Positions 1-38,860 of a DNA stretch of 38,860 bases are shown here, one piece after another. The translations under genes and the position numbers were made by a program. This stretch comes from Microcaldota archaeon. GTDB lineage: Archaea; Micrarchaeota; Micrarchaeia; Micrarchaeales; CABMGC01. The stretch lies in contig JAJZKQ010000005.1 of NCBI GenBank assembly GCA_021804095.1, positions 1 through 38,860 on the forward strand, in the 5' to 3' direction. How positions within the stretch are numbered: the first letter of the stretch is position 1; every line of letters starts with the position of its first letter. The notes below the pieces were generated by a model, which was not told where the DNA came from, ran no database searches, and saw only the letters and a program-made list of their open reading frames with translations.

Positions 1-8
1 TTATAATC

Positions 9-281
9 TTACCTTCGATACTGCAGGTAGCTGGTCATCTGTTTGTAGCTTCTTCTCTGCAGAATTACAGCCTTCTCGCCTTTGTATGCTGCCGCTACAC
101 CGCTTCTGGCCTTGACTATGAATCCGCACTCTCCTTCAGTTACAAGCACTTCCGCGACATTTTTCATTGATGCCAGTTTCTTTGCGTATTTATGTGCATT
201 TGCATTGCTTTTAGGCTTTATGAAGAAGAGATCATAGTGGTGGCCGCTTATTTTTATTGATGCGTGTCTGCTGACTTTCAT
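9..281 (-). CDS. Conserved-looking small basic protein of unknown function (90 aa)
   Basis: Complete ORF with ATG start and TAA stop; alpha/beta-like pattern (ASMKNVAEVLVTEGECGFIVKAR). Divergent from the ribosomal operon. No family recognised with confidence. Confidence 0.55.
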   Translation of the reverse strand: MKVSRHASIKISGHHYDLFFIKPKSNANAHKYAKKLASMKNVAEVLVTEGECGFIVKARSGVAAAYKGEKAVILQRRSYKQMTSYLQYRR

Positions 282-590
282 GATAAAACCTATTCTTAAC
301 TACAAGATATTGTAGAAGAGTAAATACTAAGAAGTAGATAGTATATAAAACTTTCTTTCAATTTTTTGAAAAATCTTCGGTATTTTAGGACTGAATATAT
401 AGTTTAGTTGGAGATATCCGGAATATTGAGCAGGAATATGCTTATTGATTATGGCAACCGGTACAATACTGGCATTGGTTAGGAGGCAGGTGGCAGGCGA
501 TAGGTTGGCTTCTGAATGGAGATATATGCAACTGGATAGCCGCAGATTAAGCTGCAGATTATAGAGCTTTATAAGCATGATTCAGATGGG

Positions 591-598
591 TTTAAATA
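591..598 (+). promoter_or_regulatory. Putative archaeal TATA box (TTTAAATA) of the ribosomal operon
   Basis: TTTAAATA about 30-36 nt upstream of the Rpp29 ATG at 627, spacing typical of a short-leader or leaderless archaeal transcript. Confidence 0.4.
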
Positions 599-626
599 CT
601 TACATGATATAAATCTATGTTGCCAA

Positions 627-929
627 TTGTTAGGCATGAGATACAATAATAAGAATATTGTATTGGGCGAACTGATAGGGCTGAAGGTCCGTATCATCGA
701 TTCGCTTGACAGAAGACAGAAAGGAATAGTAGGAAATATAATTGATGAAACAAAGAACACCCTGATAATGGAGACAACTGAAGGGAAAAGGTCTTTTATA
801 AAAAGGATCTCTCGCTTCCGATTTTATACTCCTGAAGGGTCATTTGAAGTAGAAGGCAGAGAAATAGATTTTAGGCCTGATGAAAGAATTGAAAAGGCAA
901 TAAAATACTATAAAAGAAGAAAGGAATAA
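627..929 (+). CDS. rnp1: RNase P protein component 1 (Rpp29/Pop4)
   Basis: VLGELIGLKVRIIDSLDRRQKGIVGNIIDETKNTLIMET matches the Rpp29 Sm-like core; located just upstream of S17 as in archaeal ribosomal operons. Confidence 0.9.
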   Translation: MLGMRYNNKNIVLGELIGLKVRIIDSLDRRQKGIVGNIIDETKNTLIMETTEGKRSFIKRISRFRFYTPEGSFEVEGREIDFRPDERIEKAIKYYKRRKE

Positions 930-972
930 GGAATGGTTACAGATATAGAATAATCGTAAAAAGAATGGTAAA

Positions 973-1272
973 ATGCAGGAAAACGGATGCACTGATGTGA
1001 AGTGTCCTATACACGGCAGCCTCAAGGTAAGAGGCACACAACTTCAGGGAAAGGTAGTGAGCACAAAGGCCAAGAAGACTGCAATAGTGGAGATAGATTA
1101 TACAAGATACATAAACAAGTATGAGAGATATCTTAGGAAGAGGTCTAGGATACCTTCCTACAATCCGGACTGCCTTGCAGTCAAGGATGGAGATATAGTG
1201 AATATAGGAGAAACGAGAAGGCTCAGCAAGACAAAGACATATGTTATAACTGATATAATAAAAAAGACATGA
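973..1272 (+). CDS. rps17: 30S ribosomal protein S17 (uS17)
   Basis: Archaeal S17 pattern (CPIHGSLKVRG..LQGKVVSTKAKKTAIVE..YIPKYERYLRKRSR-like) and synteny. Confidence 0.94.
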   Translation: MQENGCTDVKCPIHGSLKVRGTQLQGKVVSTKAKKTAIVEIDYTRYINKYERYLRKRSRIPSYNPDCLAVKDGDIVNIGETRRLSKTKTYVITDIIKKT

Positions 1273-1281
1273 TGGATCTTT

Positions 1282-1686
1282 ATGAAAGGAATTTCGTCTA
1301 AAGTCATGAAGACATTGATACCGGGATCGGTATTCGTATGCGCCGATAACAGCGGAGCACATGAGTTCAGGATGATACATATAATAGGAAAGGGAGGCGG
1401 AGGCAGGCATGGAAAACAGGCTGCAGCCGGAGTAGGAGACCTGGTATCAGCAAGCGTAAGGAAGGGATCCCAGGCATATCTGAAAAAACCGGTCAGGGTG
1501 TTGCTTATCAGGCAGAGGGCATCAATAAGAAGGGCCAACGGAATGAGAATAAAGTTTGAGGATAACGCAGGGATAATAGTAGGAGAGGACAATCTCCCAG
1601 TAGGCACTGAGATAAAAGGAGCTATTGCAAGGGAAGTCGTAGAGAGATTTGTCAAGGTAGCAGGAATAGCTTCAAGAATAGTTTGA
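1282..1686 (+). CDS. rpl14: 50S ribosomal protein L14 (uL14)
   Basis: CADNSGAHEFRMIHIIG and AGIIVGEDNLPVGTEIKGAIAREVVERF are uL14 hallmarks. Confidence 0.96.
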   Translation: MKGISSKVMKTLIPGSVFVCADNSGAHEFRMIHIIGKGGGGRHGKQAAAGVGDLVSASVRKGSQAYLKKPVRVLLIRQRASIRRANGMRIKFEDNAGIIVGEDNLPVGTEIKGAIAREVVERFVKVAGIASRIV

Positions 1687-2051
1687 TTTTTATGAGCAGC
1701 ATACAACCCAGAGTGCAGAGGCTAAGGAGGTTCACTGCACCGATGCATGTTAGGCAGAAGTTTGCACATGCGCATGTTGCTAAAGAGCTGAAGAGCAAGA
1801 CAGGAGTCAAGAGAAGGGCTGTTCAGGTAAGCAAGGGAGACACAGTCAAGATAATGTCAGGAAAGCATAAGGGAAGGGCAGGCAAGGTAAGCATAGTGAA
1901 TTTGAAGAGAAGCACCCTGATGATTGAAGGAGTAGTCAGGAAGAATGCAAAAGGAAAGGAGAAGATGATACCGATAAAGATAAACACGGTTTACATAACC
2001 GATTTCAATCTCTCCGATAAGATAAGAAAAGAGAAACTTGGAGTAGTATAG
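1683..2051 (+). CDS. rpl24: 50S ribosomal protein L24 (uL24); true start may be ATG 1692
   Basis: KOW motif VSKGDTVKIMSGKHKGRAGKVSIV; synteny. Confidence 0.94.
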   Translation: MIFMSSIQPRVQRLRRFTAPMHVRQKFAHAHVAKELKSKTGVKRRAVQVSKGDTVKIMSGKHKGRAGKVSIVNLKRSTLMIEGVVRKNAKGKEKMIPIKINTVYITDFNLSDKIRKEKLGVV

Positions 2052-2062
2052 GAAGGATATTT

Positions 2063-2743
2063 ATGGCATCGAAAGGAAATACAAGACACATAAGAAGGCT
2101 GGCTTCTACCAGATATATGAAGATAGGAAGAAAGACCTCTAAATACGTAGCAAAGCCTATGGCCGGCAGGCATGAAGGAAATTCCAGCATAGCATTGGTT
2201 ACAGTGCTTAAGGAGAAGATAATGAAATCGACTACGAGAGAGATCAAATACCTGCTGAACAATGGAGCGGTTGAGGTAAATGGAAAGATAGTCAGAATAG
2301 AAAGATATCCGGTAGGGTTTGGAGATATGATACACCTGAAGCCAAGCAAAGAGACATACAAGGTAACTTCAGGAAAGAATGGGACTTTTGCAATAGAAAA
2401 AGAGGAGAAGGCCGGCAGGCAATTCTTCAGAGTTATAGGAAAGCATACGGTAAAGGGGGGCAAGACTGCAGTTAGGATACATGACGGGAGAGTCTTTAAC
2501 TATAAGGACAATAAAATAAAGGTAAATGATTCGGTAGTTCTCGGAAAGGATGGAATAGATAAGATAATAGTCATGGAAAAAGGGAAGGAGTGCTATGTAA
2601 TGAAAGGCACTCATGCTACAGAAAAGGGAGAGATAGTAGATATAAATAAGGGAACTGCCCTCCGTGACGCTACAGTAAAAATCAGGGGCAGCAGCGGAGA
2701 ATTCGAGACCCTTCTTAGGAATGTGATGGTAGTCGGTGAATGA
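2063..2743 (+). CDS. rps4e: 30S ribosomal protein S4e
   Basis: Archaeal/eukaryotic S4e pattern (S4 domain followed by KOW-like segment), 226 aa, synteny. Confidence 0.93.
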   Translation: MASKGNTRHIRRLASTRYMKIGRKTSKYVAKPMAGRHEGNSSIALVTVLKEKIMKSTTREIKYLLNNGAVEVNGKIVRIERYPVGFGDMIHLKPSKETYKVTSGKNGTFAIEKEEKAGRQFFRVIGKHTVKGGKTAVRIHDGRVFNYKDNKIKVNDSVVLGKDGIDKIIVMEKGKECYVMKGTHATEKGEIVDINKGTALRDATVKIRGSSGEFETLLRNVMVVGE

Positions 2744-3267
2744 ATTTGGCAGAAGAAAATATAATGCGTTCAATATATCTTGACAAAGTAGTCATAAACA
2801 TAGGTACGGGATCTGCAAGCGAAGACGCGGCAGACAATGCGCGCCTGCTCATAAAGAAGCTTACAAACCACGAGGCAGGATACACCTTCTCTAAAAGAAG
2901 GGATCCTGAACTTAAACTCAGGAAGGGGCAGAAGATAGGAGCGGTTGCAACCCTTAGGAAAAAAGATGCTTACGATCTGCTCAAGAAGGCGCTTGATGCA
3001 AACAACAATCAGCTCGGAAGCAACGCAATCTCAAGAAACTCTGTAAACTTCGGAGTAAAGGAGTACATATATTTCGCCGGAGTCAAGTATGACCCTAAGA
3101 TAGGCATACTTGGTATGAATATAAATGCTGCATTTGCAAGAAAAGGAAAGAGAGTTGAGACAAGAAAGAGAATGAGGTCAAAGGTCCCTGTTAGGCATAG
3201 GGACATAAAGAGAGAGGAGATATTGGATTACCTTCAGAAACACTTTAATGTCAAAATAGACCAATAA
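2740..3267 (+). CDS. rpl5: 50S ribosomal protein L5 (uL5); ATG 2764 ([14 protein letters not shown]) is the likely start
   Basis: [13 protein letters not shown] and [25 protein letters not shown]; synteny. Confidence 0.93.
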
Positions 3268-3275
3268 ATGATTTG

Positions 3276-3431
3276 ATGAAAATAAGCGAAGATCAAAAAT
3301 ACAAGGGAAAAGGAAAGAGGATATGCTGGAGATGCGGAAACTCCAGAGGCCTCATAAGAAGCTATAATCTGCAGATATGCAGAAGGTGCTTCAGGGAGAC
3401 TGCCAGAGACCTTGGATTTGAGAAATATTAG
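3276..3431 (+). CDS. rps14: 30S ribosomal protein S14 (uS14, zinc-ribbon type), 51 aa, absent from the supplied ORF track
   Basis: Read directly from 3276: [51 protein letters not shown]. Two CxxC pairs; sits between L5 and S8 as expected. Confidence 0.96.
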
Positions 3432-3435
3432 TGAT

Positions 3436-3819
3436 ATGATGGATGTACTTGCTGATACACTTAATAAGATAAAGCTTTACGAAAGCCTTGGTAAATACGA
3501 ATGCGTTGTTCCCTCAACAAAGCTGGTAAAGTCAGTACTGGAAGTAATGAAGTCGCATAAGTACATAGACGGCTTTAATGAAGAGAAAGAGGGAAAGTTC
3601 AACGTGATAAAGATAAAACTTGCCAAGAAGATTAATTACTTAGGAGTGATAAAACCAAGATATGCTGTAGGGATTGACGACTATCAAAAATATGAAGCAA
3701 GATACATACCAAGTAAGGATTTTGGAATACTTATAGTAACAACGCCTGAAGGAATTATGACTAACAGGGAAGCACGGGAGAAGAGAATAGGGGGCAGACT
3801 GATTGCCTATGTCTATTGA
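3436..3819 (+). CDS. rps8: 30S ribosomal protein S8 (uS8)
   Basis: DVLADTLNKIKLYE...TTPEGIMTNREAREKRIGGRLIAYVY; ATG 3436 preferred over 3412, which overlaps S14. Confidence 0.94.
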   Translation: MMDVLADTLNKIKLYESLGKYECVVPSTKLVKSVLEVMKSHKYIDGFNEEKEGKFNVIKIKLAKKINYLGVIKPRYAVGIDDYQKYEARYIPSKDFGILIVTTPEGIMTNREAREKRIGGRLIAYVY

Positions 3820-3843
3820 GAAATAATATGATAGCTTAAAGAA

Positions 3844-4374
3844 ATGATGTTTATGTACAATGTAACAATACCCCAAGGAGTCAATGTCGCCATTAATGGA
3901 GAGATGGTAGTGATAAAGGGAAAACTTGGGAGCACCTCAAAGAAAATCAACAGGAGGTTATTCACCATAAGGATAGAGCCTGGAAGCGTTGCGTTGGAGA
4001 TAAGCAAGAATAAGAAACTTGAGAAGCTGGCAGACCTTGCAGCGCGGGCGATGGCTGCGGAGCTTAATACGGCATTCAAGACAGTCAATGAGGGAATAGA
4101 GAGAAAGATGGTAGTCTTCTTCTCACACTTCCCTATGGTAATAGAGGTTAAAGGAAAGGAGATAAACATAAAGAACATATTTGGTGAGAGAGTCCCAAGG
4201 ACAGCCTCTATTGTCGGAGATACTAAAGTTGAAGTCAAAGGGCAGGAGGTTAAGGTAAAGGGAGTCGATGCCTATGATGTAGGCCAGACCATAGCAAATA
4301 TAAGAAAGGCATGCTACTCAATAGGAGATACCAGAGTATTCCAGGACGGAGTTTATCTGGCTAAAGAAGAATAG
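3844..4374 (+). CDS. rpl6: 50S ribosomal protein L6 (uL6)
   Basis: uL6 duplicated fold pattern; VDAYDVGQTIANIRKACYSIGDTRVFQDGVYL at C-terminus; synteny. Confidence 0.93.
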   Translation: MMFMYNVTIPQGVNVAINGEMVVIKGKLGSTSKKINRRLFTIRIEPGSVALEISKNKKLEKLADLAARAMAAELNTAFKTVNEGIERKMVVFFSHFPMVIEVKGKEINIKNIFGERVPRTASIVGDTKVEVKGQEVKVKGVDAYDVGQTIANIRKACYSIGDTRVFQDGVYLAKEE

Positions 4375-4384
4375 ATGTGAAAAA

Positions 4385-4744
4385 ATGATTAGAAAGAAGG
4401 ATCATCCGGTATTTAACGTTCCAAACCTCGGAGCCAAGCATAGGAAGAGAGTAAAGGAGAGATGGAGAAAGCAGAGAGGAATAGACAACAAGAAGAGGGT
4501 CAAGAGGAGCGGATATGGAGCTGTGCCTAATATAGGATACAAGAACAGTGAAGAGATAAGGCATAGAAGGCCTGATGGAGGCTTGGGAATACTCGTACAT
4601 GATGCAAAGGAGCTTGAGAAAGCATCCGGGATAAAGGATGCGACAGTGATCTTTTCCGGAGCTATCTCAAAGAGAAAGAGAGCAGAGCTTGAGAAGCTGG
4701 CCTTGGGAAAAGGAGTCAGAATAGCAAACAGGTTGAGAAAATGA
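4385..4744 (+). CDS. rpl32e: 50S ribosomal protein L32e
   Basis: WRKQRGIDNKKRVKRSGYGAVPNIGYKNSEEIRHRRPDG is the L32e signature. Confidence 0.94.
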   Translation: MIRKKDHPVFNVPNLGAKHRKRVKERWRKQRGIDNKKRVKRSGYGAVPNIGYKNSEEIRHRRPDGGLGILVHDAKELEKASGIKDATVIFSGAISKRKRAELEKLALGKGVRIANRLRK

Positions 4745-5232
4745 CAGTTAAATTTACAAAGAGAATAGCTGCCGAATTGCTCGGACGCGGAGGTAGCTCT
4801 GTAAGAATAAATCAGGGATCAATGGAGAAGGCATCAAAGGCAATGACAAGAGAGGACGTCAAGGCGCTCATAAAGGAAGGAGGCATTTATGCAATTAAGG
4901 AGAAGCATAATCTTAGCATTAGCTCGAAGAAGCTTAGGGAGAGAAGAAAGAAGGGAAGGAGCAGGGGCCAGGGAAGGAGGAAGGGAAGCCTGAAGGCCAG
5001 AAGCGGAAAGAGATGGGAGAAAAAGGTTAGATCACAGAGGGAGTTTCTCAGGCATCTCAGGATAAAAGGCAAGATTGACGGAAAGAATTTCAGAAGGTAT
5101 TACATGCTCATAAAAGGAAACAGCTTTCAGGATAAGGCCTCCATGATTAGGCATCTTGAGGATAATGGAGTTAAGGTTGAGCCAGAAGAGATCAAGGCAA
5201 TCAACGAGACCATAGCTAAGAGGTATAAGTGA
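4741..5232 (+). CDS. rpl19e: 50S ribosomal protein L19e
   Basis: RAAELLGRGGSSVRI-like start, KGRSRGQGRRKGSLKARSGKRWEKKVRSQREFLRHL; synteny. Confidence 0.94.
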   Translation: MTVKFTKRIAAELLGRGGSSVRINQGSMEKASKAMTREDVKALIKEGGIYAIKEKHNLSISSKKLRERRKKGRSRGQGRRKGSLKARSGKRWEKKVRSQREFLRHLRIKGKIDGKNFRRYYMLIKGNSFQDKASMIRHLEDNGVKVEPEEIKAINETIAKRYK

Positions 5233-5236
5233 TTAA

Positions 5237-5800
5237 ATGACAAAGGCTTTAGATTTCAGGAGAAGAAGAGAGGCTAAGACAGATTATAACAAGAGACTTT
5301 CTATAATTAAAGGAAACCTGGACAAGATAGTTATAAGGAAGACAAACAGGAGGATAATAGGAGAAGTGGTCAGATATAATGAGGGAGGAGATCAGGTAAT
5401 AGCTTATGTTGATTCCGGGCTTCTTGCTTCAAAGTACAACTGGCCTTCAAGAAGCAACAGGGCTACGGCATATCTTACCGGATTGATGCTTGCAAAAGTA
5501 GTTAAGGAGAAGAAGCTTGATAGAGATACTGAATATGTGCTTGATATAGGATTAAGCTCTCCGGTAAAAAACTCCATACCGTTTGTATTTGCTAAAGGAT
5601 GTATAGATGGGGGATTGAAGCTCAGGTCAGGGATCGAGATCAAGGAAGAGATATATAATTATTCAAATACAGATTATGCAAAGGAGATAATGAAGGAAGG
5701 CGGATCAAAACAATTTGGAAAGTTTGTCAAAGATGGAGTTAAGGTAGAAGAGTTAGGAAGTAGGTTCAAGGAGATGAAGGAGAAGATAGCCAGTGAGTGA
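5237..5800 (+). CDS. rpl18: 50S ribosomal protein L18 (uL18)
   Basis: RREAKTDYNKRLSIIKGNLDKIVIRKTNRRIIGEVV; synteny. Confidence 0.93.
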   Translation: MTKALDFRRRREAKTDYNKRLSIIKGNLDKIVIRKTNRRIIGEVVRYNEGGDQVIAYVDSGLLASKYNWPSRSNRATAYLTGLMLAKVVKEKKLDRDTEYVLDIGLSSPVKNSIPFVFAKGCIDGGLKLRSGIEIKEEIYNYSNTDYAKEIMKEGGSKQFGKFVKDGVKVEELGSRFKEMKEKIASE

Positions 5801-6461
5801 TAATTTGGAAGAAACTACGCATGAGATTGTTGAGACCATTGCCTGGGACCCTAAGACAAAGATAGGTAAGATGGTCAAGGGTGGAGAGATAAAAAACATT
5901 GAAGAGATATTTGCAGCTGGGAAGACAATTAAGGAAGTTGAGATAGTAGATACACTTCTTCCAAATATAGAAGACCGTGTTCTTGAGATCTGTTCAGTAC
6001 AGAGAATGACTAAGAACAATAGGAAACAGAAGTTCAGGGTAACTGTAGTGGTGGGAGACAAAAATGGACATTTGGGTCTGGGTTCAGGAAAGGACGTAGA
6101 GGTAAGACCTGCCATAGATACAGGAATTCGTGATGCGAAGAAGAATATGATAGCGGTAAAACTAGGATGCGGTTCTTGGGAATGCGGATGCGGAACGCCA
6201 CATAGTCTTCCTGTTACAAGTGTGGCTAAATGCGGAAGTGCGATGATAATACTGAAGCCTGCACCTAAGGGAGTGGGCATAGTGGCTTCGAAGACAGTGA
6301 AATCGGTTCTTGAGCTTGCAGGAATAAAGGATGTATGGACCTTCTCCAAGGGAAGGACCAGGGATATCTATAACATGGCCACTGCTACATATAAAGCGCT
6401 CGAAGGGCTTGGAGAGATGAAGAACAGCAAGGAGCTTAAGAGCATGGACATACAGAATTAG
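5793..6461 (+). CDS. rps5: 30S ribosomal protein S5 (uS5), GTG start overlapping L18
   Basis: NRKQKFRVTVVVGDKNGHLGLGSGKDVEVRPAID.GIRDAKKN...CGCGTPHSLPVTSVAKCGSAMIILKPAPKGVGIV; synteny. Confidence 0.95.
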   Translation: MSDNLEETTHEIVETIAWDPKTKIGKMVKGGEIKNIEEIFAAGKTIKEVEIVDTLLPNIEDRVLEICSVQRMTKNNRKQKFRVTVVVGDKNGHLGLGSGKDVEVRPAIDTGIRDAKKNMIAVKLGCGSWECGCGTPHSLPVTSVAKCGSAMIILKPAPKGVGIVASKTVKSVLELAGIKDVWTFSKGRTRDIYNMATATYKALEGLGEMKNSKELKSMDIQN

Positions 6462-6479
6462 GCCCCACAATTTCCATAT

Positions 6480-6495
6480 GTTTTGTTTTTTTTTG
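6480..6495 (+). terminator. Poly-T archaeal-type terminator after S5
   Basis: Run TTTTGTTTTTTTTTG 19 nt downstream of the S5 stop, no gene on + strand until the tRNA. Confidence 0.4.
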
Positions 6496-6642
6496 TAGCT
6501 GGGATAACTTCTATTAGAATAAGTAAGTAATTTGTTGGCTTTCTTCTTTTGATACAGGATACAGACAAAACAGGACAATATAACTTAAAGGCTTAATCAA
6601 TTGCCGGTTGTGTTTAGATGGAGATGTTCATTCTGCCGAATA

Positions 6643-6650
6643 TTATAAAT
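6643..6650 (+). promoter_or_regulatory. Putative TATA box (TTATAAAT) for tRNA-His
   Basis: AT-rich box about 30-36 nt upstream of tRNA position 1. Confidence 0.4.
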
Positions 6651-6678
6651 AGGTTTTATGCCATTTCCTTATGGTCCT

Positions 6679-6750
6679 GCCTTAGTTGTGTAACGGTTAG
6701 CACAGGGGCCTGTGGAGCCCCAGGACCGGGTTCGATTCCCGGCTAAGGCT
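6679..6750 (+). tRNA. tRNA-His (anticodon GTG), no intron, no encoded CCA
   Basis: Cloverleaf: GCCTTAG/CTAAGGC acceptor, GTGT/GCAC D stem, GGGGC-CTGTGGA-GCCCC anticodon arm, CCGGG-TTCGATT-CCCGG T arm, discriminator T at 6750. Confidence 0.93.
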
Positions 6751-6801
6751 TACGATATAGATAAAAATCTTGCCTTCCAGAGAGTAGGCAGTGTTGATGG
6801 G

Positions 6802-7167
6802 ATGGCGAAGATAGTTACCAGGTATGGAGTTAAATTTTGGGGCGTTTTAGGCTTCGAGCTTCTTGGGAGCATAATACTTTTAGGCACTGCACTATTCTTT
6901 GCTGCAGGCATGGGAAGAACAACAGCGTGGTTTGAAGAATTCTTCCTTGCAATAGGAATGATAAGCTCTGTATCTCTCTTAATCCTCTCATTCGGTAACT
7001 TTGGCATGATAAACTCACTCTCTAAGATAGTCTTCGATATCTCAATAGTCAGTGCGGTATCACTCGCCGTCATAGCTATTGGAAACTGGCCGGTTCTCAG
7101 CCTGGTGATTACAGGATATGCTGTAGTAATGATAGGAGCGCTGCTTGGAATGCCTAAGGACGGTTAG
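6802..7167 (+). CDS. Small integral membrane protein, about 4 TM helices, unknown function
   Basis: MAKIVTRYGVKFWGVLGFELLGSIILLG... hydrophobic segments; the listed ORF start at 6712 is inside the tRNA, so ATG 6802 is preferred. Confidence 0.65.
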   Translation: MAKIVTRYGVKFWGVLGFELLGSIILLGTALFFAAGMGRTTAWFEEFFLAIGMISSVSLLILSFGNFGMINSLSKIVFDISIVSAVSLAVIAIGNWPVLSLVITGYAVVMIGALLGMPKDG

Positions 7168-7394
7168 CATCTTCCAAAAGTTCGGCATTTGACATATATC
7201 TCTCATGAGTGGGCAGATGTGCCGGAAATGGACATTTAAGACGTTATTTAAGTATATTTCTTTATGATTCTGGCTCTTTTCAGGAGAAATGAAAGATATA
7301 TTAAGATATAATTATTTACGTTAATCGTCTAATTTTTGCTTGGAAAATTGAATATCTTTAAGAACCTTGGTTTCCTATTCTTTCTGTGATTTGA

Positions 7395-7769
7395 ATGGCA
7401 GCAGCAAAGAAAAGTTCGCCGAATTTGGCAGGAGGAATCCTAGCGTTTCTAGGATCACTGGTATACCTTTATGTAGTTTTTACATGGTATGCTGGAGGAG
7501 CGGCACTTGGCCCGTGGGTAAGCGCATCTCAGTTCTTCGGACCGTTCGTGGTGGCTTTTGCGATAGTTAGCGCAATAACTCTATTCTTCCTGAGCATTGG
7601 AATGATGGCTGGGAAGATGGATGGCGAGATGGCAAACCGTGTAATCTGGAAGTTTGTCATGATAGCAGGAATAACTGAGATAATAGTTACCGGAGGAGGA
7701 GCTATGTTCTGGGCAGCGATAGTCGGTTTCATACTGACCTTCGTTGGAGCCATGACACTCCAGATGTAA
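7395..7769 (+). CDS. Small integral membrane protein, about 4 TM helices, unknown function
   Basis: MAAAKKSSPNLAGGILAFLGSLVYLYVVF...; four hydrophobic segments; followed by a T-rich tract. Confidence 0.7.
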   Translation: MAAAKKSSPNLAGGILAFLGSLVYLYVVFTWYAGGAALGPWVSASQFFGPFVVAFAIVSAITLFFLSIGMMAGKMDGEMANRVIWKFVMIAGITEIIVTGGGAMFWAAIVGFILTFVGAMTLQM

Positions 7770-7782
7770 AGTAGGCTCTGAT

Positions 7783-7824
7783 CTTTTTTATTTTTTTCTT
7801 TTATTTTTTCTTTTTCTATTTTTT
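7783..7824 (+). terminator. T-rich terminator region between convergent genes
   Basis: CTTTTTTATTTTTTTCTTTTATTTTTTCTTTTTCTATTTTTT immediately after the stop of the + strand gene. Confidence 0.45.
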
Positions 7825-7900
7825 GCACTTGTCAGTATAGGCTTCCTGCTTCTTTATCTGTGGAATTTATCCTTGGAATAATAGTTATATTCTGGGCTTT

Positions 7901-10900
7901 TTACCGGTTCCTTTTATGGCTGGAGGGTTTTTTGGTGTCTAGATGTTTTCTCTGCCGCTTCTTATGGTGCTCTTTCCTGTATAGGATTATTGCGAGGACT
8001 ACAAAAACAGTGATTACTATCCCGATAGCGCTGATGTTTCCGACTCCAAGCTCGAACAAGCCTATTGATGCGATAGTCGCTGATTCGTTTGGTGCCCAGA
8101 AGTAGCTTATGGCGTTGAAAGAGACTGGAGCAGTAGGAAGAGCGCCTATTATGCTGTTCACTGAGCCTACCAGAGGCTCCTGGATTGCCGTAATCGGCTG
8201 TACTGAATCGCCATAATATACGGCTTGGATGTTGACCTGCCCTATTCCACATGCATTTGTACTATAGGTAAAGAATCCATTAGACGCTGTTGAAGTTACA
8301 CCGACTAAACCATATTGGCTGTTGCATATGCCATTTCCTGTGACAGCGTTGGGAATGCAGAAGGCCTGGCCTGAAGGTTGTGATGGGCAGGTTGCAGGCA
8401 GCCCGAACGCGCCGTATATATTGCATGTGTCTTGTGTTGTGTAAAGGAGAGATTGTGGCGGAGGGCCGCATGAAGATGGCGCATAATAAGTAACAGTGCT
8501 GGCTCCTGCCTGTAGGCCTCTCCACATGGGATCTGCAAGGTTGCATTGGCTGGGATATGGTGTACCTGCCGGCATATACGGAGAGGTTGATGAACCGAAT
8601 GCACATAATTGTGCCTGTTGTGGATTCATTATATTCCCGTTTGCAGTGACATAATTCATGTCCTGTCCCATGTATATGTATATGCTTCCTCCGGATAATG
8701 GATTGAAACTCTGGTTTATAGCTCCAAAACCATTATACGAGTTCTCTCCGGCTATTCCTGTGATTGTGAGCGTAGTCTGGTTGGGATTCTGGAAGTCTAC
8801 ATTTGCGCTTGCATTCAGGCTTATTGTGGTTATGTTTGCTACGTCTGCGTCTATAGGAGCAAATATGGTATTGTTGAATCTGTCCAGGAATGCCAGTAGA
8901 ATACGCTGGTAACCATTTAGCTGTGGGGCGTAGAGCATTGTGGGATCCGAGAATATCTCTTCTTTATACCAGTCGAAGAGGCTGACTGTGCCTGAGTATG
9001 GCTGCTGTGAATATTCGGGTATAAATATGTAATTGGAAGTGTATGGGGATATTGGCAGGGTAGTTACAGAAGAATATGCAGGTCCTGAATTGGGAAACGA
9101 TCCGCTGTTGACCGGAGCGGAAGTTATTGTCTGATAAGACTGCGAGGCTCTCGTGAATGTCTGTACAAGGAATTGAAGCTGCTGCATGGCATTCAAAAGG
9201 TAAATTATTCCTCCCGGGCTCTCGGTAGCCACATATGAGCTAGAGAATAATCTGTCGCCGGTAGTATTGAGAAGTATATGATGGCTTAGAAACAAGCCGT
9301 AATCTGAGAGATTCTGTACGTAGTATGGGCCTCCGTTTCCGTATTGCAGGTAGGTATCCCCCCCTTCTACGTTTGCAGTAAGATACGCTGAAGAAGCTTC
9401 TGGAGTTGGTGCATATGAGTATACAGTCTGGCTCTGTATGTTTGGGGGCATGTGCGAAAGAACGCTCCCCGCGGCAGAACATACGGAACAGCCAAATGCA
9501 GTAGAGTAGCATCCTGATGCGGGTGATAGAGCAAAATTATAGAAGGTTTGAGTGAGCGTATAGGTATATTTGTAGCCTATTAGTGCTTCTCCGCTCACTC
9601 TGCTGGAAAGTGTCACTGATGAAGGGATGTTATTTCCTGGGAGCTGCGTGAATGATGGAGCAGATGTCTGGTATGGCTGGCCTAGGTTTTGTGCCTGCGT
9701 TCCCGCAGTTAGGGATGCTCCTCCGAGAATTCCGGATTGGCTGGTGGCGCAGAGAGTAGGACTCTGGAAATTCTGGAGCTGCTTGCTGCACTCTTCCTGG
9801 GTAGTAGTGGTTGCAGATGTTGCTGCCCCCGAAGCTGTGCTTCCGCCATTTGTCAAGAATAGGTTTTGTGGTGTTCCTCCGCCTCCTGTGAATTGGGAGT
9901 AGTACTGATTTGCATATGCTAGAATCTGCTGCGATCCCTGGTTTTCTTCATAGAAGAAAGGATCTCCGGTTGTATATATAGGAGGCAGGAGATTAGCCAT
10001 ATTTGGATATGCGTTGCATGTGCCTCCTCCGGCGGCAGTATAACAGATGAATGGAGGGGTTCCTTCCCTGATTTTCGTATAATTCTCGAGATTAAACTTT
10101 GATATTAAAAGTTCCGGGTATTGGAATTCTGAAGGCTCGTTCTGGTTTACATTGTTCCCGGTGTTTTGCGGCATTAGTATAGATACTGTTCCATTTGCGT
10201 CGACAGACATGCTTATTTTTGTACCACAGCCGGTAAAGAACTGTGATCCCCAGCTTATAATTGAGCCTAAAGTACTCTGCGCTGCTGAAACAGGCGTGCA
10301 TCCATAGGATGATAGCTCGGGTCCTACAGCATACGTCGAGCTTGGAAGTATTGTAGATTCTGTTTGCACGCAGGTTGGAGCGCCGCAGAAGCTGAGGCTC
10401 CCTACAGTTGCAGATATTATCCAGCCATACGGAGGATAGGTCTCTTTCGGAGAGAGCGAGGCTGTCAGGGAGTAGTAGTTGGTACTTAGGGAGTAGGCAT
10501 TATTTACGCATTTGTAGTTGTATCCTGAAGGTATCGGAGTCACATATCCCTCCCCGACTGATACTGATGAAGTAGTGCCGCAAGGCGAGTTGATGTCAGG
10601 CTCCGGAACGCAGCCTGCGCTACAGGAGCTCGGAGGAGGCACATCTGTTCCGCCAGTATAGCAGACGTTTGTATCCAGATTCGCGTTTGAGCATGTATTC
10701 TGTGCAAATATATCGTTGAATTTGGAAGGATCTACAGGAACATTTGCTCCTGTGGAATTTATAGCCCTGAGCATTAATATGTTGAAGTTTGTGCCGCTTG
10801 CGAGCTGGCCTCTCCAATTGTCTAGCACATAAAGGTAGCCGTTTATGTTTGCAATCGCAAGAGGGTGATGGTTTCCCGGTTGGTCCAGGTCTGCGCTCTG

Positions 10901-13900
10901 CACCGAGAGTCCCGATTGCAGGTTAGGCATTGGAATAGGATAATTGAAGAGCCCTCCGTTGTTAAGCCAGTATGCTATGTCAAGCACAGCAGTATATCCC
11001 GGAATTATTGTAGATGAGGAAATCTGTGAAGAGCCTGAAGAGATCTGCTGGGATGCGCTTCCTGCTACTCCCGCATTTGCGCCTGGATATATCTGCCCGA
11101 ATGTCAGAGGTATTGTATATAGATACCCAAGGTTGGTTCCGCTGAATACTAAAACGCCTCCGTAGTTGGGGCTTGCAAGGTATACATTCTCGCCACTTGG
11201 TGAAGATGCTATTTCAGTGAATGTAGGCAGGGATATTGAAGATGGTACTTTACCTACTGAAAATTGGTCGCAGATTGCACTTGCTGTTGGTGGACAGATC
11301 TTTCCGTTTATCAGTACGTTGGCAACCTTTACGATGTAAGGGTTGTTTCCGTTTGTAGTTGCGACTCCGGTCAGGAAAATGTCCCCATTTGCGTCAGTCG
11401 AGATATTATATGGAACAAAATTGCATGCGGGATTTAAGTATTCTTGAGTCGATCCCAGAGGTATTGCATATGGATCTGTCGGTTGTGTTAGTGATGGCTG
11501 CAGGCCGGTAGGTGAGCATAGCCCATAAACTTGAGGCTCAACAGTCAGGGATGCCGAATTTGTATTTCCTGTGGCATCGTCTTTTACATAATAAATGTAT
11601 GAGCCTACAGGAAGGCCCGATGGAGTAGAGTAGGTTGCTTCTCCTGTTCCTGAGGCTAATGTTGTACCCAGAGGAGATTGGATTTGGCATGGATCTGTTG
11701 AAGGCGTGCAGTATGCGTTTATAGTCGTAGTTTGAGGATAATTCACTGCACTGTCCTGTATTGTTATTAGAACCTGTCCTGTTGAAGCAGAAGGCTGAGC
11801 AGCCTGGAAGGTAAGATTATAGCTTTCATTTCTTCCGTTAAAAGGAGCACCGGAAATGATTCCCGAAGAGGCCTGCTGGGAGGTTGTGGGTAGTGTGGTT
11901 GTTGTTCCCGGACCCGTGGTGATTGTTCCGGTAGTCGATGTAGTGGTACCTGATGTTGCGGCATTGAAGAGGCTTGTTATAGGTATTATATTTACTATGT
12001 ATGACTGATATGCCTGTACATTCATAACATTATACCAGTAGTTGCTCCATGTCTGGCTCCATGTAGACTGACATGTGCTTTCGCTTGAACATATTGCATC
12101 CGAGGTTCCTAAAGGAGGGAGAGGAACATTCGTTGCGTTGTAATATCCTCTAGGGAAATCCTTTATGATAGCTATCTCGTATGCGTTATTTTGACTGGGG
12201 TTCTGGAACAATACATATACATATCCATTTCCTGGAGATGTCATTGATATGGGACTCGTGATGCCATATGCGGACATCTGGGAGAGATACGGAGGGGTGG
12301 AAATTATGCCGGAGGTTGCTATAAGGCCTGCGCCGTAGCCTCCGCTTTCACACGGGTCTCCTGTTGGCAGATACTGGCAATAGGCACTGTTTCCGTATCC
12401 GCCGCAGGCGCTTGGGCCGTATGTGCACCATGGATTGAAGTTTGTGCCGCCGGCGCTTAGAACATATGCATCCTGAAATGACCCCACTACAGTAGTGGCG
12501 CTTCCGGTACATGAACTGAAGGTAGTTCCGGTGCAGCTTACCATGTTCGGGTGCGCGCAGTTGTTTATCTGCATTATGCCTACGTCAAGACTTTCCTGGC
12601 CCGCGTTTGCGCCTTTGATACAGACCTTGCCGTTATTATGCATGTTGTGTGAATTGAGGGAGCTTTCAGCCTCGCTTATTGCCACAACAGTATCGAGACC
12701 TATAGTAGTTACAGTGGTTCCGGTATTTTCGAAACCGGCCTGCTGTGCGCAGGCGTCGGCCTGCTGCCTTGATAAGACAATTGTGTCTGTAGGACATGAT
12801 CCCAGGGCAACCGGGTTCGTGTTCTGTGTTGGAATTGTAGGAATAACAGACGGAGTGGTGCTGGAGGAAGAAGGATTTGTAGATGATGGAGTAAGAGTCT
12901 GTGAGGGAAGTTGTGTTGGAGTCCCTGTCGTGGGAGATATTGTGCCGGCGGCCGGCGGCGGAGTTGATACGCCTCCGCTTGAGGTGAATGTATAATACAT
13001 CACAGGATTTGGGGTTGCAGTCAGATTTATGCCTGAACCGCTCTGCGGCAGATATGAAAGTACATTATTCTGGTTTTGAAATATGAATATTCCGGGGAGA
13101 TTTATGGGAAACTGGTCTATGGAATAATTAGGAGTATAATATGTCCACGGATTAAATATGCTCTCTGATTCACGGGTTAATCCCTGAATCTCACCGGGAA
13201 CGCCAGGCGTCAGCGCTATGCTGTAATTGAAATATAGCAGAGGAAGAACATTGGTATCGATGGTTGCCTCTCCGAATGTTCCTATGGTTGGAGCGAGATA
13301 ATAGAGTCCTGTAGATGAAGGAGAGCCTGGAACTGAAGAAGGCGAAGGAGCTCCTGAGATCGGCTGGTATAATGTCCTTCTCTGGTTAGTATTGTTTGGA
13401 AGGGTATTCTTTCCGGTGTAAGGAAGGTCTCCTGCGCCTCCGGCTCCTACACTGGGGCATTGTCCATTTATGCTTGCACCTCCGTCTGCAATGCACCCTG
13501 TGATTCCGCCTACGCTGGATGTTGGACCAATGATTGAGCCTACTCCCTGTGCTCCTATAACACCCGAGATAGACGGTTGTATGGCTCCGGGAACCTGGGT
13601 ATTCTGCATGCTTGCGGCTGGCTGCCCATTCAGGCTTATCAGCTCATTGAAAGGTATATAATTGTTTGACATGCTTGTGAGGCTTGTGGATTCCCTATAA
13701 TTATATGACCAGGTACAGAAGCCCGTAGTAAGTAAGAGGCCCCTTGCGGCATCGCTGTTCTGTGCTGCTGCATGCTGGAAGTTTGCATACTCTACATTCC
13801 AGGTCCATACGGCATTCTGCGCCATTGATGGCACTTGTTGAAATATGTATGAGTCTGTACTGTATCCGTTTGAGAGCATACCGTCCACTTCTGGAGAATA

Positions 13901-16900
13901 TGTAAGAACATTAAGCGATAAGATTCCCGGATTTTCAACGCTTAGAGGCTGTACTATAGAGTATGCGCATGTGGAGAGAAGCACTGCCTCTGCCTGAAGA
14001 GGGTTTGAAATTGCTGAAGGGCTTGGCAGAGGGATACACGGACTGTTCGTATGCACTGTTGTGCTTATGCTGATTATTGTATCCAGAGTGCTTCCAATGG
14101 CAATGCAGGCATCTCCTGCTACATTCATGCCCTGATTGGCCTCAAAATACATATCATTTGTAGGATCTGGAGACGGAGCTGTCGGGCATGTGAGAAACCA
14201 TGGGGCATTCTGCTGGTTGTATACCGCCACCTGGGTTGCTGGGGAAAACTGGTATGGAGAGCTTACAGATATCGTCTGTTTTTGTGGTATCAGATTTATG
14301 TTTGTGGATATCGATTGGCCTGGAGATACACCTTGCGCTGCAGGTTGGGCTGGTTGTGAACCGGATGCAGGGGAAGCTGCTGAGCCTGACTGTTGGTATA
14401 CCTGATTGCCGAGAGTGGCGTTCGATGTTATGGTAATGGCATGTGTTCCTAGAGCTTGATCGCCTATTGTGCTGGAAGAAGACGAGGAGGATGATGAAGA
14501 AGGTGAGCTTTGCGATGCGGCTGGCTGTCCGGGATTTATCACCAGGGATGATCCTATTGATTGGTTAGTGTTGAAAGGTGTGCTGACTGAACCGACTCCG
14601 GTGACAGTGACCACTGAAGATCCGAAGTTTGATAGAACGAAGTATGCATTCAGGGCTGCGCTGGCATATCCTACCGTGCTTCCTATTGCGCCGATCATGC
14701 CCGAAGGTACGCCTGAAGCTGCCATTGCCTTTCCAAGATCTATATTTAATCCTGAAGTTAGCATCGCTCCGCCTATGCCTACATTCCCGCCAAGTGTTCC
14801 TGAGACTATTCCTCCTGCGCCGAAAGTTGTGCTTGTGCCGTAGCCTGTAAGTATGTTCCCAAGACTTAGGCCCGGAATGCTGCCTAAGTTGAGCCCGGGT
14901 ATATTGAAATTAGACAAATCTAAGCCAGGTATTCCGGGAATAAGACCATTAAGCCCGGGAAGAACACCCTGAAGGTTTGGCAGCGGCCCGAATAGATTTT
15001 GTATGCCTTCACAGGCAACAGCCACCAGGCATCCTCCGCCTCCTAGGGAGCCTATTCCTGGGATTCCGAAGCCGTTTCCGAAGCCCAAGCCGCTTATGTA
15101 CTGGTTTATATCTGGAAGTTGAGTGTTTAGAAGTCCTCCAAGTCCGGGGATTCCTGGGAGAAGGCCTGAAAGGCCTCCCAGGCCGCCAACTGTACTTTGA
15201 GGAAGTATGAAATTTACGCTCGAGAGTGCTGAAACCGGAAGAATACCTCCCAGAAGAGTGCCGTAGCCAGTGGTAAGGCCTACGGCTGCGTTTGTTCCGC
15301 CGTTAAGGCCCGAGGCAGCGGTTATTCCTACAGGGAGATTTCCAAGATTAAGGGCAAATGCGGCAGTGGTGGGCTGATTGAGGACACCGGACTGCATCGC
15401 CGAGAGAGCCTCCAGAGCAGTGCCATAACCGCCGTTTGCCATCAGGCCCACAGCATAAGGATCTCCGGACATAAGACCCATTGCTCCGTATGCCATAGGA
15501 CCGCCGTAATATCCGCCAAGGGCGCCGAGACTTGTTCCTACAGTGCCTCCTGAGCCGTACATATTCATAAGTTCTCCGGATCCCATAAGGCCAGTAGAGC
15601 CCGAGTATGCTCCGGCATATGTAAGCCCGTTGCCCAGGGTGGTGCCTCCCTGGAGAAGTGAGAGTGCGCCTCCTGCGGCTTCAAGAGATGTGGATCCGGT
15701 AAGTGCTCCTGCGATAAACAGTGGATTTGATCCTGTCTGAAAACCTCCCTGGAGAAGCGACAAGGCAGAGGCTGCCTGCATGAGATGGGAAGATCCGGAA
15801 AGCATTGCCATTGCCATTGTGAGAGTGCCTATGTTTCCTCCGCCCTGGAGCGCAGCAAGAGCATAGCTTGCGGGAATTGCGTAGTTGCTATAGCCAAGCA
15901 TCGAAGCTGCTGATAGAGCGAAATATCCGGCATTCACATTTTGATAATACTCTCCGCCAAGCATTGCTGCGTCCATCAGAGCAGGAGAGCCTGTAGATGC
16001 GCCGACGCCTGCGAGCAGTCCTGGAATGCCGCCTATTGAGTATCCGCCCATAAGGGAGCCAGCAGCGACAAGACCCATGTTGCCTGTTGCCGCGCCGGCG
16101 GCCTCCATCAGATATCCATAATTTGTGCCTGGAATTCCGGCCTGCAGCTGGTAGAGCGCGCTTGTACCTAGTGCTGCTGCAGCCGGGTTTCCTGAATATG
16201 ACGCAGCTAGCGAAGTTCCTATACCTAGAAGTTGGCCGGAATTGAGGCCTGCGCCAAGTTCGGATCCTACAACATACGATACTGATGAAGATATTGCACC
16301 TGGAACAGCGACAGGCAGGGCCATCTGCAAGGCGGACATAGCGCTGTATGGAGTGAGCCCCTGAGTTGCCGCTCCAACCGCGAGGCCTATGCCTGCTGAG
16401 GAGCTTCCAGCAATAGACGGCATCTGGTCAAGAAGTATGTAGCTTAACTGGCCTGCATTCATGTACTCTGGATTGGTTGCGGTTACCATGTAGGATCCGT
16501 TTGCAATCTGCGTGTATGGCAGGCCGGTAGGAGGTACTCCCAGTACGGAGCCAAACTGATAAGGATTTACATTGTAGCCTCCAGGATAACCTCCTCCGAG
16601 ATATGAAGGTATAGATGTCTCAAGAGACGAGCCCATGTTTGATGCGAAGTCTTCGGAGGCATAAGCTGCTATGCCGCTTCCGAGGTTTTGTGAAACCTGT
16701 GAAGAGAGGCTGCTGCTGAGCTGTGCCGTAAGCTGTGATGAGAGGTCAGAGGCAAGCTGTGTTGAGAGCGACTGGGATATGTTCTGAATGAGATTTTTGC
16801 TGAGCTTTGTTGTGGTGCTGTTTGAGATTGCCGATGTGCTTGCTGAATAGATGGATTGGTTGAGCTGGTTCTCCAGGCTCTGGTTTATTAGCAGGGATAT

Positions 16901-17734
16901 GTTGCTCTGAAGTCCTGCTGTTGCAAGGGCAGTCGGTATGCTGTTCTTCAGTGAAGTTGCCAGATCTGCACCTATCGCGGTTGAGAGTGTCTTTGAGAGG
17001 ATCGGCTGCATTGTCTTGGATAGATTGCTGTTTATGCTTGAGGCTATATAAGAGGATATTTGGCTTGGGGAAGGCCCTGATGTTCCAGGAAGAGTGTTAT
17101 CTCTCGTATAGTTGATAGTTCCTGCAGCTACTATCGGTATTACCTCGGATAATGATTGCGATAGGCTTTGCGAGAGTGTGGGAGGCAGGTTGTTGTATAG
17201 CGATGAGCTTAGCGAGGCTCCAAGTGAGACTGCTATTGCCTTTGGAAGAACAGATGCCATGCTTGCTGGAAGTGTGTAAGAGAGGCTTTGCGAGAGAGTG
17301 GAAGATAATGGGTTTACATATGATTTTGCTATGTTTATCGCAGTCTGGTTTGTGCTCTGGTTTACAGCGGCAGGTAAGGCAGAATTCAGCGAGTTTGAGA
17401 ATACGCTGTAAAGTACAGTCTGGTTGAGCGACTGGTTTAGTGCGTTATAAATAGCATATGAAACTGAAGCCGGAAGCGTTACGTTGAAGGATATTGCATT
17501 TATAGGTATTGGCATATTTGTCGAGTATTCTGTCAGTGTGCCATTGACCGGATTTGTAGCAGGAACAGTGATATTGACATTTAGAACGGTAGGAGGTATG
17601 TTTATGGTTATGTTCTGTGCTGTGAAGGAGGGAGTTGTTGCGCTTAAGAGAGAAAGCATTGACAGAACAGTAATTATAGAGATTAGAAAAGGAATCTTGT
17701 TTTTTAGGTAAATGTTTTGACGCATGTGCTCCAA
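7901..17734 (-). CDS. Giant (about 3277 aa) modular, membrane-anchored surface/secreted protein (ATG 17725 probably the start)
   Basis: N-terminal signal/anchor (NKIPFLISIITVLSMLSLLSATT), Ser/Asn/Leu heptad-like region, Gly/Ala-rich repeats of about 32 aa, Ser/Thr linkers, lysozyme/SLT-like domain, propeller-like segment, C-terminal TM plus basic tail (ISAIGIVITVFVVLAIILYRKEHHKKRQRKH). One uninterrupted frame. Confidence 0.88.
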   Translation of the reverse strand: MEHMRQNIYLKNKIPFLISIITVLSMLSLLSATTPSFTAQNITINIPPTVLNVNITVPATNPVNGTLTEYSTNMPIPINAISFNVTLPASVSYAIYNALNQSLNQTVLYSVFSNSLNSALPAAVNQSTNQTAINIAKSYVNPLSSTLSQSLSYTLPASMASVLPKAIAVSLGASLSSSLYNNLPPTLSQSLSQSLSEVIPIVAAGTINYTRDNTLPGTSGPSPSQISSYIASSINSNLSKTMQPILSKTLSTAIGADLATSLKNSIPTALATAGLQSNISLLINQSLENQLNQSIYSASTSAISNSTTTKLSKNLIQNISQSLSTQLASDLSSQLTAQLSSSLSSQVSQNLGSGIAAYASEDFASNMGSSLETSIPSYLGGGYPGGYNVNPYQFGSVLGVPPTGLPYTQIANGSYMVTATNPEYMNAGQLSYILLDQMPSIAGSSSAGIGLAVGAATQGLTPYSAMSALQMALPVAVPGAISSSVSYVVGSELGAGLNSGQLLGIGTSLAASYSGNPAAAALGTSALYQLQAGIPGTNYGYLMEAAGAATGNMGLVAAGSLMGGYSIGGIPGLLAGVGASTGSPALMDAAMLGGEYYQNVNAGYFALSAASMLGYSNYAIPASYALAALQGGGNIGTLTMAMAMLSGSSHLMQAASALSLLQGGFQTGSNPLFIAGALTGSTSLEAAGGALSLLQGGTTLGNGLTYAGAYSGSTGLMGSGELMNMYGSGGTVGTSLGALGGYYGGPMAYGAMGLMSGDPYAVGLMANGGYGTALEALSAMQSGVLNQPTTAAFALNLGNLPVGITAASGLNGGTNAAVGLTTGYGTLLGGILPVSALSSVNFILPQSTVGGLGGLSGLLPGIPGLGGLLNTQLPDINQYISGLGFGNGFGIPGIGSLGGGGCLVAVACEGIQNLFGPLPNLQGVLPGLNGLIPGIPGLDLSNFNIPGLNLGSIPGLSLGNILTGYGTSTTFGAGGIVSGTLGGNVGIGGAMLTSGLNIDLGKAMAASGVPSGMIGAIGSTVGYASAALNAYFVLSNFGSSVVTVTGVGSVSTPFNTNQSIGSSLVINPGQPAASQSSPSSSSSSSSSSTIGDQALGTHAITITSNATLGNQVYQQSGSAASPASGSQPAQPAAQGVSPGQSISTNINLIPQKQTISVSSPYQFSPATQVAVYNQQNAPWFLTCPTAPSPDPTNDMYFEANQGMNVAGDACIAIGSTLDTIISISTTVHTNSPCIPLPSPSAISNPLQAEAVLLSTCAYSIVQPLSVENPGILSLNVLTYSPEVDGMLSNGYSTDSYIFQQVPSMAQNAVWTWNVEYANFQHAAAQNSDAARGLLLTTGFCTWSYNYRESTSLTSMSNNYIPFNELISLNGQPAASMQNTQVPGAIQPSISGVIGAQGVGSIIGPTSSVGGITGCIADGGASINGQCPSVGAGGAGDLPYTGKNTLPNNTNQRRTLYQPISGAPSPSSVPGSPSSTGLYYLAPTIGTFGEATIDTNVLPLLYFNYSIALTPGVPGEIQGLTRESESIFNPWTYYTPNYSIDQFPINLPGIFIFQNQNNVLSYLPQSGSGINLTATPNPVMYYTFTSSGGVSTPPPAAGTISPTTGTPTQLPSQTLTPSSTNPSSSSTTPSVIPTIPTQNTNPVALGSCPTDTIVLSRQQADACAQQAGFENTGTTVTTIGLDTVVAISEAESSLNSHNMHNNGKVCIKGANAGQESLDVGIMQINNCAHPNMVSCTGTTFSSCTGSATTVVGSFQDAYVLSAGGTNFNPWCTYGPSACGGYGNSAYCQYLPTGDPCESGGYGAGLIATSGIISTPPYLSQMSAYGITSPISMTSPGNGYVYVLFQNPSQNNAYEIAIIKDFPRGYYNATNVPLPPLGTSDAICSSESTCQSTWSQTWSNYWYNVMNVQAYQSYIVNIIPITSLFNAATSGTTTSTTGTITTGPGTTTTLPTTSQQASSGIISGAPFNGRNESYNLTFQAAQPSASTGQVLITIQDSAVNYPQTTTINAYCTPSTDPCQIQSPLGTTLASGTGEATYSTPSGLPVGSYIYYVKDDATGNTNSASLTVEPQVYGLCSPTGLQPSLTQPTDPYAIPLGSTQEYLNPACNFVPYNISTDANGDIFLTGVATTNGNNPYIVKVANVLINGKICPPTASAICDQFSVGKVPSSISLPTFTEIASSPSGENVYLASPNYGGVLVFSGTNLGYLYTIPLTFGQIYPGANAGVAGSASQQISSGSSQISSSTIIPGYTAVLDIAYWLNNGGLFNYPIPMPNLQSGLSVQSADLDQPGNHHPLAIANINGYLYVLDNWRGQLASGTNFNILMLRAINSTGANVPVDPSKFNDIFAQNTCSNANLDTNVCYTGGTDVPPPSSCSAGCVPEPDINSPCGTTSSVSVGEGYVTPIPSGYNYKCVNNAYSLSTNYYSLTASLSPKETYPPYGWIISATVGSLSFCGAPTCVQTESTILPSSTYAVGPELSSYGCTPVSAAQSTLGSIISWGSQFFTGCGTKISMSVDANGTVSILMPQNTGNNVNQNEPSEFQYPELLISKFNLENYTKIREGTPPFICYTAAGGGTCNAYPNMANLLPPIYTTGDPFFYEENQGSQQILAYANQYYSQFTGGGGTPQNLFLTNGGSTASGAATSATTTTQEECSKQLQNFQSPTLCATSQSGILGGASLTAGTQAQNLGQPYQTSAPSFTQLPGNNIPSSVTLSSRVSGEALIGYKYTYTLTQTFYNFALSPASGCYSTAFGCSVCSAAGSVLSHMPPNIQSQTVYSYAPTPEASSAYLTANVEGGDTYLQYGNGGPYYVQNLSDYGLFLSHHILLNTTGDRLFSSSYVATESPGGIIYLLNAMQQLQFLVQTFTRASQSYQTITSAPVNSGSFPNSGPAYSSVTTLPISPYTSNYIFIPEYSQQPYSGTVSLFDWYKEEIFSDPTMLYAPQLNGYQRILLAFLDRFNNTIFAPIDADVANITTISLNASANVDFQNPNQTTLTITGIAGENSYNGFGAINQSFNPLSGGSIYIYMGQDMNYVTANGNIMNPQQAQLCAFGSSTSPYMPAGTPYPSQCNLADPMWRGLQAGASTVTYYAPSSCGPPPQSLLYTTQDTCNIYGAFGLPATCPSQPSGQAFCIPNAVTGNGICNSQYGLVGVTSTASNGFFTYSTNACGIGQVNIQAVYYGDSVQPITAIQEPLVGSVNSIIGALPTAPVSFNAISYFWAPNESATIASIGLFELGVGNISAIGIVITVFVVLAIILYRKEHHKKRQRKHLDTKKPSSHKRNR
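12300..12800 (-). other. Lysozyme-like / SLT lytic transglycosylase-like domain inside the giant protein
   Basis: TVVAISEAESSLNSHNMHNNG...ESLDVGIMQINNCAHPN...DAYVLSAGGTNFNPWCTYGPSACGGYGNSAYC resembles the lysozyme-like superfamily pattern E-S ... (D/Y)xGxxQIN ... PW. Confidence 0.65.
15400..16190 (-). repeat. Gly/Ala-rich tandem protein repeats of 31-36 aa in the giant protein
   Basis: Units such as GSSHLMQAASALSLLQGGFQTGSNPLFIAGALT / GSTSLEAAGGALSLLQGGTTLGNGLTYAGAYS / GSTGLMGSGELMNMYGSGGTVGTSLGALGGYYG. Confidence 0.7.
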
Positions 17735-17799
17735 TCCACAACGAGATTACGATATCAAGCTATTTATTATTATCCGTGAGAGACTAACGGCGCGTTTGC

Positions 17800-19149
17800 A
17801 TGGAAGACATGAAGAATGTGAATATCACAAAATTATATAAATTACATCTTCCTTTTAGATTCGGTGTACCTGTGCATATAGAAAGACGACATCTGCTTTT
17901 TGCTATAATTATAATCTCAGCTTTGCAGCTTGTAAACGCATACAGTCCTTCGTTTATTCAGCTCCCGGTAGGCAGCCTTCCTCGCGGGATTGTGATAAAC
18001 CCTTCGACAAATGTTGGATATGTGGCAGATTATGGAAACGGAAATGTCACTTTCATAAATCTGGGAAGCAGGAGCATAATAAATGAAGTTAACGCTGGAA
18101 GTGGAATCGAAGGCATAGCATTAAGCCCTGACAATGCTTACGTCTATGTTACTGATTATAACGGATCTTCTATAAGCGCTATAAATACCAATACGTATGC
18201 GGTTACAAAAATACCGATAACAAATAGTACGCCATATGGAATTGCCATAACACCGGATGGAGCGTATGCATATGTTACCTCTCCTGGAATACCGGTTAAT
18301 GGAATACAGCCTAACAGCACAGTATATGTAGTAAGCCTTCAGACTGACAAACCGGTAGCTCAAATTAAAGTAGGCAGGGGCGCACAGGGAATTGCAATCT
18401 CTCCAAACGGCAGATTTGCATATGTAGCAAATTATGATGACTCGTCCGTCAGCATAATAAACACCACTACAAACAAGGTAATATCAATAATCACTGTAGG
18501 ATACGGAGTGGACAACATCGCCATATCACCTAATGGAAATTATGTCTATACCAGCAATTATAACCTGCCTCTTGAGCTCTATCTTGGAAGGCAGTTTAAC
18601 GGAAGCTCAAGCATAATAGACGGCACAACAAATAAGTTTGTCAAGACAGTCATTGCAGGCGAGGGACCTGATGCGGTAGCCGTTTCCCCGACAGGAGCAT
18701 ATGCATATGTAACAAATGCGGGGGACGGAACAATCAGCATAATAAACACCACTACGAACAATGTAACAGGAACGATAGTCGCAGGAGGATTTGCAAAGAG
18801 CTTCTTTGACGGAATAGCCATATCATCAAATGGAAACTACGCGTATCTTGCGAACCCTTATAACAATACTTTGGAGATAATTGACCTCAGGCTTGTGACA
18901 GTGCAGCCGCCTAAGTTTTCAGTTATACCTGTAGTTTCAACATCACAATCGGTGAGTTCTACGCCTAGTGTGCCTTCGCAGAGTTCCGGCAGTGGAAAGA
19001 GCAGTTCAGGCACAACGTCAACTACACCCGCAGTAAGCCAGCAGGCAAATAACTCCCCTAATTACACAATAATTTATGCAATGATGGGCGTGATAATAAT
19101 ACTGCTAGCTTTGGTCATCGCACTGCTTGTGAGAAAATCCGGAAAGTAG
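17800..19149 (+). CDS. YVTN-family beta-propeller surface protein with N-terminal signal anchor and C-terminal TM
   Basis: Repeated blades: VGSLPRGIVINPSTNVGYVADYGNGNVTFINL, GIEGIALSPDNAYVYVTDYNGSSISAINTNT, GAQGIAISPNGRFAYVANYDDSSVSIINTTTNKVISIITVG; C-terminal TM IIYAMMGVIIILLALVIALLVRK. Confidence 0.9.
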   Translation: MEDMKNVNITKLYKLHLPFRFGVPVHIERRHLLFAIIIISALQLVNAYSPSFIQLPVGSLPRGIVINPSTNVGYVADYGNGNVTFINLGSRSIINEVNAGSGIEGIALSPDNAYVYVTDYNGSSISAINTNTYAVTKIPITNSTPYGIAITPDGAYAYVTSPGIPVNGIQPNSTVYVVSLQTDKPVAQIKVGRGAQGIAISPNGRFAYVANYDDSSVSIINTTTNKVISIITVGYGVDNIAISPNGNYVYTSNYNLPLELYLGRQFNGSSSIIDGTTNKFVKTVIAGEGPDAVAVSPTGAYAYVTNAGDGTISIINTTTNNVTGTIVAGGFAKSFFDGIAISSNGNYAYLANPYNNTLEIIDLRLVTVQPPKFSVIPVVSTSQSVSSTPSVPSQSSGSGKSSSGTTSTTPAVSQQANNSPNYTIIYAMMGVIIILLALVIALLVRKSGK

Positions 19150-19275
19150 ACAATTTTGCCAGCCGAATCCGGGTGTTGATTGATTGTTGCTTCTCGTTTA
19201 TTGCTGAGGAAAGAATTAGGCAGCTGCATGGATGATGAAGCGGCTTCTGCTATTGCGTTTGATTGCTTGTTGTGG

Positions 19276-20103
19276 TTAATTCTGAACCTGGAATAGTTTT
19301 GTCATCTCCTCAAGATTTGTTATTCTGTAGTTCATTCCATATAGATGGTGGACCTCCCTGCCTACCACACGGATTATGCTTAGATCAAAGGAGTTGAATA
19401 CTGTTTGGAGATGTGCAAGCTGGTTGCTAAGCACGTCCATTGCTTCTTTCTGGCTTACTCCGACTGCGGTGGATTCTATGTACATTATACTGTATGTTGG
19501 CAGCTCTCCGTCTGAGATTCTGTCTATTCTTGTCTGGATAATGTTTATCTGGCGTTCTATCTCCTTTATTGTAAGGGCATTTGGCGTTGTATTCTGCTCT
19601 TCCCTTGAAAGCTGGAATTCCAGATATCCTCTTTTGCCTTCTAGTGCCTCCCTATATTTCTGTACATCCTCTGCTACAGATATAAGGTTGAACTTGAAGG
19701 TAAAATTTGTATTCATTAATATCCTTTCCCATTTTTCCGGTCCTGATGAGAGATTTTCTTCTTCTCCTGGAACAATGTTCTCAGCTGAGAACACATATTT
19801 GTAGATATTGCCGGTTAGATAGCCTGTTGCGTAATAAAGCCCGTTTGCATTTTTGATAACACAATTTTGGGTTTCCGGCACCATATGTGTCTTGGATAGC
19901 TGTATCTGTACATTCATACGCTTGGTTATGAATGGAAATACCAAAAAGTCGGCGAAGTTCATGGCCATTATAAAAAATAACACTATTATGCCTATTGCAA
20001 ATACTATGGGAGAGAGGATACCATAGTTTGACGCGTTGGATAGAACAAGCACTATGACTGCAATCGATGTTCCCATGTATAATATAGTTTCCATCTCGAC
20101 CAT
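19276..20103 (-). CDS. Membrane protein: N-terminal TM pair plus cytoplasmic domain resembling VirB4 N-terminal (CagE/TrbE-like) region; no ATPase domain
   Basis: Two N-terminal hydrophobic segments, then WERILMNTNFTFKFNLISVAEDVQKYREALE ... LPTYSIMYIESTAVGVSQKEAMDVLSNQLAHLQTVFNSFDLSIIRVVGREVHHLYG. No Walker A. Confidence 0.75.
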   Translation of the reverse strand: MVEMETILYMGTSIAVIVLVLSNASNYGILSPIVFAIGIIVLFFIMAMNFADFLVFPFITKRMNVQIQLSKTHMVPETQNCVIKNANGLYYATGYLTGNIYKYVFSAENIVPGEEENLSSGPEKWERILMNTNFTFKFNLISVAEDVQKYREALEGKRGYLEFQLSREEQNTTPNALTIKEIERQINIIQTRIDRISDGELPTYSIMYIESTAVGVSQKEAMDVLSNQLAHLQTVFNSFDLSIIRVVGREVHHLYGMNYRITNLEEMTKLFQVQN

Positions 20104-20945
20104 TAAGAACCACCAATTGTCTTCTGATGCATTCTCTCGCTTATAGTCTCGGTAGGTATCATGAAGTCCGGCTCCACGAACGAGAGAATTTCCTTACCTG
20201 TCACTACTGAAGCGGTTACGCCGAGAGTGGCGCTTATGCCTCCTGCAAGGTCCTCGGCCTGTGAATAGGCAATGTTTGCCGCTTCTTCTTCTGTGCCGCC
20301 TATTGCGCTTACCATTGCATAAAGTACAAGAGACTGTGATCTTGAACTGCTGACATTGTCAAGGAGGTTTCTCCACATTGTTATCTCCCCTCTTATGCGC
20401 TCCTGCTCTCCGGATTTTGAAGAGCCCGGATCTTTTGAAGCCTGTATGTTCCTGTATCGCTCTTCTGATCTGTTGAGTATATCCCGAAGTTTGTTTATGT
20501 ACTCATCCTTGTTTATCATGTATAGCTGTGCTGAAAGCTTTATAGGATTCTTGCTTAGAGTAAGTATCCTCCCGAACATTTTAGATATCTCAGTCTTCTC
20601 CTCGTCATTCATTTCTGTGGAGGAACGATACATCGGTATTTTTACAAATGCGCTTCCGTATATCTTTCCGTTTTCCCTCCTGACCATTGCGTTTTCAGAT
20701 GGGGCAATTGTCGAAGCCTCGCCATCTCCGAGGATAAGTGTTCTGTCTTTTCTCTTCTTTACAGCATCTAGGAGATATAGATAATCTTTGGTGAGGAATG
20801 CTGCAAGCGAAACGAAAATGGCTATTATAGCAAGCAGCGTGTCTAATACAGATATATGTATTACCTGCGAGATTACTGCGAATACTATAGCCATGGCAGT
20901 AAGCATACCGAAGAGCATGAATCGCGTGTTAGGCATTGGACTCAA
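20103..20945 (-). CDS. Membrane protein, probable paralog of the 19276..20103 product (TM pair plus VirB4-N-like domain); no ATPase domain
   Basis: Two N-terminal TMs, then MFGRILTLSKNPIKLSAQLYMINKDEYINKLRDILNR ... SQSLVLYAMVSAIGGTEEEAANIAYSQAEDLAGGISATLGVTASVVTGKEIL. Stop/start overlap with the next gene. Confidence 0.75.
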   Translation of the reverse strand: MSPMPNTRFMLFGMLTAMAIVFAVISQVIHISVLDTLLAIIAIFVSLAAFLTKDYLYLLDAVKKRKDRTLILGDGEASTIAPSENAMVRRENGKIYGSAFVKIPMYRSSTEMNDEEKTEISKMFGRILTLSKNPIKLSAQLYMINKDEYINKLRDILNRSEERYRNIQASKDPGSSKSGEQERIRGEITMWRNLLDNVSSSRSQSLVLYAMVSAIGGTEEEAANIAYSQAEDLAGGISATLGVTASVVTGKEILSFVEPDFMIPTETISERMHQKTIGGS

Positions 20946-21165
20946 CCTTGTGATGAAGCTCTGTTTCTAGTGTTTCTCTGACAGTTTTGGTGTTATAAAA
21001 GAATACTGTCTTTTTGGTTAATTCAGAATACATGTTATCGTTATGGTAATTCATCTTTATATGCCTTTTTTGTCTGACGGTTATCCTAATAGTTGGTTCC
21101 GGATGTGAAAAAATAAACTCCGTATTTACAGCTTGGGTGCTAAATCCGTGGTTGTAATCGTTCAT
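20929..21165 (-). CDS. Small soluble protein (78 aa), unknown
   Basis: Start overlaps the stop of 21162..22250 by 4 nt and its stop overlaps the next start by 17 nt, consistent with translational coupling in the operon. Confidence 0.55.
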   Translation of the reverse strand: MNDYNHGFSTQAVNTEFIFSHPEPTIRITVRQKRHIKMNYHNDNMYSELTKKTVFFYNTKTVRETLETELHHKVESNA

Positions 21166-22250
21166 ATCTTCAACCTTGAGGAGAGCTGTGACATTCCGCC
21201 TATGAATTCTGCTATTTGCATGATTATCGCATAGGTAAGGGCCATTATCAATGCCGGATAGAATAGCACTGAAAGCCAGTATGCATCCATTGATACCTGA
21301 ATGTTGTTTAGTGTCTGCACCAGTTGTGAGTTCGGATTAAGCGCATTTGTTATAGCGCCGGTGCCTGAGCCGAACTGCTGCAGCTGGGCCGTATTATAAT
21401 TTGCCTGTGAGAGAGTAGTACCGCCGGTGAAGTAGTATGCAACTGAGAATAGCAGAGGAAGTGCTACATAGAAGCCTATCGCAATGGCTATCATCATGCC
21501 TCCCATTGATCTGGTAGGTATTAGGGATCTTAACACGACTCCAGGAACCAGGAATACAGGTATTGCTATGTACATGAATGCCATTATAGCCCAGAATTCA
21601 GTATATAGAAGGGCAAGCACATCCAGTTGAAGGTCTATCATGGTAAAGGCAGGGATAAAGAAAAGGTACTGCAGAGTATATTTGAAAGGTTCCGGTATGA
21701 AGGAACATCCGAGAGGTCTGCATACCTGAAGATTGATGCCTATGTAGAAGCTCTCGACTGCGACTATATCAAAAAGCCGGTAGAGCTCTGTTTGAAGCGC
21801 CGTTATTGTATTCATTATATAGTTTAGGGATGTGACATATGGATTTGTAGAGACTATAAGACCAGGAACAAGGCCGAATAAGACCCCTGTGACAGTAAGA
21901 AATAGAACTACTATGATCGCACTTGCAAGAGCTTCATAATATTCACCTATTCCAAAATTTTTTATTCTTTCGTTCTTTAGCAGGATTCCTGCACCGAAAA
22001 GTACGCTTGCAATAGAGAAGGAAACGAAGACTGCGAGAAGTGCTATAGGCATCCAGCCCATCCAGTAGCTTGATAGTGCAGAGCTTATCTGGAGGCAGTA
22101 CCATGGGGCAATTTGCTGGATTGTGCCGCTGCTGAGAAAACCACTGCAGCCTGTTCCTGCATATCCCTGCGATGAAGACTGCGCCGTTATGAAATGTGGA
22201 ATCAGAGATAAAGCCATGAGAAAAATAAATATCTTTATTCTTGACTTCAT
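21162..22250 (-). CDS. Polytopic membrane protein with signal peptide; VirB6/TrbL/CedA-like by analogy (paralog 1 of 6)
   Basis: Signal peptide MKSRIKIFIFLMALSLIPHFITAQS; motif FLVPGVVLRSLIPTRSMGGMMIAIAIGFYVALPLLF. Confidence 0.8.
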   Translation of the reverse strand: MKSRIKIFIFLMALSLIPHFITAQSSSQGYAGTGCSGFLSSGTIQQIAPWYCLQISSALSSYWMGWMPIALLAVFVSFSIASVLFGAGILLKNERIKNFGIGEYYEALASAIIVVLFLTVTGVLFGLVPGLIVSTNPYVTSLNYIMNTITALQTELYRLFDIVAVESFYIGINLQVCRPLGCSFIPEPFKYTLQYLFFIPAFTMIDLQLDVLALLYTEFWAIMAFMYIAIPVFLVPGVVLRSLIPTRSMGGMMIAIAIGFYVALPLLFSVAYYFTGGTTLSQANYNTAQLQQFGSGTGAITNALNPNSQLVQTLNNIQVSMDAYWLSVLFYPALIMALTYAIIMQIAEFIGGMSQLSSRLKI

Positions 22251-22257
22251 AATACCA

Positions 22258-23361
22258 CTATAGGATTCTTATCAGCAATGAAAGTAGATCCATCCGTTCC
22301 CCTATTGCCTGCGAGAAATCAATTATGAATACATCTACTATTACAAGATTTATTAAAGGTATCAAGGTTAATCCGACCCAGATAATTCCAACGTATGCAA
22401 AAAGATAAGTTGGCAGTATTGTTGCAAGATTATTGCCTAGGAGGTAGCTGAAATATACTCCGGCACCATAAAGGACGCTTGTGACGCCTCCTGTGGCTAC
22501 TCCGGATATAAGCAAGCCGCTCATGAAAGATATGCTTGCTGGATAGACATTGTCAACTGCGACGTTTATGAATCCATAGTCTATTATGGTAAGTATAGGG
22601 TACAATATACCAATTCCCAGTGCGAATGCAATCATTGCCCCGCCGAAAGTGCGGGATATCCCGAATATCCTAGCTATAAGCCCTAGCGACATTAATATCG
22701 CAAATATTACTGCTGCTGATGATAGTATTATTAACTGGAGGTCGTTTCCTAATACAAACACATATATTGCGTCTACAAATGTGCCCAGATATTTATAGGA
22801 TATATCTGCACTTATGAAAGTTATTTGCGCTGAAAGCTTTCCTGAAAATATGCTTCCAAAAAAAGAGGGATAGCTTATGCTTACTCCGAGAGTAGGCTGC
22901 ACAGTACCCATAATGAGCATCATATAATATTGTTCAAGATTGAGCCTTCCTGAGAAATAGTTGAATGTTGACATATCACATACAGATAGGGAATAGATGT
23001 TATACATGGAGCCGAGGCATTCTGTAGGCACTATTCCCATATTGGTATTAAGATATCCGAGTGGAAGATTATAGATGATGTTAGCTGCATATGCAAAGGC
23101 TATTATGAGAACTATCGAGAGAAGTACATCATATATTTTTACCCTTGTCCATACAGTTATGTCGCTCCTTCCGGTAAACCTGAATAGAGAGTATATTAAG
23201 ATGAGTATTCCAAGAACTGCGACCGCAGCTATGCCTGCAATGGAGAACCATGCTGTATACATAGGCTGGAAACAGGAGTAGAGGTTAGTCGCAATGCAGT
23301 TTCCGCCTGGAGTCACTATCTGCAGGATGTATAATTGGATAATATTCTGAATAAACATCAT
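22258..23361 (-). CDS. Polytopic membrane protein (paralog 2 of 6)
   Basis: Motif SLGLIARIFGISRTFGGAMIAFALGIGILYPILT; overlaps next gene by 4 nt. Confidence 0.8.
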   Translation of the reverse strand: MMFIQNIIQLYILQIVTPGGNCIATNLYSCFQPMYTAWFSIAGIAAVAVLGILILIYSLFRFTGRSDITVWTRVKIYDVLLSIVLIIAFAYAANIIYNLPLGYLNTNMGIVPTECLGSMYNIYSLSVCDMSTFNYFSGRLNLEQYYMMLIMGTVQPTLGVSISYPSFFGSIFSGKLSAQITFISADISYKYLGTFVDAIYVFVLGNDLQLIILSSAAVIFAILMSLGLIARIFGISRTFGGAMIAFALGIGILYPILTIIDYGFINVAVDNVYPASISFMSGLLISGVATGGVTSVLYGAGVYFSYLLGNNLATILPTYLFAYVGIIWVGLTLIPLINLVIVDVFIIDFSQAIGERMDLLSLLIRIL

Positions 23362-24698
23362 ATTAACCTCTCTAAGAGCCTTCCGCTTGTAAGTGAAGGA
23401 GAGCCTAAGAAATCGCCTAGGGCTTCAAGCAGATCAAATGATATCAGTAATGCTATGGAAAAACCTATCAGGTTTAATACGGCAGTGCCTATGTAGCTTA
23501 TGTATGCGTCTATAAGCTGTATGAATACCTGTCCTGGGTTCAGAAATGGAAGGCTTGCTATGAATGTAAGTATTGATACGCCGCTTAGTGGATTCTTAAG
23601 TGATAATGTTGATAGTTGGGTTGGTAGGCCTGCAGCGTTAGTTAGAAACCAGCTGTATATAACTGATGGAGACTGGCAGTTTCCAAATCCGGAATTTGCA
23701 GAACTTGATACACATGCTGAATTAGTAGCAGTATATATCTGAGATGAAGCAAGTGCAGTGACAGGATAGTATAATGCAGGAAAGATCAGGTAGAATGATA
23801 TGAACAATGCTAAAAGTGCGCCTCCAGCAGCTCTTGTCCATGGAAATGATCTTAGAAGTACTCCCAGATATAGGAAGGCTGGAAATAGAAAGTATATTGT
23901 GAGCAATAGGAAATTTGTAGTGACACCCAGGAAGAGTGTTATTGAAAGCGGAAGCAGAAGGAATACTACAAGCTGATAATACATCTGAACTCCGTCAAGT
24001 GGTTTGAATGTTATTGTTGGCACGAAAGTTGAGAGACCCGGTGTAGCCGGGGATGTTGTAAGGGAGAGTGAACTTATAAGAGAGTAGAAAGGTATATTGG
24101 CAAAAGTTAGTATGAGTGTTGAGATAGACGGACCTATTTGTGTATTTATTATATTTTGGCATATACCCATGTAAAGTGCACTGCCGTATTGGGGTGAAGG
24201 CTGGCTGCTGTATGAGCTTGCAAGAGATCCGAAAAATCCAGCATATGCAGAAGTTGCTGCAAGCGAGCCGGCTATAACCCCTATAAGGATTATATTTAGT
24301 ACGCTTTCCAGTACTTCTGTTCTGGAAAACTGTACAAGCTTGCTTATTCCAAACGCATATCCTATTCCATATGCAAGTGCAAGTATACAGAAGACTGCAA
24401 GAACCACTAGTAGTGCCAGCTCAGCTATGTTAAGGCCAATATTCCCATTTACAAATATGCTCGGGAAGAGTTGAGCATTGCCTCCTCCGGTTGGCGCTAC
24501 TTCGCCTCCGCCTGCGGCTACTTCACTTAAACTGGTAGACGGCAATGTTACCTGGTTGTTATAAAGGGCACTGCATGTCTGTGTTGCAAATGTGCCTAGA
24601 AAGCCTGAAGGAGCAGAAGGGGAAGACGTAGCAGATTGTGCGCCTACAGTGCCTATAAGAAGAATGCATAAAAATATCAAAGCAAGAAGTTTTCTCAT
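23358..24698 (-). CDS. Polytopic membrane protein with signal peptide (paralog 3 of 6)
   Basis: MRKLLALIFLCILLIGTVGAQS; motif FLYLGVLLRSFPWTRAAGGALLALFISFYLIFPALY. Confidence 0.8.
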   Translation of the reverse strand: MRKLLALIFLCILLIGTVGAQSATSSPSAPSGFLGTFATQTCSALYNNQVTLPSTSLSEVAAGGGEVAPTGGGNAQLFPSIFVNGNIGLNIAELALLVVLAVFCILALAYGIGYAFGISKLVQFSRTEVLESVLNIILIGVIAGSLAATSAYAGFFGSLASSYSSQPSPQYGSALYMGICQNIINTQIGPSISTLILTFANIPFYSLISSLSLTTSPATPGLSTFVPTITFKPLDGVQMYYQLVVFLLLPLSITLFLGVTTNFLLLTIYFLFPAFLYLGVLLRSFPWTRAAGGALLALFISFYLIFPALYYPVTALASSQIYTATNSACVSSSANSGFGNCQSPSVIYSWFLTNAAGLPTQLSTLSLKNPLSGVSILTFIASLPFLNPGQVFIQLIDAYISYIGTAVLNLIGFSIALLISFDLLEALGDFLGSPSLTSGRLLERLI

Positions 24699-24705
24699 TA
24701 TACCA

Positions 24706-26250
24706 CTATAGAAGCCTTCCCAACCCCAACAGGCTTGTGTCCCCTCCTAGAAGCGAGGAGATCCCTTTTATTGAAGAGAGGAGTATCAAAAGATTCATTA
24801 TATTCAGAAGAACACTTGATACGAATATAATCCCATATAAGTTCGATATGTTGAATATGGAAGTGAGTATATTTTCAGGAGTGCATGAGAATCCGCCAAG
24901 GAATGTGAGTCCCGGAGAAGGAATTCCGCCGAAAGTAGGCAGTGTTGATAGGAAATCTTTTGCAGCTAGAATCAGGCCCACTCCTGGAATAAGGTATGAT
25001 CCTGCAACTTCCGCTTCTCCGAAAGTTACACTCCCGCCAGGAGGCCAGCATCCATTGTAATTCAGTATGTAATCAAGTCTTGGATATACATAAAAGTTAA
25101 TGAATTGGGAATCGTAATCTATAGGGCCTTGGCCTACTACAGTTACTTCTCCGGATGGAGAGGTAGTAGCAGTGGAGCTAATTTGAATTGGAAGGCCTGT
25201 GAGAAGCATTGAATTGTACGGGTTTGCTCCCTGAATTGTAGGAGGTATCCCTATAGGACTGAGAGGATTGTTGGCATTTGTAAGCGCTGCGTATTCGAAG
25301 AGGGTAAGCATAGGGTATAAGAATAGACCTACGATGACTACAGATAGGATAAGGCCTCCTGCCCTTCTTGTAATGAATGATGATCTCAATATTATCCCGG
25401 CTGCTAGCAGATATGGCCACCCAAACAGCATTATGATTATTGCAATAAGTTCTACAATTCCCAGATAGGTTACAAGCTGGGCTTCTGCTCCTATGAAGAG
25501 AGTTCCTCCCCTTATCTTCCCGTATAGGTTGAAAGGAGAGTATGAATAAGTAGCATTGAAAGCGGCAGGGCCTGCGGGAGCTATTGCAGGGCTGGCTGCG
25601 CAGGTTGCCGGATAGCAGACGCTTTCAGTTACTACAAGAGCTGAAAGAGTTCCATACCAGTCTTCAAATACGTTTAGTGCATTGATGTTTATTGCTGATT
25701 GTGAAGTGATGTTTGCTGCTATTGCGTAGGTTGCCGCAAGACCGTAGTCTATATTTGTAGTTATATCACTGCTGCCTGAGCTTGCAGGATTTATTATTCC
25801 GGAACAGATGGTAGCAGTTGGTCCCGGATTGGAGGCACCCGGAACCTGCAGGAGGGAGTTGGTAAGATCCAGAGGAGAGCTGCCCAGCTGTGCTGAACTA
25901 CATATGTTAGATACCGATTGTGCAAGCTGCGCGTCTGATTGATAAATTGCGCTTCCGTAGAGATTAAGTGCTGAGATTATTATTACAATTATTACAGCTG
26001 TGCCTACTACCTGGGAGAATTCGCCTATGGCCATCTGCTTCAGTCTGCCGTTGTTTATCAGCGTTGCAAGTGCGTACATGACTATAGGTATCATTGCCGA
26101 TACAAAGATACCTATTATGATAACGGGAATCCAGTTGAAAAATACATTTATGCTTGAGGTTATAGGATATGTGGATTGTGCATATCCTATTGGTAAATAG
26201 GATATAGAAATGAGAAGAATTGAGAGAATTATAGGTAAAATTTTTCTCAT
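24706..26250 (-). CDS. Polytopic membrane protein with signal peptide (paralog 4 of 6)
   Basis: ATG 26250 gives MRKILPIILSILLISISYLPIGYAQS signal peptide (the listed 26280 start overlaps the upstream gene); motif LLAAGIILRSSFITRRAGGLILSVVIVGLFLYPMLT. Confidence 0.8.
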   Translation of the reverse strand: MRKILPIILSILLISISYLPIGYAQSTYPITSSINVFFNWIPVIIIGIFVSAMIPIVMYALATLINNGRLKQMAIGEFSQVVGTAVIIVIIISALNLYGSAIYQSDAQLAQSVSNICSSAQLGSSPLDLTNSLLQVPGASNPGPTATICSGIINPASSGSSDITTNIDYGLAATYAIAANITSQSAININALNVFEDWYGTLSALVVTESVCYPATCAASPAIAPAGPAAFNATYSYSPFNLYGKIRGGTLFIGAEAQLVTYLGIVELIAIIIMLFGWPYLLAAGIILRSSFITRRAGGLILSVVIVGLFLYPMLTLFEYAALTNANNPLSPIGIPPTIQGANPYNSMLLTGLPIQISSTATTSPSGEVTVVGQGPIDYDSQFINFYVYPRLDYILNYNGCWPPGGSVTFGEAEVAGSYLIPGVGLILAAKDFLSTLPTFGGIPSPGLTFLGGFSCTPENILTSIFNISNLYGIIFVSSVLLNIMNLLILLSSIKGISSLLGGDTSLLGLGRLL

Positions 26251-26254
26251 CGGA

Positions 26255-27493
26255 TCAACTCCAGAAAGGTCCGCTTCCAATCATGCTCCCTATTGTGCTT
26301 ATGCCCTTATTAAGACCTATCGCAAAGCCTATGGTTATGCCAACATCAAGCCCTATAAGGAATATTGACTGGAATAAGAACTGGGCAGTATATTCGGTGA
26401 AATTGTTTATTACCCCAGGCAGATTGTAAAGCCCGGTTAATACCTCTTTTCCTGCTGATGCAAGGCCTCCGTTTGAGCTTGCTATAGCCCCCCAAAAGTT
26501 CAAAGGTATGCCTATTAATGGAGTAGTCTGCGACGGACATACACCTATGCCGTCAAGATTGCAGTCTACAGCAGGGTTGTTTAGAAGCTGGTTGAGAGGC
26601 AGAGAATTAAGCTGGTATGGGAGAAGCTGTGTGGCGTAAGGATTGCACCCGGTCAGGCTGCCCAGGCAGTATGTCCAGCTTACTACATAATAATTCATTG
26701 CTATAGTAAGTGGGAAAACAAAATAGAATGCTATGGCTATTGCTATTAAAGCGTTTGAAGCTTCACGAAGCCTTGGCCCAGTAAATGATAAAGACCGCAT
26801 TATTATCGCTACAGGGATTACAAGAGTAAGCGAGAGGGATTCTATTGCATAAAGAGCCAGGAATATCACAAACAGGAGGCCAAACGTCACTACGACCAGT
26901 GGCTCTAGAATTAGATACAGTATCGAGTTATAGTCGTATATTATGGTCGCTGGCTGATCATTGCCTCCTACTGCGATGGCTGGAAGTATATTCAGCCCAA
27001 GTAATCTTCCGCTCGTTATAGTTATTGGTGGTATGAAACTTGCTGCCAGAGATAGGACATAGTTCACTATGAATGCATCTATTATGAATAATACACCTGC
27101 AGACCACATCTGACTGGTAAGCTGTATCCCTTTGTTGAAAAGAAGGTTGCTGATGTAGTAGTTTGCAAACTGGAATGGATCACTGTAAGTATATGATGCC
27201 CCTTGTGTCAGTGCTCCTCCAACCTCGCAAGCTGCAAGTGATGCGGTAAGCAGCACCGCTATGAGTACAATGCTGAATATGCCTTGTATGTATTCGTATT
27301 TTACGGCACCTCTGAGCTTTTCTCTCATGTCGGATGGCAGAAGCCCGCTTATTGCATATACGGCAGAGGTGACCATCAGTACCCCGATAACCAGCAGCAC
27401 CGTAACATTGATCCAACCGTCATAATTAAGGAACTGTATATTGTATTGGCATTGGCCTATGAATCCGGTGGATAAGAGCAAAAATGGTTCCAT
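26255..27493 (-). CDS. Polytopic membrane protein (paralog 5 of 6)
   Basis: Motif VIPVAIIMRSLSFTGPRLREASNALIAIAIAFYFVFPLTI. Confidence 0.8.
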   Translation of the reverse strand: MEPFLLLSTGFIGQCQYNIQFLNYDGWINVTVLLVIGVLMVTSAVYAISGLLPSDMREKLRGAVKYEYIQGIFSIVLIAVLLTASLAACEVGGALTQGASYTYSDPFQFANYYISNLLFNKGIQLTSQMWSAGVLFIIDAFIVNYVLSLAASFIPPITITSGRLLGLNILPAIAVGGNDQPATIIYDYNSILYLILEPLVVVTFGLLFVIFLALYAIESLSLTLVIPVAIIMRSLSFTGPRLREASNALIAIAIAFYFVFPLTIAMNYYVVSWTYCLGSLTGCNPYATQLLPYQLNSLPLNQLLNNPAVDCNLDGIGVCPSQTTPLIGIPLNFWGAIASSNGGLASAGKEVLTGLYNLPGVINNFTEYTAQFLFQSIFLIGLDVGITIGFAIGLNKGISTIGSMIGSGPFWS

Positions 27494-27495
27494 AA

Positions 27496-28938
27496 TTACA
27501 CGAGTTTGAGTTTTCTGCCTAGGCTGAGCCTTATGCTTCCGCCTAGCATCTTGGCTATGTTATCAGTAAGTGAATAAAGAATCATTAGGTCTATTACTCC
27601 GAGCACATAGAACTGTAATATCAGGTATAGGTTGTATTCTACAAGCATGTTGAGCAATGGGAAGATATTGCTTCCACTGCTAAATGCCATCGGAAGGTAA
27701 CCCATTATGCTTGTGACTCCCTGTACACTGGTGGCTACGCTATTTCCTGTAGGGTTGTTGAAAACGGTTGTTACTGTGGTAACTATCGAGGAACAGGCTG
27801 AGCTCAGGAATCCTTGTGGCAGATTTGCAGGATCTTGACAGAAGGAGAGGGCTGAATTTGATGCCTGGATTATAGGTGAAAAACTGACTGGGCCTAAAGG
27901 AGTGCAGAAGTTGGTTCCTACTACACTGCAGAACCAGTTCGATATTGGAGCATTAAAGAGTATCAATATTGAAGGCCATATTATGGCTATGCCTATTGCA
28001 AATGCGATGAGTGTTCCGCCTATTCCTCTAAAAAGAGGAAGAGACCTCATCACTATGCCTATGGGAAAGAGTACTGCAAGTCCTAAGAAGATAAGGAAAG
28101 GAAGTATAACTATCTGGGAAGAATAGAATACCATAGCTGGAACTACAAGGTATATTACGAAATCGGTAAGCAGGGAAGAGAATTGCCCAAGATATATGAT
28201 ATTTACCCCCAATAGAAAGCTTTGATACAAGTATACACCACTTACTCCGGAGCGAAATACTGGGAGGGCAGCAAGCGCAGGCAGTAATGTATCCAATGCC
28301 GGATTTGGAATAGGAATTCCGGAAAAAGATAGACTTATTGACTTTACAAATGATACATCAAATATGTAAGGTGCAAAATTGTCTATAGAAAGATTAGCCT
28401 GATTGTTTACAGTACAGAGATAGTTTTCTGAATAAAGTGCGAGGCTCTGCACGCTTGTAGGATATCCCTGTATTGCAGATGAGCTCCCATTTAGGATGAG
28501 GCCCATGCTGCTTATGAATGATATCGAAAGAAATACGATAGCTATAAGGACTGCTGTTTTTATTACCTCCCAGTATTCCTTCTGGAGCCAGTTGTTTATG
28601 TTGGATGAGGGAATGAGTTTGCCAAGGGCGTATGCTACCGCGATTACAAGAAATGATATCATCAATGCAAGGATTGAAAGCGCTATTGCGCCTCCAGGTA
28701 TGTTATAAGAAAGACCGTAGGTATTCATCAGGCTTTGGAAACTTGAAGACGAGGCGCCTGTTACAGCTGCATTGCCGGAAGGGATAGTGGTTCCTGTTTG
28801 TGCTCCGAATAGTGTATTGCATTCATAGCTTGGGCTGAAGGCAGGTATGCCTATTATCGTTGCGTGTACAGAGGATACCATGAAGAGGGCCAGAACCAGA
28901 GATATAAGTCCTGTTTTTGCTGCCCTATGACTATCCAT
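27496..28938 (-). CDS. Polytopic membrane protein with signal peptide (paralog 6 of 6)
   Basis: Signal-like GLISLVLALFMVSSVHA; motif LFPIGIVMRSLPLFRGIGGTLIAFAIGIAIIWPSILI. Confidence 0.8.
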   Translation of the reverse strand: MDSHRAAKTGLISLVLALFMVSSVHATIIGIPAFSPSYECNTLFGAQTGTTIPSGNAAVTGASSSSFQSLMNTYGLSYNIPGGAIALSILALMISFLVIAVAYALGKLIPSSNINNWLQKEYWEVIKTAVLIAIVFLSISFISSMGLILNGSSSAIQGYPTSVQSLALYSENYLCTVNNQANLSIDNFAPYIFDVSFVKSISLSFSGIPIPNPALDTLLPALAALPVFRSGVSGVYLYQSFLLGVNIIYLGQFSSLLTDFVIYLVVPAMVFYSSQIVILPFLIFLGLAVLFPIGIVMRSLPLFRGIGGTLIAFAIGIAIIWPSILILFNAPISNWFCSVVGTNFCTPLGPVSFSPIIQASNSALSFCQDPANLPQGFLSSACSSIVTTVTTVFNNPTGNSVATSVQGVTSIMGYLPMAFSSGSNIFPLLNMLVEYNLYLILQFYVLGVIDLMILYSLTDNIAKMLGGSIRLSLGRKLKLV

Positions 28939-28960
28939 GACTGTTTATAATATAACAAGC

Positions 28961-28970
28961 TATAAAGTAT
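28961..28970 (-). promoter_or_regulatory. Putative TATA box for the polytopic-protein operon
   Basis: Minus strand ATACTTTATA about 25-30 nt upstream of the start at 28938. Confidence 0.4.
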
Positions 28971-29091
28971 TGACGTAAAGATCGAAATATGGAAGTCAAA
29001 TTTAGAATTTCATATTTAGGTTGGATTTGCTGTTATTTTTAACTAAAAATGTTTTTTGAAGAGTAGTTTATAGGATTTTGCATCTCCAGTA

Positions 29092-30912
29092 TCAGAGTTC
29101 TATTGGATTTTCAGGGTTGCCCCATATAGATGCTGCAATTCTTTTTTGTGTTTTTTTGACTATGTCCTCTGCGCTTTTTATATAGGAATTTATATTTTCA
29201 GCATATGTTGTTGCGGAGCTGGTTCTGCCTAGTCCGGTGAGATAATTGCTGTAGTAAGGATTGGTAAGATGATGGGTTATTGATTTGTCAATAGGTCCAT
29301 ACAACTTATTGTATATCCTTACATATGCACGATCAAATTGATTCCCGGTTATCTCACCTTTTTCATATTTTTCCTTTAGTTCTGAAAGTACTCCAGGAGA
29401 AGCGGATTCTTGTTGAGCAGTCTCTTGTAAGGATGGGCTGGCAGTCTCCTTTTGGAGTTCTTCTTGCGAGGAAGCTTGTTTAGCTGGCTGAGGGCTGTAT
29501 TGCTTATCTTCGCTTGCGGGTTCTTTTTGAGACTCTGCCTGCGAGGAAGGTCTCCCTGTGTATTTTTCTATCTCTTCAAGTCGTTCTTTTACATTTTCAT
29601 ACATTATTGGTGCAATATCCTTGAGGTTTTTGCCTTCTTTTATCTTTGAATCTATCTCTTTTATAGTACTTTGAAGTTCTTCGTATGCATTTGGCCTACG
29701 TGCCTTGTCCATATTTTTTAGTTCTTTTTCAAGTGTGGTTTTTGACCATTCCAGATCAGATAGTGCAGCTTCCATATGCCCAGTATATAGATTGCCTGCT
29801 GGTTCTCTTTCAGATTCGGCTTCCTCTACATGTATCTGCCTTCTTAAGTTCTGGATTTGAGTCAGTTCCTTCCATGCGTTTCTTGAATTTAGCCTCTGGC
29901 CTGGAGAAGCCTGGAGCGGATCAAGAGTCTTGCTGAGAAGAGGAGTGAATGCCAGAAGCAGATCAGATGTGTTGTATTTTTTGTTATATGAATCTTCAAG
30001 GGATTTGAGTTTTTCTTTCTTCGCTTCTATAGATTCCTGTCTGCTTTTGATTTCCTTGCCTTCTTCTCCATATATAAGTGTTCTAAGGGCAGCCTGTTCT
30101 ACATAAGGCCTTGGGGTTGGTGCGTTTTCCTCTTTCTTTTCTGAATCCGGTAGTTTTGGTTTATAAGTTCTGTAAGTATCATGTATGGATTTGGAGACGC
30201 CCCATAAGATGGGTGTTGCATAACGGAAAAATGTCCCGGAGTTTGGCGTTTTTTTCTCTTTTCCTGTATTTTTAGCTATAGGAGCTTCTTTAGAGCCTTT
30301 TGGGCCTTTCATAAGATTTAGCCTGGTTGCTGTTCCTTTTATTGCTGATATGGTAGAACCTGCCAGTGTCTGCGGCTTAAGAATATTTGCACTTGGAGTC
30401 TTTGCTGCTGAACTGCCGGGCTGAGTTCCGAGTGATTTGGAAGAGGAGCTTCCGTTCCTTGAATTGCTTTCGGAAGCTGGGCCTTTTCTGCCACGCAGAA
30501 CTCTTGCTTGAGCCAAAATGCCTCCCAGAATTCCACGCCTCTTACTTTCATAATCATTTTTGCCGCCCTTGTTTTTGTATTTTGATTTGTATCTAATGAA
30601 AGGATCCAGGTATGCCCTCATTCCGTAACCGGATTTTGCCATTGATCCCCTGCTTGCACCCCCATATGAACCCATTCCACTTAGGAGCTGGCTTATTCCA
30701 AAAACATTGAAAAAGCTGAAGTTTCTTGTTGAGCCTGCGGCAGCGGCAATTAGTATTATTATTATCACTATGGGGATAAGCGCATTTACTGCACCTACAG
30801 AGAGTATAATCCATGGAATTGCAAGGATAGAGAGGAAAATGGCCGCATAGGTTGCCTTAGGCATGGCTTTTAATAGATGACCTTTAGATACTGGCTCTTG
30901 TTTGTACATCAT
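29092..30912 (-). CDS. 606-aa protein: two N-terminal TMs plus long charged, Ser/Glu/Lys-rich, partly coiled-coil cytoplasmic tail
   Basis: AAIFLSILAIPWIILSVGAVNALIPIVIIIILIAAAA followed by a basic linker and charged helices (KSRQESIEAKKEKLKSLEDSYNKKY...). Confidence 0.75.
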   Translation of the reverse strand: MMYKQEPVSKGHLLKAMPKATYAAIFLSILAIPWIILSVGAVNALIPIVIIIILIAAAAGSTRNFSFFNVFGISQLLSGMGSYGGASRGSMAKSGYGMRAYLDPFIRYKSKYKNKGGKNDYESKRRGILGGILAQARVLRGRKGPASESNSRNGSSSSKSLGTQPGSSAAKTPSANILKPQTLAGSTISAIKGTATRLNLMKGPKGSKEAPIAKNTGKEKKTPNSGTFFRYATPILWGVSKSIHDTYRTYKPKLPDSEKKEENAPTPRPYVEQAALRTLIYGEEGKEIKSRQESIEAKKEKLKSLEDSYNKKYNTSDLLLAFTPLLSKTLDPLQASPGQRLNSRNAWKELTQIQNLRRQIHVEEAESEREPAGNLYTGHMEAALSDLEWSKTTLEKELKNMDKARRPNAYEELQSTIKEIDSKIKEGKNLKDIAPIMYENVKERLEEIEKYTGRPSSQAESQKEPASEDKQYSPQPAKQASSQEELQKETASPSLQETAQQESASPGVLSELKEKYEKGEITGNQFDRAYVRIYNKLYGPIDKSITHHLTNPYYSNYLTGLGRTSSATTYAENINSYIKSAEDIVKKTQKRIAASIWGNPENPIEL

Positions 30913-31133
30913 ATTTCCTTGATGCGCTAATCAGGATTAGAATAAATCCCCATATATAATATACTTATACATATGGGTTTGGTATGCATCTCCAGCGTTC
31001 TTTGTTTGGACGGAATTCTTACTCTCTATATTAAGAAAAATGCGAGTGGAGATTAATTGGAAGAGAATACAAAGAGAAGATATGATAGAATTCAGAGAGC
31101 CTATGCATAACCTTCTCCATTCTGAATCAGGGT

Positions 31134-32132
31134 TTAGTCCCAGGAGAGCTCTCCACGGTTCTTGTATTCTGTAACCCTTGTTTCAAAGAAGTTCTTCTCT
31201 TTCCTTAAGTCCATGATCTCGCTCATCCAAGGAAAAGGATTCTCTGTGTTGAATACTTTCTTCAGGCCTATGCGCTCAAGCCTTCTGTCTGCAATATAAT
31301 ACATATAGTCTTTTATCATTTCAGTATTCAGGCCCAGGATTCCGTTAGGGAGTGCGTCTTTTGCATATTGGATCTCCAAGTCTACGCCTTTGAGAATGAT
31401 ATCAGTTATCTGTTTCTTGAAGTCTTCGGTCCATATCTCAGAATTTTCTTCGACTATCTGGTTTATAAGATCGGCACCGAAGGCCAGATGGACTGTTTCA
31501 TCTCTCAATACATATTGGAATTGTTCGCCTACGCCGACCATCCTATTGCTTCTTAGAAGATGGAGCATCATTGCGAAGCCTGCGTAGAAGAATACACCCT
31601 CCATTACTATGTAATAACCCACCAGATCGTAGACGAATTTTTGTATATTTTCATTTCCTACAGTGTTGAAGTTTGGATCAAGGACCGATTTGGTCAGATT
31701 TACTACATACTCGTCTTTGGCCTTTATCGTAGGTATGGTATTATACATATTGTATATTTCGTCAGGGTCCAAGCCTAACGAGTCGCAGCAGTAAAGGAAC
31801 ATCTCAGTGTGCACTGCCTCTTCATAAGCCTGCCTTAGCAGGTACTGCCTTGATTCGGGATTGGTTATGTGCCTGTATATTGAGAGGATTATGTTATTTG
31901 CAGTCAGGCTCTCTGCCGTGGAGAAGAATCCCAGATTCCATAATATCATTCTTCTCTCATCCTCTGACAGCCCCCCTTTCTTTTTCCATAGCTCTATGTC
32001 CTGCTGCATAGGTATCTCTTCCGGTACCCAGTTGTTTGCTACTCCTGCTTTATAATGGGTTCTGGCCCATTCGTATTTTATTGGCAGAATTTTATTAGGA
32101 TCTACTTCTGATGCGTTGAGAATTTTTTTCAT
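31134..32132 (-). CDS. nrdB: Ribonucleoside-diphosphate reductase beta subunit (R2), class Ic-like
   Basis: Metal-ligand motifs FSTAESLTANN, EEAVHTEMF, MEGVFFYAGF, LRDETVHLAFG. ATG 32132 (MKKILNASEVDPNK) avoids overlap with nrdA; the ORF track start is 32192. Confidence 0.93.
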   Translation of the reverse strand: MKKILNASEVDPNKILPIKYEWARTHYKAGVANNWVPEEIPMQQDIELWKKKGGLSEDERRMILWNLGFFSTAESLTANNIILSIYRHITNPESRQYLLRQAYEEAVHTEMFLYCCDSLGLDPDEIYNMYNTIPTIKAKDEYVVNLTKSVLDPNFNTVGNENIQKFVYDLVGYYIVMEGVFFYAGFAMMLHLLRSNRMVGVGEQFQYVLRDETVHLAFGADLINQIVEENSEIWTEDFKKQITDIILKGVDLEIQYAKDALPNGILGLNTEMIKDYMYYIADRRLERIGLKKVFNTENPFPWMSEIMDLRKEKNFFETRVTEYKNRGELSWD

Positions 32133-32145
32133 TTGGTTCACCTTA

Positions 32146-35115
32146 TTATTGGCATGCTTCGCACTCTTCGTCTTCCCCCATTGCTCTTCCATCTATTCGG
32201 CATACCTTGGATTGTAGGTCGAAGTCCTGCGCCTGTACTGGTTCGACGGCTTCGGCTATGCGACTGGAACTTGACTCTTCTTCCGCTTTCGCCGAGATTG
32301 GATGCACTTGAATCGGAGCGGTCTCTGGATTTGTTTTCTCTTCGCTTGCAGGATTTTCTGAAGGCAGGTAGGTATACGAACTTGGCTGACGCTTCGGCTC
32401 CTGCTTCTCAGTAGTCTTGGTCTCTATTACTATAGGAGCTGTTCTGTTGGTTATCTCGAGGGTGCTTTTCTCTATGGTAGATGCGGCTATTGTCCTCAGA
32501 TAATATGTTGATTTGAGGCCCATTTTCCAGGCATATAGATATATTTCGGAGAGCCTCTTCCCTGAACTTGTTGCTGAGAATATGTTCAGGGACTGGCTCT
32601 GGTCTATCCATTTTGCCCTTCTTGCTGCTGACTCAATCATCCATTCCGGATCTATGTCAAATGCTTCCTTGTATTTGTCCTTCAATGCCTTTGGTATTGA
32701 TTCTATCTGCTGCAGGTTTCCGTCATTCTCCTTTATCTTTTCAAGCATTGTCTTATTCCAGAGTTCGTTTGCTTTTAAATCCTCAACTAAGAAAGTATTT
32801 ACCACAGTGAATTCGCCGCTCATGTTTGATTTTACATATATGTTTTTGTATATTGGCTCTATTGATGGATAACATCCGGCTATATTGGATATTGTTGCGG
32901 TAGGAGCCAAAGCCAGGGTGTTTGAGTTTCTCATGCCATGCTTTCTTATTGATTCCCTGACAACTTCCCAATCCATCTTTGATGTTCTTGGTACATCTAT
33001 CTTCATCTCTCTCTCTTGTTCTAAGATATCTAAAGTGTCTATAGGTAGAATGCCCCTGTCCCATTTAGAGCCTTTGAAAGTTTCGTATGCTCCCCTTTCC
33101 TTTGCAAGTTCTGAAGATGAGAGTATTGCATAGTAGGATATGAATTCCATGATCTCGTCTGAGAAATCAAGAGCCTCTTTGGAATCAAAATTCTTTGAGA
33201 TAGAATAAAGTGCATCCTGATAGCCCATTATGCCAAGGCCTACAGGCCTATGCCTCATGTTTGAATTTCTGGATTCCGGAGTAGGGTAATAGTTTAGATC
33301 GATTACATTGTCAAGCATGCGCATTGCTGTAGTAACAGTTTCCCTTAATGCGTCCTTGTTTATTTCCCCATTCGAGATATGCTTTGCCAGGTTTATTGAG
33401 CCTAGGTTGCATACGGCTGTTTCATCTTTAGATGTATTTAACGTTATTTCAGTACAGAGGTTGGAGCTGTGAACCACTCCAATGTGGTCTTGCGGTGATT
33501 TTATATTTGCGGGATCTTTGAAGACTATCCATGGATGACCTGTCTCAAAGAGGGAGGTTATCATTTTGCGCCATAGATGCTGTGCCTTCATCTTTTTGAA
33601 GAGCCTTATCTCACCTTTGGCTGCCTTATGCTCATACTCTATGTATTTTTCCTCAAACTTCTTCCCGTATGTATGGTGAAGTTCTGGAACTTCATCTGGT
33701 GAGAATAGTGTCCAATCCGAATCTTCAATCACTCTTTTCATGAATAGGTCAGGTATCCAGTTGGCAGTATCCATGTCATGTGTCCTTCTTCTTTCATCCC
33801 CTGTACTTTTTCTGAGGTCTAAGAAGTCTTCTAAGTCCAGATGCCATGTTTCAAGATATGCACATGTTGCGCCTCGTCTCTTTCCGCTTCTGTTTATTGC
33901 CACTGTCGTATCATTAGCTATCTTTAGGAAAGGGATGACACCTTGGCTCTCGACATTAGTGCTTTTTATTAGAGAACCTGTTGCCCTTATGTTAGTCCAG
34001 TCATTGCCTAGGCCTCCTGACCATTTTGAGAGCTGTGCGTTGTCACCTATGCTCTTGAATATGTGAGTCAGATCGTCTTCTACTGTCGTAAGGTAACAGG
34101 AACTTAGTTGGGGCTTTACAGTTCCCGAATGGAATAATGTTGGTGTAGAAGGTATGAATCTGAGTGAAGAGATCGTTTCATAAAACTTCATCGATTTTGA
34201 ATCCCTATCTTTTTCATTTATGGAAAGCCCCATTGCAACACGCATCCAGAAGAATTGTGGTGCCTCGATAGGCAGTCCTGTCTTTTTGTCTTTTATGAAG
34301 TATCTGTCATATAGAGTTTGGATGCCTCTGGAATTCATCAGCATGTCCCTTTCAGGAATAAGTATTCTTGAGAGCTTTTCAAGATCAAACTTGAGCAACT
34401 CCTTATCGAGAAGGCCTTGCTCAACTCCTTTTTTTATGGCATTGGGAAAGGACTTTGAATAAGACTCATTTATGTCCTTTGAAGATCCTGGATTTAATGC
34501 TTCCTTGTATAGTGATGATAGAAATAGCCTGGTAGTTATGGTTTCGTATGAGGTTGGATCTTTTTCTATCATTGCCTTGGCTGACATTACTGCAAGCTTG
34601 GCAAGATCCGATGTCTTTATGCCTTCATATATTCCCGCTTCTATGCTCCTTACCAAGTAGTCTATGTCTACAACGCCTTCAAAGCCTGCAGAGGCCCTTG
34701 CTACATGAGCCCTGAGTTTTGCGTTGCTGAAGACTTCCTTGCTGCCGTCTCTTTTTGTAACTGAGATTTTTCCGGATTCTATCTCTTTTATTATCTCTTT
34801 CTGGCGAAGTTCCCTTATTTCTCTGTGGCGCTCCCTGTAAAGTATATATGCCTTTGCGACATCGAAAAGGCCAAACTCCATTAGTGTCCTTTCTACAAGA
34901 TTTTGGATTCCCTCGACGTCCGGTGTCTTGTATCCTTTATACTGTACCTCTATTCCTTTAAGGACATGTTCGGTAAGTGCGTTGACATCTATATTTGAAG
35001 TGTTTCCGCGGGTTGCAAGGATTGCCTTGCGTATAGCGCTTCCTATCTTTTCAGGTCTGAATTCGTCTATCTCCCCATCTCTTTTTTTTACGTTAGAAAA
35101 TTTGTCCCATACCAT
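32146..35115 (-). CDS. nrdA: Ribonucleoside-diphosphate reductase alpha subunit (R1) with two N-terminal ATP cones
   Basis: Tandem ATP-cone motifs (VKKRDGEIDEFRPEKI, VTKRDGSKEVFSNAKL), SSCYLTTVEDDL, SNLCTEITLNTSKDETAVCNLGSINL, NTLALAPTATISNIAGCYPSIEP, C-terminal CEACQ. ATG 35115 preferred from the TATA spacing; ORF track start is 35133. Confidence 0.95.
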   Translation of the reverse strand: MVWDKFSNVKKRDGEIDEFRPEKIGSAIRKAILATRGNTSNIDVNALTEHVLKGIEVQYKGYKTPDVEGIQNLVERTLMEFGLFDVAKAYILYRERHREIRELRQKEIIKEIESGKISVTKRDGSKEVFSNAKLRAHVARASAGFEGVVDIDYLVRSIEAGIYEGIKTSDLAKLAVMSAKAMIEKDPTSYETITTRLFLSSLYKEALNPGSSKDINESYSKSFPNAIKKGVEQGLLDKELLKFDLEKLSRILIPERDMLMNSRGIQTLYDRYFIKDKKTGLPIEAPQFFWMRVAMGLSINEKDRDSKSMKFYETISSLRFIPSTPTLFHSGTVKPQLSSCYLTTVEDDLTHIFKSIGDNAQLSKWSGGLGNDWTNIRATGSLIKSTNVESQGVIPFLKIANDTTVAINRSGKRRGATCAYLETWHLDLEDFLDLRKSTGDERRRTHDMDTANWIPDLFMKRVIEDSDWTLFSPDEVPELHHTYGKKFEEKYIEYEHKAAKGEIRLFKKMKAQHLWRKMITSLFETGHPWIVFKDPANIKSPQDHIGVVHSSNLCTEITLNTSKDETAVCNLGSINLAKHISNGEINKDALRETVTTAMRMLDNVIDLNYYPTPESRNSNMRHRPVGLGIMGYQDALYSISKNFDSKEALDFSDEIMEFISYYAILSSSELAKERGAYETFKGSKWDRGILPIDTLDILEQEREMKIDVPRTSKMDWEVVRESIRKHGMRNSNTLALAPTATISNIAGCYPSIEPIYKNIYVKSNMSGEFTVVNTFLVEDLKANELWNKTMLEKIKENDGNLQQIESIPKALKDKYKEAFDIDPEWMIESAARRAKWIDQSQSLNIFSATSSGKRLSEIYLYAWKMGLKSTYYLRTIAASTIEKSTLEITNRTAPIVIETKTTEKQEPKRQPSSYTYLPSENPASEEKTNPETAPIQVHPISAKAEEESSSSRIAEAVEPVQAQDFDLQSKVCRIDGRAMGEDEECEACQ

Positions 35116-35124
35116 ATAACCAAC

Positions 35125-35140
35125 ACACAACACATTGTAT
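35125..35140. promoter_or_regulatory. NrdR-box-like palindrome 1 (ACACAACACATTGTAT)
   Basis: 13/16 match by eye to the bacterial NrdR-box consensus as I recall it (ACACWATATMTTGTGT); next to the nrdA TATA. Confidence 0.45.
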
Positions 35141-35146
35141 ATACGA
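35136..35146 (-). promoter_or_regulatory. Putative nrdA TATA box (minus strand CGTATATACAA)
   Basis: About 25 nt upstream of ATG 35115, consistent with leaderless transcription. Confidence 0.4.
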
Positions 35147-35155
35147 GCTCAGAAA

Positions 35156-35171
35156 CCACCATATGTTGTGG
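35156..35171. promoter_or_regulatory. NrdR-box-like palindrome 2 (CCACCATATGTTGTGG), within inverted repeat AACCAC-N8-GTGGTT
   Basis: 12/16 match by eye to the recalled NrdR consensus; starts exactly 31 bp from box 1. Confidence 0.45.
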
Positions 35172-35307
35172 TTAAGAAGCCCCTACCATATTGGAAGGCA
35201 TCTATATAAACAATTTCCATTTAGTAGATTTCGTAGAGTATTTGGATTTTGATGTGAAGTATATAAATGTATATCATCTCTCAGGCATAGAGGACATGCT
35301 GAGGGAA

Positions 35308-35838
35308 TTATCTGCCTTTCTCCTTTGGCTTCTTTGCATGCAACCTGTAGAGTTTTCCTAGCGAATAATAGGACAGAATCAGATTTGCCAGTATTGCTAT
35401 TCCTATCAGCCATTCCTGGTTTGATGCTACAAAGGAGATTGCTCCGCTTACTCCGATAATATTTACACCTATGCCGTATAATATTGTTGAAAGTATTGGA
35501 GAGCTGCAACCACAGCTTGTAATCAGACCTCCTGCTATTGTAGTAATTGCGCTTGTAGCTCCTTCTCCTACTGCAAGAATGCGGTTTTTGAGTGAAATGT
35601 GAATCTGGTATATGCTTATTGTCATAAGAAGCGAGGAAGTGAGCGAAAGCATGTATATGAAATAAGACGGCAGTGTTATCAGGAAGAGGCCATGGCTGCT
35701 TACTGTTATAAGAAAATGAATCAGAAAGTAATAAAGGATTGCAATTACAGCAAACGCCAGGACCATTATAGGAGAGGAGAATATGCGCTTGAGAAATATG
35801 TATCTCATTTTATTTTGGGCATTCTTGGGCATGTTCAA
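35308..35838 (-). CDS. Polytopic membrane protein with a conserved-looking CGC motif, coupled to the DUF929-like gene
   Basis: Several TMs and TTIAGGLITSCGCSSPILSTILYGIGVN; start overlaps upstream gene stop by 4 nt. Confidence 0.75.
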   Translation of the reverse strand: MNMPKNAQNKMRYIFLKRIFSSPIMVLAFAVIAILYYFLIHFLITVSSHGLFLITLPSYFIYMLSLTSSLLMTISIYQIHISLKNRILAVGEGATSAITTIAGGLITSCGCSSPILSTILYGIGVNIIGVSGAISFVASNQEWLIGIAILANLILSYYSLGKLYRLHAKKPKEKGR

Positions 35839-36947
35839 TACCCATTTGCGCTCTCAATTGCCTTGATTGAAGAGAGAGAGCATACTGGCGCATTGTTGTT
35901 TATAGATGAACATATCATTGCCACATAGAGATCGGCGGCGGCGTACTCAACTAAGCCGAATGAGGAGTTGTTTGGATTGGATAGCTGCGCCAGAACTTCG
36001 GCATGCGTCATGTTTGTAAGTTGATATTCGTTGTTTCCTATGGAGTTTCCTACGTCCACTGCGTCGGCACCTCCAAGCTGATAATCGCCCCATATAGTAT
36101 ATGGTGTTCCCTGGAAAGCGGTAGCCTGAACTCTGCTCAAATTCAGAATGTAGCTGAAGGAGTCTATATATGCAGTATTTCCTGTTGCATTTACGTTCTC
36201 TTCTATTATGGATATTGGATTAAGGGCAAAGCCTCCGCGTATGGGATGCGTGTCATCTATTGCTATGAAGTTCAGGTACTTGCTGTTGTAGAATGAACCG
36301 AAATCATCTGAGGATTGGTTGTATCTCCCAGGCGCCCAATATAGAGTAGGGAAGTTGGAGTCTCCGAATGAGCTGTATCCTTTGAACAGTGCAGAGAAAT
36401 TTCCGAATCTTGAAAGCGCTAGAGCCATTGCCCATCTATTCTCTCCGCAGAAGAAGCAGGTTATCGAGCCCAGATATATTACTGACGGCTTTCCGTTTAC
36501 TATGAATGGAGGAACTTTATTGGCAGTGACTCCCCCAACAAGGTTGCCGAATGTTCCATTTAGATACATAGCTCCTGCTTTCTCGAAGTATGAATCTGGA
36601 GCATTGTTTATTATTGAAAGTTCTGAAGAGTTAAGCTGTGTGTTTATTCCGGTAAGTCTCTGTCCGAATGTCATGTTTGTAGTTATTGGAGGGTCATTAG
36701 GCAGGTAGTAAAGTGGAGTTATAAGACTGCTGGTTATGTTGTATTTTGCATATGATGCCTTGGGCAGGGCTGAAGATCCAGTGCCATTTATATAAACGGT
36801 TTTATATACGATTTCGCCTTTAGTCAGGAGGGAGTATGAAGATATAATCAGGGCAATCATGCTTATCGCTATTGCCAGATAGCATAATCTCACGAATCGC
36901 TTTGATGTCTCTGTTTGTCTTTTTTTGATCCTTCTATTTTTTGGCAT
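35835..36947 (-). CDS. DUF929-like extracytoplasmic thioredoxin-fold protein with CxxC
   Basis: N-terminal TM, then VPPFIVNGKPSVIYLGSITCFFCGENRWAMALALSRFGNF, a typical DUF929 segment. Confidence 0.82.
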   Translation of the reverse strand: MPKNRRIKKRQTETSKRFVRLCYLAIAISMIALIISSYSLLTKGEIVYKTVYINGTGSSALPKASYAKYNITSSLITPLYYLPNDPPITTNMTFGQRLTGINTQLNSSELSIINNAPDSYFEKAGAMYLNGTFGNLVGGVTANKVPPFIVNGKPSVIYLGSITCFFCGENRWAMALALSRFGNFSALFKGYSSFGDSNFPTLYWAPGRYNQSSDDFGSFYNSKYLNFIAIDDTHPIRGGFALNPISIIEENVNATGNTAYIDSFSYILNLSRVQATAFQGTPYTIWGDYQLGGADAVDVGNSIGNNEYQLTNMTHAEVLAQLSNPNNSSFGLVEYAAADLYVAMICSSINNNAPVCSLSSIKAIESANGY

Positions 36948-36960
36948 TTAGACTAATCCT

Positions 36961-36980
36961 TTTATTTCGATTTATTTCGA
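36961..36980. repeat. Perfect direct repeat TTTATTTCGA x2
   Basis: Read directly: TTTATTTCGATTTATTTCGA in the intergenic region. Confidence 0.6.
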
Positions 36981-36996
36981 ATTACTGATATTGTAT

Positions 36997-37018
36997 TTTA
37001 TATATGAGCATATATAAA
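36997..37018. promoter_or_regulatory. Perfect inverted repeat TTTATATATG-AG-CATATATAAA, candidate bidirectional TATA element
   Basis: 10-bp perfect arms between divergently transcribed genes. Confidence 0.5.
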
Positions 37019-37044
37019 TTATTAGTTAGGAATTAGGTTGTTCT

Positions 37045-37809
37045 TTGGAGAGTTTATCTCAAATAACTACTAGGAGAGTTAGTCTTGAAGGAGAGGTGCC
37101 TTTTACAGATGCACACTGCCATCTTGATCTCTTTCCGGAGCCGGAGAAGACATTCCTGAAGGCACGCAAAGCAGGAGTAGGAGTAGTCATAACCGCAGGA
37201 GGGAATGCGGAAGGTAACATGAAGACATTAGACATTGTACATGGCGGGATTTATGGAGTAGTTGGCATCAGCCCGGAATTTATGCTTTCGGAAGCTTGGA
37301 AGATAGACGAATTGAAGGATATTTTAAAGATGAATAAGAATATTATAGGGATTGGGGAGATAGGGCTCGACGCTGTGATGGCTGAAAAATCTTCTCTTGA
37401 AGTTCAGGAGAAGGGCTTCATAAAACAGCTTGAGATAGCTTCCTCAATGGAGCTTCCGGTGGTAATACATTCTAGAAGATCACTAAATAGAACATTTGAG
37501 ATACTGAAAGAATCTGCAGTGAAGAATGTTGTTTTCCATTATTTTGAAGGTAATGAGAATGATGCCATAGCAGCAGAGAAGGAAGGATGGCTGGTTTCGA
37601 TACCGCCTATAGAATCATCAAGGCTTAAAAGAGTAATAAAAGTTCTTGACATAGACAGCATTGTTGCTGAGACAGATTCGCCTGCTGTAGGAAAGGAACC
37701 TTCTGATGTGTTATCAGTAATTGAAAAAGTAGCTTTACTTAAAGGCATATCTACAGTAGAGGCTGGCGAAAGAATGACCAAAACCATTAAAGAATACTTC
37801 TACGTATAA
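37045..37809 (+). CDS. TatD-family metal-dependent hydrolase (TTG start)
   Basis: FTDAHCHLDLF, GIGEIGLDAV, PVVIHSRRS, VFHYFEGN, AETDSPAVG: TatD metal-ligand motifs. Confidence 0.88.
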   Translation: MESLSQITTRRVSLEGEVPFTDAHCHLDLFPEPEKTFLKARKAGVGVVITAGGNAEGNMKTLDIVHGGIYGVVGISPEFMLSEAWKIDELKDILKMNKNIIGIGEIGLDAVMAEKSSLEVQEKGFIKQLEIASSMELPVVIHSRRSLNRTFEILKESAVKNVVFHYFEGNENDAIAAEKEGWLVSIPPIESSRLKRVIKVLDIDSIVAETDSPAVGKEPSDVLSVIEKVALLKGISTVEAGERMTKTIKEYFYV

Positions 37810-37816
37810 TGTATGA

Positions 37817-37914
37817 GGGCCCGTAGCTCAGCTTGGACAGAGCGGCAGACTTCTAATCTGATGGTCGCGGGTTCAAAGAAATTCCCATGAATTTTGAAAA
37901 TCCCGCCGGGCCCG
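37817..37914 (+). tRNA. tRNA-Arg (anticodon TCT) with intron in the T loop (37878..37900)
   Basis: Acceptor GGGCCCG/CGGGCCC, D stem GCTC/GAGC, anticodon loop CTTCTAA, T stem GCGGG/CCCGC interrupted in the loop by 23 nt; removal restores TTCAAAT. Confidence 0.9.
37878..37900 (+). other. 23-nt tRNA intron at noncanonical position (about 59/60) with BHB splicing motif
   Basis: TTCA / TGAA 4-bp central helix, 3-nt bulges AAG and AAT, AAATT/AATTT inner helix, CCCATG loop, flanked by the T stem. Confidence 0.85.
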
Positions 37915-37930
37915 AATTTAGGTGTTTTAT

Positions 37931-38200
37931 ATGACAGATGAAGACAAAAAGCATGAGGAGACAATATCCCAGATAAAGCAGCAGATAGATGTATTGCTGA
38001 ATGACAACAGCGTGCCTAGGAACGTAAAGAGTGCACTTGACGAGGCTAAAGGTGCCTTGGAGAAGGATGAAGGCTATGCGGTAAAAGCCTCGAACGCAAC
38101 CTACAAGATAGACGAGGTAAGCAATGACATAAACCTTCCACCATATGCGAGAACAGTCATATGGAATATACTAAGTCTGCTTGAGTCAGTAAAAGATTAA
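37931..38200 (+). CDS. UPF0147 family archaeal protein
   Basis: ISQIKQQIDVLLNDNSVPRNVKSALDEAKGAL...NDINLPPYARTVIWNILSLLES is typical of UPF0147; ATG 37931 preferred. Confidence 0.85.
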   Translation: MTDEDKKHEETISQIKQQIDVLLNDNSVPRNVKSALDEAKGALEKDEGYAVKASNATYKIDEVSNDINLPPYARTVIWNILSLLESVKD

Positions 38201-38201
38201 G

Positions 38202-38510
38202 ATGAAGATTAAAGAGATGCAGTTACGAAAGCTGCTTAGCCAATTCCATCTAACTGAATTTGAGACTGAGGTTTTGATAGCAACCGCGTCGATTGAAGAA
38301 GGAAAAACACTCACATACAAAGAATTGGCAGAAAGAATAGGCAGGCCTAATTCATATAGGGCAGTGGGAAATGCCCTCGGAAGAAATCCCCTTGCGCCTG
38401 AAATACCCTGCCATAGAGTAATAAAAAGTAGCGGCGAATTGGGAGGTTATTCCGGAAAGGGAGGTAACCGGAAGAAGAAACGCCTACTCAGATCCGAAAA
38501 TGCCATATGA
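38202..38510 (+). CDS. ogt: O6-alkylguanine-DNA alkyltransferase, DNA-binding/catalytic domain only
   Basis: [48 protein letters not shown]-like; active-site PCHRV; 102 aa. Confidence 0.9.
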   Translation: [102 protein letters not shown]

Positions 38511-38635
38511 ATTTTACATATATTGTAAGACTAATTAGGCCACTTTTCTTGCCTTTGTAAATATCACGCCTTTGCATAGATAGGAAGTTGACATTTGAAC
38601 TCAACGGACCTGGTTTTATTCCATACTGGAGAACA

Positions 38636-38779
38636 TTATGAGATGTTTTCGTCATCAAAATATTTTATGATTTCGTCATTCATCACGCCTATCTTCGCTT
38701 TATGACTATTTGTCAACATCCTATAGAGGATTATGTGGTATCCTGAATTAATGTCCTCTCGACAATTTGTTTTCATCAT
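38636..38779 (-). CDS. Possible very small ORF (about 47 aa), unknown
   Basis: MMKTNCREDINSGYHIILYRMLTNSHKAKIGVMNDEIIKYFDDENIS*, in an otherwise empty region; below the ORF-track size cutoff. Confidence 0.25.
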   Translation of the reverse strand: MMKTNCREDINSGYHIILYRMLTNSHKAKIGVMNDEIIKYFDDENIS

Positions 38780-38860
38780 TTCACCTTTTATTCGTTACTG
38801 TTTTTAAGACTTGAGTCTTCATTTTCTCCATATACGCGATGTTTGGAGTGGTATCCAGGC

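Follow-up and report, generated by a model that had tools for sequence, protein, structure and literature searches.

An exact set of six paralogous polytopic proteins in Micrarchaeota, best explained as part of a translocation machine derived from type IV secretion

How the Micrarchaeota, which are tiny host-dependent archaea, and other DPANN archaea take from or deliver to their hosts is an open question, and a compact run of membrane protein genes in a micrarchaeal genome raises it anew: what does such a run encode? It lies in the window, i.e. the whole stretch of 38,860 nucleotides that was analysed (contig JAJZKQ010000005.1), and comprises the following open reading frames (ORFs), where percentages are hhalign values against P1:

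29092..30912, minus strand: CT606, accessory membrane protein with a long charged tail, 606 aa
27496..28938, minus strand: P6, polytopic paralogue of P1, VirB6-like by context, hexad position 1, 480 aa (98.9%)
26255..27493, minus strand: P5, VirB6-like by context, hexad position 2, 412 aa (97.0%)
24706..26280, minus strand: P4, VirB6-like by context, hexad position 3, 524 aa (99.3%; dN/dS 0.066)
23358..24698, minus strand: P3, VirB6-like by context, hexad position 4, 446 aa (99.3%)
22258..23361, minus strand: P2, VirB6-like by context, hexad position 5, 367 aa (99.1%)
21162..22250, minus strand: P1, VirB6-like by context, hexad position 6, 362 aa (dN/dS 0.04)
20929..21165, minus strand: 78-aa ORF, probably no functional part
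20103..20945, minus strand: B4N1, membrane-anchored, putatively VirB4-N-terminal-domain-like, 280 aa
19276..20103, minus strand: B4N2, membrane-anchored, putatively VirB4-N-terminal-domain-like, 275 aa

All of these ORFs are present at these coordinates, in a co-directional run from 19276 to 30912. The tight packing described in the first-pass annotation, which was made from the DNA letters alone, was verified together with its overlaps of 1, 4 and 17 nt and its six polytopic proteins; the P5 and P4 genes share a further overlap of 26 nt. The gene run is real, far beyond chance, and the locus is under strong purifying selection (dN/dS of 0.03–0.07 for P1, P4, B4N1 and B4N2 against a close relative). 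Pfam and NCBIfam searches with the window proteins matched no family. The neighbourhood proved to be conserved: wherever both members of a pair occur (61–76 loci, depending on the pair), the two genes are direct neighbours, for each pair from P6-P5 through P2-P1 as well as for B4N1-B4N2. The commonest gene order in relatives is VirB2-like pilin, TM7, P6-P5-P4-P3-P2-P1, B4N1, B4N2, ATPase, c99, tm134, wh241 and big804, where tm134 and big804 have no assigned identity, and the same arrangement is seen in the independent relative L060. In the genome under study, which is only 83% complete, these gene blocks are scattered over separate contigs. Counted by its stand-alone B4N2 gene, the system is found in 251 of the 296 genomes of the phylum, and housekeeping genes such as topoisomerase VI B adjoin it. 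The cluster is part of a phylum-wide chromosomal system. One conserved unit brings together the six polytopic paralogues, the VirB2-like pilins, a VirB4/Ced-class ATPase without an N-terminal domain (NTD), and B4N1 with B4N2.

Judged from profile comparisons (97–99% for P2–P6 against P1), the six P proteins are paralogues. Of 100 genomes of the order, 97 encode a homologue of P1. Exactly six such genes occur in 27/27 complete arrays elsewhere in the phylum (the frameshifted gene in locus L171 was counted once), and six are found in 45 of the 46 long loci of the own order. The nearest outside relatives of P6–P1 sit at the same hexad position as the genes themselves; this holds for all 186 genes of 31 hexads, and position labels change 6 times, whereas shuffled labels never gave fewer than 106 changes. 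On the evidence of sequence, P1–P6 are separate, non-interchangeable orthologous lines that have been kept as an exact set of six. This invariance, which was not visible in the first-pass annotation, is the main point of the present analysis.

Six distinct paralogues that always occur together point to a ring of six non-identical parts, which may link these cells to their hosts. The best account of the invariant hexad is an obligate hetero-hexamer that forms a pore above a hexameric VirB4-type motor; this is inferred from gene counts and orthology, without a structure of the complex. In a cryo-EM structure of the R388 system, VirB6 in the stalk is reportedly a pentamer, so the six of the hexad would not simply be inherited from there. 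We know of no earlier hetero-hexameric VirB6-type pore, and the hexad would be the first. If such a pore exists, its subunits can be tagged one by one, which opens the pore symmetry of type IV secretion systems (T4SS) to direct testing.

The designation VirB6-like is given by context and is unproven by sequence. Polytopic topology and gene place fit VirB6, and an N-terminal likeness of the P proteins to the VirB2-like family (86%) extends over 35 columns. Sequence comparison with VirB6 gave no significant match, and the P proteins match no known family (for P1, none in NCBIfam). The AlphaFold model of P1 (pLDDT 79) has long membrane helices; VirB6 identity by fold is not claimed, since the fold search with this model gave no significant match and placed TrwI/VirB6 only at rank 17 (prob 0.47, E 0.67), i.e. 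at noise level.

Kinship with T4SS rests instead on the ATPase, a pilin above the PF04956 cut-off and the PDB matches of the transmembrane-pair proteins to TrwK/VirB4, which together back the divergent T4SS- or Ced-like apparatus suggested at first pass. The criteria considered here include a VirB4-class ATPase, the VirB4 NTD and a VirB2-like pilin. An ATPase had been conjectured to be encoded outside the window, and this is so: a VirB4/CedD/CedB-class gene lies on contig C21 (72% identity to an operon-borne copy), adjoining c99 and tm134, and in relatives it is part of the same cluster, directly after B4N2 in 57/57 that hold both. The gene blocks being split over contigs in this genome, the "missing" ATPase thus does exist. 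It scores above the Pfam cut-offs for DUF87 (55 bits), AAA_10 (44) and TraG P-loop (40.5), and its best NCBIfam models are VirB4-like CD1110 (1.3e-18), CedD (1.5e-18) and CedB (1.2e-16); the curated CedB and CedD cut-offs (600–700 bits) are not reached by its 60–67 bits. Walker A and B residues are invariant across 31 ATPase sequences, and the protein has neither NTD nor transmembrane segment. On these matches, the ATPase criterion is fulfilled.

The second criterion is fulfilled, with the caveats given below, by B4N1 and B4N2, which by model and profile comparisons represent the VirB4 NTD in the form of separate proteins. They are homologous to each other (hhalign 96.9%) and adjoin in 66/66 loci. 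The top four of 350,542 PDB chains for the B4N2 model (pLDDT 81.5) are R388 TrwK/VirB4 (prob 0.94–0.99), which speaks for a VirB4-NTD-like fold rather than the VirB3/PrgI identity first proposed for this pair; with E 0.02 and TM 0.36, the match persuades by its rank and not by its score. The B4N profile also matches a stand-alone Bacillota plasmid protein (81%, E 1e-5), which corresponds to the N-terminal part of VirB4 CD1110 and whose gene lies between PrgI and a VirB4-type ATPase. Direct profile comparison with the VirB4 NTDs of TrwK, an archaeal plasmid (pNOB8-type) and Halobacterium was negative, a search of the own genome did not find the VirB4 NTD family PF03135, and among 66 R388 and pNOB8 proteins the best B4N match, TrwM/VirB3, was insignificant (3.2%).

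As for the pilin, the VirB2-like protein of locus L093 scores 29.4 bits against PF04956 (TrbC/VirB2; cut-off 27.9), and 18 of the 27 family members match, more weakly outside L093. Its sole PDB match is TrwL (E 0.04), which is also at rank 1 among the 66 R388 and pNOB8 proteins (82%; next 1.5%). Two copies in the own genome, on contig C30, match less well, with no more than 19.2 bits, and locus L107 has three in tandem. By these profile matches the pilin criterion, too, is fulfilled. Single-family searches of the 83% complete genome found neither relaxase PF03432 (other MOB families were left out) nor coupling protein VirD4 PF02534; no separate VirB3/PrgI gene was seen, and there was no CedA match in NCBIfam for P1. 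The genome does carry a second locus with a VirB2-like, a single VirB6-like and a B4N-like protein and an ATPase, the latter best matched by CedB (3.2e-18). The ATPases of the two systems cluster with only moderate support (92/76) in a tree without Ced sequences.

The best explanation, and in our judgement a probable one, is a chromosomal, vertically inherited, T4SS-derived translocation machine of Micrarchaeota with the locus as its membrane module; pore assembly and transport are inferred. P1–P6 would be VirB6-type pore subunits forming one obligate hetero-hexameric ring, beneath which B4N1 and B4N2 would tether the hexameric ATPase. The VirB2-like pilins may be assembled by or through the machine into a thread or contact site, and where cells touch, ATP hydrolysis would power the passage of macromolecules, either DNA or protein, through the envelope in an undetermined direction. 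The contacted cell would most likely be the archaeal host, and contact-dependent exchange with host cells, of undetermined substrate, is the most likely role. A fuller proposal, on which we are evenly divided, is that the pore holds one each of six VirB6-like subunits, that the hexad predates the order split and was duplicated whole, that the NTD of the hexameric ATPase was split into membrane-anchored proteins, and that the whole serves life on hosts.

Could the locus be something else? A degraded or passing conjugative element seems extremely unlikely; the operon is divided among several contigs in this genome, but it is under purifying selection, spread over 251/296 genomes, set among housekeeping neighbours and repeated in L060, and neither relaxase nor coupling protein was found by the searches above. 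That the P proteins belong to an unrelated multi-subunit transporter or lipid-handling complex merely beside an ATPase is left open by their lack of a known family, but is very unlikely given their invariant linkage to VirB4-class ATPase, VirB4-NTD-like and VirB2-like proteins. The remaining readings concern function. A Ced/Ted-like importer, which would acquire the DNA of related or host cells and use it in repair or as a source of nucleotides, shares the T4SS identity of the best explanation and is possible, if not favoured. The top-scoring ATPase models and the Ced component set of the second locus agree with it, as do the failure to find a relaxase and the absence of full nucleotide pathways in Micrarchaeota (PMC8975820), but every score is far below the curated Ced cut-offs, and the simpler second system could already fill this role. 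Ced and Ted of Crenarchaeota (PMC9905601, PMC11868833) are likewise chromosomal and relaxase-free, with a VirB4/HerA-class ATPase, a polytopic CedA-type channel and a small two-transmembrane pilin, and in Ced the VirB4 NTD is divided between CedB and CedD. In Micrarchaeota, however, the NTD proteins have no ATPase domain, the ATPase has no NTD or transmembrane segment, and there are six different channel proteins rather than one or two.

An exporter or importer of effectors or other macromolecules acting on the archaeal host, i.e. an archaeal counterpart of the Patescibacteria T4SS, is a serious possibility that stops just short of an even chance. According to PMC12102498, that system occurs almost throughout a phylum of ultrasmall episymbionts, is encoded on the chromosome and mostly lacks a relaxase, with VirB6, VirB2-like pilins that are often in tandem (as on C30 and in L107) and VirB4 plus a separate N-terminal protein (TrsD there, B4N here). 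Host attachment by a filamentous structure and surface remodelling in Ca. Micrarchaeum harzensis (PMC8975820) also fit. No effector or signal has been identified, however, and homology is shown for no more than ATPase, NTD and pilin. The Patescibacteria system belongs to the bacterial MPF_FATA lineage and has PrgI/VirB3, none of which was found here, and no VirB6 hexad is reported in the part of the source that was read.

Set against other systems, the translocation machine proposed here is a new form of type IV secretion, and its nearest counterparts are Ced/Ted and the T4SS of Patescibacteria. The R388 conjugative system shares the VirB2 pilin TrwL and the VirB4 NTD fold, but has one VirB6 gene and a single-chain VirB4, with a relaxase and VirD4 not found in the micrarchaeal genome. 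Bacillota plasmids (e.g. Geobacillus pGspE55-1) have a stand-alone VirB4-N-terminal protein beside a VirB4-type (DUF87) ATPase, but this ATPase retains a second NTD part, PrgI is present, and the stretches examined hold no VirB6 hexad. Rickettsiales, also obligately host-bound, have several VirB6 paralogues in a T4SS of a different class, and six fixed orthologous positions are not described in the part of the source available (PMC7648143).

The system offers a concrete, nearly universal candidate machine for dealings with the host, with genes named in the cultured Ca. Micrarchaeum A_DKE (locus L119, NZ_CP060530 804311-825309). Patescibacteria, which are bacteria of a similar lifestyle, cannot grow as epibionts without their T4SS genes (PMC12102498), so two domains may have come to the same solution.

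Several genes near the core can be set apart from it. The 78-aa soluble protein of the first-pass annotation is present as an ORF, but is probably spurious rather than a conserved protein, given a dN/dS of ~0.73 (dN 0.26, dS 0.35 against L060; neighbours 0.03–0.07) and no orthologue at the same place in other loci, which also rules it out as VirB3/PrgI. A 325-aa TM7 gene beside the VirB2-like gene in L176, tried as VirB6, is actually a PAP2 phosphatase, and a very large secreted protein that carries an SLT lysozyme-like domain, tried as VirB1, occurs in only 3/100 genomes and hence is no core part. The 606-aa gene exists as annotated but is not core: relatives of CT606 occur in only 24/80 loci, in some upstream of P6 and in others between P1 and B4N1.

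The gene cluster represents a novel form of type IV secretion, the most surprising trait of which is an invariant hexad of polytopic proteins that are VirB6-like by context. A literature search, which left most subscription papers and preprints uncovered, brought up no account of the system in Micrarchaeota, and an earlier notice is not excluded. The open reading frames of the first-pass annotation are all present exactly as given, and those of the operon are named as follows:

P6, P5, P4, P3, P2, P1: polytopic proteins, in transcription order
B4N1, B4N2: proteins with two TM segments and a soluble domain each
CT606: TM protein of 606 aa with a charged tail

The gene set is T4SS-derived, under selection and present in almost all Micrarchaeota. 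The genome itself belongs to Micrarchaeota: relatives in named genomes are nearly all from Micrarchaeota MAGs (some labelled otherwise), plus Ca. Micrarchaeum sp. A_DKE, and a P1 homologue occurs in 97 of 100 genomes of the order. The first-pass annotation had made its reading depend on a conserved neighbourhood, and the same gene order is indeed found across 80 loci of named genomes: VirB2-like, TM7 (243 aa), P6, P5, P4, P3, P2, P1, B4N1, B4N2, ATPase (about 505 aa), c99, tm134, wh241 and big804. All neighbour pairs are contiguous wherever both are present (44–76 loci each), with the sole exception of P1–B4N1, which is contiguous in 54 of 69 loci; most of the others have a CT606-type or other gene in between. 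Compared with the locus of a close relative (L060), dN/dS is 0.03–0.07 for P1, P4, B4N1 and B4N2, versus about 0.73 for the 78-aa ORF s78, suggesting that the latter is probably not a protein under selection. The T4SS- or Ced-like machine initially proposed is supported as a T4SS-derived set by the ATPase, the B4N proteins and the pilin, but probably without s78 as a selected protein.

B4N2 is the last operon gene in the window; a beta-propeller gene and then the gene for a 3277-aa secreted protein come next. In the same genome (811 kb in 41 contigs, completeness 82.8%), the ATPase, c99 and tm134 are encoded on contig C21 (L057), wh241 and big804 on C16 (L058), and TM7 with two VirB2-like pilins on C30. 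The ATPase missing from the window, for which the first-pass annotation had allowed a location elsewhere, is therefore accounted for. The operon of L060 is broken in the same way, which rules out an assembly fault confined to a single bin. By Pfam, the ATPase has DUF87, AAA_10 and TraG P-loop domains above cut-off; its nearest NCBIfam models are VirB4-like CD1110, CedD and CedB, with scores far below their cut-offs. Since the alignment covers only positions 393–721 of the 752-residue CD1110 model, the protein is, as judged from its sequence, without the N-terminal domain. Its neighbour c99 (L057:7626-7922; L047:14202-14501) has profile homology to part of the ATPase.

The two B4N proteins may together correspond to one VirB4 N-terminal domain (NTD), an inference by analogy with Sulfolobales, where a single such domain is shared out between the NTDs of CedB and CedD (PMC11868833). 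The AlphaFold model of B4N2 (60 sequences, pLDDT 81.5) predicts two TM helices, then strands and two long helices. A structure search, also proposed at first pass, gave R388 TrwK/VirB4 as all of the best four among 350,542 PDB chains (probability 0.94–0.99, E 0.02–0.05, TM 0.33–0.36). The B4N profile matches (81%, E 1e-5) a stand-alone protein encoded between PrgI and a VirB4-type ATPase on Bacillota plasmids, which itself aligns with residues 1–174 of the VirB4 CD1110 model; there was no direct match of the B4N profile to fused VirB4 NTDs. Patescibacteria and plasmid pGO1 have a free-standing protein related to the VirB4 N-terminus, TrsD (PMC12102498), and we infer that B4N is the same thing. 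Across the phylum, 251 of 296 genomes have B4N2 as a separate gene (about 275 aa). The split VirB4 of the Bacillota plasmids (L181, L182, L192, L193 and L194), with its stand-alone N-terminal protein and ATPase, is annotated as hypothetical or DUF87.

The pilin gene, upstream of TM7, encodes a small protein that has two more TM helices besides its signal-like N-terminus. One family member exceeds the Pfam TrbC/VirB2 cut-off of 27.9 bits (29.4), and matches to the same Pfam family at E ≤ 1 are seen for 18 of 27 members. The R388 pilin TrwL was the only chain found in a PDB search (E 0.04), and ranked first among 66 R388 and pNOB8 proteins (82%, with the second at 1.5%).

P1 is homologous to P2–P6 (97–99%), and also (98.8%) to the only polytopic protein encoded at a second, short locus. 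P6 to P1 are consecutive in 45 of 46 loci over 20 kb of the own order, and complete arrays in further regions have six genes in 27 of 27 cases (counting a frameshifted gene of L171 once); in the sister order the P family mostly has 12–19 matches per genome. For 186 of 186 genes, from 31 hexads, the nearest relative in another hexad is at the same position, and the position label changes 6 times on the FastTree tree (minimum possible 5), compared with at least 106 times in 1000 within-hexad shuffles. It follows that the hexad had a single origin before the split of these orders, that it consists of six separate lines, and that it was duplicated as a whole. The retention of precisely six different paralogues is most simply explained, we infer, if one assembly needs one of each. 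VirB4-class ATPases are hexamers, and our preferred, inferred model is therefore a pore of six different subunits above a hexameric motor.

As to function, we infer that the system would carry out translocation at cell contact, direction and cargo being open; the main alternative is DNA import as in Ced. The gene set is chromosomal, beside housekeeping genes, and neither a relaxase (PF03432) nor a VirD4-type protein (PF02534) was found in this incomplete genome. A second locus of the genome (G000:C36:14001-34000, L031) encodes a VirB2-like, one VirB6-like, a B4N-like and a CedB-like ATPase protein consecutively; the B4N-like protein of this locus is widespread too. For translocation at contact, the setting is given by Ca. 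Micrarchaeum harzensis, which attaches to a Thermoplasmatales host, the attachment sites showing a filamentous structure and a remodelled surface, and which seemingly requires host metabolites; that study makes no mention of secretion, pili or conjugation (PMC8975820). Patescibacteria cannot grow as epibionts without their T4SS (PMC12102498).

The second locus, a minimal Ced-like one, is also seen in L033 and L039, and includes a 224-aa protein related to wh241; a 746-aa AAA/HerA-like protein occurs at this type of locus in L031 and L039. Some hexad members, mostly at positions 3 to 5, are far longer than the common core (up to 1409 aa, in L222, L227, L231 and L246), and thus carry extra domains. 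Very large proteins of 1366, 1867 and 1431 aa (L222:12749-16849, L223:11938-17541 and L225:223-4518) adjoin some sister-order hexads; with 1–2 TM segments and no Pfam match, they are perhaps adhesins. VirB4-linked giant proteins have been proposed in Nanohaloarchaea (PMC10266531).

Two secreted proteins are encoded beyond the operon in the window:

17800-19149 (+): beta-propeller protein, between the hexad operon and the 3277-aa protein, at the same position in L060
7901-17734 (-): TM-anchored protein of 3277 aa, in which an SLT_3 lysozyme-like domain lies around residues 1663-1771

The SLT_3 match (25 bits) is slightly below the cut-off; such a domain is odd for an archaeon, and among 100 genomes of the order similar ones turn up in just 3, always within a frame of over 2000 aa. 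Elsewhere in the bin, contigs C5 (L199) and C37 (L200) share a parallel series of genes that includes one for a HerA-like 530-aa protein, reflecting either duplication or mixed strains.
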